Part shown: one piece after another, positions 1 through 64,000 of the stretch
Numbering within the stretch: the first letter of the stretch is position 1
Layout of the letters: each line of letters opens with the position of its first letter
From: an uncultured Planctomycetales bacterium
Lineage (GTDB): Bacteria; Planctomycetota; Planctomycetia; Isosphaerales; Isosphaeraceae
DNA: 64,000 nucleotides
Direction of reading: 5' to 3'
Assembly: GCA_903926465.1 (NCBI GenBank)
Contig: CAIYJE010000189.1
Span: 1 to 64,000 of the forward strand
Notes under the pieces: generated by a model
Databases searched by the model: none
What the model saw: only the letters and a program-made list of their open reading frames with translations
Told to the model about the DNA's origin: nothing
Program-made: the position numbers and the translations under genes

Positions 1-480
1 CCACTCTCCTGGAAAGATCAGGACCAGCAACACAAGGTTCAAGGACGTTGCGTTTTGATCTTTCTCGCCGGCGAAGAACCTGGTGTTCACGGCCCTTCGG
101 CGTCTTCCTGAGTGGGTCGCTCACTTCCGTTCGCGGCTCTGCTTGAAGAACGGGCCTTCAGGCCCAGCCAGGCGAGTTCCAACAGCGGTTGCGAAGTCCG
201 ATTGGCCGCTTGAAAGGATTGCAGCGACGGGATGTTGCCGGAAAGCAGTTCCTACAAAGTCGGTGTCGCCAGGACGTGCGCTGAACTTGAAAAAAAATGG
301 AAATAATTTGAAGGTCGTCCGGCATTCGTCCAGAAAGCATGTAGACTTGAGACGAAATCAAAATCAATGACTATTGATTCGCCGGCCATTCCTTTGGTTC
401 TGGCACTTCAATTGCTTTTGTCGATCGTGCTGTAGGGCTTGAACGCCTTGTAGAGCTTGGTCTTCCGGGAGAGTTAGAAG
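1..480. other. Non-coding left edge with a dispersed repeat copy
   Basis: I see no convincing gene here. Positions 79-160 hold one copy of a dispersed repeat (family B) that recurs at 62557-62634 and partly at 17959-17996; it contains the hairpin GGGCCTTCAGGCCC. The short open frames across it have no recognisable protein character. Confidence 0.6.
79..160 (+). repeat. Dispersed repeat family B, copy 1
   Basis: About 80 bp beginning CCTGGTGTTCACGG and running through GAGTGGGTCGCTCACTT to GAACGGGCC. The same order of blocks with scattered substitutions is found at 62557-62634, and the 3' third (GTTCGCGGC to GAACGGGCC) again at 17959-17996. All copies are intergenic. The function is unknown. 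Confidence 0.7.
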
Positions 481-1596
481 ATGGTGCCTGCATTACAGGC
501 CTCGATCGGCGTTCGCGCATGCCGATCTCTGGTTCTCATGAGTTTCTTGCTGTTTGGGCTGGCATTGCTAGCCGGATGCAGTAACCGCCGAAACGCATAT
601 CGCCCAATTTACTCAACACGATCCAGTTCTGCCGATTGCCCTTCCGGTGATTGTGGAACCATCGTCAGCTCGCCAAGCGCGGTTCAGAGCCAGCCCAATT
701 ATCAGAGTTCGCCAAGCGGTGCATCGCCGGCCCCCACACCGTTCGGATTTGGCTCGAACGCCGATGAAGAGCCAACCGATCTCCAGCCGGTCTCTCCGCC
801 CAAAGGCACAACAGGCCCAGGTGCGGCACGCACCAAAGCGATTCCAGCCGAGCCCGAGTTTGTTCGGCCGGGTAACACCACATCGAGCAGGGAACTGAGC
901 CGCCCAAGAATTGACAGTAACACCTCACGGGCAGGAATTGTCACTCCCGAAGCGCCAGCTTCAGATACTTACACCCTGCCTCCCGAAAACCTGGAGGAAC
1001 CGGTTCTTGCTCCCCCCTCGCGAACCTCCCAGAAATCTCGCAAAAGCCTGCTCTCGCCCGCCAAAGCCGGACAGTCTCGCCGGAACCTGCAAACCTTTGT
1101 GAATGATCCCGACGATCTGTTTACCCCCCCGCGTGCAGATCGACCCTGGCGGTACATCGTTTTGCATCATAGTTCCCAGCCCTCCGGTTCGCTGGGCGAA
1201 ATTGATGCCGACCACCGGGAACGGCTGGGCACGATGGGCTGCGGTTATCACTTTGTTGTTGGAAATGGTACCGGTTCGGGAGACGGTCGAATTGAAGTTG
1301 CAGCGCGCTGGGCTGAGCAAAAAGGTGGACAGCATTGCCGTGATAGCCGTGTTAACGATATCAACGAATATGGGATTGGAATCTGCCTGATTGGAAACTT
1401 TGACGAAGGTAAAGCCAGCGAGAGCCAGGTGGAAGCCACGAAATTGCTGGTCGCCTATTTGCAAGAGCGGTACAGCATCCCGGAAGGCAACGTGGTCACG
1501 CATGACGCAGTTGCGAAAAGCGACTCCGTTTGCCCTGGAAAGAATTTCCCAAGGGCACAAATTCTAGGTCGCAGCCGTGGGTTGGCCCAGAATTGA
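481..1596 (+). CDS. Lipoprotein N-acetylmuramoyl-L-alanine amidase (Amidase_2/PGRP fold)
   Basis: Predicted to cleave the lactyl-amide bond between muramic acid and the stem peptide of peptidoglycan. Residues 1-33 form a lipoprotein signal with lipobox LLAGC (Cys33), so the protein should be lipid-anchored. A Ser/Pro-rich low-complexity linker of about 180 residues follows. The Amidase_2/PGRP domain covers about 220-365, with the expected zinc ligands visible: His229 or His230 in YIVLHHS, His341 in THDAV, and Cys351 in SVCPGKNFP. A GGGAG lies about 10 bases before the ATG. The gene stands alone. The family assignment is firm; the physiological role (wall turnover or recycling) is inferred. 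Confidence 0.88.
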   Translation: MVPALQASIGVRACRSLVLMSFLLFGLALLAGCSNRRNAYRPIYSTRSSSADCPSGDCGTIVSSPSAVQSQPNYQSSPSGASPAPTPFGFGSNADEEPTDLQPVSPPKGTTGPGAARTKAIPAEPEFVRPGNTTSSRELSRPRIDSNTSRAGIVTPEAPASDTYTLPPENLEEPVLAPPSRTSQKSRKSLLSPAKAGQSRRNLQTFVNDPDDLFTPPRADRPWRYIVLHHSSQPSGSLGEIDADHRERLGTMGCGYHFVVGNGTGSGDGRIEVAARWAEQKGGQHCRDSRVNDINEYGIGICLIGNFDEGKASESQVEATKLLVAYLQERYSIPEGNVVTHDAVAKSDSVCPGKNFPRAQILGRSRGLAQN

Positions 1597-2178
1597 TCCA
1601 AAATACCGTCCGGCAAGCAGGGATCAGTGAGTGGATCTCCTTCCTGAATAATCGCCCGAAGCACTAGCGCGTGGATTTCTATTGAATTACTGTGCCAAGT
1701 CGTTCGTAACGCAAATTTGAACCGCGATCGGCTATTCCGCACCGCTTTGCGGGCTCCAGATTCAGGCAAGCAAACGTATCATTGTGCGGAATGCCAACGT
1801 TCATGGTTTTGAGCCCCAAAGACCCCGGTTTTGCATGGGTGCTATTGAGGTGTGCTGGCCGAGGTGGAAACGCTTCAAATTCTTGGAGATCGGTGGTCTG
1901 GACCTCACCAAAGCGTATCCGCTTAGCGCTTGTATTCTAAATTCCCAGGGCTCGTTCAACAGACGGTCGTTGTGGCGCGTTAAAATTTTCGACCTACGGT
2001 GAATACTCCGGAAGAAATCAACAGGGTAAACTGAGTAATCTCGCTCGTGGTTTCCAACCTTGACGGCTGGGGCCTCGCGTGCCGGTCCGCGACACGTCTC
2101 CGTGAGTCGATCCACTTGCCTCTAACTGAGGCCTTTGGTGGATAAGCGGACTTCGTTTAACTTACCAGGGGCAGCACC
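1597..2178. other. Intergenic stretch, no gene recognised
   Basis: About 580 bases between the amidase and the YidB/BON-like gene. Only short open frames occur, none with a start signal, domain or recognisable composition. No tRNA or clear terminator hairpin was seen. It presumably contains the promoter of the gene at 2179, but no convincing -35/-10 pair can be named. Confidence 0.5.
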
Positions 2179-3732
2179 ATGGCATTGTTTGAGGATGTGG
2201 TCTCACAGGTCGATCAACGACTTGGGTTACAAGACAAGGTTCAATCGTTTCTTTCTTTATTGCTTACTCAAATTGTGGACCCGAAAACGGGTGGTATCTC
2301 AGGACTTGTGGCACGACTGAAGAGCGCAGGCTTGGGGCCGGTTGCTGACAGAGTTCTGGCAGGGCGAGACCGCTCGGCTCTCTCCGCGAAAGAAGTGGAG
2401 ATCGCTCTGGGTGGCAAGAGCGCACTCCAATCGCTGGCCACGAAGGCTGGCATTCCAGAGGCAACAGCCGCCGGAGCGGCTGGGTTTTTGCTACCTCGGG
2501 TTTTCAGCGTTCTGGCTCCCGCTGGTCGGATATCAGATAGGCTGCCCAACGAGGTCACCGAGTACATCAAAACCCACTCCCAGAGCCTGACCGATGCTGA
2601 GCATCAGGCACAACTCGGCCGAATCATCGCTCCCGCGGGCTCTGGCCGTGTAGCCGAAGACGTTCACGTGAGGGTGGTTCATACCGGTAAGCCCACGGAG
2701 ACCGTTCATGAATCTGGGCCTGCTCACCAGGTCGAGAATGTCCACCTCAACCCGGCCGCTCCAATCACTCGCACCGTGATTGCGCATGACGAGCCGGTCC
2801 GCCACGCTGAACCTGTTCGGGCTCAGGAACCAGTTGCTCGTGAGACCGTTCGGGCCTACGAAACTCCCAGGCGTGACATCGTGCGTGAGCGACACGAGGT
2901 CGCAATGCCAGCGCCTGCCGATGAATCGGTCTGGCTCTGGTGGGTTTTGCCCGCAATTGCCACGGCCATGCTGTTCCTTTACTCGATCAAGTCATGCGCT
3001 CCCAGCGAGACCATGATCGAGCCAATTCGCTACGATCGTGAGGAACTCGATCTGGCTGAGCCGGAAGAACTGCCGGTTGAGGCTCGGAATGGAGCCCGCA
3101 ACGCGGAAGTCCGAACGAACCCGACACAGGCTCGAATGCCGGACTCTGCGATTGGAACCGGTACGGCTCCCGCTCCCATGAGCCGAGAGGAACCCGTTTC
3201 ATCCCAGCCAGTCGCCGCCCCCATTCCTCCAGCTCAGCCGGTAATTGCGCCTGTTAGCCCAGCCCAGCCGGCCGCCGCCGAAGTGTTGCCCGTACCAGTG
3301 ATTCCGGTCAATCCGCCGGCCGCCGCCCTGCCGGCCGCTCCAGGGGGAACCGTGGTGCCGCCACCAACGCCGATCAATCCCCCGGCTTCCGTGGTGAACA
3401 GCCGATTGCTCGTTGAACGACTTGCAGATGGTCGGGTCCACGTTTCCGCAGTGGTGCCCAGCGAAGAAATCAAGAAGGTCCTTCTCGCGGATGTGGCAGC
3501 CGCATACGGAGACAAAACCGTCGTCGAACTGACGGTAGATCCACGTGCCACGGCTCCCAACTGGATTGGTAAAGCCGTTGATGTTCTGAAACTGCTGGGC
3601 ACCCAGCCGAAATCGGCACTGACCTTCGATGGGGCCCGCTTTGCGATTGGCGGAACTCTGACCGAGGCCGAGAAATCTCGTCTGCTGGAAGCGGTCAAAG
3701 CACTCTTTGGTTCCGCGTTCGAGATTCAGTAA
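2179..3732 (+). CDS. Membrane-anchored protein with YidB-like (DUF937) N-terminus and BON-like C-terminus
   Basis: Residues 1-130 resemble the YidB/DUF937 family: a helical segment, then LSAKEVEIALGGKSALQSLA, then a helix pair ending in a 'LLPRV...LAPAG.I' motif. Residues 160-245 are His/Glu/Arg-rich and look disordered. A single membrane segment is at about 251-270 (VWLWWVLPAIATAMLFLYSI). A long Pro/Ala linker follows. Residues 405-517 look like a BON-type alpha/beta domain (RLLVERLADGRVHVSAVVPS, later GGTLTEAEKSRLLEAV) of the kind found next to OmpA domains, but no OmpA peptidoglycan-binding domain follows. A GGGGCAGCACC precedes the ATG. Function unknown; a role in envelope structure is inference. 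Confidence 0.75.
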   Translation: MALFEDVVSQVDQRLGLQDKVQSFLSLLLTQIVDPKTGGISGLVARLKSAGLGPVADRVLAGRDRSALSAKEVEIALGGKSALQSLATKAGIPEATAAGAAGFLLPRVFSVLAPAGRISDRLPNEVTEYIKTHSQSLTDAEHQAQLGRIIAPAGSGRVAEDVHVRVVHTGKPTETVHESGPAHQVENVHLNPAAPITRTVIAHDEPVRHAEPVRAQEPVARETVRAYETPRRDIVRERHEVAMPAPADESVWLWWVLPAIATAMLFLYSIKSCAPSETMIEPIRYDREELDLAEPEELPVEARNGARNAEVRTNPTQARMPDSAIGTGTAPAPMSREEPVSSQPVAAPIPPAQPVIAPVSPAQPAAAEVLPVPVIPVNPPAAALPAAPGGTVVPPPTPINPPASVVNSRLLVERLADGRVHVSAVVPSEEIKKVLLADVAAAYGDKTVVELTVDPRATAPNWIGKAVDVLKLLGTQPKSALTFDGARFAIGGTLTEAEKSRLLEAVKALFGSAFEIQ

Positions 3733-3811
3733 ATCCAAATCGACTCAGGCCCGCTCACTGGGTTACGCTTCGATTGCCCTACAATTCATTTTTTCCCATA
3801 AGGGTTTATTC

Positions 3812-4333
3812 ATGAGTTCTGAACGTTATCCAGCTCGCGCTGAGGACCGCTACGTGAGTCATGCCGATGAGTATGAATTCACGCCTTCCCAGGAACGCGT
3901 GGTTTCTCAACTCTCCAACTCGTTGCGATGGGTGGGAGCGCCAATGATGTCGCTGGGCTCACTCATTCTGATCTATTTGATCATGCATGCGATCTGGGTC
4001 TGGCGTGAGGGGCACATGGAGAATTTGCAACTCCTGACACTCCCGATGTTCCTGCTCGGAATTGCGGTGCTGTTCATGGCGGTTGGGGCTTGGTGCGGTC
4101 GGGCGGGACACGCCTTCCACCAGATCGTGACCACCCAGGGGGACGATATCCACCACCTGATGGCTGGGCTGACCGTGTTAAATCAGGTCTTTTCGTTCAT
4201 GGCCCAGTTCGTGAAAGCCATGATCTTGCTGACCTTCCTGGCGCTCACGCTGAACCTCATCTGGGTGTATACCCAGCGAGATCCCAACATCGTGCCTGAA
4301 TCTCCTGCCACCTACCCAGACACACGCCGTTAA
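3812..4333 (+). CDS. Small inner-membrane protein, function unknown
   Basis: A 173-residue protein. The start at 3812 (MSSERYPARAEDRY) is preferred over an upstream in-frame ATG at 3707, because that one overlaps the previous gene by 26 bases. A charged N-terminus of about 45 residues is followed by two closely spaced hydrophobic segments (about 48-68 and 80-100) and a third near residues 130-155 (FVKAMILLTFLALTLNLIWV). No catalytic motif was recognised. It lies 79 bases after the YidB/BON-like gene and is followed by a strong terminator, so the two may form a transcription unit and act together at the membrane. Confidence 0.65.
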   Translation: MSSERYPARAEDRYVSHADEYEFTPSQERVVSQLSNSLRWVGAPMMSLGSLILIYLIMHAIWVWREGHMENLQLLTLPMFLLGIAVLFMAVGAWCGRAGHAFHQIVTTQGDDIHHLMAGLTVLNQVFSFMAQFVKAMILLTFLALTLNLIWVYTQRDPNIVPESPATYPDTRR

Positions 4334-4370
4334 CCGGTATTTCGCGTTCTGGCCGTAGTGAAATCAAGAA

Positions 4371-4414
4371 CTCCCAGCTCTTCGGTTTGACCGAAGGGCC
4401 GGGAGACTTTTTTT
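4371..4414 (+). terminator. Rho-independent terminator
   Basis: The hairpin pairs CTCCCAGCTCTTCGGT with ACCGAAGGGCCGGGAG around a TTG loop, and is followed by ACTTTTTTT. It ends the transcription unit of the two genes at 2179-4333 and lies between convergent genes. Confidence 0.85.
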
Positions 4415-4433
4415 GCCCCAATGATCTGTCCGG

Positions 4434-5402
4434 TCATTGAAGTTCCGGCAGCAGAACGGTATGTCCAGCCTTGCGCAAGACGTCGGTTGCGTGTGCCATG
4501 TGAGAATCTCTCACAAGCAGCAAGTCCGAGGAGTAGCTGGAGAGCGTGAAGATGGCAATCTCCGCTTCAGCCAGATAGCTGGTGAGTGAAGCGAGGACAC
4601 CGAACTCATCCAGATCAAAGGGCCCTTCAATCCGATACACCCGCCAGCCCGACTCTCGTTCCACGTGGTCAGGGAAGCAGGTTGCCGGCGCCACAATCGT
4701 CAACTCTTCAGAGTCTCGAAGCGTTGCGGCCAGCGGTAGCCCCGTGGCCCATTCTGGTGCCTCGGCATCGGCAGGCAATTGCGCAATCGCCAGTTCGCCT
4801 TCTAGCAATTGCAGAATGAGCGGGCGAGACCAGCTCGGTCTTGCGCGGTCGGCACGGTCCGCGGCCTCGTTCAGGATAGCCATCACAGACAAAGAGTCTG
4901 TAATCTCACCGCGTCGGACCAGCCCCAAAGCTTCAGCAAAGGCCACACGCTTGACCTGCAATTGCTCGCAGCCCTCGGGGCGGGCAGGGCCGGACGTTAA
5001 ATCGGTTGCCCGATAAATCACGCCCCACTCATCACTGACCGAGTTGGACAGGTGAGCGTTGAGAATTGGTTCCAGCTTTCCGGCAACCAGTCCGGTCTCT
5101 TCCTGGAGTTCCCGTCGCGCACAATCCTCTGGGCTTTCACCTTCCGGACAGCCCCCTTCCGGAATTTCCCAGGAATAGAGATCGAGTGGGTAGCGATGCT
5201 GACCGACAAGCCAGATGCTGCCATCTGGCTCGACCGGTAACACGCCCACTGCTCGATTTTTGAAGTGGACCACTCCGTAAATCCCAGGCTCGCCATCGGG
5301 GCGAATCACCTGATCTTCACGAACACGTATCCACGGGTTTTCATAAACAACCCGACGATCCTTGGTGGTCCATGGATTCGTCGGGTCGGGTGTGTCGGCC
5401 AT
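4434..5402 (-). CDS. NUDIX hydrolase fused to an ACT_7 (CASTOR-like) domain
   Basis: A 322-residue protein with two domains in one uninterrupted frame. Residues 10-185 are a NUDIX hydrolase of the ADP-ribose/ADP-sugar pyrophosphatase type. The NUDIX box is complete at 83-105: Gly83, Glu89, Arg97-Glu98-Leu99, Glu101-Glu102, Gly104-Leu105. Residues 194-322 match the stand-alone bacterial ACT family of COG3603 (LEGELAIAQL, GVLASLTSYLAEAEIAIFTL, SSDLLLVRDSHM). Such ACT modules usually bind small ligands, often amino acids, so ligand control of nucleotide-sugar hydrolysis is a reasonable but unproved idea. The domain calls are confident; substrate and ligand are unknown. Downstream it converges on the terminator at 4371. 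Confidence 0.88.
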   Translation of the reverse strand: MADTPDPTNPWTTKDRRVVYENPWIRVREDQVIRPDGEPGIYGVVHFKNRAVGVLPVEPDGSIWLVGQHRYPLDLYSWEIPEGGCPEGESPEDCARRELQEETGLVAGKLEPILNAHLSNSVSDEWGVIYRATDLTSGPARPEGCEQLQVKRVAFAEALGLVRRGEITDSLSVMAILNEAADRADRARPSWSRPLILQLLEGELAIAQLPADAEAPEWATGLPLAATLRDSEELTIVAPATCFPDHVERESGWRVYRIEGPFDLDEFGVLASLTSYLAEAEIAIFTLSSYSSDLLLVRDSHMAHATDVLRKAGHTVLLPELQ

Positions 5403-5460
5403 AGTTCAACAGCCTTCGGAAAAGACCAACGGATCCCAGAGAACCACAATGGCCTGCAAA

Positions 5461-5487
5461 GCCTGGCAACAACGGTCATTGCCAGGC
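5461..5487 (-). terminator. Probable terminator of sucD
   Basis: A perfect 9-bp stem GCCTGGCAA/TTGCCAGGC with a 9-base loop begins 7 bases after the sucD stop. On the minus strand it is followed by TTTGC, so the U-tract is weak. Confidence 0.6.
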
Positions 5488-5493
5488 CTGAAT

Positions 5494-6378
5494 TCAATGA
5501 CCCTTCAAGGCTTGCTGAAGGGTAATTCCCATATCGGCAGGGCTCTTGGCTACACGAATTCCAGCCCCTTCAAGGGCAGCAATCTTATCTTCGGCCTTAC
5601 CAGACCCACCAGAAATGATGGCGCCAGCGTGCCCCATCCGCTTTCCGGGAGGTGCGGTCTGACCCGCAATAAATGCCGCGATGGGCTTGGTGAACTCACC
5701 AGAAGACTTCAAGGCCGCGGCCTGTTCCTCTGCGTTTCCACCAATTTCACCCATCATCATCACGGCATCGGTGTCTGGATCGGCCTGGAACATCCGAAGC
5801 ACGTCCACAAAGCTGGTGCCGTTGACCGGATCGCCACCAATGCCCACGCAGGTGCTTTGCCCAATTCCAAGACTGGTCAACTGCCAAACCGCTTCATAGG
5901 TCAGGGTGCCAGAGCGGCTGACAACGCCAACCCGCCCTGGTGTGTGAATGTAACCGGGCATGATGCCAATCTTGCACTGTCCGGGGGTGATCACACCTGG
6001 GCAGTTCGGGCCGATCAGCCGAACGTGGGGATGGTGGCTTTTGAGGTAGGCCACCGCCCGCGCCATGTCCAGGACCGGAATCCCTTCGGTGATGGCGATG
6101 ATCAGAGGGATACCTGCATCGGCCGCCTCTAGGATGGAGTCGGCCGCGAATGGCGGCGGGACGAAGATCATGGTTGCGTTGGCGCCTGTAGACTTTACGG
6201 CGTCATCGCAGGTATCAAACACCGGTACGTCCAGCGTGGATGTTCCACCCTTACCGGGGGTAACACCACCGACCAGTTTGGTCCCATAGGCTTTGCACTG
6301 CTCAGCGTGGAAATGCCCAGCCTTGCCTGTGATGCCCTGGCAAATCAACCGAGTGTGCTTGTCGACGAGAATGCTCAT
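5494..6378 (-). CDS. sucD: Succinyl-CoA synthetase alpha subunit
   Basis: It carries the CoA-binding and phosphohistidine subunit of succinate-CoA ligase (succinyl-CoA + NDP + Pi to succinate + CoA + NTP; TCA cycle, cytoplasm). It has 294 residues, the usual length. The N-terminal CoA-binding Rossmann region contains [15 protein letters not shown], the family core is [20 protein letters not shown], and the active-site histidine lies in [10 protein letters not shown] (His250). The beta subunit sucC is on the same strand but 2.4 kb upstream (8797-10050), separated by two unrelated genes, a repeat region and a terminator, so sucD probably has its own promoter. Confidence 0.96.
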
Positions 6379-6514
6379 GGACGTTCGATTGCCATGTACG
6401 GAGTCACCCGTGCCGGGTCAGTCGCACCGGCTCTGGTACAGGAGACATTGATGCCTCTACTATAGCGGGAGAACCACCCTGCTCACTAGACGGTTCCGGC
6501 TTGGATCACGGTCA

Positions 6515-7528
6515 TCAGGGCGGCTTGGGCGGCCCTTGCTTGTCTCGTTTTTCAAGAACCTTGGTCGTGAAGCCTCCCACGGTCTTGCCTTCGGCATCCC
6601 GATACAGCCAGTCCTCAACGGCAGAAACCGGCACCGAAAGTTGATCGCCCGCACGAACCCCCTGAACCGATTCTGGGTCGTTATCCAGCGTTCCCTCGGC
6701 TTTTTCGCGGGTCAGGGCATGAACGAGAATCCACATGTGTTCGGTCTGATCCCCCTCCACAAACGCCGTTTTCACAAAGAATCGCTGGGAATCGTCCCGC
6801 TTCTCCCAGGCTGAAACAAAGTCTGGCCATTGCTTGCGAGATTCGTCTTGCGCGGCTTTGATTTCCGGGTCGTTGATATCAATCTTGACCACAGGCACAG
6901 GCCGGTTCGGCGCCAGCACCTCCATCGGCCGCAGGCCGGCAAGCCGGGCCCGCGTGGTTTTATCAGGGATGGTCGCTAGATCCCGGTGAGGGGCGTAAAG
7001 TAGCAACGCACGCTCATCCAGAAGCGCAGCGGCCACCTTGCCGAGAACTGGGTCCACCAGTTCCTTGGGGGCATCTTCGGGTTCAAAAACATCAATCGAG
7101 ACCCACGATTGATGAGCCTCAATCAACTTGCGAACCGGTCCCCGAAACGTTTCGATCGCTTTCTCTCGGTCGGCCCCTACAAAGTAAGGCTGATCCGAGA
7201 CGATGATCCCGAAAATGATTTCTCCTCGCGTGAAGAGAAATGCATGAACACCGTTCTTGGCCGGAGGGATGACAATCGACCGGGCGGTCTCCTCGTCAAA
7301 AATCCGTTTCAGTAGCTCGGCCACACCTGCGGAATCCAGCTTGGCCGGCTGGCTTTGCAACCAGACCAGAGAAACAGGCCCAGAGGTCTCGCGAGCCGGG
7401 TGGCCGGTTGGGGATGTAGACTGGCCATGGCTTGATGAAGCAAGCACAGAAAGCAGCAGAGTCAGGGCAACCAGAATGCCACGCTGGAGATACAAGATCC
7501 TGTCGCCTTGGTAACGTGAGGAACGCAT
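6515..7528 (-). CDS. Secreted DUF2314-domain protein
   Basis: A 337-residue protein with an N-terminal signal peptide (hydrophobic core GILVALTLLLSVLASSSHGQ, cleavage likely near residue 36). The C-terminal 100 residues match DUF2314 (YegJ type): FFVKTAFVEGDQTEHMWILV, then GTLDNDPESVQGVRAGDQLS, then VEDWLYRD and VGGFTTKVLE. The middle region (about 40-220) has no family I recognise. It lies 137 bases upstream of sucD on the same strand and may be cotranscribed with it, but no functional link is evident. The biochemical role of DUF2314 is unknown to me. Confidence 0.75.
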   Translation of the reverse strand: MRSSRYQGDRILYLQRGILVALTLLLSVLASSSHGQSTSPTGHPARETSGPVSLVWLQSQPAKLDSAGVAELLKRIFDEETARSIVIPPAKNGVHAFLFTRGEIIFGIIVSDQPYFVGADREKAIETFRGPVRKLIEAHQSWVSIDVFEPEDAPKELVDPVLGKVAAALLDERALLLYAPHRDLATIPDKTTRARLAGLRPMEVLAPNRPVPVVKIDINDPEIKAAQDESRKQWPDFVSAWEKRDDSQRFFVKTAFVEGDQTEHMWILVHALTREKAEGTLDNDPESVQGVRAGDQLSVPVSAVEDWLYRDAEGKTVGGFTTKVLEKRDKQGPPKPP

Positions 7529-7779
7529 CCCTGCGACGTTGAATTAAAAAATCTAATAGAATGATAACAATCAATAGACGGGTAATCGAGGATTATCCAA
7601 TCCATGCGATCGGCCAGGCAACATTCAGGAAACCAGATTTTGAACCAACCTTACTCGGCTCATCACGACGGTCTGTATCTATGTCGTCCGGAAATAAGAA
7701 TCTTGGTACGCATTCAGCGGAATTCCGTCAACAATCGGCACCTGGCTATCTTCCGGGCAGAAGGCCCAGGAGGGGCGTA

Positions 7780-7860
7780 TTCAGGCAAAGTCGCTCGCCT
7801 CTCCGAGGCGAGTTCTTGTTCCTGCAAGGATTGGCCTGGGTGAACGCAGCTCACGGCTCG
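7780..7860 (+). repeat. Dispersed repeat family A, copy 1
   Basis: Begins TTCAGGCAAAGTCGCTCGCC, contains the hairpin CTCGCCTC-TCC-GAGGCGAG and ends TGAACGCAGCTCACGGCTCG. Nearly identical to 7936-8016; related copies lie at 17780-17835 and 34445-34526. Confidence 0.85.
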
Positions 7861-7935
7861 AAAGAGCCTTTTTGAGGGTCTGGCAGAACAACAGCCCGGC
7901 CCGAAGCTCCCCAAGGCTCGCACATGAGAGGAGCC

Positions 7936-8016
7936 GTTCAGGCAAAGTCGCTCGCCTCTCCGAGGCGAGTTCTTGTTCCTGCGAGAATTGGCCTGGATGA
8001 ACGCCGTTCACGGCTC
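7936..8016 (+). repeat. Dispersed repeat family A, copy 2
   Basis: Direct repeat of copy 1, 156 bp further on, same orientation, with the same CTCGCCTC/GAGGCGAG hairpin and the tail TGAACGCCGTTCACGGCTC. Confidence 0.85.
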
Positions 8017-8138
8017 AAATGAATCCACACTCGCGACCATTCGAGCCCCTCCTTCTTTTTGCCACCGATCCTTAAAGTCTTACGATTTTTAAGCCTGAAC
8101 CGCATTGTGCACAGATGCTAAAGTGGCTTCAGTTCTCA

Positions 8139-8396
8139 TTATCTGGCAAACAGCCAGAGGCCTCCAAACAGGCCCACCGCGAACGTCAACGGGGTTGAAA
8201 CCGCCAATCGATAAATCAGGGCATAACGGGTTGTTTCTCCGTCGTTCAGCTCACGAGCCATCACAAACCAGAGCAGCGTTGCCAGCCCGTTCACGGTCCC
8301 CACAACCAACCAGGCCATCGGCCCACTGGGTAATCCCCGAATCGAGAGAGTGGAGGTCACCAGCCCCAGAAAGAGATAAAACCAGAATCCACGCAT
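8139..8396 (-). CDS. Small three-helix membrane protein
   Basis: An 85-residue protein starting MRGFWFYLFLGLVTS. A good ribosome binding site, GGGAGG, lies 8 bases before the ATG. Three hydrophobic segments are visible (about 3-20, 27-46, 63-83), separated by a short charged loop (ARELNDGETTRY). No family was recognised. It sits between sucC and the DUF2314/sucD pair on the same strand, downstream of the sucC terminator. Confidence 0.6.
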   Translation of the reverse strand: MRGFWFYLFLGLVTSTLSIRGLPSGPMAWLVVGTVNGLATLLWFVMARELNDGETTRYALIYRLAVSTPLTFAVGLFGGLWLFAR

Positions 8397-8723
8397 CGGT
8401 CTTGCCTCCCGAACTCAGGCAACCTGGCTGCCTGGAGGAAAGCCCCCGTTGCAACCTGGTCGCTGGAACCTTGACGGTTCTTCCATGTTCGTGCTGAGAG
8501 ACCCTGGGATGATACGGATTCTTGGTGATACTGCAGAAACCTGGCAACCAGACAAACGCGGTGATAACCACACCCGCATTCATGCCGGTCTCGCCAGGCC
8601 AGAAGACCCACAGCCTGTTCTTCGTACGCCAGTAGATACGCCGCCAAGTTCCTGGCGTGACACAAAGGGAAAGACAAGAAGCACTGGCTGCCTGCGGGGC
8701 TTGGGTTGAGTTTTCTTGAAAGC
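8397..8723. other. Intergenic stretch between sucC and the small membrane gene
   Basis: No supported gene. A minus-strand frame spanning about 8251-8760 has a protein-like piece (RRIYWRTKNRLWVFWPGETG) but no start with a ribosome binding site, and it overlaps both the sucC terminator and the gene at 8139. It could be a decayed gene; I do not call one. Confidence 0.4.
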
Positions 8724-8758
8724 CAAAAAAAGGGCCTACCCAGCAGGTAGACCCTTTC
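8724..8758 (-). terminator. Rho-independent terminator of sucC
   Basis: Read on the minus strand: GAAAGGGTCTACC, loop TGCTG, GGTAGGCCCTTTTTTT, a stem of about 11 pairs with one mismatch followed directly by a run of T. It lies 38 bases after the sucC stop and should uncouple sucC from the genes downstream. Confidence 0.9.
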
Positions 8759-8796
8759 AAGTCACAATTTCAAGCAGCGTCCAGGGATCTTGGAGA

Positions 8797-10050
8797 TCAG
8801 ACGGTTTCGCCCTTGGCCGCGGCAACCACCTTCTGGGCGGCGTCGGTCAGTCCCTTGGCCACAATGATCTTGCGACCGCTCTCCTCGATCATCTTCATTC
8901 CCTTTTCCACGTTTGTCCCTTCGAGCCGGACAACCAGTGGAACGTGGAAGTTGATCTCGTCATAGGCAGCCAGAATGGCCGCTGCAATGATATCGCACTG
9001 CATGATGCCGCCAAAGATATTCACAAGCACGGCCTTGACCGTGGGGCTCGAAAGTAGGATCCGGAACCCTTCCAGCACCTGCTCTTTGTTGGCACCACCA
9101 CCGACGTCCAGGAAGTTGGCTGGGTCGCCACCGTGGTACTTGATCAAGTCCATAGTGCTCATTGCCAAACCCGCGCCGTTCACAAGGCAAGCAATGTTGC
9201 CGTCGAGCTGAACATAGCTCAGGCCCCACTTGGCGGCCCGCATTTCATTGGGGTCTTCTTCCGCGGGGTCTAGCATCGCGGCAATGTCTTTGTGGCGGAA
9301 CAGGGCGTTGTCATCAAAATTCAGCTTGAGGTCGAGCGCCATCACCTCGCCACCCTCGGTGACGATCAGCGGATTGACCTCGGCCAGCGATGAGTCGGTA
9401 TCCAGGAACATCTGGACGAAGTTCTTGAGGAAAACGCTTCCCTTCTTGGCCGTTTCCCCTTCAAACCCAAGAGCTTTACAAATCTTTCGGGCCTGGAAGT
9501 CCAGCAGGCCGGCATTCACGTCAATCGTTTCTCGGTGAATTTTTTCAGGGTGATGGGCGGCAATCGTCTCGATCTCAACGCCCCCCTCGGTGGTGGCCAT
9601 CAGAACCGGCGCCTTCTCGCCCCGGTCAATCGCCAGACCCAGGTAAAGCTCACGAACGATGTTATGCCCAACCGTGACCAGAACCTTTTCAATGGGTGAA
9701 CCCACTGCGCCGGTCTGGTAGGTCACCAGGGTTTTCCCCAGCAGGCTGGCGGCCGCTTTCTGGGCCTCTTCGGCGGTCCGGACCAGTTGAACGCCTTTGG
9801 CCCAGCCTTCTGGGCGGGGCTTTTCGCCACTGGCAACCGCCAGGGCCTCGGCTCGATCGGCCTCGGGACCTACAGCCACACCCTTGCCACGACCGCCCGA
9901 ATGGACCTGGGCTTTAACAACCACCAGGGGCTCATTCAACGCCTTGAAGGCCGCGGCTGCCTCTGCGGGCGTGGATGCAACGATCCCCTCTGGCACAGCG
10001 GCACCGAATTTTTTGAGGAGCTCTTTCGCCTGGTATTCATGAACTTTCAT
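8797..10050 (-). CDS. sucC: Succinyl-CoA synthetase beta subunit
   Basis: Nucleotide-binding ATP-grasp subunit that with SucD forms succinate-CoA ligase in the TCA cycle. It has 417 residues, slightly longer than usual (about 390). The family start [16 protein letters not shown] is clear, and the C-terminal CoA-ligase half contains [27 protein letters not shown] and [11 protein letters not shown]. The start is supported by homology. It is followed by a strong terminator at 8724-8758 and is not adjacent to sucD (5494-6378). Confidence 0.96.
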
Positions 10051-10278
10051 GGGATCTCACGCATCTCCGCGCAGCCGCCAAAAACTAACCTACGGCAGGC
10101 CGACAACCGTCCAGCCGTTCTGTTTCAATCCATCTAGAATCGTCGAATTGCCCGAATCTGGTCAACCCTGCCGTGCCGAAACGCAGGGATTGATCGCCCG
10201 TTTTCCGCTTCCGCCACTTCAAACGATTCTCAAGGACGTACGAAAATGGCAGTTTTTCAGCCCAACAGCCCAGATTTA

Positions 10279-10905
10279 TCAGGGCTCCCAGGTTTCGTTC
10301 TTGATATCTCGTTCGAGCTGGCGGATCTCCTCGTCGCTCAGAAAGAGCGGGGTCTGGTTGCCAGGCCGGTGGGGGTCCGCCAGTTGCCGGTCGGCCTCGG
10401 CAAATTGGAGTTCAAATTGACGGGCCTCTTCTGGGTCCATGGCGGGCGCTCGCTGGGTCTGCCGCTCCAGAGCTTGTCGGGCCGGCGTCTTCAGGGCCTT
10501 TGGCTCAGCGTGCTTCAGGCTTCCAGACCAGAAGGTGTCAGCCTCAATCATCGTCGCCCCACGTCTGCGTGCAGCCTCTCTGACCCTGCGGTCAGACGAA
10601 ACCACGGCCAGTTGCCGGGGCGCAGAATCTTGGGCAATCAGCCGCTCAATCGCCGCGTCGGCATTTTCCTCATTAACGGCAAAAAGAAGGGTCATCCCCT
10701 TGTGGCTAGACTGGACCGGTCGGTTCGCCGGTGGGTCGGCGGCGTCAAAAACAACCGTGGTTCTCACCGCGTCCAGGTGGCCAAGCTGGCCCACCACCGC
10801 ATCCAGAAAGCTCAATCTGGCTCGATGCAAGCCGTCCCCACGAAAATTCGCCTTCATCAACCCCTTGGCATGCATCAGGTTGTAACCGTCAATCAGGTAA
10901 CGCAC
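10279..10905 (-). CDS. NYN-domain (YacP-like) predicted ribonuclease
   Basis: A 208-residue protein beginning MRYLIDGYNLMHAKG, the typical first strand and acidic residue of the NYN/PIN-like YacP family. Other acidic positions include VVFDAADPPA and VVSSDRRVREAARRRGA. The C-terminal 70 residues are charged and helical. YacP (Rae1) of Bacillus is a ribosome-associated mRNA endonuclease; that this homologue acts on mRNA is inference. It lies 150 bases downstream of the STAS-FHA-STAS gene and upstream of sucC, all on the minus strand. Confidence 0.82.
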   Translation of the reverse strand: MRYLIDGYNLMHAKGLMKANFRGDGLHRARLSFLDAVVGQLGHLDAVRTTVVFDAADPPANRPVQSSHKGMTLLFAVNEENADAAIERLIAQDSAPRQLAVVSSDRRVREAARRRGATMIEADTFWSGSLKHAEPKALKTPARQALERQTQRAPAMDPEEARQFELQFAEADRQLADPHRPGNQTPLFLSDEEIRQLERDIKNETWEP

Positions 10906-11055
10906 GCCCAGGCTTTCATTTCAGAGTTCCAGTAGAATCCCTTCTGGAAACCTAGAGGAAAGCGCAAGAAACGGCAAGTGCTCAGCAGGGCCGGGCTGCA
11001 AAATCACTCACAAAAGATGCGTTGGGCGAACACGCTTGAACCGACCAGATTGCAC

Positions 11056-12474
11056 TCAATCCCAGGCGGCAACTACGGCCTCATCCAGGGTTTCGTACAT
11101 CGGCACCAGTTCGGTCACCCTGAAAAGTTCGAGCCTGGTCCGCATGGCTGGTCGCGGGTGCGCCAGCCGCAACTGGCCACCAGATCGAGCCAGTTTCAGA
11201 GAGACCGCCAGCACCACCCCAAGCGCTCGGCTCGACATCGCGGAAACCAGGCCCAGGTCCAGCACAATCCGGGCATCCGGCCGTTCCGTAACCGCCTCTT
11301 CAAGGGCTTCCTGAAGCGCCTCCGCCGCCAGATCGTCAAGAATTTCAGCCGTTCGGGGCGCGATCACCCGGACCCCTTGAATTTCCGTCACTCGCACCTT
11401 GTTCGCGGGAGCATTCGTCTGTGGTACCACCACTTCTTGCGTGTGGGTGCCCGTACCATGCTCCTGCTCGGCGTCACTTTCGGGCCCAATCAGCCAGTTT
11501 GCAACGGTGTCCTCAAGCACAACCTCGCCCAGTCCCGACGGGCCCAGAAGCACAGTGCAAACCAGGGGGCCAATGCGAACCCGATCTCCTGCCACCAGGC
11601 GATGAGGGCCCTGGATCGGAACATCATTCACAAAGGTCCCGTTCCGGCTCCCAAGATCCCGGATTTGCCAGTGAAGAAGACTGTCACTTTCAATCTGGGC
11701 GTGCAGCCGGCTGACCACGTCGGTTCCACAACGGAGCCGACAGCGAGGGTCGCGGCCAATCAGCCATGGCGAACGCCTGACGGCGATAGTTTGGCCGGCT
11801 CTTGACCCCACTTCCACCCTGAGCTTCAGCGGAGCGAGCGCGGGCTGTGGCTTTTGGGATTGATCGACCTGCCGTTCCTGCATCTCGCCTCCGCTTTTCT
11901 GGTCATGCGCCGTGAGTGCCGAAAGCATTCCGACTGGCAGCGGCCGGGGGAGTCCAGCCATTGGCCAAGCGGTGTTAACTGCGGTGTTCAGGTCTTCGAA
12001 AAGTCGCAATTCCTTTTCGAGTCCTGTGTATCGAAAAATCGGTCGAATTTCCGGCCTGATTCCGCAAAGGCGAAGCAAGCCGCCTGGTACGGAAAGGCAG
12101 TAGCGGTGCGCCTCGGCCAGGGTGCCCACAAACGAACTGGTGATCCGGTCAACCTCACGCAGGTCCAGAACCAGGCGGTCACAGCCCGCCTTGACCAGGG
12201 AGATCAGCTCTTCAACCGTCTCGGTGACGGCCGGTTCTTTAATCAGTTCGTTCACAATGACCCGGGCCACCGTAACCTGTCCGGTTCTGGAAACCCGCAG
12301 CCGACCAAAGCCACGCCCAAACGTGTCTTCGCTCTTGGCGTTCGATTTCTTCTTGAGGCCGAATCCGCCCTTCTCGGACGAGCCGCCAGAGGTCACGCCC
12401 GCCCCTTGATCCACCAGGCCAACCAGCCAGTCGACCATCTTCTGATCGAGTTGTTGCTCGAGCACGGTTTCCAT
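11056..12474 (-). CDS. STAS-FHA-STAS regulatory protein
   Basis: A 472-residue protein (ATG start; an in-frame GTG lies six codons upstream). Residues 60-170 form an anti-sigma-antagonist-like STAS domain (LVLDLREVDRITSSFVGTLA). Residues 218-310 form an FHA phosphothreonine-binding domain with the conserved Gly240-Arg241, Ser255-Arg-x-His258 and SRNGTFVN at 276-283. Residues 360-472 form a second STAS domain (ARIVLDLGLVSAMSSRALGV). Serines at the usual STAS phosphorylation positions are present (TSS 112-114, MSS 413-415). The architecture suggests a cytoplasmic partner-switching hub responding to Ser/Thr kinases. No kinase or sigma factor gene is nearby. Confidence 0.85.
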   Translation of the reverse strand: METVLEQQLDQKMVDWLVGLVDQGAGVTSGGSSEKGGFGLKKKSNAKSEDTFGRGFGRLRVSRTGQVTVARVIVNELIKEPAVTETVEELISLVKAGCDRLVLDLREVDRITSSFVGTLAEAHRYCLSVPGGLLRLCGIRPEIRPIFRYTGLEKELRLFEDLNTAVNTAWPMAGLPRPLPVGMLSALTAHDQKSGGEMQERQVDQSQKPQPALAPLKLRVEVGSRAGQTIAVRRSPWLIGRDPRCRLRCGTDVVSRLHAQIESDSLLHWQIRDLGSRNGTFVNDVPIQGPHRLVAGDRVRIGPLVCTVLLGPSGLGEVVLEDTVANWLIGPESDAEQEHGTGTHTQEVVVPQTNAPANKVRVTEIQGVRVIAPRTAEILDDLAAEALQEALEEAVTERPDARIVLDLGLVSAMSSRALGVVLAVSLKLARSGGQLRLAHPRPAMRTRLELFRVTELVPMYETLDEAVVAAWD

Positions 12475-13058
12475 GGCGCAATGGACCACCACTCTGAAAA
12501 ATCAGAGAGAGAAGAAGGAACTTTGGCAACCGGTTCCACATCGGCGTGCGGTAACCAGATCACCGATCCAAGAATAAACATGTGTGCGTAAGACGCCGTA
12601 CCAAACCCGGGGATTGCCCCAGGTATTGTTGAAATCGGCTCAGAAAAGGCTGTCAGTCGCCTTTTGGCATGTGTCTACACCTGATTGAGCGAGTTTTGCC
12701 GAGACGTTGTCCCAAAAAAAATTGAACAATCGCCAAATCGCTTCCGGGAGATCCAACGAGTGAGTCCAAAGCCCCTGATTTGCAGGGCAGAACCCAGAAT
12801 CAACCCTCAGGCAATCGAGACCGGGGGCCAAGCTTATCGCTGTTCACGAATGGGTTGCACACATACAGAACCCCAGCAGACAGCCGTGAGCGGCGGTTCT
12901 ACACCTGCAACCCAATCTTGAATCACTCTAAGGCCCAGGCATTCTCATGATCGCATCATGAGTGCATGCGTGCGCACTATGGTGCAAGCCGGAATGTGGG
13001 ACGGGGATCCCAGTGGTAAGCTCACTGGCCGCGAGATGCACGGGGATCCCCTTGGCGA
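12475..13058. other. Intergenic stretch with palindromic repeat D1
   Basis: About 580 bases without a supported gene. Positions 12841-12926 carry a copy of palindromic repeat family D. Two direct copies of ACGGGGATCCC lie at about 13002 and 13039. Nothing else was recognised. Confidence 0.6.
12841..12926. repeat. Palindromic repeat family D, copy 1
   Basis: The outer arms GTTCACGAATGGGTTGCA and TGCAACCCAATCTTGAATCAC are complementary over ATTGGGTTGCA and partly beyond. The inner part is diverged (CAGACAGCCGTGAGCGGCGG). Related copies are at 19839-19920, 58600-58674 and 60006-60089. Confidence 0.75.
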
Positions 13059-14375
13059 TTACTTGCGCCTGCCTGGCGTTTCAAACCCTGGTTCCAGCGA
13101 GTGACGGATTTCGCCATTCACAATCACCGTGTGGGCTCGGCCTTTCACAGACCAGCCGCCAAACGGCGTGTTGTGGCTTTTGGAACGGAGCTTGGCAGGA
13201 TCAATGACCCAGCTTGCGTCGGGGTCGATAATTGTTACGTCGGCATCGTAGCCAACTTTCAGGCTGCCCTTACGATGGTCCAGGTTGAGCAGGCGGGCAG
13301 GATTGACGGTCAGCTTGTTGATCACGTCTGGCCAGGTGAGCAGGCCCGGTTCAATCAGGCCCTTCACGGTGATGGGGATCAGAGTTTCCAGGCCAACGAT
13401 TCCGAACGGCGCGATATCCAGTTCTCTCGCCTTTTTCTCAGCTGCATGGGGTGCATGGTCGGTCGCCAGCACTTCAATGGTGCCATCCACCAGCCCTTCA
13501 ATCACAGACTCCACATCGGCCTTGGTGCGCAAGGGGGGATTCATCTTGTAGTTAGAGTCAAACGTGCGCAGGCATTCATCGGTCAGCGTGAAGTGGTGCG
13601 GGCAGGCTTCGGCCGTGACCTGGATACCACGCTTTTTGGCGTCTCGCACCAGCTCCACGGCCCTGGAGGTGGAGATGTGCTGGATATGGAGCCGGCCGCC
13701 TGTAATTTCGGCCAGGCGGATGTCTCTGGCCACCATGATATCTTCGGCGGCGTTGGGCATTCCCTTCAGGCCGAGCCGCATGCTCTCAAACCCGTCGTTC
13801 ATCACTGCGCCGGTGGTCAACTCCATTACCTGGCAATGCTGCATGATGCAGCGGTTGAACATCCGGGCGTAGGCAAGTGCCTGCCGCATCAAGGCTGCGC
13901 TTGAAACTGGGGCCCCATCATCGGTAAACGCCACGGCCCCGCCATCGACCAGCTGGCCGAGTTCGGCCAGCTCTTCCCCTTTGCGCCCTTTGCTTACGCA
14001 GGCCACGGGGTACACATTCGCCTTGCGTGCCCGCTTGGCCTGCAAAACGACGTACTCCACGGCGTCTCGCGTATCCATGGGGGGCAGGGTGTTTGGCATG
14101 CAGGCCACGGTGGTCACGCCGCCGGCCAGGGCAGACGATGCGCCGGTTTGGATGGTTTCATCTTCTTCGTTGCCGGGCTCACGCAGGTGCACGTGGCAGT
14201 CTATCAGCCCTGGGCAAACGATCTTCCCTCGCGCATCGATCACAATTTCAGGCTCGCCGTTGCTCATCTCGCCAATGCCGGCAATCTGTTCGCCTGAAAT
14301 CCAAACATCGGCGGTGCGGTCAATCCCCTGAGAAGGGTCGATGACACGCCCGCCTGAAATCTTGATCGTTCGCAT
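13059..14375 (-). CDS. pyrC: Dihydroorotase
   Basis: Catalyses ring closure of carbamoyl aspartate to dihydroorotate in pyrimidine synthesis. With the start at MRTIKISGGRVIDPSQGID the protein has 438 residues, normal for the type I (PyrC/AllB-like) class; a longer frame to 14516 would overlap pyrB and is rejected. Metal-site motifs are visible: DCHVHLREPG near residue 60 and ATDHAPH near 305. It follows pyrB by 85 bases on the same strand, the usual pyrBC order, so the two are probably cotranscribed and the proteins may form the DHOase-ATCase complex known in some bacteria. Confidence 0.95.
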   Translation of the reverse strand: MRTIKISGGRVIDPSQGIDRTADVWISGEQIAGIGEMSNGEPEIVIDARGKIVCPGLIDCHVHLREPGNEEDETIQTGASSALAGGVTTVACMPNTLPPMDTRDAVEYVVLQAKRARKANVYPVACVSKGRKGEELAELGQLVDGGAVAFTDDGAPVSSAALMRQALAYARMFNRCIMQHCQVMELTTGAVMNDGFESMRLGLKGMPNAAEDIMVARDIRLAEITGGRLHIQHISTSRAVELVRDAKKRGIQVTAEACPHHFTLTDECLRTFDSNYKMNPPLRTKADVESVIEGLVDGTIEVLATDHAPHAAEKKARELDIAPFGIVGLETLIPITVKGLIEPGLLTWPDVINKLTVNPARLLNLDHRKGSLKVGYDADVTIIDPDASWVIDPAKLRSKSHNTPFGGWSVKGRAHTVIVNGEIRHSLEPGFETPGRRK

Positions 14376-14460
14376 GGTTTTGGTCTTTCGTCGTGATCGG
14401 TTTTGAATTGGAAAAGGGGGGTGTTCTCTGTTCGCAAGCGGGCGAGGGAGGGTTTGGTGA

Positions 14461-15447
14461 TCAGCGGCCCTGGCCAGAAACCAGGTAGAGGGCGGCCATC
14501 CGGACCGCCAGGCCATTGGTCACCTGGTCGAGAATGGCAGACTGCGGCCCGTCGGCCACCTCGGGGGTTAGCTCTACACCGCGATTGATTGGCCCCGGGG
14601 CAAGCAACAGCAGGTCGGGCTTGGAGCGAGCCAGACGCTCGCCGGTAACTCCGTACAGGCGGAAATATTCGGAGATCGACGGAAAGACCGACTTCGTATC
14701 GCGCTCAAACTGAATCCGGAGCACGTTGATGACATCCAGCTTGGGCAGCACTTCGTCCAGGTGGTACGCAACCTCACAGCCGAGCTTTTCAAACCCGCGA
14801 GACAACAGGGTGGGTGGTCCGCACAAAATCACCTTGGCGCCCAGCTTCTGGAGACCCCAGATATTGGACCGGGCTACCCGTGAATGGCCAATATCACCCA
14901 CCAAGCCCACGGTCAGCCCATCAATTCGGCCCTTGTGCTTGCGAATCGTCAGCAGGTCCAGCAACCCCTGGGTTGGGTGCTCGTGGGCGCCATCGCCGGC
15001 GTTCACGATTGAGCAACCCACGTGGCGAGTGAGCAGGTGGGGAGCCCCTGGCGTGGAATGGCGGACGACCAGAATATCGGCCCCCATGGCTTCCAGGTTC
15101 TTGGCCGTGTCAATGAAAGACTCACCCTTGGAAAGGCTGGACGTGCTGGCCGAGAAATCTTGAACATCGGCCGACAGACGCTTGGCGGCCAGGCTGAAGC
15201 TTGTGCGAGTTCGCGTGGAATTCTCAAAGAACAGGTTGAAGACCACTTTACCTTGCAGGGCAGGAACTTTTTTGCGGTCGCGGGCCGAAAGCTCGCCAAA
15301 CATCTCGGCGGTATCCAGAATGGCCGTGATCTCTGCGGCCGAAAGTTCTTCCAGCCCGATCAGGTGCTTTTTTGTCCACTGGGCGGCCGAGGCTGGGGCA
15401 ACATCCTGTCCGCTCTCAACTGCCAGATTGTGTGTGTCTTTGGCCAT
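14461..15447 (-). CDS. pyrB: Aspartate carbamoyltransferase catalytic subunit
   Basis: Transfers the carbamoyl group of carbamoyl phosphate to aspartate, the committed step of pyrimidine synthesis. The chosen start ([12 protein letters not shown]) gives 328 residues and has AGGGGAG 10 bases upstream; an ATG nine codons earlier is less well placed. Signature motifs: [12 protein letters not shown] (carbamoyl phosphate binding), [21 protein letters not shown] and [15 protein letters not shown] toward the end. No regulatory subunit gene (pyrI) is nearby. It is upstream of pyrC in a probable pyrBC unit and divergent from ispH. Confidence 0.96.
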
Positions 15448-15759
15448 GGCGGGCGATCTCCCCTGCATGTGCATGATGGACGGACGATTTGTTTTTTTGC
15501 GTGAAGCCCAGAAACCCTACCCAGCCGCCTCAACCCGCCTCTGGGCTTACGTCTTTCAGCGGATCGTAGCAATCGGACCTTCGGGTCGCAAGCAGAGCGC
15601 AGGCCACCAAGGCCCGGCCCGACCAGACCGATCGCTTACGAGCCGGAAGGACATTGGCTTTTCTCAGGGGCCATCGGCGGCTAGGATAAGCAATCTTCGA
15701 GAACGAGTAGGGCTGTCTCGCCCAGACGGCCCCGGATTCCAACTGAGAACACGGACGCG
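15448..15759. other. Divergent promoter region between pyrB and ispH
   Basis: About 310 bases between divergently transcribed genes, so it must hold promoters for both. I cannot name convincing promoter boxes. No PyrR-type attenuator or small ORF with a ribosome binding site was recognised. Confidence 0.5.
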
Positions 15760-16707
15760 ATGAAAATCCTTCTGGCGAACCCTCGTGGCTTCTGTGCAGG
15801 CGTCAACATGGCCATCGAGAGCCTCGAACGCTCGCTCGAGATCTTTGGTGCACCGCTTTATGTCTACCATGAGATCGTCCACAACAAGTACGTGGTCGAT
15901 CGTTTTCGCCGTGAAGGGGTGGTATTCGTAGAAAGCCTGGAAGAAGTGCCAGTTGGCTCACCCCTCCTCTACAGCGCCCACGGGGTATCTCCCCAAATTC
16001 GAGAGCAGGCCCGTACCCGCAAGCTTCAGGCCATTGATGCCACCTGCCCGCTGGTGACCAAGGTTCACCTGGAAGCCATCAAGTACGCCAAAGAGGGCTA
16101 CACCATTTTCCTGATCGGCCACGAAGGGCACGATGAGGTTATTGGGACCATGGGCGAGGCCCCCGAACGAATGATCTTGGTTGAAACCGTGGCCGACGTC
16201 GATCGACTGGAAGGGAATTTTGAGAAGGTGGCCTACCTGACCCAGACCACCCTGAGCGTGGATGACGCCAACATGATCATCGGTGCGCTCAGGCAGCGAT
16301 TCCCACACATCAATAACCCGCCCAAAGATGATATCTGCTACGCCACCCAGAACCGGCAAGATGCCGTACGGCAACTGGCCCCCCAGGCCGACCTGGTTCT
16401 GGTTCTGGGCAGCCAGAACAGCTCGAATAGCAAGCGGTTGCAGGAAATTGCGGATAGCCTGGGCCCGCACTCCCACCTGATCGACGGCGTCTCAGAACTT
16501 GACGCTGCCTGGTTTGAAGGGGTGCAAACCGTACTTATTACCGCCGGCGCCAGCGCTCCCGAACAGGTGGTGCAAGAGGTCATCGAGTTTATCGAAAAAA
16601 CCTACAACGCCACGGTGGAAGATGCGTTCGTACGCCAGGAAAGTGTGCACTTTCCCCTGCCACGCGAACTCCGCACCCTGATTGCACAATCTCAAGGGTC
16701 CGCCTGA
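15760..16707 (+). CDS. ispH: 4-hydroxy-3-methylbut-2-enyl diphosphate reductase
   Basis: Last enzyme of the MEP isoprenoid pathway, an iron-sulfur protein that makes IPP and DMAPP from HMBPP. It has 315 residues. The three cluster cysteines are present: Cys12 (NPRGFCAGV), Cys96 (DATCPLVTK) and Cys193 (ICYATQNRQ). Catalytic elements such as HEIVHNKYVV, GHEGHDEV and GSQNSSNSKRL are also intact. There is no strong Shine-Dalgarno before the ATG. It converges on the membrane gene at 16729 with a 21-base gap. Confidence 0.97.
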   Translation: MKILLANPRGFCAGVNMAIESLERSLEIFGAPLYVYHEIVHNKYVVDRFRREGVVFVESLEEVPVGSPLLYSAHGVSPQIREQARTRKLQAIDATCPLVTKVHLEAIKYAKEGYTIFLIGHEGHDEVIGTMGEAPERMILVETVADVDRLEGNFEKVAYLTQTTLSVDDANMIIGALRQRFPHINNPPKDDICYATQNRQDAVRQLAPQADLVLVLGSQNSSNSKRLQEIADSLGPHSHLIDGVSELDAAWFEGVQTVLITAGASAPEQVVQEVIEFIEKTYNATVEDAFVRQESVHFPLPRELRTLIAQSQGSA

Positions 16708-16728
16708 TCAACCAACCCCGGCCGTATT

Positions 16729-17598
16729 TCATTTCCAGGCGTTGCGGTCTCGTTCCTGCCAGTCCTGAAAAAACGCCTCGCTGCTCGCGGTTGGCAAGTC
16801 TGATTCCGACGCGGAATGCTGACTTCTGAGCCAATCTCGGCAGCGGCGGGCGGCGGTCAAGCAGAGCGCAGTCACCTGGAACGCGGTGATTGCCAGCATG
16901 ACCATGGCCATCGACCGAAACATGTGCCATTCCATTTGCTGACGCCAGCCGACCCTGGGGAACCGTTGCAGGTTCCAGTAAACCAGCATCGAAAAGTTGG
17001 TGGCCCACAAGATCAAACCACCCATGGCCGAGGCTCGGGTGGCGTATTGCGCCGCTTCCATATCTTTCCGGCCGATCATTGCTCCCAGCTCCGAGCAGAG
17101 CATGGCGAACAGGATCAGCTCTAGCCACTGCAACGCTTCCAGGCCGTACCTCAGAATGGAGAAGGGGGGCAGTAACCGGCCCAAGGTGTCTCCCAGCCCC
17201 AGTTCACGGGCGTGCGCAATGAGCCAGAGCCCCAGATCCACCGTATTCATGGCGGCCAGGGCAACCGATCGCGTGTTCCAGGTTGGGGTTCTGAACTTGC
17301 CGATCAGGGCATAAGACGCAATCAGGGCGAACCAGGTGATGGGTGTGTGCACCCACCAAGACCACTGGCGGCTTTCCATCAGTTCCAGAAGCGCCCGGAT
17401 GGCGGGGTCATTGGCTCGGCCGCGAGTGAGGTCGGCCACGCGACCCAACGCCAGGTCCACCGTTTGAATTCCCAGGCCAAGGGCCGCCAGCGTAAACGCC
17501 CATCGACAACGGTTGACCCGGCTCAAGAAATCCTCGGGCGATTCCTGTTCACCGGCAGAGCGTTGTTCGTTTGGGATTCGGAACGGGTCGCTCATCAA
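16729..17598 (-). CDS. Polytopic membrane protein, function unknown
   Basis: A 289-residue protein (MMSDPFRIP; either of two adjacent Met codons could start). After an acidic N-terminus of about 30 residues there are roughly six hydrophobic segments, for example near 34-50, 86-105, 118-135, 152-170, 192-212 and 232-255, and a soluble C-terminal tail. Arg/Trp-rich loops (QWSWWVHTPITW, RFPRVGWRQQMEWHM) are notable. No family was recognised. It overlaps nothing and faces ispH tail to tail. Confidence 0.7.
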   Translation of the reverse strand: MMSDPFRIPNEQRSAGEQESPEDFLSRVNRCRWAFTLAALGLGIQTVDLALGRVADLTRGRANDPAIRALLELMESRQWSWWVHTPITWFALIASYALIGKFRTPTWNTRSVALAAMNTVDLGLWLIAHARELGLGDTLGRLLPPFSILRYGLEALQWLELILFAMLCSELGAMIGRKDMEAAQYATRASAMGGLILWATNFSMLVYWNLQRFPRVGWRQQMEWHMFRSMAMVMLAITAFQVTALCLTAARRCRDWLRSQHSASESDLPTASSEAFFQDWQERDRNAWK

Positions 17599-17779
17599 GG
17601 GAATCCAGACGCAAGATGAACCGGTTGGGCGAAGCTCTGATCTTAATCCGTTCTGGGAGGAAGTTCCAAACCTTCAAGCAAAGCTTGGGCAAGAACTGTG
17701 AGTTTCGAAAGCATTCCGCGGAATTCCGCAACCCATTGGGCCATGGCGGTTTTCCGGTCTAAAGGCTCCGCAGAGGCGG

Positions 17780-17835
17780 TTCTGACAAAGTCGCTCGCAT
17801 CTGTCGAGGCGAGTTCTTGTTCCTATAAAGGATTA
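17780..17835 (+). repeat. Dispersed repeat family A, copy 3 (shorter)
   Basis: Contains ACAAAGTCGCTCGCATCTGT and CGAGGCGAGTTCTTGTTCCT as in copies 1 and 2, but lacks the TGAACGC...CACGGCTCG tail. Confidence 0.75.
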
Positions 17836-17883
17836 CAGTGAAAGGTCTTAGCAGGCTAGATATGGCATTGGCGGCAGGGCTCA

Positions 17884-17955
17884 TTCAGAGCCCAGAGCGT
17901 GAGCGACGGGGCATTCTGGTCCGTCTCTATCAGAGCCCAGAGCGTGAGCTTTGAA
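17884..17955 (+). repeat. Short repeat related to the 62-kb tandem array
   Basis: TTCAGAGCCCAGAGCGTGAG, CGACGGGGCA and a second AGAGCCCAGAGCGTGAG. The order AGAGCCC-GTGAG-GACGGGGCA is the same as in each 90-bp unit at 62071-62520. Confidence 0.65.
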
Positions 17956-17958
17956 CTT

Positions 17959-17996
17959 GTGTTCGCGGCTTGGTTTGACGAACGGGCCTTCTGCCC
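17959..17996 (+). repeat. Dispersed repeat family B, partial copy
   Basis: GTGTTCGCGGCTTGGTTTG then ACGAACGGGCCTTCTGCCC, matching the 3' part of the copies at 79-160 and 62557-62634. Confidence 0.6.
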
Positions 17997-18066
17997 TTAA
18001 AACCAGGCCTTTCCCTTGATTCCATGAATTTGGCTCAATGGTTCCTGAGATTCCATGTCCGCGGCC

Positions 18067-18450
18067 TCAAACTTTCCGCTCGCGAATCAAAATTGCCACC
18101 TTCCCCCACCCTTGGGGCAGTCCCTGTTCAACCTCCAAGGTCAGAATGCAACGCCTTGGCTCTTCGGCCTGCCAGGGGAGTTCGAGCCTGGTCTGGTCGT
18201 CGGCCAGGCCAGACCAGAGCGGGTTGCCATTGAGCTGAACAGACTTCAACCCTGGAATTTGTTCCAGGAGCAGGGCCAGGCAGTCCAGGTTGGGGTCAAT
18301 TGCAGGCTGTTGAAAAGCGCGTCGGAGGCAAATGTGGGCAGCGGCCTGGGGAGTTTCCAGCGGCAAATCGATGCGGGTTGCCGGGCTGTTTGGGGCATCC
18401 CAGGCACCAATCTCCCAGGCCTTCCTCAGGTGAATTCGATGTTCAGACAT
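18067..18450 (-). CDS. Hypothetical protein, 127 residues
   Basis: Starts MSEHRIHLRKAWEIGAWDAP. The frame is open further upstream to 18570, but the shorter start fits the protein pattern better. The sequence reads as a beta-rich domain (TRIDLPLETPQAAAHICLRR, SVQLNGNPLW, RCILTLEVEQ, GKVAILIRERKV), with the LNG motif seen in carbohydrate-binding jelly-roll domains of glycosidases. That resemblance is weak. No signal peptide, no membrane segment, no clear ribosome binding site. It is an isolated minus-strand gene next to a repeat cluster. Confidence 0.5.
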   Translation of the reverse strand: MSEHRIHLRKAWEIGAWDAPNSPATRIDLPLETPQAAAHICLRRAFQQPAIDPNLDCLALLLEQIPGLKSVQLNGNPLWSGLADDQTRLELPWQAEEPRRCILTLEVEQGLPQGWGKVAILIRERKV

Positions 18451-18702
18451 GGGACATGTGGCCGGCGGCGGCCCCCAGGAGAGTGACAGCCCATGCCATT
18501 GATCTGGTAAGCCAGTAGGGCGGGGGCTATATTTTAGTTCTGTGTTTGCCCACTTTGGCCGACGAATCATTCTGCGTCCAGGGGTTGTTCTCCCTCGCCC
18601 AACTGCGAGGGAGGCTCTTCACAGAGCCGGCCCCTACGCGGAATTGGCCTTTTCTGATCCTGGGTTTCCGCAAATCGGCCCAGGTCATCCAGACCGACGC
18701 GG

Positions 18703-19728
18703 ATGCCCATGAGTTCTAGCCAGCTTTCTCCCGTCCCGAAGACGGTGTCTTTACTGGGCGTTCAGATTCTGGGCACGGGAAGCTACGTACCCGATCGGGT
18801 TGTGTCCAATGAGGACCTTCGCGAACTGTACGGCTTTGAACCAGACTGGATCGTGAACCGGACCGGAATTCACGAACGGCGGTTTGCTGCGCCCCACCAG
18901 GCCACCAGCGACCTCTGCCTGATTGCAGCCCAGCGCTGCCTGAAGGCCGCCGACGTTGATCCCTCGGAAATCGACCTGGTGATTGTGGGAACCATGACCC
19001 CGGACATGAGTTTCCCGTCCACGGCCTGCCTGCTTCAAGATCGGATGAAGCTGCCATGCGCCGGGTTTGACCTGCAAGCCGCCTGCGCGGGGTTCATTTA
19101 CGCCCTGATTGTGGGCTGCCAGTTTATCAAGGCGGGAACCTGCAAGCGGGTTCTGGTGGTGGGTGGAGATACGAACAGCCGGGTGATCAATCCCCACGAT
19201 CCCAAGAGTTTTCCGCTGTTTGGCGATGGTGCGGGGGCCGTGGTGCTTGCGCCTGGCGAGCCAGATCAGGGGATGGTGGCGTACCAGTTTGGTGCCGACG
19301 GATCGGGTGGCGACCTTTTGAATCGCCCAGCCTGCGGGAGCCGGCTGCCGGCCTCGGTGGAAGCCCTGGAGCAGGGGTTGCAGTACCTGACGATGGACGG
19401 ACGGGCCGTGTTCAAGTGGGCCGTCCGGATGCTGGCCGACACAACCAACGCGGTGCTGAACCACGCCGGGGTACCCGTTGAAGATGTGCGCTGGTTCATT
19501 CCGCATCAGGCCAACATCCGGATCATCCACGCGGCCACCGATGTGCTAAACATCAACCGGGATAACGTTTTCAAAAACCTGGACAAGTACGGGAACACCT
19601 CCGGTGGCTCCATTCCCATTGCGCTCGACGAGGTCGTTCGCTCTGGCGGTGTCAAACGAGGTGACCTCTTGCTCACGTCTGGCTTTGGCGCGGGGCTGAC
19701 CTGGGGTACCGCACTCTGGCGTTGGTAA
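18703..19728 (+). CDS. fabH: 3-oxoacyl-ACP synthase III
   Basis: Starts fatty acid synthesis by condensing acetyl-CoA with malonyl-ACP. It has 341 residues, close to the usual 320-335. The catalytic triad is present: Cys128 in DLQAACAGFIYAL, His in WFIPHQANIRI (about 267) and Asn in NLDKYGNTSGGSIPIAL (about 297). The N-terminus GTGSYVPDRVVSNEDL and the WIVNRTGIHERR motif are typical. Two nearby Met codons (residues 1 and 3) could start. No other fab gene is next to it. Confidence 0.95.
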   Translation: MPMSSSQLSPVPKTVSLLGVQILGTGSYVPDRVVSNEDLRELYGFEPDWIVNRTGIHERRFAAPHQATSDLCLIAAQRCLKAADVDPSEIDLVIVGTMTPDMSFPSTACLLQDRMKLPCAGFDLQAACAGFIYALIVGCQFIKAGTCKRVLVVGGDTNSRVINPHDPKSFPLFGDGAGAVVLAPGEPDQGMVAYQFGADGSGGDLLNRPACGSRLPASVEALEQGLQYLTMDGRAVFKWAVRMLADTTNAVLNHAGVPVEDVRWFIPHQANIRIIHAATDVLNINRDNVFKNLDKYGNTSGGSIPIALDEVVRSGGVKRGDLLLTSGFGAGLTWGTALWRW

Positions 19729-19838
19729 GCCTTGCCTGGCCCTGTTTAGTATTGCGTTTGGACCCTGGCCAAGCCACCCACCGCCGCTGGTCTTTGATTC
19801 CGAGCGAGACTTTTCACATGTTCTCTTGCGACTCTGGC

Positions 19839-19920
19839 GGTTCACAATTGGGTTGCAACTGTGAGACCGCCGACCTCGGCGGTCTCTTGGGCTTGTCCTT
19901 ATGGGCAATCCCATCGTAAG
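19839..19920. repeat. Palindromic repeat family D, copy 2
   Basis: Left arm GGTTCACAATTGGGTTGCAA, inner perfect hairpin GAGACCGCC-GACCTC-GGCGGTCTC (19863-19886), right arm GGGCAATCCCATCGTAAG. It lies between fabH and leuS, where it could also act as a fabH terminator-like structure. Confidence 0.8.
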
Positions 19921-19984
19921 TCGCTCATTGTGCCGCCGTGCGCCCGGTTGCCCGAACCCAGTTCCGTAGCAGAGAATCTTCAAC

Positions 19985-22885
<2,901 letters not shown>

Positions 22886-22904
22886 CGCCCTGGCTGGCTT
22901 TTAT

Positions 22905-22958
22905 GTCATGGATGACTCCGGAGGATGTCATCCATGACCAGCAGCTTTTCAAGCTGCT
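22905..22958. terminator. Two consecutive perfect hairpins after leuS
   Basis: GTCATGGATGAC pairs with GTCATCCATGAC (22905-22938) and is followed at once by AGCAGCTT-TTC-AAGCTGCT (22940-22958). They begin 20 bases after the leuS stop. There is no U-tract, so termination is only probable. Confidence 0.5.
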
Positions 22959-23029
22959 TGCTCTGGATCGGCTGGCTTGAGCAACGCAAACAGAGTTATG
23001 CCAAGAACCTTATGGAAACAAAGTTAGGA

Positions 23030-23063
23030 ATGGACGGTATGGACCGCATGGACGGTATGGACC
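23030..23063 (+). repeat. Tandem ATGGACGGTATGGACC
   Basis: Two copies of ATGGACGGTATGGACC separated by GC, in the 412-base gene-free stretch between leuS and the Hsp70 gene. A partly complementary piece (GTCCATAAGGTCCATTC) follows at about 23100. Confidence 0.7.
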
Positions 23064-23297
23064 AGGAGTAAACCAAGCCAGCTTTTAATTTGCATTCCTG
23101 TCCATAAGGTCCATTCTTATCCTGAAATTCCTGGGCGTATTTTGTTTTTGCCTCTCAACACGAAAGCGTAATCGGAAGCAAATCACTTCTGCTCCACGGG
23201 TCAACAGTCGGCCGATTTCCGGTCTATCGCTTATACTTGAGCGAATGTGCCAGCGGCCTGGCCCACGCTTCTGAACCACGGCCATTGATAATTTTCC

Positions 23298-26183
23298 ATG
23301 TCACGCTCTCGTTTTATCGTCGGCATCGATCTGGGTACCACCAACTGCGCCGTGGCCTATGTGGATACCAAGGGGCGGGAACGACCGACGGCGGAAATCC
23401 ATCCGTTCCCGGTTCCGCAACTGGTTGCGCCCGGAGAGTGCAAGCCAAGGCCGATGCTGCCCTCGTTCCTGTACCTGCCCGGCACGCATGAACTGCCCCC
23501 AGGCTCGGCCACGCTCCCCTGGAATGAGGGCGCCGATCGGATTGTGGGTGAATTCGCGCGGGTGCAAGGGGCGCGGGTCCCCTCGCACCTGGTCTCCAGC
23601 GCCAAGAGCTGGCTCTGCCACTCGGGCGTTGATCGAGAGGCCGACATTCTGCCCTGGGGTGCGCCACCGGAAGCGCGTCGAGTTTCTCCGGTCGAGGCCT
23701 CGGCAGAGTACCTCCGCCATATCCGAGACGCCTGGAACTTCACGCACGCCCAAGATCAGGAAGCGGCTCGGCTTGAGGAACAAGAGGTTGTTCTAACCGT
23801 GCCCGCCTCATTTGATGAAGCGGCCAGAGAACTGACCGTGGCAGCGGCTCGGCTTGCTGGCTTCAAATCGTTGACGTTGCTAGAGGAACCGCAAGCGGCA
23901 TTCTACTGCTGGATTGTGACCCACCAGGCGGGTTGGCAGCGCCAGGTGCGTGGCGGGGAACTGATCCTGGTTTGCGATATCGGCGGCGGAACCACCGACT
24001 TCAGCCTGATCACGGTGATCGAAACCCCAGAGGGGCCGGGGTTCAGGCGGGTGGCCGTGGGCGATCACCTGATGCTGGGTGGCGATAACATGGATCTGGC
24101 CCTGGCGCACCGGGTAGAAGCCAAGCTCGGTGGGGTGAAGCTGGACGCCGAACAGTGGAGTGCGCTCCGGTTCGCGTGCCGGACGGCCAAGGAGAAGCTG
24201 CTGGAGGAAGGGCGTGCGCACGAGCGCTGGCCGGTTACCATTGCCGGCCGCGGCTCACGCGTAATTGGGGGTAGCTTGCAGTCTGAACTGACCAGAGCCG
24301 AGGTCGAGGAAATTGTTCTGGATGGTTTTTACCCCATCGTTCAGGGGGATGAAGAGCCCAGAAAGGCCGGCAGAAGCGGGTTGCAGGAATTTGGCCTGCC
24401 GTTCGTCTCTGACCCCGCCATCCCTCGCCATCTTGCGGCCTTTCTGCGCAGGCATAAGAACGATCAGGCTCAACTGGGAGACCAAGCCGCCCAGCAGTCC
24501 CAGCATCCGGGTCGGCCAGACGCCATCTTGTTCAATGGGGGAGCGCTCACTCCTGAAGTGGTTCGCCAGCGAATTGTGGACGTGGTGGGCTCTTGGTTCC
24601 CGGAAGTAGGACAAGACCGGTTCACGCCTCGCGTTCTGTCGAACGAGTCGCTCGACCTTGCTGTGGCGGTTGGCGCTGCGTACTACGGAGTGGTGCGCCG
24701 TGGCGGTGGAATTCGGATTGGTGGCGGGACAGCGCGGGCTTTCTATGTGGGATTTGAATCAGAAACGGCGGCGGCGGCCCAAACGCCCTGGCTATGCGTG
24801 GTCCCTCGCGATGCCGAGGAAGGGGACGAGACCGAGATCAAGGGCCGAGATTTTGAAATGCTCATGGGTCAGCGCGTCTCGTTTCCGCTGGCCTCCAGCT
24901 CTGTCAGGGCCACCGATCGGCCTGGTGACCTGATTCCAGACGATCCAGACACCGTGCTGCCACTGCCTCCGCTGGTCGGAGAAATGCGTGTGGGCCGCAA
25001 GGCCAAGGCGGAACGCGTTCCCGTTCGGCTCGCCGCGCGCGTGACGGAAATCGGCACCATCGAACTCTGGTGCCATAGCCGGACCGATGAGCGGCGGTGG
25101 AGGCTCCAGATCCAGGTTCGCACGCCCGACCGTGCCCGCTCGGCCGATAGTGCCAAGGCCCAAAGCGCGGGCCCACCCGCCGATACCGTGGTGCTTGAGC
25201 AAGCGTTGATTGATCGGGCCAGCTCCGCCATTCAGACTGCGTTCGGGCCCAGCCCCGGCGAGGCAGGTCCAAGCCGCCTGGTGAAGCTATTGGAAGAAGC
25301 CCTGGACATCGGCCGGGACCAGTGGCCTCCCTCTGCGCTCAGGGCGCTTTGGGAACCGCTTAAAGAGGTCAGCGAGTCTCGGAACCGTTCGCCCCAGTAT
25401 GAAACTCGCTGGTTGAATTTGGTTGGCTATTGCCTGAGGCCGGGTACCGGTTTCCCGCTGGATGAATCTCGCATGAAGGCGCTCTGGCCCACCTGGCACC
25501 AGGGGGTGAAGCACGTCAAGGAATCTCAATGCTGGGTTGAGTGGTGGATCCTTTGGCGAAGGCTGGCCGCCGGCCTGAACCGGGTGCATCACGAAGAGAT
25601 CCACCGGCGCATTCTTCCGTTCCTGCTACCGGCCAAGGGGACCAGCCCGGCCAAGAAGGCGAACCGGCCCAGGCCGGAACCTCACGAACTGAGTGAAATG
25701 TGGCGCTGCGCGAGCAGCCTGGAACGGCTCTCGGCACCGTTCAAGGAGCCTCTGGGAGATTCGCTTGCCAGAGAACTTGGCCGACCTGCCCCAGGCGCTC
25801 ACACGCTTTGGTGTCTGGGCCGGCTTGGGACCCGCGTGCCGCTGTACGCCCCGGCCAACACCGTGGTTCACCCGCAAAATGTCACCCCGTGGGTGGAAGC
25901 GATCCTGGTTTATCCGTTGAACAGCAGCCGGGAGAGCAAAGACGCCATCTTTGCGCTTAGCCAGATGGCCCAGGTGTCTGGCGACCGGGCACGCGACCTA
26001 CCCGATTCGCTTCGTGAACAGGTTGTGGAGCGGCTACTGGCGCTGGGGGCCGACGAAGCGACGGTGCGCCCGGTGCGTGAATATCACGAAGTCGAACGCA
26101 GCCAGCAGAACCAGGCACTTGGCGATGCGTTACCCGTGGGCCTTCGGCTCCGGGTCGACCCGAGCGATGGCCCCACGGAGTAA
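23298..26183 (+). CDS. Hsp70-family chaperone with long C-terminal DUF3731-type region
   Basis: A 961-residue protein. The N-terminal actin-like ATPase starts FIVGIDLGTTNCAVAYVDT (phosphate 1) and has CDIGGGTTDFSLIT (phosphate 2, about residue 225) and FNGGALTPEVVRQRI (adenosine site region). Instead of the short DnaK substrate-binding domain, a long region (about 480-961) is present, with a beta-rich part and then a helical part containing SRNRSPQYETRWLNLVGYCL and LWCLGRLGTRVPLYAP; this matches the Hsp70 subgroup annotated with DUF3731. The substrate is unknown. No DnaJ or GrpE gene is adjacent. The stop is 10 bases from the end of the convergent DUF1559 gene. Confidence 0.88.
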   Translation: MSRSRFIVGIDLGTTNCAVAYVDTKGRERPTAEIHPFPVPQLVAPGECKPRPMLPSFLYLPGTHELPPGSATLPWNEGADRIVGEFARVQGARVPSHLVSSAKSWLCHSGVDREADILPWGAPPEARRVSPVEASAEYLRHIRDAWNFTHAQDQEAARLEEQEVVLTVPASFDEAARELTVAAARLAGFKSLTLLEEPQAAFYCWIVTHQAGWQRQVRGGELILVCDIGGGTTDFSLITVIETPEGPGFRRVAVGDHLMLGGDNMDLALAHRVEAKLGGVKLDAEQWSALRFACRTAKEKLLEEGRAHERWPVTIAGRGSRVIGGSLQSELTRAEVEEIVLDGFYPIVQGDEEPRKAGRSGLQEFGLPFVSDPAIPRHLAAFLRRHKNDQAQLGDQAAQQSQHPGRPDAILFNGGALTPEVVRQRIVDVVGSWFPEVGQDRFTPRVLSNESLDLAVAVGAAYYGVVRRGGGIRIGGGTARAFYVGFESETAAAAQTPWLCVVPRDAEEGDETEIKGRDFEMLMGQRVSFPLASSSVRATDRPGDLIPDDPDTVLPLPPLVGEMRVGRKAKAERVPVRLAARVTEIGTIELWCHSRTDERRWRLQIQVRTPDRARSADSAKAQSAGPPADTVVLEQALIDRASSAIQTAFGPSPGEAGPSRLVKLLEEALDIGRDQWPPSALRALWEPLKEVSESRNRSPQYETRWLNLVGYCLRPGTGFPLDESRMKALWPTWHQGVKHVKESQCWVEWWILWRRLAAGLNRVHHEEIHRRILPFLLPAKGTSPAKKANRPRPEPHELSEMWRCASSLERLSAPFKEPLGDSLARELGRPAPGAHTLWCLGRLGTRVPLYAPANTVVHPQNVTPWVEAILVYPLNSSRESKDAIFALSQMAQVSGDRARDLPDSLREQVVERLLALGADEATVRPVREYHEVERSQQNQALGDALPVGLRLRVDPSDGPTE

Positions 26184-26192
26184 AGCTGTCTG

Positions 26193-27158
26193 TCAATAAT
26201 CGCTGCTGCTCAGTACCTCACCGCCAGACCGTGTGGCCAGGGCCCGGTAAGGCATTGGATTGATGGAATCTTTGATCGGTCGAACCGAGCCGTCTCCCAT
26301 CAAGAAGTTCACAGCGCCCGGGTGGCGGCTCCAGTAATCTTCCACATGCGCTCGGGGGTTGTTGGGGGTACGATTTCCATCGCTCAAACCGACCGGCCCC
26401 AGAACCTGAACCCAGCACTGCTCGGCGTCGGCATGAAACGTGTCGGTTCCCCCTTCAAATGAAGAGGTGTTGAACAGCCAGCCGCCAATGCTCCGCGCGG
26501 TCCAGGTTACATAGCTCAGGTTGTGGCTACGTTCGCCCACCATGAACGTGTTGGTGGTTCCATCAGTAATATCGGCGATCCCCACGCGGCTGTTCCGGAA
26601 GAAGATCCCGGTCCCACGCCCGGGCGCGGCTCCCACCTCGCCCACGCCGTACATTCCCACGTAATTGCCGCCGGCTGCTGTATCCACCGTGGCGGTATTT
26701 GCCTGGTTACGAATTGGTACCAGCGCCAGGGTGTTGTCAGACGGGCACAGGTAGTTGCTTACCTTGGTCACGCTGGCCGTATCGTTTTCGTGATAGTGAA
26801 TCGAGAGGTTGAAATTGATTGCGTTAAACAACGGGCTTTGTTCCAGCTGGGGCAAGATCATCGTGCCCCATGCCCAGCCGCTTCCCGTGTCATTCTGCGC
26901 GGTGAACGGGTTATCGTTCGCCGGTGTGAACGCACTCACATAACCGGGCGGAAACGTATTGTGCTGATCATGGTAGGTATGAAGCCCAATCCCGATCTGT
27001 TTCAGGTTATTGGTGCACTGGGCACGCCTGGCGGCCTCGCGTGCCGCCTGAACGGCAGGCAACAAGAGCGACACCAGAACACCAATGATTGAGATCACAA
27101 CCAGCAGTTCGATCAGCGTGAAGCCAACCCGCCGGGGCCCGGAAATCCTGGAATGCAT
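26193..27158 (-). CDS. DUF1559 protein with type IV pilin-like N-terminus
   Basis: A 321-residue protein of the large planctomycete DUF1559 family. The start MHSRISGPRRVGFTLIELLV (GGAG 8 bases upstream) gives a prepilin leader with the G-FTLIE processing site and a hydrophobic helix ending in LLLPAVQAAREAARRAQC. The following CTNNLKQIGIGLHTYHDQH and the C-terminal NFLMGDGSVRPIKDSI (the H-X9-DG-type end) are family hallmarks. It is probably exported and assembled or anchored at the envelope through a pilin-type pathway; the precise role is unknown. A small His-rich gene lies upstream on the same strand. Confidence 0.93.
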   Translation of the reverse strand: MHSRISGPRRVGFTLIELLVVISIIGVLVSLLLPAVQAAREAARRAQCTNNLKQIGIGLHTYHDQHNTFPPGYVSAFTPANDNPFTAQNDTGSGWAWGTMILPQLEQSPLFNAINFNLSIHYHENDTASVTKVSNYLCPSDNTLALVPIRNQANTATVDTAAGGNYVGMYGVGEVGAAPGRGTGIFFRNSRVGIADITDGTTNTFMVGERSHNLSYVTWTARSIGGWLFNTSSFEGGTDTFHADAEQCWVQVLGPVGLSDGNRTPNNPRAHVEDYWSRHPGAVNFLMGDGSVRPIKDSINPMPYRALATRSGGEVLSSSDY

Positions 27159-27373
27159 GAAAAAACTCCACGGACCGGGAGCGCAAGCAAGTGGGCGCGT
27201 CACCAATCCGGCAAGACAAGGTGGGACAAAGCAAACGCGTATGGAAGCCGTTTCAAAACCAGGGCGGCTCACAGTCCGGCCAGTTTCAGGTGATGAAAGC
27301 CACTTCAGTTTGAATTTGCCGCCGCGCTTGGCCCTTCAATTACGGGCAAGCGGTCGTGCGGCCTTGAAACGCG

Positions 27374-27742
27374 TTAGCTTCTGGGCGGTCCCCTTGAAGA
27401 GTAATTCCAGATAAACGTGCAGCCAGAGCCGGCCACCTGTTCAAGATGCCGGTCGTCAGTCAGGGTGGCCAGATCGAACCGAAACTCAGCGGGAGCAATT
27501 GGCTCCATGCGGTCCTGGCACGCCAGGCACCGATGATCCACATGACTCAGGTCAGGCGCATCGGCGTGGCTGGCCCAGTGCAGGCCGGCCCCATTGCAAT
27601 CTTCCAGGGCTTGCGGAGCCCGGTCGGCCGAACCATGGTGATCATGAAGTGATGGCAAAAGCGCTGTCGAAAGGGCATAGATCAGCCCTATCAACATCCG
27701 CAGGCAAGATCGCCTCGGCACTTTTGCGTGAAAATCACCCAT
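27374..27742 (-). CDS. Small His/Cys-containing exported protein
   Basis: A 122-residue protein starting MGDFHAKVPRRSCLRMLIGL. A signal-like hydrophobic segment (MLIGLIYALSTALLPSLH) is followed by HDHHGSADR, then HWASHADAPDLSHVDHRCLAC and a C-terminal Cys near GSGCTFIW. The His and Cys clusters suggest metal binding, loosely like DUF2946-type periplasmic proteins; this is not a firm match. It lies 215 bases upstream of the DUF1559 gene on the same strand. Confidence 0.55.
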   Translation of the reverse strand: MGDFHAKVPRRSCLRMLIGLIYALSTALLPSLHDHHGSADRAPQALEDCNGAGLHWASHADAPDLSHVDHRCLACQDRMEPIAPAEFRFDLATLTDDRHLEQVAGSGCTFIWNYSSRGPPRS

Positions 27743-27841
27743 GATGAACGATCTAAAGTTCCGCGCGGAATTCGTCAAGCACAAGTTGCAGCCATCTCAG
27801 GCGGTTGCGTTTATGGTTTCACCCGGGTGAGGTGGCGTCAA

Positions 27842-27880
27842 GTGGTGACCCTCTCATGAACCAAATTCGAGGGTCACCAC
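27842..27880. terminator. Probable terminator hairpin after the thioredoxin/NHL gene
   Basis: A perfect 12-bp stem GTGGTGACCCTC/GAGGGTCACCAC with a 15-base loop, starting 12 bases after the stop of the gene at 27893. There is no clear U-tract on either side. Confidence 0.55.
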
Positions 27881-27892
27881 GCTTCGCGATCG

Positions 27893-30076
27893 TTATTTGA
27901 CACCTGGTTCCTGCGCAGCTTCCGATGCCACAGGAGCCACGGCATCGTGAGTGCTCAGCTCAATTCCCTTGGCGCCGCCCGCCACAAAGTGGACCGGAAT
28001 TTCCCAGACGTAGTTCCTGGGCCGACAGAGCCCAGCTCCCTCCTTCTTGCACTCAAAAGAAGAGACCGAGAACCGAAGGTTCAGCACATCGCCCGGTTTG
28101 GGTGCGGCCGCCAGCGGCACGTTAACCAGAAACTCTGCCGCGGGCGGATGGATCTCTTGCCCGGTCGCAGAGATTTTCAAGGCATCCAGGGCCTGGGGCT
28201 GTTCTGGAGCCTCTAGCAACGCGGGCATCGGGGCATCTGCGTTGATCTCAAACCCCTGGGGCAGCTCGATCTTGACGTTGAGCGTGAACTCCTGGGTCGG
28301 CGCAACCTCAGCCTTTGCCAGCTTGACCACCGCCGCGCGTGCGAATTTGGGCTTGGACTTCACCGGCCGAGGGGCTTCGACGCCACTCAGTGGCAGAGTT
28401 CGCACCTTGCGGGTGCCTCGCTCGATCACGCGAACCGCATGGTTATTCGTATCCGCCACAAACAGCAGGTCGCCGGCCACGGAAACGCCACCCGGTTCGT
28501 CAAACAGCGGTGGATCATCAGACTGACCGGCCGTCTTGGTGCCCGCGTAGGTCACCACTTCGCACTTCTTGGGGTCGAACCCGCCCCACTTGGCGTCTGC
28601 CGCCAGGGTGATTTCCTTGACCTTGTTGTTATAGGAGTCGGCCACGTACACCTTGCCATCGGCAAATGCCACACCCAAGCAGTGCTGAAGGCGGGCGGTA
28701 TGACCGGCCGCATCCTTGTCACCAAAGGCGAACAGGCTCATCCCCTGGGGAAGGTCATGGGTGCCGGCAATGGTGGAAACCTTGGACGATTCGTCCAGGC
28801 CCACGGCTCGCACGGCCGATCCTTCGGAATCGGCCACAAAGAGGGTCTTTCCGTCGGTGGCAAGCCCGCTCGGCTGAGCAAAGGCCGCTTCGCTCTTGTC
28901 CCCGTCCTGAATATCTTCTCGGCCGGTGCCCGCCCAGGGCCCAATGGTCCCCTGTTCAAGGTCCAGTTTCCAGATCTGGTGGTTGCCGGCCATGGCCACG
29001 GCCAGCGTGTTTGCGCCCATGGGAATCACGTCCCAGGGGCTGTTCAGGGGGGTCTCAATGGCTTTGCTGGTGCCTGATCGCTTGAAAACCTGCTTGCCGG
29101 TTCCGGCCACGGTTCTGACCTGCTTGGCTTCCAGGTCAATCTCTCGGATGGCGTGGTTCTCTACGTCGGCCACATACAGCTTGCCTTGCAGCAGGCAGAG
29201 CCCCTGCGGGCGGTTGAACTGCGCGGCCTCGAACGCACCATCTTTCAGGCCATTGCCGCCGTTGCCAATGGTCAGAAGGTGTTTGCCATCCAGGGTGGTA
29301 GCAATAATGCGGTTATGGCCGGTATCGGTAATAAACAGGCGATTGTTCGCGGGGTCAGCCAGAATTTTCCCTGGGTAAAGCAGGGGCCCTTGGTGTGGCT
29401 TCTCGCTCTCTGGGAAAAAGGTCAGGGGCTCGGAATTCAAGATTCCCTTCTTCTTGGCCTCGGCAATCTTCTTTTCAATCACCTGATCCAGCAGGGCTCG
29501 GTTTCCTTCGCCAGGCGCAGCCCCCACATATTCACCGGCCGCATCAATCACCACGATGGTAGGCCAGGAGTTCACGTCGAATCGGTTCCAGAGAACCTGA
29601 TTGGCGTCGTTGATAATCGGATGCTTGATCCGGTATTCGGCCACCTTCTTGCGAATATTATCGGTGACTTTTTCGGCCTCGAACTTGGCCGTATGTACCC
29701 CAATAACCACCAGTTCATTGGGGTATTTCTTTTCCAGGTACTCCAGGTCGGGCAAGACGTGGTGGCAATTGATGCAGCAGTAGGTCCAGAAGTCGAGCAA
29801 GACGATTTTGCCACGCAGGTCCTGGAGGTGGATGGGGCCCGAGGTATTGATCCAGTCCACGCCTCCCTCAAGTCCGCCTGGAATCGCATGATCCTCTTGG
29901 TCGGCTTCGCCCTTCTGGGCCATCAGGTTGGCGGCCAAACCGGTCCGCAGGGCGGTTCCTGCTTGCGACTGGGAATGGGGGGCGTGCTGGCAAATGAACC
30001 CTGCCAGGATCAGGAGCGGAAAACCGGCGTTCCGGATCCAAAACGCCAGTCCATAGTTCCATCCACGGTGACTCAT
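27893..30076 (-). CDS. Exported thioredoxin-like/NHL-repeat protein
   Basis: A 727-residue protein resembling NHLRC2-type proteins. It has a signal-like hydrophobic N-terminus (residues 10-32). Residues 75-200 form a TlpA/thioredoxin-like domain with the active-site Cys101-Ile-Asn-Cys104 in WTYCCINC. Residues 220-570 contain repeated NHL/beta-propeller blades (NRLFITDTGHNRIIATTLDG, KLYVADVENHAIREIDLE, LLFVADTNNHAVRVIERG). Residues 580-700 resemble a DsbD-like beta domain with Cys residues in FECKKEGAGLCRPRNY. It is probably a periplasmic redox protein; the substrate is unknown. It stands alone. Confidence 0.85.
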   Translation of the reverse strand: MSHRGWNYGLAFWIRNAGFPLLILAGFICQHAPHSQSQAGTALRTGLAANLMAQKGEADQEDHAIPGGLEGGVDWINTSGPIHLQDLRGKIVLLDFWTYCCINCHHVLPDLEYLEKKYPNELVVIGVHTAKFEAEKVTDNIRKKVAEYRIKHPIINDANQVLWNRFDVNSWPTIVVIDAAGEYVGAAPGEGNRALLDQVIEKKIAEAKKKGILNSEPLTFFPESEKPHQGPLLYPGKILADPANNRLFITDTGHNRIIATTLDGKHLLTIGNGGNGLKDGAFEAAQFNRPQGLCLLQGKLYVADVENHAIREIDLEAKQVRTVAGTGKQVFKRSGTSKAIETPLNSPWDVIPMGANTLAVAMAGNHQIWKLDLEQGTIGPWAGTGREDIQDGDKSEAAFAQPSGLATDGKTLFVADSEGSAVRAVGLDESSKVSTIAGTHDLPQGMSLFAFGDKDAAGHTARLQHCLGVAFADGKVYVADSYNNKVKEITLAADAKWGGFDPKKCEVVTYAGTKTAGQSDDPPLFDEPGGVSVAGDLLFVADTNNHAVRVIERGTRKVRTLPLSGVEAPRPVKSKPKFARAAVVKLAKAEVAPTQEFTLNVKIELPQGFEINADAPMPALLEAPEQPQALDALKISATGQEIHPPAAEFLVNVPLAAAPKPGDVLNLRFSVSSFECKKEGAGLCRPRNYVWEIPVHFVAGGAKGIELSTHDAVAPVASEAAQEPGVK

Positions 30077-30350
30077 GAATTCTGCTCCTGGTTAACCTGG
30101 CCGCTTGGCCAGAACTTTGAAACCACTTTCGTCGGATTGTATTCTCCCATCCCCCCTGAGGCGATGCCTTTCCGTCATATGGCCGGGGGTTGGGGCATGA
30201 ACCGGAACTCCGGAAATGATGACGCTGGAAAGCTGGCTGTGTTAATTTAGTGAAGACTGGCCATTGAACTGCTGGCGGGAGAGCCCCATCCCGTCATGTT
30301 GCTGGCCTGGAAAACCTGGTTCAACGGGGGTGGGAACGTGGTTTTGATCC

Positions 30351-31358
30351 ATGGATAACTCGCTCCTTTGCTGCACTTCTTCCAAAAGCAGTGATCCTTA
30401 CGGCGAACTCAAGATTTTTGCCGGTTCGGCAAGTCGAGACTTCACCAGGCGCCTTTGCGAGAGCCTGGGTGTTCCGGTTGCCCGCTCAGAGACGCACATC
30501 TTCAGCGAAGGCACGCTTTTCGTACGCATTCTTGAAAATGTGCGAGGCCGAGACGTGTACATCGTTCAGGGGACGGAATTCCCCGTGAACGACAATTTCA
30601 TGGAACTGGCCTTCTTTGTGGATGCCCTCAAACGGGCCAGTGCCGCCCAGGTGACCGCAGTCATTCCCTACTTTTCTTATGCCAAGGGGGATAAGAAGGA
30701 CGAACCCCGGGTTTCGATTCGAGCCAGGGCCTGTGCCGACATGCTGGAATCTGTTGGGGTAGACCGGGTACTGACCATGGATCTGCATAGCCCGCAGATT
30801 CAGGGTTTCTTCAAGGTGCCGGTGGATCACCTGTACGCCTTACCGGTGCTTACGGAGTATTTCCAGTCTCTGGGGCTGCCAGACCTGGTGGTGGCCGCGC
30901 CTGATGTGGGGTTCAGCAAACCGGCCGCCCGGTATGCGGCCGCCATGAAGGCTCCGCTGGTCATTGGCAACAAAACCCGCCACGGCCATGACGAACGGGC
31001 CGAAATTCAAGAGGTGATCGGCGACGTCAGAGACAAGAACGTCTTGATTGTCGATGACTTCACGATCTCGGGCGGTACGCTCATTGAGATGGCGTCGGCC
31101 TGCAAGAGTCTTGGGGCCAAAGACGTTTATGCTACCGTTTCCCACGGTGTCTTCTCCAAGGGTTCCGGGGACCGCATTGCCAAAAGTGCGATCAAGCAAC
31201 TGGTTCTAACAGACACCATTGAGATTCGCTCGGAACCGCTGCCGGCGAATTGCAAGGTGATCTCGGTGGCTGGGCTGTTTGCCTCTGCAATTCACTCGAT
31301 TCACACCCGGGAAAGCGTGAGCCGATTGTTTGAATCGGTGGAAGCTGTTCCTGTATAA
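30351..31358 (+). CDS. prs: Ribose-phosphate pyrophosphokinase (divergent type)
   Basis: Makes PRPP from ribose 5-phosphate and ATP, the precursor for purines, pyrimidines, His and Trp. It has 335 residues. The N-terminal half has the family core VIPYFSYAKGDKK and MDLHSPQIQGFFKVPVDHLY. The PRPP loop VDDFTISGGT is at 234-243. Several positions differ from the classic E. coli/Bacillus type: YAKGDKK replaces YARQDRK, APDVGFSKPAAR replaces the usual DHGG-containing segment, and the flexible loop is NKTRHGHDER. It ends in a strong terminator just before the MoxR gene. The activity is very likely; allosteric behaviour may differ. Confidence 0.88.
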   Translation: MDNSLLCCTSSKSSDPYGELKIFAGSASRDFTRRLCESLGVPVARSETHIFSEGTLFVRILENVRGRDVYIVQGTEFPVNDNFMELAFFVDALKRASAAQVTAVIPYFSYAKGDKKDEPRVSIRARACADMLESVGVDRVLTMDLHSPQIQGFFKVPVDHLYALPVLTEYFQSLGLPDLVVAAPDVGFSKPAARYAAAMKAPLVIGNKTRHGHDERAEIQEVIGDVRDKNVLIVDDFTISGGTLIEMASACKSLGAKDVYATVSHGVFSKGSGDRIAKSAIKQLVLTDTIEIRSEPLPANCKVISVAGLFASAIHSIHTRESVSRLFESVEAVPV

Positions 31359-31403
31359 CTTGAACCGGTTCTTTTGCCGGTGGTTGACCGTGTGGATAGC
31401 ATA

Positions 31404-31458
31404 AAAGGGAAGCTCTCTTTGCTTTGAGTGCAGAGCAGGGGTTCCCTTTCCTTTTTTT
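31404..31458 (+). terminator. Rho-independent terminator of prs
   Basis: AAAGGGAAGCTCT pairs with AGAGC-AGGGG-TTCCCTTT (bulged stem) and is followed by CCTTTTTTT. It separates prs from the MoxR gene that starts 21 bases later. Confidence 0.85.
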
Positions 31459-31478
31459 GGACACCTGGAGTTTTTCTG

Positions 31479-32906
31479 ATGCCGGCAGATCGTCCTCGTA
31501 CGCTGGGTGAGCTGAAGGCTTCTGGATACCGGTTCGAGTCCGTCAAGGATGAGATGCGCCGGAACCTGGTGGCCAGACTCCGTTCTGGGGAGCCGATTTT
31601 CCCTGATATTCTGGGTTATGAAGAGACGGTGGTGCCGCAAGTTCAGAATGCCATTCTGTCTCGGCACGATATGCTCTTTCTGGGACTTCGGGGCCAGGCG
31701 AAAACCCGGATGCTCAGGCAATTGGTCGTGCTGCTCGATGATGCCATCCCGATCATCGAGGGGAGCGAGATTCATGATCACCCCTTGGCGCCGGTTTCCA
31801 GGCTCGGTCGAGATACGGTGGCAAAACTTGGTGACCAGACCCCGATCGGCTGGATTGGCCGGGACGAACGGTATCATGAGAAGCTTGCCACGCCCGACGT
31901 GACAATTGCCGACCTGATCGGCGAAATTGACATGATCAAGCACGCGGAAGGGCGTTACCTTTCCAGCGAACTGACCATCCATTACGGACTGATCCCCCGT
32001 ACGAATCGCGGCATCTTCTGCATCAACGAACTGCCGGACCTGGCGCCCAAGATTCAGGTCGGTCTGTTCAACGTGCTGGAAGAGCGAGACATCCAGATTC
32101 GTGGCTACCCGATTCGCCTTGAGCTGGATTTGTGCATGGTCTTCTCTGCCAACCCAGAGGACTACACAAATCGCGGCCGGATTGTGACGCCGCTCAAAGA
32201 CCGGATCGGTTCGGTCATCCGGACGCACTATCCGCTGACCCGCGAGATTGGCATTGCGATCAACGATGCCAATGCCTGGCTGAACCGAGATCATGGCAGC
32301 CTGGCGATTCCGTTCTATGTCAAAGAGATCATTGAAGAGGCGGCCCGGTTGGCCCGCACCAGCTCGCATGTGAACCAGCTCTCTGGCGTATCGGTGCGAA
32401 TGTCGATTGCAAGCCTTGAAAATGTGGTCTCCAACGCGGAACGCAGAGCGATTGTGAACGGAGAGCGCTGGATCATTCCCAGAGCCAGTGACCTGCTCCA
32501 CATTGTGTCTGCGGCGCGTGGCAAGCTGGAACTGACCATGAGCGAGGACGAAGGGGAAGAAGACACGCTCATCCGCCGCCTTGTATCCGAGGCAGTGAAA
32601 AACGTCTTCGCCACCCATTTCGACCCCAAAAAGTTCCGGGATGTGGTTGAGTACTTTGAAGGCGGCAAGGGGATTGAAGTTGGCGACATGATGCCGACCT
32701 CGACCCTGCTCGAATTGACCCAGAAGATTCCACTGCTCAAAGACAAGGCTCGGGAACTTTCTGAGAAGACTCAGCCGGAGCTTACGGATCAGGATGCGCG
32801 TGAGGCTTCGATAGCCGCCGCCGCCGAGTTCATTCTGGAAGGGCTCCACGTCAACAATCGTCTGAACAAAAACGTGAAGGCTGGGGCCTCTGCCTACAAG
32901 CGTTGA
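31479..32906 (+). CDS. MoxR/ChlI-like AAA+ ATPase
   Basis: A 475-residue AAA+ protein. The start MPADRPRTLGELKAS is chosen because GGAG lies 9 bases upstream; an earlier in-frame ATG falls in the prs terminator. Walker A is GLRGQAKT (69-76), with sensor/arginine regions in NRGIFCINELPDLAPKIQVG and VFSANPEDYTNRGR. Such ATPases, related to the magnesium-chelatase I subunit, usually work with a VWA-domain partner to remodel protein complexes. The partner is the next gene (33088-34230). Substrates are unknown. Confidence 0.88.
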   Translation: MPADRPRTLGELKASGYRFESVKDEMRRNLVARLRSGEPIFPDILGYEETVVPQVQNAILSRHDMLFLGLRGQAKTRMLRQLVVLLDDAIPIIEGSEIHDHPLAPVSRLGRDTVAKLGDQTPIGWIGRDERYHEKLATPDVTIADLIGEIDMIKHAEGRYLSSELTIHYGLIPRTNRGIFCINELPDLAPKIQVGLFNVLEERDIQIRGYPIRLELDLCMVFSANPEDYTNRGRIVTPLKDRIGSVIRTHYPLTREIGIAINDANAWLNRDHGSLAIPFYVKEIIEEAARLARTSSHVNQLSGVSVRMSIASLENVVSNAERRAIVNGERWIIPRASDLLHIVSAARGKLELTMSEDEGEEDTLIRRLVSEAVKNVFATHFDPKKFRDVVEYFEGGKGIEVGDMMPTSTLLELTQKIPLLKDKARELSEKTQPELTDQDAREASIAAAAEFILEGLHVNNRLNKNVKAGASAYKR

Positions 32907-32932
32907 GGCCCGCTCCGCGTCCAGCTTTTCGT

Positions 32933-33041
32933 AACCATTCGGCCGAATTTCGTGAATTCAGGAATTTCTCTGTTTTCAGGGCTGAAGGCCCGTTTCAAAA
33001 CAGCCGTTCCGAAGGTTGTTCCGAAATTCGGCTGAATGGTT
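32933..33041. repeat. Long imperfect palindrome between the MoxR and VWA genes
   Basis: AACCATTCGGCCGAATTTCG (32933) and CGAAATTCGGCTGAATGGTT (33022-33041) are complementary at 19 of 20 positions. Within it CTGTTTT...AAAACAG and GGGCTGAAGGCCC also pair. It looks like a small hairpin-forming element inserted in a two-gene unit. Confidence 0.75.
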
Positions 33042-33087
33042 CCATTTTTCCAGATCATTCTCATCCCCTTCTGATCGGACAACGCTC

Positions 33088-34230
33088 ATGGCTAACTTTG
33101 AGTACAGCGAGTGGGATGGTTCTCAGCTCTTTCAGCCTCAGTCGGCTGATAAGGCGTTTGACCAGCTTTCAGAGTACTTGCTCCAGCATGGAGACCATGT
33201 TCTCAAACAGCTCGATAACCTGGATGAAGATGAAACTCCTGAAATTTTGGAGTTGCTAGAGCAGGAAGGGCTGCTTGAAAAGGACGAGGAAGGGAAGTGG
33301 CAGGTGGCACCCCGAGGGGTGCGCCGGGTTCAAGAGCGTGCGCTCACGGAACTGTTTCAGACTTTCCAGCGAGGCGCGATGGGCAAGCACGAAACGGCCC
33401 AGAAGGGGGCCGGATCGATCCGGCTCGATGAAACCAGGCCGTACGTTTTTGGCGATAGCCTGGCGAACGTGAACCTTCATGAAACCCTGAAAAACGCCTA
33501 TATGAGGCAGGGGGGTGGTGTTCCCATTCGGCCCACCCATGATGACTTCATGGTGCATGACACCGAGTACCAGGCGAGCTGTGCCACCGTGGTGCTTATT
33601 GATATGAGCGGGTCGATGAGCAGGTTTGGCAAGTACGGCACGACGAAAAAGATTGCGCTCGGGTTGCAAGCGTTGGTGCGGGCTCAGTACCCGCAAGATT
33701 CTTTGCAGATGATTGGGTTTTTCACGCTGGCGAGCAAGATGACCGAACGGGAACTGCTGAACTCGGCCCCCAAGCCGGTCGGCCTGTTTGATAGCCGGGT
33801 CCATTTGCGAATTAGCCTTGATGCCCCATTGCCACGCCAGGTGCAGCACTTCACAAACATCGATGCCGGGCTGAAGTTGGCCCGCGCCTCGCTGAGCCGC
33901 AGCGGTGCCGGCAACAAGCAGATTATCGTGATCACCGATGGCGAGCCAACTGCGCATGTGGAAGGCCGAGAAGTGGTGCTGATCTATCCGCCGGCCGAGA
34001 AAACCGCCAAGGCCACACTGGCGGAAGCCAGACGGTGCGCCCAGGCCGGAATCCGGATCTCCAGCTTCGCACTCATTGAAGATTACTATTACCACGGACT
34101 GGTCAACTTCGTGGAAGATATGGCACGCGTGACCCACGGCGTGGCGGCCTACTGCTCAAGTGATGACCTTGGCAAATATGTGTTTGACAGTTTCATCGGC
34201 GGCCGGCGTCAGCGAAAAATGGGGCATTAA
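33088..34230 (+). CDS. VWA-domain protein, partner of the MoxR ATPase
   Basis: A 380-residue protein starting MANFEYSEWDGSQLF. The N-terminal 155 residues are helical and acidic. The von Willebrand A domain follows, with the complete MIDAS motif DMSGS at 172-176, a downstream Thr region (FTLASKMTE) and ITDGEPTAH. No signal peptide or membrane segment, so the pair is cytoplasmic. It follows the MoxR ATPase by 181 bases on the same strand. MoxR-VWA pairs commonly act as metal- or cofactor-insertion chaperones; the target here is unknown. Confidence 0.87.
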   Translation: MANFEYSEWDGSQLFQPQSADKAFDQLSEYLLQHGDHVLKQLDNLDEDETPEILELLEQEGLLEKDEEGKWQVAPRGVRRVQERALTELFQTFQRGAMGKHETAQKGAGSIRLDETRPYVFGDSLANVNLHETLKNAYMRQGGGVPIRPTHDDFMVHDTEYQASCATVVLIDMSGSMSRFGKYGTTKKIALGLQALVRAQYPQDSLQMIGFFTLASKMTERELLNSAPKPVGLFDSRVHLRISLDAPLPRQVQHFTNIDAGLKLARASLSRSGAGNKQIIVITDGEPTAHVEGREVVLIYPPAEKTAKATLAEARRCAQAGIRISSFALIEDYYYHGLVNFVEDMARVTHGVAAYCSSDDLGKYVFDSFIGGRRQRKMGH

Positions 34231-34603
34231 GAAATGGTGGCGAAATGAAGAAGGGCACGGATGATCGTTCGTTTGACTTCTTGTCACCACGGTTTCTCGG
34301 ACAAAACATATCGGGCCGATCTGGAATGCGTTGACAAAATCACAATATCTACCTGCGGTTACGAGAGGCGTATGGACCAAGTTTTAGCATAGATCAATGA
34401 AGGCTTTGGCTGATCGCGCGCGTGGATTCATTTCGCCACCGTTTCCAACAAAGTCGCTCGCCTCTGTCGAGGCGAGTTCCTGTTTCTGAAATGCTTGGAT
34501 TTGGTGAACGCAGTTCACGGCTCGATAAACGCGTCGCTTCTTTTCCTCAGGGTTTATTTGAAGCCCGACCCGGTTTTGAAACGCTCAAAATTATCAGCAC
34601 TGT
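34231..34603. other. Intergenic stretch with repeat family A copy 4
   Basis: About 370 bases between convergent genes; no gene recognised. Repeat family A lies at 34445-34526. Confidence 0.6.
34445..34526 (+). repeat. Dispersed repeat family A, copy 4
   Basis: AACAAAGTCGCTCGCCTCTG then TCGAGGCGAGTTCCTG, and the tail TGAACGCAGTTCACGGCTCG as in the 7.8-kb copies. Confidence 0.8.
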
Positions 34604-35938
34604 TTACTGCTTCTCAATGGTGTAGGGCACCACTTTCACCTTACGCTCCTTCAACGGGGCCAGCGCTTCACGCAGGGCCTGTTTCTGAGCCTCTTGCGCG
34701 GCCTCTGGGAGCGGAGTCAGGCCACGCTCTTCCAGCATAGAGGCGGCGTCTGCCCCTGCAATCTCGTTCAGATCCACCAGGTAAACCAGGTCTCCTGCGG
34801 CCAGAGGTAGCGCATTGAGCAACCGGCAAGTCAATTCCACATGCTGGCTCGCGTATTCGGTTCCGCCGGCACCCACCGGTACCACCAACCCGGCCGCTAT
34901 GCCGGCCTGTTTAAGATTCGCAATCAGTTGTTCCAGATCGGCGTCGGCCCAGCCAAGACCGTGACGCAGCCTGACCTGCGGATCGCCTGAGACCACGCCC
35001 ACCTCAACCCTGCGCAGGTGGGCAGCCTGGAGCGCCTGCCAACCCTGAGTGTCTGGCAACTGTCCACCGGGCCCATTCAAAAAGCTGTAGATACCGTCCA
35101 GGAAAGGCTCATCCACCGGTCGGTCAGACAGTTTGCGGGGCAGGCCGGTGGCCTCCAGCGGAAACACGCGCGCAATCGTCTTCAACCAGCCGAGAATTCG
35201 AGACGCTTCTCCACGCAACACCTCGCCATCGGCAAGCACAATCCCCCGCGCCTGGGTGGCGCGCCGGCCCAGAAACTTGCTAATGGCGACGCAGTGCTTT
35301 TCCAGTTCCTCATCCGAAAGCATTACCGATTCCTGGCCTGAGTCCCAGACCCAGCCGCCTGGAGCGGCCCCTGTGCGGCTGACACTCAGGACGATTGGCT
35401 GTGGGCAACTGGGCGGCAAGAACCAGTCTGGTTTCGAGCCATAGATGCGCAGAAAAATTTCGCGGTTCCGGAACCAAGCGGCCGCATCATTGCGGCAGAC
35501 CCGGTCCAGTAGATCGACCAGCTCGGCCATTTTCAATGGCAAGGCCGGTTCGGGCGGATTGGAAAGCGTGAGCGACTTATCGCCGAGCTTTTCGAGTAGA
35601 TCGACCGCAACCTGCCGGGCCGTTTCATCGAGATCGCTCAGTTCGGTGTATCGCACGGGGCGGCGTCTCATCACCATGGCCTGGCCTTCACGCACCCGTT
35701 CGAGTGCGGAGGCAGATCCATCCAGGGCTTTGAGGTAGTGAACCCCATCCAGGCAGATCCGCTGCCAGCGCCCCTCCAGATCAAAGTGGTAATGGGGTTC
35801 CTCGCCCAGATACAGTGAGAAGACCCCCGGCTTGATCCCGGCAAAGATCAGTCCACCCTGGCCGTCAATCAGGCCCACTCTGCGTCTGTAGGCTGCGCCT
35901 GAATCATGCAGTAAGTTGGCTTCGGTCCGCATGCTCAT
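34604..35938 (-). CDS. Radical-SAM-like protein lacking the iron-sulfur cysteine motif
   Basis: A 444-residue protein (start MSMRTEANLLHD). Residues 180-395 follow the pattern of a radical SAM barrel of the COG1032 type: PQPIVLSVS for strand 1, RGIVLADGEVLRGEASRILG, RRVEVGVVSGDPQVRLRHGL (the usual GLESG region), LKQAGIAAGLVVPVGAGGTE and HVELTCRLLNALPL. Where the CX3CX2C cluster motif should follow strand 1, the sequence is SRTGAAPGGWVW with no cysteine. The N-terminal 170 residues are unassigned. It is probably not a SAM-cleaving enzyme and may have a binding or structural role. Divergent from the GT39 gene. Confidence 0.7.
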   Translation of the reverse strand: MSMRTEANLLHDSGAAYRRRVGLIDGQGGLIFAGIKPGVFSLYLGEEPHYHFDLEGRWQRICLDGVHYLKALDGSASALERVREGQAMVMRRRPVRYTELSDLDETARQVAVDLLEKLGDKSLTLSNPPEPALPLKMAELVDLLDRVCRNDAAAWFRNREIFLRIYGSKPDWFLPPSCPQPIVLSVSRTGAAPGGWVWDSGQESVMLSDEELEKHCVAISKFLGRRATQARGIVLADGEVLRGEASRILGWLKTIARVFPLEATGLPRKLSDRPVDEPFLDGIYSFLNGPGGQLPDTQGWQALQAAHLRRVEVGVVSGDPQVRLRHGLGWADADLEQLIANLKQAGIAAGLVVPVGAGGTEYASQHVELTCRLLNALPLAAGDLVYLVDLNEIAGADAASMLEERGLTPLPEAAQEAQKQALREALAPLKERKVKVVPYTIEKQ

Positions 35939-36057
35939 ACTCGTCTGACCTGCTTCTAAACTGGCCTCAACCGGTTCGGGTCTGAAGATTATACTCCGCC
36001 GGTCCTGATGGCACCTGTTTGGTATTTCTCCGGAATCGCTTGACCACGGAGGGGCCC

Positions 36058-37827
36058 GTGGCCTCATTGCTATTGATCTGGCGGCAAATCCAGCGGGCCT
36101 CACAGGCGGCAAAGGCGCGCCTGGCCCTGCTTGTTAAGCAATATCGCTGGATTTCGTCTCCCTGGACCGAGGCCGCTGGGCTGTTGCTACTGGCCCTGAG
36201 CTTGAACCTGATTGGGAATGATCGGACATCGCTTTGGGACCGAGACGAGCCCCGGTACGCGCAATGTGCGCGAGAGATGCGGGCCTCGGGTGACTACCTG
36301 CACCCATCTTTTAATGGAGAGCCCCGGTATCAGAAGCCAATTCTGAGCTACTGGCTGATGCAGGTGGGGGTGTTTGTTGGCGGTGATAATCCGTTTGGCA
36401 ACCGTCTGATGTCGGCCTGCTTTGGGGCGGGCAGTTGCGTGCTGGTGTGGCGGCTGGGGCGACGGATGTTCGGTGATTCTGCTGGGCGAATCGCCGGTTT
36501 TGCGATGGCAAGCGCACCGCTGGTCATCATTGAGTCCAAGCTGGCAACCACCGATGCCAGCCTTTGCTTCTTCCTGACGCTTTCGTATGCAGCCGGCTGG
36601 GAGTTAACGCAGCGCGCGTCCAGGGGCTGGGCTGCCACACTCTGGGTAAGCCTGGCCCTGGCCATTTTGACCAAAGGGCCAGTTGCCCCTGCGTTTCTGG
36701 TGTCATCCGCGGTTTGTTCCTGGCTGTGGTGTGGCCGGCCGGCGTTGGCCTGGGACCGGCTGAACCTGCGTTGGGGGCTTTCGCTGCTGGTTTTGCTGGT
36801 GGCTCCCTGGTACCTGACCATCGCCTGGCTTTCCAGGGGCGATTTCTATCGGGTGGCGGTGGGCCAGCAACTGGTGAACAGGGCCCTGGAGCAGCTTGAA
36901 TCGCACGGCGGCTTCCCCGGTTACTACGTGCTGACCACGTTCCTTTCGTTTTTTCCCTGGTCGGTCTTTCTGCCGCTGGGTTTACGTCTGCTCTGGCAGC
37001 AACGCAAGTTGAACCGATCGTTCGGATACCTGGCCGGCTGGGTTCTGGGTCCGCTTCCCATCCTGGAACTTTTCCATACCAAGCTCATTCATTACTATCT
37101 GCCGGCGATTGGCGGGTGTGCCTTGGTGGTGGGCTGGGCACTTGAGCAGGTGGCCAGTTCGGAATTGAATCTCAGGCGCTGGCGGTTCGGCCGGCTGGCT
37201 CTGGGCCTCTTGATGGGTATTGGCTCTGTGGTGGCGGTGACGCTGCTGGCCGCGGTCTTCATCGCTCCTTCGGAACTCAGGCTGCCGATGATTGTTGTGG
37301 CGGTGATCATTGCAGCAACGGTGCTGGTTTCGGCCGAAGAGCTCCGACGTGCGGCCACGCGCCGAGCCTGGCCGATCTTGGTCGGCGGAACAGCCTGTGC
37401 ATTCTTGCTGCTCACCGGGTGGCTCCTTCCCAATCTTGAGCATCGGCGTTTAACGCCGCAGGTGGCGGCCAGACTGGCGGAAGTTTGCCGAGAGACGTCT
37501 GCCCAGCCAATGCTCTGGACCTTCCAGCCGCCCGGCCTGGTTTACGAATTTGGCAGCCCCATTCCGATCCGCAGAGACATTCCCTGGATGGATCGCCTGG
37601 TGCACGAGACCGGCGCAGTGGTGGCGCCGCTGCTCGACTGGGAAATTGAGGCTCTGAAAAAAGATCCCAGGCTCACGCTAGAGCGCCATGGAGAAGTGAC
37701 CGGCCTCAACATTGAGCGGGGCAAAACGCAGACCGTGGAACTGGTGGTCATTCGGCCCGCGCCGGCCTCGCTACTGGGCAGGCCCAGTGTGGATGTGGCG
37801 ATCGGCCAGAAGCCGCTCATAAAGTGA
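36058..37827 (+). CDS. GT39/ArnT-like membrane glycosyltransferase
   Basis: A 589-residue polytopic protein. The GTG at 36058 is chosen because GGAGG lies 5 bases upstream; a TTG 13 codons earlier is also in frame. The N-terminal signature LWDRDEPRYAQCAREM with its acidic pair, followed by PILSYWLMQVGVFVGG and NRLMSACFG, marks the PMT/ArnT (GT39/GT83) family that uses polyprenyl-phosphate sugars. About ten hydrophobic segments follow and the C-terminus is soluble. It likely glycosylates a lipid or protein on the outer face of the membrane. Its 3' end overlaps the convergent GT4 gene by 57 bases. Confidence 0.85.
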   Translation: MASLLLIWRQIQRASQAAKARLALLVKQYRWISSPWTEAAGLLLLALSLNLIGNDRTSLWDRDEPRYAQCAREMRASGDYLHPSFNGEPRYQKPILSYWLMQVGVFVGGDNPFGNRLMSACFGAGSCVLVWRLGRRMFGDSAGRIAGFAMASAPLVIIESKLATTDASLCFFLTLSYAAGWELTQRASRGWAATLWVSLALAILTKGPVAPAFLVSSAVCSWLWCGRPALAWDRLNLRWGLSLLVLLVAPWYLTIAWLSRGDFYRVAVGQQLVNRALEQLESHGGFPGYYVLTTFLSFFPWSVFLPLGLRLLWQQRKLNRSFGYLAGWVLGPLPILELFHTKLIHYYLPAIGGCALVVGWALEQVASSELNLRRWRFGRLALGLLMGIGSVVAVTLLAAVFIAPSELRLPMIVVAVIIAATVLVSAEELRRAATRRAWPILVGGTACAFLLLTGWLLPNLEHRRLTPQVAARLAEVCRETSAQPMLWTFQPPGLVYEFGSPIPIRRDIPWMDRLVHETGAVVAPLLDWEIEALKKDPRLTLERHGEVTGLNIERGKTQTVELVVIRPAPASLLGRPSVDVAIGQKPLIK

Positions 37828-38955
37828 GCGCAGTTCGTCCACCATCGTCTCTGCGCGAAACTGTTTTGCAAACCGCCGGCGTCCTTCGGCTCCCAGCCGC
37901 TCTCGCAAGTCTGCGCTGGAGGCCAGTTGGCCAATCGCACGCTGAAGCCCCGGGAAATCTCTGGGCTTCAGCAGAATCCCCGTCTGATCGGTGATGATCA
38001 CCTCACGGGCTCCATCCACGTCATAGCTGATACCGGGCCGGCCGCAGAGCAAACCTTGCGGTAAAACGCGTGCTAGCCCCTCTCTCAGGCTGGGGTGCAC
38101 CACCACATCGCATGCGTTCAACAGTTCGGGAATGCGTTCAGGCGGTACCAGTCCGGTAAAGATGATCGACGACCGAATTCCCAGCCGCTCAGCCTCAAAT
38201 TCTAGCCGTTCCCGCAAAATGCCACTGCCAATCCAGACGAACTTCACCTGGGGGTTCTGCCGCAAAACTTCGGGGGCAACCGCAAGAATATCTTCATGCC
38301 CTTTGCGCTCGAAGAGGCGTGCCACCGTGGCAAATGCCACATGATGCGGCTCTAGTCCCAGCTCTGCGCGCACCTCTGCACGCGTACGTGCGGGGTTCAA
38401 GAACGAGTCCACTTCCATGCCGCTATAAACCGTTTGATACTGCGATGGCGAACCAACACCGGCCGCCAAGGCCTGTTCGGTCATGGAGTCGCACACACTC
38501 ACAATGGAGTGACATCGCCGGGCCGCCCACCGTTCTAGCCCCACATACAGCTTATTCTTGACCGGCCGCTCACTGGGCCCAAACGGTAACCCGTGAATAG
38601 TATGCACCACGGCCGGCACCCGCTCTTTCCAGGCCGCCGCCCGACCCACAATTCCCGCCTTGGAACTGTGTGTGTGCACCACCTCTGGTTTGAGCTTTTG
38701 AAACGATTCGCGGAGCCGCTTGTAGGCCCGCAGATCGGTCCCAGGCCGGATAGCCCGGACAAGTTCGGGCATCACCTCGACCTTCAAACCGCCCCGCCTG
38801 GCTCGCTCGAACAGGTCACCCTCTGGCCCTTCGGCCGGCCCGGTGATCAAGATCACGTCATCTCCATGGCGCTTTTGCAACCCCTCGACCGTGAGCAGGG
38901 TATTCTCTTGGGCACCACCCAAAATCAATCGCGTGATGACATGAACAATCCGCAT
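37771..38955 (-). CDS. GT4-family glycosyltransferase
   Basis: A 394-residue GT-B fold enzyme. The N-terminus MRIVHVITRLILGGAQENTL, the acceptor-side HTHSSKAGIVGRAAAW, and the C-terminal nucleotide-sugar site with ELLNACDVVVHPSLREGLAR (EX7E pattern) are typical of GT4. There is no signal peptide, so it is cytoplasmic or membrane-associated. It probably adds a sugar to a lipid-linked or exopolysaccharide precursor; the sugar is unknown. It overlaps the GT39 gene tail to tail and is 38 bases downstream of truA. Confidence 0.9.
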   Translation of the reverse strand: MRIVHVITRLILGGAQENTLLTVEGLQKRHGDDVILITGPAEGPEGDLFERARRGGLKVEVMPELVRAIRPGTDLRAYKRLRESFQKLKPEVVHTHSSKAGIVGRAAAWKERVPAVVHTIHGLPFGPSERPVKNKLYVGLERWAARRCHSIVSVCDSMTEQALAAGVGSPSQYQTVYSGMEVDSFLNPARTRAEVRAELGLEPHHVAFATVARLFERKGHEDILAVAPEVLRQNPQVKFVWIGSGILRERLEFEAERLGIRSSIIFTGLVPPERIPELLNACDVVVHPSLREGLARVLPQGLLCGRPGISYDVDGAREVIITDQTGILLKPRDFPGLQRAIGQLASSADLRERLGAEGRRRFAKQFRAETMVDELRSLYERLLADRHIHTGPAQ

Positions 38956-38993
38956 AACAACCAGTTCGCCCGTTCAGGCGGTTTCTGTACGGC

Positions 38994-39779
38994 CTATTTC
39001 AATCCGCCGGTCGGAAGTGTGCTGGTAACCGGCGTGTTCTCGCCCGGGTAAACCACGTAGAGCATGAAGAGCCCCTGCGGGGGCGCGGTGGGCCCCGCCA
39101 ACTGACGGTCCATGCTTCGAAGCACGTGACCCAGCCAGCCTCGGGCTCGATTCCGCTGGCCGATCAGGACCAGTGAACCCGCGATCGACCGGACCATATT
39201 ATACAGGAATCCATCGGCCTCGACCTCTATCTGAACCATATCGCCAACCCGACGAACATCCACGGCCAGGATGGTTCGAACACTGCTGGCACGGTTGGGA
39301 TAGCCGGTTTCAAAGCTCCGGAAATCGTGTCGGCCGATGAGTACCTGTCCCTCTTCGTACATGGCCTCGATATCGAGCCGCTTCGACTGGTGCCAGCTTG
39401 TGCGCCGGTGGAAGGGGTCAATCAGGTATCGATTATCAACCTGGTACCGATAGCGTTTGCTCAACGCGTGGACCGTGGCATGAAAGTCGAGCGGAACATC
39501 CACGGCCGAGAGGACCCGGATGTCGTAGGGCAGCATGGCGTTGAACGCTCGGGCCAGAGCCTCGACCCTGAGCTTGTTTGGAGTTTGAAAACAGACAACC
39601 TGGCCGAGCGCATGCACACCGGCGTCGGTCCGTCCGCTAGCCATGGTGGTGGGAACGGCCGAAGTCACGGTTTCAATGACCCGGTCCAGCTCTCCCTGGA
39701 CCGTTCTCAGGCCTGGTTGCCTTTGCCAGCCGTGAAAGTCGGTCCCGTCGTATTGAATGATAAGCTTGATGTTACGCAT
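38994..39779 (-). CDS. truA: tRNA pseudouridine(38-40) synthase
   Basis: Isomerises uridines 38-40 in the anticodon stem-loop of many tRNAs. It has 261 residues. The start MRNIKLIIQYDGTDFHGWQR and the catalytic Asp in ASGRTDAGVHALGQV (about residue 52) are clear, as are DVPLDFHATVHALSKRYRYQ and FLYNMVRSIAGSLVLIG. It lies 38 bases downstream of the E2-like gene's stop and upstream of the GT4 gene. Confidence 0.96.
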   Translation of the reverse strand: MRNIKLIIQYDGTDFHGWQRQPGLRTVQGELDRVIETVTSAVPTTMASGRTDAGVHALGQVVCFQTPNKLRVEALARAFNAMLPYDIRVLSAVDVPLDFHATVHALSKRYRYQVDNRYLIDPFHRRTSWHQSKRLDIEAMYEEGQVLIGRHDFRSFETGYPNRASSVRTILAVDVRRVGDMVQIEVEADGFLYNMVRSIAGSLVLIGQRNRARGWLGHVLRSMDRQLAGPTAPPQGLFMLYVVYPGENTPVTSTLPTGGLK

Positions 39780-39817
39780 CAGAGATCGAGGTCTGTTTCC
39801 AATTTCGCTGGTACCAC

Positions 39818-40606
39818 TCAGGTATGCATCATCCCAAGTGCCGCGGTACGAGAAGGGATGGCCCGCTGAAGTTCTTCAAGAATCTCGGTCTGAAGCACAC
39901 GCTCAATATCGGCCAGGCGGCGGGCGATGTACGCACCATCGACCACACGATGGTCGTAGATCAGCTTCACGCACACTCGGCCCTCGGTGTCGATGGGGCC
40001 AAACGTCAGCGTGGTGGACAGGGGCGAGATCGGATGAACCTGTTCCGCCCCGAGCGCACCATAGGTGGAGAGGCCGAACGTGCCGAACCGCTTGGCACGC
40101 TTGACGCCAGAGACCGCCAGGGTGCTCCACCAAAGGAACCGCCTGAGCGGGGTAGGCAGGCTACCAATTCGAAGGACCTGGCGGAAGAAGCCCACCTGTT
40201 CAACCGGAGTGTCTTTGTAGAATCTCAGGCTTGCCTGAAGCTCATTCAAGGTCTGACGTTCGGGAGCCCGGAACAGGCCCACAAAGATCCCGTCTTCGCC
40301 TTCATGGCTGCGCTCGATGGCCAGGGCACAAATATTGATCGAGTGCTCATACAGCCTGGTTGTGGGGAACGTGAGCAACGCCCTGCGCAGCTCTGGATGA
40401 TCGGAGGCCACTCGGGCGTAGGCCTTCATGAAAAGCAGAGCCCAGCTTGGCCGGCTCGGGTGGTTGGAGCGAGCGGCCAGCAGTGGCCCCACGTCCATCG
40501 TCCGGCTCACCGGAACCGAGGGGACCTTGCTGGCAAAGTGCACCAGGTCCAGAATAAAGCGTCTGGTCCGACTCAGCGGAATTGTGCGGCCCCGTGGTTC
40601 CGACAT
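39818..40606 (-). CDS. Stand-alone 2-oxoacid dehydrogenase E2-type acyltransferase domain
   Basis: With the start MSEPRGRTIPLSRTRRFILD (AGAGGTG upstream) the protein has 262 residues. The sequence matches the catalytic (chloramphenicol-acetyltransferase-fold) domain of E2 enzymes: the end carries YDHRVVDGAYIARRLADIE, with the catalytic His near 219 and the Asp next to it. No lipoyl or E1/E3-binding domain is present. Such isolated domains occur in several bacterial groups; the acyl donor and acceptor are unknown. No E1 or E3 genes are near. Confidence 0.75.
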   Translation of the reverse strand: MSEPRGRTIPLSRTRRFILDLVHFASKVPSVPVSRTMDVGPLLAARSNHPSRPSWALLFMKAYARVASDHPELRRALLTFPTTRLYEHSINICALAIERSHEGEDGIFVGLFRAPERQTLNELQASLRFYKDTPVEQVGFFRQVLRIGSLPTPLRRFLWWSTLAVSGVKRAKRFGTFGLSTYGALGAEQVHPISPLSTTLTFGPIDTEGRVCVKLIYDHRVVDGAYIARRLADIERVLQTEILEELQRAIPSRTAALGMMHT

Positions 40607-40915
40607 GGGCCTGACACCTCTTAACCCGGCATGAACCTGGGTCCGTTTCATCGTGTTTCCGTTGCAAGCCGATTTCGAACAATTCCCAAGCAGGAACATT
40701 TTCTGATCGGGCTCCTTGAACCCCAAACTTAACCCAAACCGGCTCACCCGGAAAGCCGAACGCTGCCTGCACCCAGCCACCGATCCCGTACCTTGCCTCC
40801 TGATAGAGCAGGCTTTGAGCTTGTAAGCCGCTTGTTCCCTTGAGGGAATGGCCTTATAAGTTTTGCTCAGCCATTCCCAAAGGAACCCCGAACGGCCACA
40901 GGCCGCCACCCAACC
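40607..40915. other. Divergent intergenic stretch
   Basis: About 310 bases between the E2-like gene and comB. A minus-strand frame continues upstream of the E2-like start but has no ribosome binding site or family character. A GAGGGAATGGCC segment near 40840 is partly repeated inverted near 40875 (GGCCATTCC-like arms). Confidence 0.45.
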
Positions 40916-41683
40916 ATGCCAGATCGCCCCCCTGTTTTTGTGCACCTGCTTCCCTCGCTCATGCCGCCAGGGTGCCTGATTGGCGGAACAGCCGTGGTGA
41001 TTGACGTGCTGCGTGCCACCACCGTGATGATTCAGGCACTAGCCTCCGGCTGCCAGGCAATTATCCCCTGCCTGGAGATTGACGAGGCCCAAGACGTTCA
41101 CGGCCGGTTGAGCGCGGGTACCGCATTTCTGGGCGGGGAACGGGGCGGCCGACCGATCCCAGGGTTCGACCTTGGAAATTCGCCAGCCGATTACACGCCC
41201 GACCGATGCCGTGGCAAGACCCTGGTCATGACCACCACCAACGGTACGCGCGCCATCAGGGCCTGCCAGCAGGCCGACCGCGTTTACGTGGCCGGGTTTG
41301 TTAACCTGGCCGCCATGGCCAGACGGCTTGAACAGGTGCTCGACGGCCCGAACCCCCAGCCGGTTCACCTGGTTTGCGCAGGTACCGGCGGGGAAATTAG
41401 CTGGGAAGACACCTTGCTGGCCGGCTCAATCTTCCGCGCTCTCTCTTTCTTCCACGGCCAATACACCCCGGCCGGTAATGATAGCGCACGGCTGGCCGAG
41501 CACGCCGCACCGCGAAACTTCACGGATTTGTGCCAGATGCTGCGGGCCGGCACCGGCGGTCAGAATGTGCAGAAGATCGGCCTGGAAAAAGATATCAACG
41601 ACTGTTGCCAGGTGGATCGATACTCGATCCTGGCTTCATGGCAGCCACAGCCGAGCCCCGGCCAGATCACGGTTGAGCGGTAA
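40916..41683 (+). CDS. comB: 2-phosphosulfolactate phosphatase family protein
   Basis: A 255-residue ComB homologue. Motifs: VVIDVLRATTVMIQALASG near the start, GGERGGRPIPGFDLGNSP, VMTTTNGTRAI and AGTGGEISWEDTLLAG. In methanogens ComB dephosphorylates 2-phosphosulfolactate for coenzyme M synthesis; many bacteria carry homologues without the rest of the pathway, and none of its partners (ComA, ComC) is in this window, so the substrate here is open. It converges on purD across a long inverted repeat. Confidence 0.88.
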   Translation: MPDRPPVFVHLLPSLMPPGCLIGGTAVVIDVLRATTVMIQALASGCQAIIPCLEIDEAQDVHGRLSAGTAFLGGERGGRPIPGFDLGNSPADYTPDRCRGKTLVMTTTNGTRAIRACQQADRVYVAGFVNLAAMARRLEQVLDGPNPQPVHLVCAGTGGEISWEDTLLAGSIFRALSFFHGQYTPAGNDSARLAEHAAPRNFTDLCQMLRAGTGGQNVQKIGLEKDINDCCQVDRYSILASWQPQPSPGQITVER

Positions 41684-41794
41684 CAGGCAACAACTTGCGG
41701 CGCTTTGATTCGCCCGCCTGAAAGGACTTTCGGACTCACAACCTGTACCTGGCCTTTCCTGACTGAGCGTGAACGAGAACCAACAACGGCTATT

Positions 41795-41850
41795 ACCACC
41801 GAAGCCACGGATGGTGCCCCTTGTTTGGGTCCATCTGTGGCTTCGGTGGT
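41795..41850. terminator. Long inverted repeat between comB and purD (probable bidirectional terminator)
   Basis: ACCACCGAAGCCACGGATGG pairs with CCATCTGTGGCTTCGGTGGT, 19 of 20 pairs, around a 16-base loop. It sits between convergent genes, 44 bases from the purD stop. No long T-run follows. Confidence 0.6.
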
Positions 41851-41894
41851 TGAATCATCCAAGTTTTCAGCTCGCAGGCAAGCGAGCCTTGAGA

Positions 41895-43397
41895 TCAGGA
41901 CTCTTTCATCGCCTTGGCGGCGATATCGGTTCGATACTGGGCACCGGCGAAGCGAATCGAGCGAACCGCCTTGTACGCGTGAGCGCGGGCCTCTTCCAGA
42001 TCTTTGCCGATGGCCGTCACGTTCAAAACGCGGCCACCATCGGTCACCACGCGAGATCCACCCTCGGTGGCGGTATTGGCCCGCAGCAGCGTGCCGGCGT
42101 GGAAAACTTTCACGTCGGGCATGGCGGCGGCTTCTTCCAGGTTATGGATGATCCGCCCCTTTTCATAAGACCCGGGATAGCCCTCGGATGTCATGCAAAC
42201 CGTGAGTGAAGGACGGGGGTCCCACTCCACCTGGACCTCTTCCAGGCGTTCATCAACTACGGCATTCAGCAGCTCAAAGAGATCGCTCTTGAGCCTCATC
42301 AGCAAGACCTGACATTCGGGGTCGCCAAAGCGAACGTTGAATTCCAGGACCTTGGGCCCCTGGTTGGTCAACATCAGGCCGGCATAAAGCAGGCCACGGA
42401 ACGGCTTCCGGCTCCGCTTCATGGTGTGGACTGCGGGCACCAAAACTTCACGCTCGACCTGGGCCATCAGTTCGGCCGAAATGATGGAGGTGGGGCTATA
42501 AGCACCCATGCCGCCTGTGTTTGGCCCTTCGTCATTGTCATAGACCCGCTTGTGGTCCTGGCTGGTTTCGAGCGGAAGAATTGTTCGGCCGTCGGTGAGG
42601 GCCAGGATGCTGACTTCCTGTCCGTCAAGCCGCTCTTCGATGATCACGCGCTCACCGGCTCGGCCCAAGGTGCGCCTGACCATGATCTCGTCGATCGCTT
42701 TGATGGCTTCTTTGAACGAGGAGCTGACCACCACCCCCTTGCCGGCAGCCAGACCGTCGGCCTTGACCACCAGGTTAAGAGGGCGACCCAGCACGTAATC
42801 ACGCGCCTCGGCTGGAGTCTGAAAGACAACTTTCTGGCCCCGGCTTTCGATTTCAACCGGCCCTGGTAAACCTTCAGGGTTTCGGGCGTCGAATGAGCGT
42901 TCGATGGCGTCGAGTGCTTCTTCGGCGGTGCGGCAGGTGGCCGGTCCACGAAGTGCGCGAGTTTTGCAGCGAATGGCCAGTGAGACATCGCGTGAGAGGA
43001 TGTATCGCTCTGCGTCTGGGGCCGTTCGGAAGACCCGGTAATCTGCGGTGGGGATACCGGCCTGGCGCATGACCTCTTTGGAGAAGATTTTCGAACCTTC
43101 GAGTTCAGCGGCAGCCCGGCTCGGCCCGAACACGCGCAGACCTTCCTTCTGGAAGGCGTCCACAATTCCGAGAACCAGTGGCTCTTCTGGGCCAACCACG
43201 GTCAGGCCAATCTGTTCACGCTTGGCGAACTGGATCAGCGACTTGAAGTCCGTGGCTTCGATCGGAACATTTTGTCCCTCAAGGGCGGTACCCGCGTTTC
43301 CAGGTGCGCAAAACACGCGACTGACCATGGGAGACTGCTTCAGTTTCCAGCACAGGGCATGCTCACGCCCACCCTTACCAACCACCAGGACTTTCAA
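41895..43397 (-). CDS. purD: Phosphoribosylamine-glycine ligase with internal duplication
   Basis: Second step of purine synthesis (PRA + glycine + ATP to GAR). The family is clear from MKVLVVGKGGREHALCWKL, VVKADGLAAGKGVVV, GPNTGGMGAYSPT and LEFNVRFGDPECQ. The protein has 500 residues, about 70 more than normal. The excess lies inside the ATP-grasp domain: residues 125-168 (PDAERYILSRDV...TCRTAEEALDAIERSF) look like a decayed copy of 195-240 (PAEARDYVLGR...SSSFKEAIKAIDEIM). The second copy has the intact ATP-binding lysine motif, the first reads AIRCKTRALRGPAT instead. The enzyme should be active. Convergent with comB. Confidence 0.93.
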   Translation of the reverse strand: MKVLVVGKGGREHALCWKLKQSPMVSRVFCAPGNAGTALEGQNVPIEATDFKSLIQFAKREQIGLTVVGPEEPLVLGIVDAFQKEGLRVFGPSRAAAELEGSKIFSKEVMRQAGIPTADYRVFRTAPDAERYILSRDVSLAIRCKTRALRGPATCRTAEEALDAIERSFDARNPEGLPGPVEIESRGQKVVFQTPAEARDYVLGRPLNLVVKADGLAAGKGVVVSSSFKEAIKAIDEIMVRRTLGRAGERVIIEERLDGQEVSILALTDGRTILPLETSQDHKRVYDNDEGPNTGGMGAYSPTSIISAELMAQVEREVLVPAVHTMKRSRKPFRGLLYAGLMLTNQGPKVLEFNVRFGDPECQVLLMRLKSDLFELLNAVVDERLEEVQVEWDPRPSLTVCMTSEGYPGSYEKGRIIHNLEEAAAMPDVKVFHAGTLLRANTATEGGSRVVTDGGRVLNVTAIGKDLEEARAHAYKAVRSIRFAGAQYRTDIAAKAMKES

Positions 43398-43819
43398 CGC
43401 CTCAACCTCCGATGCAGGGACGTCCCGACACTCAATTCCATCATCTTACGGAATGCACTGGAATCTCGCACAGGGGAATGGTGGAAGCGTTCCGCCCCAA
43501 GAATCTGTGAAGGCCGCAGATCTCTTCTAAAAGTCAGACCTTGTGCCGGTTCGGCCTGTCGTGATTCCAAGTTCCCAGCCGATCCAGGGACAGAGCGCTG
43601 GCGTTCAACGAACATGCCAGGCGGGCCTGCCAATCTTGGTTAAAGGTCTGCCCGAATGCACGCACGCAGGCAGGCACTTAGCTTCACAATCTCCCACGAA
43701 TGACTTCCAGATCCTGACATTTGGAAATCATGAATATCCAGCGAAATTCTTGGCCTTGGCCGGATTGAGCGGATCGGATATTCCGTGCCCAACTCAGCCA
43801 ACAAACGGGAGTCGTTGCC
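43398..43819. other. Intergenic stretch, no gene recognised
   Basis: About 420 bases upstream of purD and of the small membrane gene. Open frames in it are short and lack ribosome binding sites or family patterns. It must hold the purD promoter. Confidence 0.45.
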
Positions 43820-44017
43820 GTGCTAACCACATTCCTCTGGGTTCTCTCAGGCTACCTCGCCATCAGCGTGGTCACCGCGCTCATCACGGGGCGAATACTC
43901 AGGAACGCCTCCCAAGAGTCCACCAAGCTCGTCCCGATCAGGGTTGAACTGAACGCAGCGACACCAGCCGATCGCCTGAATAACCCTTCAAAGGGGCAGG
44001 GGAAATCAGCGGCCTGA
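43820..44017 (+). CDS. Small single-pass membrane protein
   Basis: A possible 65-residue protein with a GTG start and GGGAG nine bases upstream. One hydrophobic helix (residues 2-24, LTTFLWVLSGYLAISVVTAL) is followed by a charged tail ending KGQGKSAA. No family recognised. The end overlaps the convergent Nramp-like gene by 12 bases. It is short, so the call is tentative. Confidence 0.45.
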   Translation: MLTTFLWVLSGYLAISVVTALITGRILRNASQESTKLVPIRVELNAATPADRLNNPSKGQGKSAA

Positions 44018-45517
44018 AGCCGGAACCGTGACCGCTGGAACAGGTGACTCTGCCGCAGAGGCAGACGCCTGGCTCCAGAGGTCGAACAGGCTGTACGCCG
44101 CGACCGTCGAAATGGCGACAAACGCCACCCATGTCAGAATATCGGTGAGCAGGCTCGGGCCCACGCGTGGGTCGGTATCGCGGCGACGGAGAAAGATGGT
44201 GGCTCCGGTGATCAAAGGCAGCATGATCGCCTGAGCAATCCCGCCGAACTTGATCAAGCCCTGTGGCTCTCGCACTGCGTAATAAAGCCCAAGTGCGAGC
44301 AAAGGATAGAACAGGCAGAAAACCCGAACAACCCGCTCACGAGCCTGGGGCCCTTTTTGCTTCCAAATACCTGAGAGGTTCAGAAAATCGGCCGTCTGAC
44401 GACTGTTCCCCGCCGTGGCCACATAAAGCGTTTTGAAAAGGACCGCCCAGGCACCCAGCAAGAAGCCAACCCGGGTCAACCCCCGGAGCCCGGCCAGCGG
44501 GGTCCCTTCCAGCGGCGTCAGGTACATCTCGGACAGGGTCCGGATCATCGTGATGCCCTTGGGTTCCAGCCCCTGAGGGTGCAACACGGCAGCGCCTAGT
44601 AAGTAAAACGAGATGGTTGCAACAGTGAACACAACCATGCTGAACCAGGCGTCGAGCTGCATCACACGAGTCCAGCCCCTGGCCCGATCGGCCCAGGCCT
44701 GATCGTCTGTTCGTGGCCCCACCGCCCGTGCGTACCCTTTTTCAATGCACCAGTAGGGATACGCAATCAGCTCGGATGCCCCCACCCCGGTAATTCCGAA
44801 CGCCGAAAACGCCAGCGCCATGGCCGCGGTCGGTACCTGAAACTCAAGCCCAGAGGCCAGGTCTGGCAGCGTGATTCGGAAATTGGTCCACTGAAGAATG
44901 ACCACACTTGCCACCGTGAACAGGGTGACCGCCGCCACCAGAATGGTCGTGACCCGCTCCAGCCGCTTGTATCCGCCAGAAAGCAACAGCGCAATGGCTG
45001 CCAGCGTGGTGAGCGCGGCCCAGATATATTCCTCACGGTCGGCAAGAAACGCTCCCCAGCCGGCATTTAACTGCCCAATGGCCCTTGCCATGGCATCTGA
45101 GGCTGCGGGGAATGCCATGTGAGCCGCCTGCCCCACGGTTCCTTCCATGGCAGCGATCTGAGCCTGGGTGGCCAGCATCATCAGCAGCCAGAGCCAGCAG
45201 ATCCAGGAGGCTCCAAACCTTGGACCAGGCAAGGTATTGAAGGCGGCCAGCGAGGTTTTGCCATGCGTGATGGCGTACCGGCCAAGCTCCACCTGAACAA
45301 AAACCTTGATCACACAGCTCAGCAAGATCAGCCAGAGCAGCGTGAACCCAGCTTTGGCACCCAGGCTGGTGGTGTTGATCAGCTCACCCGTGCCCACGAT
45401 GGACGCCGCCAGGATAAGCCCTGGCCCCATGTAGGTAAGAGATGATCGCAGAGTCTTTGGAGGCTCACTCACAGCGTCGGCGGGCATCTCGTAGGGATCG
45501 TAGCTGGTATCGCTCAT
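44006..45517 (-). CDS. Nramp-related transporter lacking the DPGN motif
   Basis: A 503-residue membrane protein with about 11-12 helices of the Nramp/SLC11 family. The start MSDTSYDPYEMPAD is preferred over one 17 codons upstream. Helix 1 reads MGPGLILAASIVGTGELINT, where true metal transporters have GPG...DPGN; helix 6 reads ITGVGASELIAYPYWCIEKG, without the MPH motif. The LeuT-type fold is therefore likely, but manganese or iron transport is not supported. The substrate is unknown. The gene is not next to metal regulators. Confidence 0.8.
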   Translation of the reverse strand: MSDTSYDPYEMPADAVSEPPKTLRSSLTYMGPGLILAASIVGTGELINTTSLGAKAGFTLLWLILLSCVIKVFVQVELGRYAITHGKTSLAAFNTLPGPRFGASWICWLWLLMMLATQAQIAAMEGTVGQAAHMAFPAASDAMARAIGQLNAGWGAFLADREEYIWAALTTLAAIALLLSGGYKRLERVTTILVAAVTLFTVASVVILQWTNFRITLPDLASGLEFQVPTAAMALAFSAFGITGVGASELIAYPYWCIEKGYARAVGPRTDDQAWADRARGWTRVMQLDAWFSMVVFTVATISFYLLGAAVLHPQGLEPKGITMIRTLSEMYLTPLEGTPLAGLRGLTRVGFLLGAWAVLFKTLYVATAGNSRQTADFLNLSGIWKQKGPQARERVVRVFCLFYPLLALGLYYAVREPQGLIKFGGIAQAIMLPLITGATIFLRRRDTDPRVGPSLLTDILTWVAFVAISTVAAYSLFDLWSQASASAAESPVPAVTVPASGR

Positions 45518-45757
45518 GAGTGGTGCCTGAGTGAGTCTATGATGAAGAGGGCGAAAATCTCGATCCAAGGCTGCGTCAAGCGGTCATGGTAGAGCCAGGT
45601 TCGGTCGGACGCAAAGGGGTGGTGCCTTGAAAGCCTGAAATCGGAAAATTACGCCAAGATTGACACAAAAAACCGCCACCCATGGACCGGTCTCACTTCA
45701 GCCGGCACTTCAAGCCGCGCCTGGTCGTCTAAGCCCCTTTTGCCACGGCTTATTCCT

Positions 45758-46645
45758 TCAACCCCGCTGAAGGTTCAGCCGGAGCCAGTTTGCCACCTCG
45801 TGGCGATCCTCAAACCGACCCTGCCGGATGGCCTGGCCCAGCCACCAGCCGAGTAAACTCAAGCGCAGATCCTGATAACTATTGCCAGATTGCGTAACGT
45901 CTATGCGATCCAGAATTGGCCGAAGTTCCCGTTCGGCCGCATCCAGATCCATACTCGGCCCCTCTCCAAGAGCGACCGCCGCCCGAAGAAATGCCAACTC
46001 TTCTGGCTGGCCGGCCCTGCCAAATTGCCGACGAAACCCGAGCAGGTGCTCAAGGGCCGCACCTGCCACCATTCCCAGACATCCAGCCAGTGCCACCGCT
46101 CCAAGTTGACCCGACGGGCCAAGCCTGTCCGTGACCGGCCAGGCTAGTATTCCCGCGAACAGCCCTCCGCAACCGGCCCCTTTCCACAGGCCGGGATCTC
46201 CGGCCAGCTCATGGCCGATGGTCAAACGAAGTGCCACCTGCTCATCGCTTAGCGCATGAGCCGCACCGATCCAGAACCGCATCGACGGTCCGAGCAACGG
46301 TCGGCTTACCAGCTCCGGTTGAAAACCAAGCCTGACCGCCGTCAGGAAATGCCCAACCTGGTTCACGCTGCCGGTCTTGGGCCAGGGATCTCTGAGTCCT
46401 GGCCCACCTGGACGTGGATCACCCCAAAATCCAGCGTCTCGAAACGCCAAGGCGGTATGCAGGCCAGGAATCACGCTTCGCTCGGTTGCGGCAAGTACCA
46501 CCCGTAACCGATCCATGGCCGTTGGGCCACCGCTCAGTGCGCCGTCGCTGAAAGAACGAGCCAACGCCTCGGCATCATTGAAGCCACACTCCGCTCTGAG
46601 CGCGAGCATACGTGCCTGGTTGGAGGTGAGTTTCAGGTTGGGCAT
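45758..46645 (-). CDS. Hypothetical protein with possible membrane segments
   Basis: A 295-residue protein starting MPNLKLTSNQARMLALRAEC (an ATG three codons earlier is equally possible; the frame is open further). The middle contains HFLTAVRLGF and ALRLTIGHELAGDPGLWKG, then a hydrophobic Gly-rich stretch (GCGGLFAGILAWPV, AVALAGCLGMVAGAALEHLL) that may cross the membrane twice. The C-terminus is helical (LLGWWLGQAIRQGRFEDRHE). No family was recognised. It is isolated on the minus strand. Confidence 0.55.
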   Translation of the reverse strand: MPNLKLTSNQARMLALRAECGFNDAEALARSFSDGALSGGPTAMDRLRVVLAATERSVIPGLHTALAFRDAGFWGDPRPGGPGLRDPWPKTGSVNQVGHFLTAVRLGFQPELVSRPLLGPSMRFWIGAAHALSDEQVALRLTIGHELAGDPGLWKGAGCGGLFAGILAWPVTDRLGPSGQLGAVALAGCLGMVAGAALEHLLGFRRQFGRAGQPEELAFLRAAVALGEGPSMDLDAAERELRPILDRIDVTQSGNSYQDLRLSLLGWWLGQAIRQGRFEDRHEVANWLRLNLQRG

Positions 46646-47066
46646 GATCACCATGAAATGGACCAGGAAAGTTCGTGACCAGAAACCAGAAACAGGATTC
46701 AACCCCCGTGCCAACTTCCGCCCAGGAGGAAAGAACCGAGGATACAAAGGAATTTTCAACCAGCGAAGACGCTTGAGTTGGGGATGGTTGCGTTAAAACA
46801 TCAAGAGAACAGGATGAAGATCCAAAATCCAGCGGCCTGGTTACCGGTTTTGTGCCCGTGTCGACTGCTACCGAACCGCTCTTTGGGGTGACGGTGAACC
46901 GGGGCTCAAGAATGGTCCATCGGGCAGCGGAAAATCGGAACGTGGTAGTCTGGCCGGTCGTCGGATACGATGAATAGTTCCAGGGGTCGTTCCTGATTTC
47001 GTCTGAGGTCGGCATGAAGGCCACTTCAGAAGAGTTTGAAAGACTTTGAAGAAGGATAGATGCGCC
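46646..47066. other. Divergent intergenic stretch
   Basis: About 420 bases between the unknown gene at 45758 and asd. A minus-strand frame from about 47015 (MPTSDEIRNDPWNYSSYP) to 46575 would give 147 Ser/Thr-rich residues, but it overlaps the downstream gene's start in another frame and has no clear ribosome binding site. I leave it uncalled. Confidence 0.4.
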
Positions 47067-48092
47067 GTGAGTGCTGAAGTTCACGTGGCGGTGGTGGGTG
47101 CCAGTGGGGCGGTGGGTGACCGGATGATCCAGTTGCTGGAGCAGCGGGCGTTCCCGCTGAAGTCGGTCAAATTCCTGGCTTCCGAGCGAAGCGCCGGTAA
47201 AACCATCAGGTTCCGCGGCGAGGAATGCCCGATCACGCCGATCACGGAATCTGCCTTTCGTGGCGTTCAGATTGTTCTCTCCAGCACTCCCGGGCCAATT
47301 TCCAAGGAATGGAGCCCGATCGCGGCTCGGGCTGGGGCCGTGGTGGTAGACAACTCAAGTGCGTTCCGGATGGACCCCGATGTCCCGCTGGTGGTTCCCG
47401 AAGTGAACCCGCACCACATTGCCAGGCATAAGGGGATTATCGCGAACCCGAACTGCTCGACCATTCAGATGGTGGTTGCCCTCAAGCCATTGCATGATGC
47501 CGCCCGCGTCAAACGGGTGATTGTCAGCACCTATCAGTCCGTCTCAGGCGCGGGGATGAAGGGAATTCATGAACTTGAGACCCAGTCCGCCGCCACCGTG
47601 CGTGGCGAGGCGATTCCGGTCCCTGAAAAATTCCCGCACCCGATCATTGGTAACTGCCTGCCCCAGATCGACGATTTCTTGCCAAGTGGTTACACCAAAG
47701 AAGAAATGAAAATGGTGCACGAGACACGCAAGATCATGGGGGACGACACGATTGACGTTTCTCCCACCTGTGTGCGCGTGCCGGTTCCGTTTTGTCATAG
47801 CGAATCAATTTCGGTCGAATTCGAGCGTGCAATCTCTGTCGAGGAAGCACGATCGTTGCTGGCCAATGCACCTGGCGTGACCCTGGTTGATGACCCCGCG
47901 CACAAGAAATACCCGCTGGCAACCGACGCAGTTGGCCGGGACGACGTATTTGTGGGCCGGATCCGCCAAGATCTATCCAACCCACGCGTGCTCCTGTTTT
48001 GGTGCGTGAGCGACAACCTGCGCAAGGGTGCCGCCACCAACGCCGTTCAGATTGCCGAGGAACTGATCAAGCAAAACTTGATCCGTTCCTGA
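47067..48092 (+). CDS. asd: Aspartate-semialdehyde dehydrogenase
   Basis: Reduces aspartyl phosphate to aspartate semialdehyde, the branch point to lysine/DAP, threonine and methionine. With the GTG start (AAGGA upstream) the protein is 341 residues, normal size. NADP-binding GASGAVGDRMIQLLEQ is at the N-terminus, the catalytic Cys130 is in ANPNCSTIQ, and the substrate region has STYQSVSGAGMKG and the His in RVPVPFCHSESISVEF. A TTG seven codons earlier is an alternative start. It is 76 bases upstream of the PPK2 gene on the same strand. Confidence 0.95.
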   Translation: MSAEVHVAVVGASGAVGDRMIQLLEQRAFPLKSVKFLASERSAGKTIRFRGEECPITPITESAFRGVQIVLSSTPGPISKEWSPIAARAGAVVVDNSSAFRMDPDVPLVVPEVNPHHIARHKGIIANPNCSTIQMVVALKPLHDAARVKRVIVSTYQSVSGAGMKGIHELETQSAATVRGEAIPVPEKFPHPIIGNCLPQIDDFLPSGYTKEEMKMVHETRKIMGDDTIDVSPTCVRVPVPFCHSESISVEFERAISVEEARSLLANAPGVTLVDDPAHKKYPLATDAVGRDDVFVGRIRQDLSNPRVLLFWCVSDNLRKGAATNAVQIAEELIKQNLIRS

Positions 48093-48168
48093 GATCCGGG
48101 TTGCACCAAATTGGAAGCAACCCGCCAGGCACATTTTCGTCACCCTCTGCACTCCCTGAGTTGACCTG

Positions 48169-49155
48169 ATGAATGAGCTCGAAAAATTTCTCGACGGTTT
48201 TCGGGTTCCCCACAATGAATCGGTTCGGCTCAGGGACCATGACCCAGCCTGGTCGGGAGACCCAGACCTTCCCAAGTCTGAACGAAAGCGCATTGCTGAG
48301 GAGTACCTGACCCAGGAGGTTTCTGAACTCGCCAAAACGCAGGAACTGCTTTACGCCTCAGATTCCTATTCCGTGTTGATCATCCTGCAGGCGATGGACG
48401 CGGCCGGCAAAGATGGCACCATCAAGCATGTGATGTCGGGCGTGAATCCCCAGGGCTGTCAGGTCTTTAGCTTCAAGGTGCCAACGTCTGAGGAACTGGA
48501 TCATACGTTCCTCTGGCGGTATATGAAGTGCATGCCCGAGCGCGGCCGGATTGGTATCTTCAACCGATCGTATTATGAAGATGTGCTCGTGGTGAAGGTG
48601 CATCCGAACCTGATCGACGGCCACCGATTGCCTGGAGCCGATCCAACTCGAAAAGATTTCTGGAGCGGGCGATATGATGATATCAACGAGCTTGAGAAGC
48701 ATCTGACCAGAAACGGTACGCTTGTACTGAAGTTCTTTTTGAACCTTTCCAAAGACGAGCAAAAGCGCAGATTCCTCAAGCGGCTGAAAGACCCAAACCG
48801 CAACTGGAAATTCTCACCCGCCGACGTTGCGGAGCGCGCCTACTGGGATGAGTACCAGCAGGCGTTTGAAGACATGCTGAATGCCACCAGCTCCAAGGCG
48901 GCCCCCTGGTACGTGATACCGGCCGACCACAAGTGGGTCTCTCGCGCGTTGGTTTCGACCATCATTTGCCAGAGCGTTCGGAACCTGGGCCTGAAGTACC
49001 CGGAAGTTACCCCAGACCGAAAACAGCAACTGCTAGATATTGAGCGAGAGCTGGAAGCTGAGCGAAGCTCAGGCGAAAAGCAACCCGAAGACGAAGGGCA
49101 TTCAGAGGCAGAGCCAGACCAGCCCAAGAGCAAGAAATCCAAGAAGAATCACTGA
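48169..49155 (+). CDS. Polyphosphate kinase 2 family protein
   Basis: A 328-residue PPK2 enzyme that transfers phosphate between polyphosphate and nucleotides. Walker A: LQAMDAAGKDGTIKHVMSG (about 74-92). Walker B and lid region: GIFNRSYYEDVLVVKVHP, then FFLNLSKDEQKRRFLKRL. It is a single-domain protein with a charged C-terminal tail (GEKQPEDEGHSEAEPDQPKS). Which subclass (NDP or NMP phosphorylation) cannot be decided by eye. It follows asd closely on the same strand. Confidence 0.93.
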   Translation: MNELEKFLDGFRVPHNESVRLRDHDPAWSGDPDLPKSERKRIAEEYLTQEVSELAKTQELLYASDSYSVLIILQAMDAAGKDGTIKHVMSGVNPQGCQVFSFKVPTSEELDHTFLWRYMKCMPERGRIGIFNRSYYEDVLVVKVHPNLIDGHRLPGADPTRKDFWSGRYDDINELEKHLTRNGTLVLKFFLNLSKDEQKRRFLKRLKDPNRNWKFSPADVAERAYWDEYQQAFEDMLNATSSKAAPWYVIPADHKWVSRALVSTIICQSVRNLGLKYPEVTPDRKQQLLDIERELEAERSSGEKQPEDEGHSEAEPDQPKSKKSKKNH

Positions 49156-49268
49156 ATCTAACTCGGGGGCTATTCACGTCTGCGGCAGTAATGTTCACGC
49201 TTGCCAACTTCGGGCGGCAAGGCCCAGGTCAGATTCTGGCCCTCGTTCGCCACTCGCCAAATGAAACC

Positions 49269-49300
49269 GATCCGCCGAGCCCTTGCGAGCTTGGCGGATC
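49269..49300. terminator. Hairpin between convergent PPK2 and LEPR-XLL genes
   Basis: GATCCGCC pairs with GGCGGATC, with further pairing of AGC/GCT inside. It lies 114 bases after the PPK2 stop and 52 bases from the opposing gene's stop; no strong U-tract. Confidence 0.45.
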
Positions 49301-49351
49301 GTGTTTGGTTCTGAACGCACTCGGGACCACGGCAAAACGCAGGTAGGCGTC

Positions 49352-50857
49352 TTACTTTTTGCTGACCTTGTAGGTGCCCGGAACGGTTGGCTGGAGGCCG
49401 GCTCCCACACGATGGCCGTAGGGTGGAGCGCCGTTGTTTGTGTAGGGGGCTTCCGGGACGTTGGGCGGGTTGACAGGTCCACGCGTGACGGCCACCTGCT
49501 TGGCGAAGAACGCCTGCTTCGGCTTGTCTGGTGCTGCCGTGGAGTTGTCGATGGTGCCTTCGACCTTGGCATGGATGTAGCTGTGCGGGAAGAACATCGC
49601 CTGCGGGCTGTCATACGCGCCATTGGAAGGCTGAACCGCCGCCGCAAAGATCGAGTCTTTGATCGAGCCGCCGATGAGCACGTTCTTGATAGCCGCAGTC
49701 GATTGCGCGTTGAACGTGGTGGGCACGGACTGGTTCGAGAAGATTGTTGAGAGCTTCTGGTCATAGCCGGCCAGGATGTTTGTGTTCGTCACATCGCCGC
49801 CAATTGTCACCCGCTTGATTTGCTGACCAGACGTGACGTTGGAGCCCACGGCACCGGCATTGGCCTGAAGGGTGTCGATCGAATTCGTATAGATGGTTAC
49901 CGAGTCCATCCCCTTGCCAAATTCCACGGTCCTGGAACCGGCAACCGCGAGCAACTGCACGTTATTGGTAATTCCACCCACGTAGTAGTTGGAGATTTTA
50001 TCCTCGGTCTGAACCGAGAAGTTCGTGGCGTTGCCACCAACCTGGACAAACCCAATAGGCCCAACCAGCGCCCGCAATTGCTCTTGATTGGCCTGCACAA
50101 TCGTTCCGCCGCCGCCCAGGAACCCAGAGGAAGGGAACTGCGAATTCCCCTTGATCTGATTCGCCTGGAACGTGTTGATGCGGCCGGCAACCAGGAACTC
50201 CACACCGTCTTGCGTGGGCGAGGTTGTTGAGGAGCTGGCAGCCTGGGCATCGGTGGTTACCGTATCCACCACAATACTGGTTCCCCAGCTATAAGGGAGC
50301 CCAAGGTTGATCACGAAGGTATCGGCGTTAGCGTTCTGGTTGAGGGGGGTGCCGCCGGTTGGAGTATAAGTGGTATCTGCTCCGCCAAACCGGAAGGTCA
50401 TCACCCCCTGGGGGATGCTGATATTGGGTTCCGTGGCGGTGGTCGACGTGCTGGTTTGGCCCAGATAAAAGCCCGGCATATCAATGAGCTTGAGTCCCAG
50501 GTTGGCACCGGAGACGTTGGGAGAAATTCCACCAATTTGGGTCATGTGGGCAAAGAAGACCCGCCCGTCGCTTCCGGACCCTTTCTGGGTGACCTTGCCA
50601 TAAACGCGGGAGTGCAGCGGGTCGGTGCCGGTCATCGTAATCGTATCAATAAGCCCGGGGGTCCCCAGCGGAACGCCGTTTGGATTGGCGGTATTGGGCT
50701 GCTGGGTCACGCTCAGGTCTCCTGGCCCGCTCAGTCGGAGCAGCCAGTGATTACCAGAGAGATCCACGCCCTTGAGACTTGCAGCGAGCAATTGACGAGT
50801 CTCGAGAGCTTCCGCCAGCGGCCGGACGGCCCGGCTATTCTTTCGGCTTTCAGACAT
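49352..50857 (-). CDS. Secreted protein with LEPR-XLL-type N-terminus
   Basis: A 501-residue protein. The start MSESRKNSRAVRPLAEALET (GGGGAG upstream) leads into LETRQLLAAS, matching the planctomycete LEPR-XLL motif found at the start of many large exported proteins. The rest is Gly/Asn/Thr-rich beta-type sequence with few Cys and repeated short patterns (FGKGMDSVTIYTNSIDTL, IKRVTIGGDVTNTNILAGY, IKNVLIGGSIKDSIFAA), suggestive of a beta-helix or beta-solenoid. No catalytic motif was seen. Probably surface-exposed or extracellular. Confidence 0.75.
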   Translation of the reverse strand: MSESRKNSRAVRPLAEALETRQLLAASLKGVDLSGNHWLLRLSGPGDLSVTQQPNTANPNGVPLGTPGLIDTITMTGTDPLHSRVYGKVTQKGSGSDGRVFFAHMTQIGGISPNVSGANLGLKLIDMPGFYLGQTSTSTTATEPNISIPQGVMTFRFGGADTTYTPTGGTPLNQNANADTFVINLGLPYSWGTSIVVDTVTTDAQAASSSTTSPTQDGVEFLVAGRINTFQANQIKGNSQFPSSGFLGGGGTIVQANQEQLRALVGPIGFVQVGGNATNFSVQTEDKISNYYVGGITNNVQLLAVAGSRTVEFGKGMDSVTIYTNSIDTLQANAGAVGSNVTSGQQIKRVTIGGDVTNTNILAGYDQKLSTIFSNQSVPTTFNAQSTAAIKNVLIGGSIKDSIFAAAVQPSNGAYDSPQAMFFPHSYIHAKVEGTIDNSTAAPDKPKQAFFAKQVAVTRGPVNPPNVPEAPYTNNGAPPYGHRVGAGLQPTVPGTYKVSKK

Positions 50858-51117
50858 GAGCGTTCCAGCTCCCCAGACGATGCCCATCGCTCAAGTTTGG
50901 ACCAAGAGCGAATGAGCCCGGCGTGTGTATTGACCCCGAATCCGTCCACCAGGCTCGCAAGCTGCGACTCCCGGCCGGAGCATAACATCCGTCCTATTCA
51001 TTCGGGTCCGTGAGACCAGATCCTTGAGAAAGATTCGGAGATTCCGCAAACGCCGCCTGATCGTCACGTTTTAACAGGCGATGCGACAGCGGTCAGGCCC
51101 GCGAAACCAGCAGGCAT

Positions 51118-51146
51118 AAAAAAAACCCCGTGAATCTCACGGGGTT
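51118..51146 (-). terminator. Rho-independent terminator of the tRNA-Lys gene
   Basis: On the minus strand: AACCCCGTGA-GAT-TCACGGGGTT followed by TTTTTT. A perfect 10-bp stem starting 15 bases after the tRNA 3' end. Confidence 0.92.
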
Positions 51147-51160
51147 CAGATCACCTTGAG

Positions 51161-51540
51161 TGACCGGGGTGGGGCTCGAACCCACGACCAACGGATTAAC
51201 CTGCCTCATCGACTTTCACCGACCGCAGAAACCAAGCTAGATTTCGTACGTTGAGGTCTGGACTCTACCTTCGCCATCACAGGCGCACCGCGTCGAGTCT
51301 CTGAGGCTGGAACCGACAATCTGCCGCTCCCTTGCCTGCTGATTACCCAATCCCCCAGCTTTTCAAACAATCACGCTTGCCGTTACCGGCGACGTTGTTG
51401 TGTGGGGGCTCTCAGGGTGTCCCAGCAAACTGCGATGTCCACTCATACGGTTCGAATTCTTCCCGTATGAGGCTCCTTTGCAATCTAGCTTTTGGCCAGA
51501 CACTTGAAGTCCGTTGCTCTACCGACTGAGCTACCCGGTC
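51161..51540 (-). tRNA. tRNA-Lys(UUU) gene interrupted by a group I intron
   Basis: The two exons are 51507-51540 (34 nt) and 51161-51199 (39 nt); joined they make a standard 73-nt tRNA. Acceptor stem GACCGGG/CCCGGTC (7 perfect pairs), D-arm GCTC/GAGC with loop AGTCGGTA, anticodon stem ACGGA/TCCGT, loop CTTTTAA, 5-nt variable loop TGGTC, T-arm GTGGG/CCCAC with loop TTCGAGC, discriminator A. CCA is not encoded. The joined anticodon TTT gives lysine. Shifting the splice sites by one base would give GTT (Asn), but G1-C72 with A73 fits Lys, as does the P1/P10 pairing of the intron. Confidence 0.9.
51200..51506 (-). ncRNA. Group I intron (IC3-like) in tRNA-Lys, 307 nt
   Basis: Inserted after U34 of the anticodon. 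The 5' exon ends in U and the intron in G (position 51200), as required. P1 can form between exon GGACUU and intron GUGUCU, with U34 paired to G51503; P10 can form between exon UU (35-36) and intron AA (51504-51505). The catalytic core is recognisable by CAGAGACTCGACG (complement of 51291-51303) and AGAGTCC (complement of 51260-51266), the conserved P7 strands also found in cyanobacterial tRNA-Leu introns. A 9-bp hairpin CTCATACGG/CCGTATGAG at 51442-51471 fits P2. No ORF or homing endonuclease is inside. Confidence 0.88.
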
Positions 51541-52252
51541 GACTTTTGAGTTTGCACCCGAAAGCAAAGTTAATTTAACCCGGAAACGGCCGATCGTCCA
51601 GTATCCGCCAGCATCAACGGCGGGATATGGCCAAGAAATCGCCGAAACCCAATAGCCTGTCAGTCTTTTTCGAAACCACAATTTCTGGCGAATTACCTAT
51701 GAAAACCGGTCCTGTTCCGGGCCCCACGGAGTTTTGGGAAGTGGCTTACATTTTTTTGGTGGTGCAATGGGCCCATCTGAGCAACGAGAGTAGTCGCCCG
51801 GAAGACGGAACGCTGTTGGGCCAGAATTGAGGGCGGGAATTGGGTGGTTCAGATTTGCGAAACGCACGACTTGGCCGAGCGGTTGAGCGGAAATGCAAAC
51901 CCAAATCGCCGCTCAACCGTGAACCGCCAATCATCGGCTGGTCCAAACGAAACGATGGGAATTTGTTTGATCCTATCGTTGGGTGTGGGCCTGCTGAGGT
52001 TCAGGAAATTCCAGACAACGGTTCTGACGCCACCGGCGAAAGCCTTTGCCAAATATTGTGGCATGAGCGACGAATAACTTGAGCTGAGATTGCGTAGAAT
52101 CAAAGCAGGAACGAGTCCCTGGCCGCTTTACCCTGTTTGCGCCGGGAGTTACGATTCGTAGGGGGTATGTCGAGAGTTTGCCAGGCGGGTTGGCCGCCAA
52201 ACAGTCTCGCCATTTACAATCCTGCGCCTGGAACCTGGGAGTTTGCTGAATC
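51541..52252. other. Intergenic stretch with an inverted repeat
   Basis: About 710 bases without a supported gene. It must contain the tRNA-Lys promoter. An 11-bp inverted repeat lies at 51880-51919. Short open frames have no ribosome binding site or family pattern. Confidence 0.5.
51880..51919. repeat. Inverted repeat CGGTTGAGCGG/CCGCTCAACCG
   Basis: Perfect 11-bp arms separated by 18 bases. The left part resembles a tRNA D-arm (TTGGCCGAGCGGTTGAGC), but no tRNA follows. Confidence 0.6.
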
Positions 52253-53092
52253 ATGGCGAGCGACAAGATAGGCAATTCTTCGGCTTCGCTTCCACACCGG
52301 GGCGTTCGGATTTTCACTTACCCCAAAACCATCTTTCTATGGCCGACTTTTATGGCGGCCTTGATCTCGGCCGTTGTGATGATCGGTAGCGGCAATAAGA
52401 CCTTTGATCCCACCAAGGTGTCAGCCGCCCCAGCGGCTGGCGAGGTCAAGGCGGAACCAGTAAGTGAAACGGCGGCCCCAGGTGCAGTCTCCACCACGGT
52501 GAGGCCGGTTCGCCGGTTCACCTCGCCACAGAATTTGGCGGGGTTCCTGTTCATTACCGTGTTTTTCCTGAACCTCATCATCATGTCGATTGATTTTCCG
52601 CGGTTCACTATTATCGCGTTAATCCTGGGGGCGGCCGCTTTGCTCTTTCTGAGCCTGTACGTGAACGTCTACTTCAACATTGTGCCCCCATTCGTCAGCT
52701 TGCTCGAACGGGTGTTTGCCGTGGCCAATGCTCAGTTTTACCTGATCATTGCGCTAAGCATTCTGGTGACCTTGGGAATTATCTATGCCACCCGCTACCT
52801 GGATTACTGGGTGATTTTGCCCAACGAGATCCTGCATAACCACGGCCCATTCAGTGACCTTGAGCGGTTTCCCACCACCAACCTGAAGTTCGACAAAGAG
52901 ATTCCAGACATTCTGGAGTACGCCCTGCTGGGCTCCGGCAGGCTGGTCTTGCACATCTACGGTCATCCCAAGTCTTACGTACTGGACAATGTGCTCTGGA
53001 TCGACGCCAAGGAGTCGGAATTGAAGAAGATCACCAGCCGGATGGAGGTCCGAATTACCACAGACTCCGAAGCAGCCCAAGACACAATGTGA
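52253..53092 (+). CDS. Membrane protein, function unknown (279 residues)
   Basis: N-terminal cytoplasmic part, then a hydrophobic segment at about 29-46 (LWPTFMAALISAVVMIG), an Ala/Pro-rich loop, and further segments at about 95-112, 118-140 and 162-181. A soluble C-terminal domain of about 95 residues starts with HNHGPFSDLERFPTTNLKFD and is alpha/beta in character (GRLVLHIYGHPKSYVLDNV). No family name was recognised, but the sequence is well formed and without low complexity. GGGAGTTTGCTGAATC precedes the start. Isolated. Confidence 0.7.
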   Translation: MASDKIGNSSASLPHRGVRIFTYPKTIFLWPTFMAALISAVVMIGSGNKTFDPTKVSAAPAAGEVKAEPVSETAAPGAVSTTVRPVRRFTSPQNLAGFLFITVFFLNLIIMSIDFPRFTIIALILGAAALLFLSLYVNVYFNIVPPFVSLLERVFAVANAQFYLIIALSILVTLGIIYATRYLDYWVILPNEILHNHGPFSDLERFPTTNLKFDKEIPDILEYALLGSGRLVLHIYGHPKSYVLDNVLWIDAKESELKKITSRMEVRITTDSEAAQDTM

Positions 53093-53489
53093 ACACGCCC
53101 TGGAAGGTCGACAGAAATCATTCGTTCAACCGGGTCGACCTGGTTAATATGAAGTCCGCTTTGCAGAGACCGAATGTTCGTTCGGTCTGGCCAGCAACGC
53201 TTTAAAACACGTACATAGGCTGGATTCCTTCTGGAGTCCAGAGCGACTGGTAAAGATACGCCGACTTTGCGTGCATCCTCCAGACCCAACGATGTTTTTC
53301 GTCTGAATTCCGGAGAAAACTGCACGCGAAGTCAGCCATGAACTCCCCCCGTTTTGGGGAATCGCGATAAGTCCTGCTTGCGGGATCTTGCGCGATGGGC
53401 GGACCAGGTCCGGCTCGCTCGCCTGGAGAGTACTTGATGGGTTGCAGGTGGACCTGCGACCCTGTTTTTCAACAGAAGGAAGATCACCG
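53093..53489. other. Intergenic stretch, no gene recognised
   Basis: About 400 bases upstream of the small lipoprotein. No structure other than its ribosome binding site was recognised. Confidence 0.45.
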
Positions 53490-53882
53490 ATGATCAATCG
53501 ACGCTGGATGGCAGCATTGGCAGGAACGGCTCTGTTTGTGGCTGGCTGTGGCGAGGAAGGGGCCAAGGTCGCAGAGGGCGTTGGCACTGGAATCGAAAAG
53601 ACGGGCGAACTGGTCAAGAAGGGTGGCGAGGCCATCGAAGGTTCGGCCGAGAAGGCTGGCAAGGCCGCTGAAGTTGTCACCGAGAAGGCTGGCGAAGGTC
53701 TGGAAAAGGTCGGCCTGGAGAAGGCTGGCGAAGCCGTGAAGGGCGCCAGTGAGAAGGTTGGCGGCGGCGTAGAAAAGGCCACCGAGGTTGCCGGCAAGGG
53801 CGTTGAAGCCACCGGCGGACTGATCGAAAAGGGCGGCGAAGCCGTCAAGGGCGAAGCAGGCAAGGTCGAAGAGGCCAAGTGA
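53490..53882 (+). CDS. Small repetitive LEA-like lipoprotein
   Basis: A 130-residue protein with AAGGA nine bases before the ATG. The signal MINRRWMAALAGTALFVAGC ends in a lipobox (Cys20). The rest consists of imperfect 11- to 15-residue repeats rich in Gly, Glu, Lys and Ala (TEKAGEGLEKVGLEKAGEAV, ASEKVGGGVEKATEVAGKGV), predicted to be amphipathic or disordered as in LEA and apolipoprotein-like proteins. It should be anchored to a membrane through the N-terminal lipid. The role is unknown; stress protection or envelope spacing is inference. Confidence 0.75.
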   Translation: MINRRWMAALAGTALFVAGCGEEGAKVAEGVGTGIEKTGELVKKGGEAIEGSAEKAGKAAEVVTEKAGEGLEKVGLEKAGEAVKGASEKVGGGVEKATEVAGKGVEATGGLIEKGGEAVKGEAGKVEEAK

Positions 53883-53994
53883 CCACCCAGTTTCAGGAGA
53901 TAAATCCTGAAACCTAATACTGTTGCAGACCAGAGAGCCGCCAATTGGGTGGCTCTCTGGCGTTTTGGTACCGGGCTGTTGCTGGCTGCCAGGT

Positions 53995-55164
53995 TCACTC
54001 TGAACCGGGCTGAGATTTTGACCGGGGCGCGGCTTCCAGGATCGGCCCAAGCACCTTGCCAAGCCGATTGCGAATCGCCTCTGTATCAGGTACCGATTGC
54101 CCATCCCCCTTGGCGGCATCAACCAGGAACTGGAGCAACTCCGCGTAAACCTGGCGACGCTGATCGGGCGAGAGCCCGGCCTTGTCGATGACCTGGTCCA
54201 TATGTTTGATGGTCAGGCCGAGTTGCAGCACCATTTGGGCCCAGGTGTTCAGGGGAGCAGCCACGCGATCCAAAGTGATCGTCGATTTCACGATCGCTGC
54301 GCGCCCCACCTCAATCCGATCGCCCGGGAAAATCTGAAGATTCGCCTGCTTATCTCCGTGGCGAATCGCCTGATAGTCAATCTTGTAGGTCCTGGCCGGC
54401 TTTGCCCCACGCGCAGGGCGGTAAAGTTTGATATCCGAGAGATCCGCGAGCGGGCCAAGATGTCCCGCATGAATCAAAGCATCATGGATGGTCTCATGCC
54501 CGGTCCAAGGCAAACGACCAGGGGCATTCACGTCCCCCTGAATGTAGTAAGTCAGGCCGTTGTAAGAGGCCAGGTCCACGAAAACACGATCCGAATCTTG
54601 GGGCTGAATCAGGATGGCATTTCCCTGGGTATCTTCGCCCACAAGTCCCAACGCTTCATCATCTAAAACCTTACGCAGTTGCAAGATGACCTTGATTTTC
54701 AACTGGGGCAATGTCAGGTCCCGCACCTGAAGATCTCCGTAAAAACCCAGGGTGATCGTACCGTCTGGGCGGATCAGACGCTCTCCCGTAATGGGCCTGC
54801 CAGGCAGTGCCTCCAGAACCTCGACCAGAAGCAGGTCTGGCGGATTCATCCGCAAAGGGAAGTTGAACCAGGCCCCTTCATGCGGCGGGGGGTCCTCTGG
54901 AACTGCAACCTCGGGTTCGGGAATGATCGAATCCAGCTTGGGAAGCGTCTTATCCAGGATTTCCCTTTGAACTTGAGCTTCCGCCCTGCGTTTGGCCAGT
55001 TCAGCCTCGTCGGGCTCAGGAGCCTCAACTGGCCGATCGGTTTTCTGTGGTACCTGAGTTTGGGCGGTTACGGTTGGGCCGCCAGGACCCCACAGCCCAG
55101 AGGCTGAAAATACCACCGTTGCCAGCATCTTGAACCAAATACGATCGCACCCGCTGAACTTCAT
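53995..55164 (-). CDS. Polysaccharide export (Wza-like) protein
   Basis: A 389-residue exported protein (start MKFSGCDRIWFKML, signal to about residue 35). The Poly_export domain starts near MNPPDLLLVEVLEALPGRPI, with LIRPDGTITLGFYGDLQVRD and LTLPQLKIKVILQLRK. A SLBB-type segment follows (YYIQGDVNAPGRLPWTGHET, then DALIHAGHLGPLADLSDIKL, ending FPGDRIEVGR). The C-terminal 80 residues are helical. It lacks an evident lipobox. In other bacteria these proteins form the outer-membrane channel for exopolysaccharide; no wzc or other partner is adjacent. Confidence 0.85.
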   Translation of the reverse strand: MKFSGCDRIWFKMLATVVFSASGLWGPGGPTVTAQTQVPQKTDRPVEAPEPDEAELAKRRAEAQVQREILDKTLPKLDSIIPEPEVAVPEDPPPHEGAWFNFPLRMNPPDLLLVEVLEALPGRPITGERLIRPDGTITLGFYGDLQVRDLTLPQLKIKVILQLRKVLDDEALGLVGEDTQGNAILIQPQDSDRVFVDLASYNGLTYYIQGDVNAPGRLPWTGHETIHDALIHAGHLGPLADLSDIKLYRPARGAKPARTYKIDYQAIRHGDKQANLQIFPGDRIEVGRAAIVKSTITLDRVAAPLNTWAQMVLQLGLTIKHMDQVIDKAGLSPDQRRQVYAELLQFLVDAAKGDGQSVPDTEAIRNRLGKVLGPILEAAPRSKSQPGSE

Positions 55165-55520
55165 GGTTGGCGATGCTCCCGGATCAAATGACCGGTCAGA
55201 GTAAAATACTGCTTTGAATCTGAAGCATGACCTGGACCCAGTCAACAAGATTCTCAGGCGGGCAGGGCTTTCAGGCTTGGCGGTTGAGTACAGCCAGACC
55301 AGCCACGGGTCCGGGTAACCTGAAAATTTTGGCGTCAGTTCTGGTAAAACTCCCGGATTGGCCGTTGCACTACACGAATCGACCGGTTTTCGAGAGAATA
55401 GAAACTTCGCTTGTGTGGGTCGGCTCGCAGACTGTTGCATTCCCACGCAGCCCATCACGATGATCCCTGGGGTCGGCCCACGCCAAGGCCGCGCCCACAG
55501 TCGAAGAAAAGGATGAGTCG
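55165..55520. other. Divergent promoter region
   Basis: About 355 bases between the export protein gene and glyS. No ORF with supporting signals. A minus-strand frame continues upstream of the export gene start but has no protein character. Confidence 0.45.
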
Positions 55521-57047
55521 ATGCTCGAAGATATGGAAAAGCTGGTCAGCCTCTGCAAGCGACGTGGCTTCATTTTCCCGTCGAGTGAGATTTACGGCGG
55601 TATCAACGGCTTCTGGGATTACGGTCCGCTGGGCGTTGAACTGAAGCGCAACATCAAAGACGCCTGGTGGCAAGATGTTGTCCAGCGCAGAGATGACATG
55701 GTCGGGCTAGATTGCTCGATCATCATGAACCCCAAGGTCTGGGAAGCATCGGGCCACCTAGGCGGTTTCAGTGACCCCATGGTTGACTGCAAGGCCACCA
55801 AGGAACGCTACCGGGCAGACCAGATGTACGTCTTTATTTACCTGTTCCCCCAGGTGAATCACAAAGGCGAACCGGCCGAGGCCTGGCTGGCCGGCCTGGG
55901 CGCCAGCCCCGAAGACGCCTCGGCCATTCCTGAGAAGAAGGCCGCCAAGCTCGCCAAGAAGTTTGGGAAGCCCGAGCAGCCCCCTCAGATCGTTCCCTAC
56001 CTGGAGCTTCCTGAAGCTGACCGTGAAAAAGTGATCGGCCCCTCCACCGACGATCGCGGCACGCTGACCCCGCCACGCTCGTTCAACCTGATGTTCCGCA
56101 CCTTTGTTGGGGCACTGGAAGATGACTCGGCCACCGCTTATCTGCGGCCCGAGACCGCGCAGGGGATTTTTGCGAACTTCAAAAACGTGGTTGATACCGG
56201 CCGCGTGAAGCTACCGTTCGGGATTGCCCAGGTAGGCAAGAGCTTCAGGAACGAGATCAACCCCCGAAACTTCACGTTCCGGTCTCGCGAGTTCGAGCAG
56301 ATGGAGATTGAATTCTTCTGCAAGCCCGAGGATGCCGCTCACTGGTACGCCTACTGGCGCAAGGAACGGTTTGATTGGTATGTACGGCACGGCCTGCAAT
56401 CCGATCGGCTGCGACTGCGTGACCATGACAAAGACGAGCTGGCGTTCTACTCTACGGCCACGGCCGATATCGAGTACTCGTTCCCGTTTGGCGTGAGTGA
56501 GCTGGAAGGAATTGCCCACCGTGGTGATTACGACCTCACCCAGCACATGAAGTTCAGCGGTAAGGATTTGACTTACTTTGACGAGGAGTCCAAGGCCCGG
56601 ATCACCCCGCACGTGATCGAGCCTTCAGCCGGTGCCGACCGCGCCACGCTTGCCTTCCTGTGCGAAGCGTACACCGAAGACCAGGTAGGCGGCGAGATCC
56701 GCACCGTGCTCCGGTTCCATCCGCGATTCGCTCCGATCAAGGCCGCCATCTTGCCGCTGGTCAAAAAAGAAGGGATGCCAGAGAAGGCCGAGGCGCTTTA
56801 TCACGCGTTACGCAAGCGGTTCGCCGTGTTCTACGACGAAAAGGGGGCTGTGGGTCGCCGTTATCGCAGGCAAGACGAGGCCGGCACGCCGTTCTGCATC
56901 ACCGTGGATGGCCAGAGCCTGCAAGACGACACCGTGACCTTCCGAGATCGCGACCGCTGCGTGCAGTGGCGTGTGCCAATTAACCAGGCTGAGTCCACAC
57001 TCCGCGGTTTGATCGATGGAGATCTGACCGTCCCGGCCGTAAGCTGA
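55521..57047 (+). CDS. glyS: Glycyl-tRNA synthetase, single-chain (alpha2) type
   Basis: Charges tRNA-Gly. It is the single-chain class II enzyme found in eukaryotes, archaea and some bacteria, not the alpha/beta form. It has 508 residues. Motifs: SLCKRRGFIFPSSEIYGGIN and GFWDYGPLGVELKRNI at the N-terminus, YLRPETAQGIFANFKNV (motif 2 region), FGIAQVGKSFRNEINPRNFT and MEIEFFCKPE, with the class II motif 3 in VIEPSAGADRATLAFL. The C-terminal 120 residues form the anticodon-binding domain. It is alone. Confidence 0.95.
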   Translation: MLEDMEKLVSLCKRRGFIFPSSEIYGGINGFWDYGPLGVELKRNIKDAWWQDVVQRRDDMVGLDCSIIMNPKVWEASGHLGGFSDPMVDCKATKERYRADQMYVFIYLFPQVNHKGEPAEAWLAGLGASPEDASAIPEKKAAKLAKKFGKPEQPPQIVPYLELPEADREKVIGPSTDDRGTLTPPRSFNLMFRTFVGALEDDSATAYLRPETAQGIFANFKNVVDTGRVKLPFGIAQVGKSFRNEINPRNFTFRSREFEQMEIEFFCKPEDAAHWYAYWRKERFDWYVRHGLQSDRLRLRDHDKDELAFYSTATADIEYSFPFGVSELEGIAHRGDYDLTQHMKFSGKDLTYFDEESKARITPHVIEPSAGADRATLAFLCEAYTEDQVGGEIRTVLRFHPRFAPIKAAILPLVKKEGMPEKAEALYHALRKRFAVFYDEKGAVGRRYRRQDEAGTPFCITVDGQSLQDDTVTFRDRDRCVQWRVPINQAESTLRGLIDGDLTVPAVS

Positions 57048-57184
57048 TTCGCGCGGGTTAACCAACGCTTTGCCTACAGCCATGGCGGCCTGCTTAACTA
57101 GCGCCGCCTGGCTGCTTCCATTGATGTGCAGCCGACCCTTGGCATTTTTGCCCAGGGCAACACATTCTGACCTATGGATCTTGC

Positions 57185-58024
57185 ATGATTCCCTGCATCA
57201 GCGAAGCCACGAGCCTTTCGACTCCTTTCGATGTACTGCTAGAAGCCTGGAGCAGGGCCGGCTGGACAAACGTTGAACTTTGGCTGACCAAGATCGAAGT
57301 TCACCTCAAAACGACCTCGACCCAAGAAACCCGCAAGCGACTTTCCGATCTTGGGTTGGCTGTGCAGGCCGCCTCTTACCAGGGGGGACTGCTTACCTCG
57401 CTGGGTGAGCAAAGACAATCGCATTGGACGCATTACCAGCAGCGTTTGGAGATACTCCAGGCACTTGAAATTCCGGTCCTGGTCCTTGCTCCAGACTTTA
57501 ATGCCGAGCCAGACCAGGCCTGCCTGGGACGCGCCATTGATAGCCTTGCGGCCGCGGCCCAGGCTGCCAAGCCGTATGGCGTTCGCCTGGCGCTTGAGTT
57601 TCCCAAAACCGGCGCGTTCTGCACCAGCCTGGACACGGCGCTCGCGCTGGTAACACAGGCCGGTGAGGAAAACCTTGGCGTTTGCCTGGATCTATTCCAT
57701 TACTACACGGGGCCCAGCAAGTTTGAGGACCTCGCCTACCTTCAGCCTCAGAATCTTGCCCTGGTTCAGGTGAGTGACCTAATAGGGACACCTCGCGAAC
57801 TGGCCAAAGATTCGGATCGGGTGCTGCCTGGCGATGGAGACTTTCAGCTCGTCCCCATTCTGGAACATCTCCAGAACATCGGGTACACCGGCGCAATCTC
57901 ACTTGAAGTCACCAATCCCGCCTTCTGGGACGTGCCGGCGGATCGGGTGGCCGATGTTGGCCGGCAGGCCCTCTTGAGGCTCTTGGAGCAGGTGAAACCC
58001 TCAACGAGCGTCGAGGGGGCCTGA
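57185..58024 (+). CDS. Sugar phosphate isomerase/epimerase-like TIM barrel
   Basis: A 279-residue protein of the xylose isomerase-like (AP_endonuc_2) family. Metal-site acidic residues are visible in RLALEFPKTGAFCTSLDTAL, NLGVCLDLFHYYTGPSKFED, VQVSDLIGTPRELAKDSDRV with LPGDGDF, and AISLEVTNPAFWD. There is no signal peptide. The substrate is not predictable. It is two bases upstream of the next gene and clearly coupled to it. Confidence 0.85.
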   Translation: MIPCISEATSLSTPFDVLLEAWSRAGWTNVELWLTKIEVHLKTTSTQETRKRLSDLGLAVQAASYQGGLLTSLGEQRQSHWTHYQQRLEILQALEIPVLVLAPDFNAEPDQACLGRAIDSLAAAAQAAKPYGVRLALEFPKTGAFCTSLDTALALVTQAGEENLGVCLDLFHYYTGPSKFEDLAYLQPQNLALVQVSDLIGTPRELAKDSDRVLPGDGDFQLVPILEHLQNIGYTGAISLEVTNPAFWDVPADRVADVGRQALLRLLEQVKPSTSVEGA

Positions 58025-58026
58025 GC

Positions 58027-58563
58027 ATGTCGGTTGCGCTCACCGGCCCGCCCATGGCGGTCTATCGAGAGGAACAGAGTTTTGCCTGGTGGGTTTACGC
58101 GCTTCTGCTAGGTCTGTTGCTGCTCGGTTTTGGTGCCTTGCAAACCCAGCGAGACTCGCTCAAGGAAGCGGTTCCAGGACTCAAAAACCTGAGGCAGCTA
58201 GAGGTTCCACTGTACCTGCTCATGGGCGTTGTTACGCCCTCAGTGCTGGTGACCGGCGTTCTGCACATGACCACCGAACTGCTACCAGGTAGGCTGAACC
58301 TCTGGTTTGGATGGGTGCCCACCCTTCGCCGTTCGATTCCACTGGCTGAAATCGAACATGTTGAGATTGTGCGATACAACGCCTGGCAGGATCACGGTTT
58401 CTGGGGCTATCGCCAAATGGCCGATGGCGAGGTGATCTTCACCGCCAGAGGAGACCGCGCTGTTCGCGTGGTGCTGTCTGATGGCAGTCGTATTCTGATT
58501 GGCACCCAACGTCCAGACGATCTGGCCAGTGCGCTCAATCGCGAACGGCCGAGCAAAGCTTGA
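58027..58563 (+). CDS. Membrane protein with a PH-like C-terminal domain
   Basis: A 178-residue protein. Two hydrophobic segments at about 21-38 (AWWVYALLLGLLLLGFGAL) and 57-77 precede a beta-rich domain (TTELLPGRLNLWFGWVPTLR, ISL-type AEIEHVEIVRYN, EVIFTARGDRAVRVVLSDG) like bacterial PH-like proteins. The ATG lies two bases after the TGA of the isomerase gene, so translation is coupled. Function unknown. Confidence 0.7.
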   Translation: MSVALTGPPMAVYREEQSFAWWVYALLLGLLLLGFGALQTQRDSLKEAVPGLKNLRQLEVPLYLLMGVVTPSVLVTGVLHMTTELLPGRLNLWFGWVPTLRRSIPLAEIEHVEIVRYNAWQDHGFWGYRQMADGEVIFTARGDRAVRVVLSDGSRILIGTQRPDDLASALNRERPSKA

Positions 58564-58599
58564 AGCCATGCGATCCACCATAGGCCCATGATGTCATGC

Positions 58600-58674
58600 G
58601 TGGGTTGCACATGTGAGACAGCCGCCCTTGGCTGTCTCTTGGGGTGGTGTTTGTGTGCAACCCAAGTGTGAACC
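58600..58674. repeat. Palindromic repeat family D, copy 3
   Basis: Arms GTGGGTTGCACA and TGTGCAACCCAAGTGTGAACC with the inner perfect hairpin GAGACAGCC-GCCCTT-GGCTGTCTC (58615-58638). Between convergent genes. Confidence 0.85.
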
Positions 58675-58787
58675 ACCATGGGTGATTTTCACAAGTTTTG
58701 CGCTGAAGTGCGGCGAGGGATATCCATAATTGCATGAAAACCGTATTCCGCAAGACCCAGCCCGATCTTGCGGAATAGTGGCCCACG

Positions 58788-59924
58788 TTACTGGCCTGAA
58801 GGAATCTCGAACGTCATCAAGCGGTCGCTGGCCGTGACATCCCAGTGGTCGATCACCTGGCCATTTTCGACCACGTAGGCCCGCCGGTGCAGGGCCACCG
58901 TTGGACAGATATGGGTAGGAATGGCCAGCAGAGGTGTGCCGGGCGTGAGGTCTGAAGCGGCCGAAGTTTCAACGATCAGATGCTCTTCGCTTTGAGGGCC
59001 TAGAGCGTACTCCCCAATGCCCAGTAACCGTAAACGATCGCCAGCAGGATCGGTGGCAACCGCCTTGGAGCCAACATCCAGGCAAACCTTGCCCCGACCA
59101 GGCCGACTGATCACCCGGGTCAGAATGAGCGCAGCGGGCGTGAAGGGGAGATCTGGATACCGGCTTGCATAGCCGTGATCATGGAAGACCGTAGTTCCGG
59201 GGGAACATTCCATAGCGTCGTGAGGCGCAGACGCATGAATCGGGAATGTGGGGGTCCCGCCCAGAATCATACGTGGCACCGTGAATCCCTGATCTTGCAG
59301 GATATAACGGGCGGTAACAGCCTCTTCTTCAATCCCCCTGGCAATCTCGGTACGGGTCGCCAGGTCATCGTTCCGCACATGGCCATCATAAACATGCAGG
59401 CCATCAAAACTCAGTTCGGGAAGCTGGCAGATTACCGGAGCCACCCGCAACACTCCGAGTGGTGAGATACCGGTCCTGTTCATCCCCACGTCCAGATCGA
59501 CCAGCGTGGGAATTGGTTTCTTCAGGCCTGTGGCTCGCGCGGCCTCGGCCAGGTGCTGGGCCGCCTGTTGTGTATCAACCGTGGCTCTGAAAACCGTATC
59601 GGGATAAGCCGCAACCAGGCGCGCGAACCGCTTGATGTTAGGACCGACCAGAGGATAAGACAGCAGCACATCCTGCCCGCCGGCCTTGGCGATCATCTCT
59701 GCCTCAACCAGCGTGGCGCACTTGTGCTGATGAACCCCTCGGGCCGCCAGCATCTTGATAATCGCCGGCATCTTGTGAGTTTTGGCATGCGGCCTCAGCC
59801 GCTTGGGATCTCCGGCCAGCCGGACCATGGTGTCCAAGTTTTGAACCACCAGATCACGGAAGATCACAAGCGATGGGCTTGGAATCTCCTCAACCGCATT
59901 GATCACATAAGGAGGCTCAAACAT
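58788..59924 (-). CDS. D-threonine-aldolase-like PLP enzyme
   Basis: A 378-residue protein of the alanine-racemase-fold D-threonine aldolase/DSD1 family. The ATG at 59924 (MFEPPYVINAVEEIPSPSLV) is preferred over a TTG seven codons earlier. The PLP lysine is in RLRPHAKTHKMPAI, and the C-terminal metal site is in PTHICPTVALH, with VIDHWDVTASD after it. The family cleaves or dehydrates D-3-hydroxy amino acids, such as D-threonine or D-3-hydroxyaspartate. The exact substrate is unknown. Confidence 0.9.
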   Translation of the reverse strand: MFEPPYVINAVEEIPSPSLVIFRDLVVQNLDTMVRLAGDPKRLRPHAKTHKMPAIIKMLAARGVHQHKCATLVEAEMIAKAGGQDVLLSYPLVGPNIKRFARLVAAYPDTVFRATVDTQQAAQHLAEAARATGLKKPIPTLVDLDVGMNRTGISPLGVLRVAPVICQLPELSFDGLHVYDGHVRNDDLATRTEIARGIEEEAVTARYILQDQGFTVPRMILGGTPTFPIHASAPHDAMECSPGTTVFHDHGYASRYPDLPFTPAALILTRVISRPGRGKVCLDVGSKAVATDPAGDRLRLLGIGEYALGPQSEEHLIVETSAASDLTPGTPLLAIPTHICPTVALHRRAYVVENGQVIDHWDVTASDRLMTFEIPSGQ

Positions 59925-60005
59925 GAGTGAGACTCTTTCTGGCAAGTGAGAGAGATCCAGCGCAGGTCACGCAGTAAGGCAAACGCCACACGAGCAAACG
60001 CTCGT

Positions 60006-60089
60006 GGTTCACGCATTGGGTTGCACATCGGGGACAGCCGCCCTCGGCTGTCTGTCCAGGCTGTTGTATGGGCAATCCAAGGATGAACC
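60006..60089. repeat. Palindromic repeat family D, copy 4
   Basis: Arms GGTTCACGCATTGGGTTGCAC and GGGCAATCCAAGGATGAACC with inner hairpin GACAGCCG-CCCT-CGGCTGTC (60033-60052). Confidence 0.85.
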
Positions 60090-60105
60090 GCGAGGAGACT
60101 GTGAC

Positions 60106-61434
60106 TTACTTGGCTGGCAAAAGTTTGAGAACGGCCGCGGTCATGGCTCGAACCCCGGTTGCTACCGAGGGCGGAGCATCCGGGGCGAACTTGGGTGAAT
60201 GGGTGGCGGCCGGGCGGGTGCCGTGCTGAATAGCGTCGGCCATTACCTGGGGATTCACGGTGCCAAGCCAGAACATGAAGATGGGCGTGTTGTCCTGGCT
60301 ATAGAGACCAAAATCCTCGGCCCCCATGCGTGGTTCCGCCTCGGTGATATTGGCGTCTCCAAGCTCGGCCCTGAGCGCGGGCAAGACAAGATCCACAAGG
60401 GCTGGCGTGTTGACCGTGGGCGGGGTCGATTCACGCAGGGTTACCACCCCGGCCGGTGCCCGGTGCGCCGTGGAAAGGGCGTCAACACGGCGCTGGATTC
60501 CATCAATCAACTGCTGACGCACATCTTCCCGGTAAGCACGCAAGGTCAACTGAAGCTTGACCTCATCGGGAATGATGTTGTGCTTGGTTCCGCCATGAAT
60601 TGAGCCAATGGTGACCACCGAGGGGTCGATCGGCCGCACCTCTCGACTGACAATCGTTTGCAGGTCCAAAACCAGTAACGCCGCCATGGTCACGGGATCA
60701 ACCGTCTCATGCGGGGCGGCTCCGTGCCCCCCCTTGCCGCGAACGGTCACATCTACCGAGGTGGACGAGGCCATCATCGGGCCCGAAACCCACGAAACCT
60801 GACCAGTTTCCAGGTCATTGGTCACATGCAGCGCCAGCGCATAGTCTGGCTTGGGAAAGCGCAAATACAGGCCGTCTGCCAGCATGGCCTTGGCCCCGCT
60901 GATCTTCTCTTCAGCCGGCTGCCCCACAAAAACCACGGTCCCCTTCCATTGATCGCGGTGCGTGGCCAGCCAGCGTGCCACCCCCACCTGGACCGTCATG
61001 TGGACATCATGCCCACACGCGTGCATAACGCCCACCGTTTCACCACGTTCGTCGTCTTTAACCGTGACCTTACTTTCGTAGGGCAGGCCGGTCTGTTCGG
61101 TGATCGGGAGGGCATCCAGGTCGGTCCGAACCAGAACCGTAGGCCCTTCACCATTCTTGAGCACACCCACCACGCCGGTCTTGCCAACGGCCTCGGTTAC
61201 ACTCAGCCCGGCCGCCCGCCATTCGGCGGCCAACCGTTTGGCTGTGGCCTCTTCATGGAACGAGAGTTCAGGGTGTGCGTGCAGGTCTCGATAAACGCTG
61301 ACAAGGCTCTCAAGGTTCTTGCCCAGCCAGTCAGAAACATCACTCGCCCGTGAGACCTGGACGAATCCAGGGCTCATGGAAACCGCCAGGGCCAGGCAGG
61401 CAAGAGATCCAAACGCGGTGGGTTTGAGCTTCAT
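60106..61434 (-). CDS. Exported M20-family amidohydrolase
   Basis: A 442-residue zinc amidohydrolase/carboxypeptidase of the hippurate hydrolase/IAA-amino acid hydrolase type (M20D). A signal peptide is present (MKLKPTAFGSLACLALAVSM..SRASD). Metal and catalytic motifs: LVRTDLDALPITEQTGLPY, VMHACGHDVHMTV, VGQPAEEKISGAKAML, and the dimer-lid region GKGGHGAAPHETVDP. The final His near MGAEDFGLYSQ is the expected ligand region. It likely removes acyl groups from amino acids or peptides in the periplasm. Upstream on the same strand is a TPR gene 15 bases away. Confidence 0.92.
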   Translation of the reverse strand: MKLKPTAFGSLACLALAVSMSPGFVQVSRASDVSDWLGKNLESLVSVYRDLHAHPELSFHEEATAKRLAAEWRAAGLSVTEAVGKTGVVGVLKNGEGPTVLVRTDLDALPITEQTGLPYESKVTVKDDERGETVGVMHACGHDVHMTVQVGVARWLATHRDQWKGTVVFVGQPAEEKISGAKAMLADGLYLRFPKPDYALALHVTNDLETGQVSWVSGPMMASSTSVDVTVRGKGGHGAAPHETVDPVTMAALLVLDLQTIVSREVRPIDPSVVTIGSIHGGTKHNIIPDEVKLQLTLRAYREDVRQQLIDGIQRRVDALSTAHRAPAGVVTLRESTPPTVNTPALVDLVLPALRAELGDANITEAEPRMGAEDFGLYSQDNTPIFMFWLGTVNPQVMADAIQHGTRPAATHSPKFAPDAPPSVATGVRAMTAAVLKLLPAK

Positions 61435-61449
61435 GGTGGTGGTAGAGTC

Positions 61450-61770
61450 TTACTCAACCCCCATCTGCTTGTAATAGGCACGGGCCTTGGCTTCTTCAGC
61501 CTCGGGAATTCGTCCGCAACGCTGATAGATCACGGAGAGGGCGGTGTAGCTGAAGGTATCTTCAGGCTCCAGTTCGACCACGAGCAAGGCGTGCCGGATG
61601 GCATCTTCGGCCATAGCCTGGTCTGCGTAGAGCTTGGCCAGAAAGCCGTGGCCAATGGTGAAAGCTGGATCGGCCTCAACGGCAATTTTAAGCTTTTCAA
61701 TGGCGGCGGGCCGGTCGCCGGCATCGCGGAGTGAGATCGCTTCTTCGTAGAGTTCGTCTGGGGTTGGCAT
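61450..61770 (-). CDS. Small TPR-repeat protein
   Basis: A 106-residue protein made of about three tetratricopeptide repeats (ELYEEAISLRDAGDRPAAIE, AFTIGHGFLAKLYADQAMAE, TFSYTALSVIYQRCGRIPEA). There is no signal or membrane segment. It probably mediates protein-protein contacts. It is 15 bases upstream of the amidohydrolase, so the two are probably cotranscribed. Confidence 0.85.
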   Translation of the reverse strand: MPTPDELYEEAISLRDAGDRPAAIEKLKIAVEADPAFTIGHGFLAKLYADQAMAEDAIRHALLVVELEPEDTFSYTALSVIYQRCGRIPEAEEAKARAYYKQMGVE

Positions 61771-62008
61771 TGGTGATTGTCTCCTGCTGGGCGGATCTTG
61801 CGAGTGATTTCAGAATTCTACAACAGCGCCCCCGGTTATGGCACGGGTCTCAGCCAGGAAACCGAAAAGGGAGTTCCCTTGCCCGCCGGGTACCAGAGGC
61901 TGGGGGCTCGGTCTGAGCTTGTGCCAGACAATCGTCCAACCGCTGCGCTCTGGTATCCGATTCAAGCCCGAAGCACCAGCGAGGATCTCTTTGCTACTCT
62001 TCAATACG

Positions 62009-62035
62009 AGCCCGAAGCGCGAGCGTGTGGATCTC
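62009..62035 (+). repeat. Short GAGCCCGAAGCGCGAGCG repeat
   Basis: CGAGCCCGAAGCGCGAGCG followed by TGTGGATC. Inverted versions occur at about 62836-62856 (CCACTCGCTCGCTCTTCGGG) and 62895-62912. Such short repeats are common between planctomycete genes. Confidence 0.6.
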
Positions 62036-62070
62036 TTCCATGGCCGCTAGAGGTCCAGAAACACCCGGGT

Positions 62071-62520
62071 TGATCACATTCGAGAATGGCCTCTTTCAGA
62101 GCCCGGAACGAGAGTGACGGGGCAATCTGAAAGGTGTTCACGTGGCCAAGAACACCGGGTTGATTGCATGCGAGTATGGCCTCTTTCAGAGCCCGGAACG
62201 TGAGTGACGGGGCAATCTGAAAGGTGTTCGCGTGGCCAAGAACACCGGGTTGATTGCATGCGAGTATGGCCTCTTTCAGAGCCCGGAACGTGAGTGACGG
62301 GGCAATCTGAAAGGTGTTCGCGTGGCCAAGAACACCGGGCTGATCGCATGCGAGTATGGCCTCTTTCAGAGCCCGGAACGTGAGTGACGGGGCAATCTGA
62401 AAGGTGTTCACGTGGCCAAGAACACCGGGTTGATCGCATGCGAGTATGGCCTCTTTCAGAGCCCGGAACGAGAGTGACGGGGCAATCTGAAAGGTGTTCA
62501 CGTGGCCAAGAACACCGGGT
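62071..62520 (+). repeat. Tandem array, five 90-bp units
   Basis: Units start at 62071, 62161, 62251, 62341 and 62431, each TGATxxCAT..CGAGxATGG, then CCTCTTTCAGAGCCCGGAAC, GAGTGACGGGGCAATCTGAA and GTGGCCAAGAACACCGGG. Units 2-5 differ by only a few bases; unit 1 is the most diverged at its start, and a sixth unit breaks off after 62521. There are no spacers between units, so this is not CRISPR. Confidence 0.95.
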
Positions 62521-62556
62521 TGATTGCCTTGGAGTTTCTTGATTGCAGGCCAATAA

Positions 62557-62634
62557 CCTGGTGTTCGCGGTCCTAAAGGGTCTTGCTGAGTGGGTCGCTC
62601 ACTTGCGCTCGCGGTTCGGTCTGAAAAACGGGCT
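62557..62634 (+). repeat. Dispersed repeat family B, copy 2
   Basis: CCTGGTGTTCGCGG to GAAAAACGGGC, with GAGTGGGTCGCTCACTT in the middle, matching 79-160. Confidence 0.75.
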
Positions 62635-63188
62635 ACGCATTTTCGCCCACGCGTGCAAGCTCGGCCCGGTCCCCCTATCCGGCCTTTGGCCAACCTTCTC
62701 CCGCAGTGCGGCAAAAGCGGTTCTGCGCCTGAACCGTGCTGCGAGCGCCTGGGAGTGGATTTCTTATGGAATGACTGGCACGTGAGGAATTCAGCCTCGT
62801 TTGCCGCAGTGCCCTTCTTGGGAAACCGAAAGCGATCCACTCGCTCGCTCTTCGGGCTCGTGTTCGGAGAAGAGAAACCGAACGAGATCCACTCGCTCAC
62901 GCGTCTCGCTAATATTGTAGGCGTTGTGCCCAGCAAAACCCCAGGAAGCGCAACTTCCAAGCTCACGCGTCGGGCTAAGAGGAGTACCGCGTACGCCGCT
63001 TTTTGCGGGCTCTGGTCCCAATAGCGTAACGTCCAGGCCCGCGCCTTGGACTTGTGATTTAGCTCAACCGCTTGGCCAAGTTGTGGGTAATGCAGATCAG
63101 AATTGCCCGTACGGCTTTAACTGGATTCTATCTTTCTCCGACACGCTCAATAGGCGCAGTTGTTGATACGCCTGATCGCCCAGGGAAC

Positions 63189-64000
63189 TCAGTCACCCCG
63201 CAAAGAACGGACATAAAGCGAGTCTGCGGGCAGGCAGGTTTCGGCCAGGTCTCGCAAGTGTGCATGGTGCGTGAACAAGAGAACCTGGGTTTTCTTGGAG
63301 AGATCTGCAAGCACCTGAAGAGTGGCTCGGGCTCGGCTATCATCAAAGTTTACCAGCACGTCATCAAGCACCAGGGGCAGTACCGGTCCAGAGCGCAGAT
63401 GCTCTTCAAGGCTGGCAATCTTGAGGGCCAGATAAAGCTGATCTCGGGTCCCTTCGCTCATTTCTCGGACCCTCAATGGCTGTCCGGTCCCTGGCCGAAG
63501 TCCGATCAGGGCCAAGGCGCCGTCCTCTTCATGTGAATCGAGCCCTACCAGCGAGCCGCCCGTCAATTGCTCGAAAATCTGGCCGGCCCGTTCCAGGATC
63601 CCCCCCTGGTTCTGCTTCCTGTAGGTTTCAAGTGCGCGTTTCAGGATGGCTGAGGCAATCCGAAGCTCGGCGTAGTGGTCGGCCTCATTCCCAATACGAG
63701 CGATCAGATCCTGGATTGCGCCGGCCGCCTCGATGCTCTTTCCGCCCCGGGCCGAGGCCTCCATCAATTCCATTTCCTTGCGATCTTCACCCACCCGCTG
63801 ATTGAGCAGGTCTAGCCTTGCCTGGAGTTCCTGGATCTGGCCCTGAAAATCTGCGATCCGGCCTGCGCGGGTCATTGAGTCGTCGGCCTCGGCTTCCGTT
63901 GCCAGTTCATCAACGGTCAATCGCTTGGAGACGGCGCGGAGACGGTTCTCCACCGCCTGGGCTTCTACCTGTAACCCCATCCTGGCCCTCAAGCGTTCCA
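63189..64000 (-). CDS. YhaN/SbcC-like ATPase, C-terminal part (cut by window edge)
   Basis: The frame is open to the right edge, so the N-terminus with Walker A lies outside the window; about 270 C-terminal residues are visible. The first 130 are coiled coil (VEAQAVENRLRAVSKRL, QIQELQARLDLLNQR). Then follow the ABC-type signature region (REMSEGTRDQLYLALKIASL), Walker B (PLVLDDVLVNFDDSRARATL) and a switch His in LLFTHHAHLRD. This is the end of an SMC-like ATPase of the YhaN/AAA_27 type, which usually pairs with a YhaO-like nuclease; none is in view. Confidence 0.85.
   Translation of the reverse strand, partial: ERLRARMGLQVEAQAVENRLRAVSKRLTVDELATEAEADDSMTRAGRIADFQGQIQELQARLDLLNQRVGEDRKEMELMEASARGGKSIEAAGAIQDLIARIGNEADHYAELRIASAILKRALETYRKQNQGGILERAGQIFEQLTGGSLVGLDSHEEDGALALIGLRPGTGQPLRVREMSEGTRDQLYLALKIASLEEHLRSGPVLPLVLDDVLVNFDDSRARATLQVLADLSKKTQVLLFTHHAHLRDLAETCLPADSLYVRSLRGD

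Follow-up and report, generated by a model that had tools for sequence, protein, structure and literature searches.

The 307-nt insert in the only tRNA-Lys(UUU) gene of the source genome is almost certainly a group I intron of a spliced gene, with a P4-P6 domain resembling that of 23S rRNA introns (IB4-like), at a site probably colonised by an rRNA-type or recombinant intron, while a separate IC3-type lineage occupies the site elsewhere. A group I intron in the anticodon loop of this tRNA had been proposed in a first-pass annotation, and structure, boundaries and homologues now support it strongly. The gene occupies positions 51161-51540 on the minus strand of the window, as we call the whole 64,000-nt stretch of DNA analysed, and the coordinates, the perfect tRNA halves and the placement of the insert after U34 were exact in that annotation (Table 1). 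Gene anatomy, covariation, conserved boundaries, the single copy, precise empty sites and inheritance by genus were established directly; the chemistry, splicing in the cell and the essential role of the product are inferred, splicing with high confidence.

Table 1. Features of the interrupted tRNA-Lys(UUU) gene and its surroundings (window coordinates)
Feature	Position	Strand	Evidence or detail
5' exon of tRNA-Lys(UUU), acceptor through U34, 34 nt	51507..51540	-	same length and junction in 36 homologues
Group I intron, 307 nt, without space for a homing endonuclease gene	51200..51506	-	covariation, R1 match, terminal G
3' exon of tRNA-Lys(UUU), U35 through discriminator base, 39 nt, CCA unencoded	51161..51199	-	
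Intrinsic terminator-like hairpin (11 bp stem) and T run, just 3' of tRNA-Lys(UUU)	51123..51147	-	
Internal guide GGAG	51473..51476	-	P1 = C51509-G51473, T51508-A51474, T51507.G51475 (splice-site wobble), C51506-G51476
P3 5' strand, pairs with 51291-51286	51432..51437	-	double changes in 3/6 pairs
P4-P6 domain, extended P5 (P5a, P5b, P5c ending in GUAA loop)	51310..51427	-	covariation, diagnostic positions
P7 5' strand, bulged A51300	51295..51301	-	C51295-G51265: A-U 24/34, C-G 10/34
P7 3' strand	51260..51265	-	covariation
P8 hairpin	51272..51285	-	G-C to A-U in 8/34

Once the exons are joined a cloverleaf with a UUU anticodon forms, which ARAGORN reads as tRNA-Lys(ttt) with every arm paired and which has intronless orthologues (L094-L097). 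The splice point could shift along a run of U; the cut was placed after U34 because any other cut would forfeit the U.G pair at the splice site, the terminal G of the intron, or both. The hairpin downstream of the 3' exon is consistent with a transcribed gene, and a sigma-70 scan of the locus gave no promoter, a pattern that is uninformative for planctomycetes.

The structure was assessed on 34 aligned intron cores for P2, P3, P4, P5, P5a-c, P6, P7 and P8. The proposed pairings, including the P7 pseudoknot, are formed in 98.2% of cells over the 34 sequences as against 31-43% in slid controls, a percentage biased towards fit as the structure was derived from the same sequences. Double-sided changes are the stronger evidence: they occur at 25 pairs versus 11.5 in shuffles, with 0 of 500 shuffles reaching 25, and are found in P2, P3, P5a-c, P6, P7 and P8, while P4 and P5 proper do not vary at all and so carry no covariation signal. 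The P3 of the window itself has C-G and A-U where others have U-A and G-C. In P7, G51301 and G51299-C51295 pair with 51265-51260 in a pseudoknot with P3; the two P7 strands had been singled out from the sequence beforehand, and the switch of C51295-G51265 between A-U and C-G backs their pairing.

P1 is formed by the exon CUU and C+1 with the guide GGAG and comprises 4 bp only, with an A.C mismatch beyond; in two homologues (L091/L092) a U at +1 is matched by an A in the guide, a compensating change. P10 amounts to 2 bp in the window, and among the 60 tRNA-Lys introns collected (215-357 nt) at least 2 bp are found in 37 and 3 bp in only 17. The first-pass claim that P1 and P10 pair with the exons consequently stands for P1, which is real but short, whereas P10 is marginal. 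The U at the end of the 5' exon and the G at the end of the intron, read as hallmarks in the same annotation, are present in 60 of 60 of these introns. The precursor tRNA would fold with the exon CUU paired to the guide GGAG (P1, splice-site U.G), upon which a guanosine bound in P7 would attack after U34; the freed U34 would subsequently attack after the terminal intron G and join the exons to a normal tRNA-Lys(UUU), presumably needed for the reading of AAA.

Standard annotation can overlook the gene, as had been anticipated. In default mode (no introns) ARAGORN finds zero tRNAs in the 64,000-nt window, and with the intron option it misplaces the anticodon and mis-calls the gene as tRNA-Asn(gtt). 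The suggested check against the Rfam group I model RF00028 does yield a match to the window copy, but with 21.6 bits (E 0.0086) it falls below the gathering cut-off of 50. As RF00028, applied across the whole phylum, misses nearly all tRNA-Lys introns of this kind, a dedicated covariance model, R1, was built from the family. R1 assigns 240 bits to the window intron, which is itself in the training set, 208-269 bits within the Isosphaeraceae and 108-122 bits to Microbacteriaceae introns. Some tRNA-Lys introns exceed the Rfam cut-off, namely those of Agromyces cerinus (57.0 bits) and Microbacterium (54.9 and 52.5) and an IC3-type intron in a Rhizobiales MAG (51.2). Since default ARAGORN and RF00028 both miss the intron, genomes of this kind would seem to be without tRNA-Lys(UUU).

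The source genome is a draft of 207 contigs and 6.9 Mb with a completeness of 99.66%. Its 45 recognised tRNA genes, with all anticodons read, include Lys(CTT), and Lys(TTT) is absent among them. BLAST of the joined exons against the genome recovers the 51161-51540 locus alone, plus weak similarity to the Arg(TCT) and Asp genes, so that neither approach provides the intact tRNA-Lys(UUU) elsewhere that the first-pass annotation had named as evidence against itself. Counted over 38 long window ORFs, lysine is encoded by AAA at 209 positions and by AAG at 416. A CUU anticodon is unable to read AAA by standard wobble rules, and as a second Lys(UUU) gene is missing from the genome, the spliced tRNA-Lys(UUU) is probably essential.

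A second group I intron of the source genome (G000:C95:73162-73418; locus L055, about 1478-1803) scores 71.3 bits, above the Rfam cut-off, and splits the only tRNA-Ile2(CAU) gene after U36. The Azoarcus-type intron of tRNA-Ile(CAU) is likewise located after U36 and, unlike the window intron, has an IC3 core. By gene content, two tRNAs that look essential, Lys(UUU) and Ile2(CAU), would rely on ribozymes in this organism.

A search of the family recovered the same insert at the same junction in 36 of 45 Isosphaeraceae genomes, and the insert is thus found in other planctomycete tRNA-Lys genes, where the first-pass annotation had proposed to look for it. In the sister genus g12 (G016-G019) the exons are exactly joined with no extra base, a natural empty site; as this genus has the exactly joined gene and the insert lies in the same place throughout the 36 genomes, the insert is not a chance occurrence. 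The aligned family introns measure 281-338 nt and the genes are 67-80% identical to the window gene, with exons nearly invariant across genera and a diverging intron. Five of the 45 genomes showed no clear match (G012, G015, G020, G034 and G024, the last with a weak 19.6-bit match only); a possible reason for four of them is that the assembly is incomplete (68-89%), but G034 reaches 93%. In the intron tree, with a second G008 copy set aside, every genus with at least two members is monophyletic, as would be expected if the intron was inherited vertically and lost in one genus. The second G008 copy is located on a 4.7-kb contig (G008:C218, L087) and hardly differs from the copy in another genus (L081), so that contamination of the assembly is probable.

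In G005 and probably in G027-G030 (L099-L103) a further copy of the last 7-9 intron bases and the 3' exon lies kilobases away from the split gene. In L099 (1-7001) an ORF resembling a tyrosine recombinase (749-2071, minus strand, judged by eye) lies between the gene and the partial copy, and the intron-bearing tRNA-Lys gene appears to serve an integrative element as its attachment site.

The evidence on copy number and conservation makes it very unlikely that the insert is decayed or inactive, the tRNA gene a pseudogene and AAA read by another tRNA. The sub-threshold Rfam score of the window copy would suit such decay, but the source genome has no other tRNA-Lys(UUU), the exons stay near-invariant while the intron diverges, compensatory changes keep the ribozyme structure and the terminator is retained. 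We give hardly any credence to a protein-spliced (bulge-helix-bulge) or group II intron, as the position in the anticodon loop, common to many tRNA introns, is 34/35 and not the canonical 37/38, and as the size, the P3-P8 core, the covarying bulged P7 pseudoknot, the exon U and the terminal G all fit a group I intron, orthologues of which score above the Rfam group I cut-off. The fragmentation of the draft genome might hint at an assembly or binning artefact; this has a negligible probability given that the intron recurs in the 36 genomes, several of which are assembled in one to five contigs and are complete or nearly so, and in the isolates Tautonia sociabilis and Aquisphaera insulae.

The subtype of this group I intron departs from the IC3 class, the usual one among bacterial tRNA introns, that the first-pass annotation implied. 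At 15 diagnostic positions of P4-P6, the window lineage agrees with planctomycete 23S introns at 9-14 and with IC3 tRNA introns at 1-5, and its P5a-c extension is backed by covariation; the domain chimera test behind these counts was informative for P4-P6 alone, with 4 diagnostic columns in P3 and 2 in P7-P8. The planctomycete 23S introns of this comparison sit partly at a position that we take to be site 1931, and going by the site they would be IB4. Archaeal introns at 23S sites 1923/1931 are IB4 (PMC6125680), and IC3 introns are without the P5(a-d) extension (PMC11835236). Like the IB4-type 23S introns of these sites, the window intron carries the P4-P6 signature GCUGG..GGGYAAUCAGCAGG..CCUCAGAGACU or one close to it; unlike them it resides in a tRNA, has P1/P2 and a 3' end like those of tRNA introns and possesses no endonuclease. 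As to planctomycete 23S rRNA introns themselves, several were collected (L142-L147), with two neighbouring introns within a single gene in L144 and inserts resembling endonuclease genes in L145 and L146.

With cyanobacterial tRNA-Leu(UAA) introns (L267, L303-L331) the window intron has in common the U34/35 position, a 5' exon (A/G)CGGACTT (ACGGACTT or GCGGACTT), the splice-site U.G, the guide GAG and a same or similar P2 start GAGCC, while it differs in the host, tRNA-Lys(UUU), in the type of P4-P6 and in the extended P5; in sequence they are distant matches (R1 28-48 bits versus 208-269 within the Isosphaeraceae). An ordinary IC3 intron as in cyanobacterial tRNA-Leu(UAA) could have moved via the near-identical anticodon arms (ACGGACTT/AATCCGT), and transfer between Leu(UAA) and Lys(UUU) tRNAs would be easy because the two share the 5' exon ACGGACTT, which the guide may recognise, as well as position 34/35. 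The shared P2 start accords with such a move, as do the Lys introns of Nesterenkonia, Rhizobiales and Sphingomonadales, which are IC3-like in P4-P6 (12-13 IC3 versus 0-1 23S positions). For the window lineage, however, the diagnostic positions, the extended P5 and a tree that separates the two Lys-intron lineages, with modest deep support and long branches, render this origin unlikely.

Core type and tree thus divide the introns at the tRNA-Lys(UUU) 34/35 site into at least two lineages, and in the window lineage an rRNA-type intron or a recombinant has probably colonised the site. Tentatively, the tRNA-Lys(UUU) introns of planctomycetes, Microbacteriaceae and Poribacteria might represent a distinct lineage of rRNA-derived ribozymes (IB4-type or IB4/IC3 recombinant) that moved into a tRNA, acquired from tRNA introns the ends that recognise the exons, and have been fixed in the family's only AAA-reading tRNA, a history we hold to be plausible though short of probable.

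Outside the Isosphaeraceae, GTDB contigs were scanned for an interrupted Lys(UUU) 3' half, with matches filtered by R1 and a pairing 5' exon, in addition to a class-wide search. The tRNA-Lys(UUU) gene is interrupted at 34/35 in at least Gemmataceae, Planctomycetaceae, Microbacteriaceae, Nesterenkonia, Poribacteria, a Rhizobiales MAG and a Sphingomonadales MAG, where the taxon labels of MAGs may be wrong in places; L188 and a weak Clostridium case (L247) were left out of the phyla count. For Nesterenkonia, which the scripted check missed over one unpaired stem position, the ARAGORN call of L278 supplied the exons. Near-fixed in the Isosphaeraceae, the intron is rare in the Microbacteriaceae, with 3 clear matches in 250 sampled. 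False matches of the pattern scan (apparent tmRNA 3' ends, tRNA-Asn-like genes and chance) were dropped by R1 and the requirement for a pairing 5' exon. A contig titled Alphaproteobacteria (L155, WGNJ01000027.1) carries an Isosphaeraceae-type Lys intron of 220 bits, and its title is probably wrong.

Other planctomycete tRNAs harbour group I introns as well. Interrupted genes read as tRNA-Arg(UCU) (L292, L293) and tRNA-Arg(CCU) (L300, L301), and tRNA-Arg(UCU) may also be an unreported host. In CAU tRNAs, the initiator Met and another (L148, L149, L150, L296), the introns are read as lying after U33, like cyanobacterial fMet introns.

Bacterial tRNA group I introns have been reviewed from cyanobacteria and a few alpha- and betaproteobacteria, with Leu, fMet, Ile and Arg as hosts (PMC4033280), and the fMet and Ile2 introns have been noted to lie outside the design of tRNAscan-SE 2.0 (PMC8450103). 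Turning to lysine tRNAs, the open-access literature holds a single claim, a 'group I intron' in tRNA-Lys(CTT) of Gloeocapsa PCC 73106 with an insert of 37-49 nt (Mohanta et al. 2017, PMC5733544). It likewise concerns the anticodon loop of a lysine tRNA, but another isoacceptor, with no group I structure given. A group I core needs around 200 nt, for which the Gloeocapsa insert is too short, and it can consequently not be a group I intron. As far as open-access papers show, the suspicion that the lysine host might be new has held up, and tRNA-Lys(UUU) appears to be a new host for group I introns, with a subtype unexpected for tRNAs.

These results add tRNA-Lys(UUU) to the hosts, and planctomycetes, actinobacteria and Poribacteria to the carriers, of such introns. 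Because one tRNA site hosts two intron lineages, of which one has a core of the rRNA type, it becomes possible to test for transfer by reverse splicing or recombination. As the interrupted gene is the sole copy, AAA decoding in the source genome, and probably in most of the Isosphaeraceae, would depend on a ribozyme.
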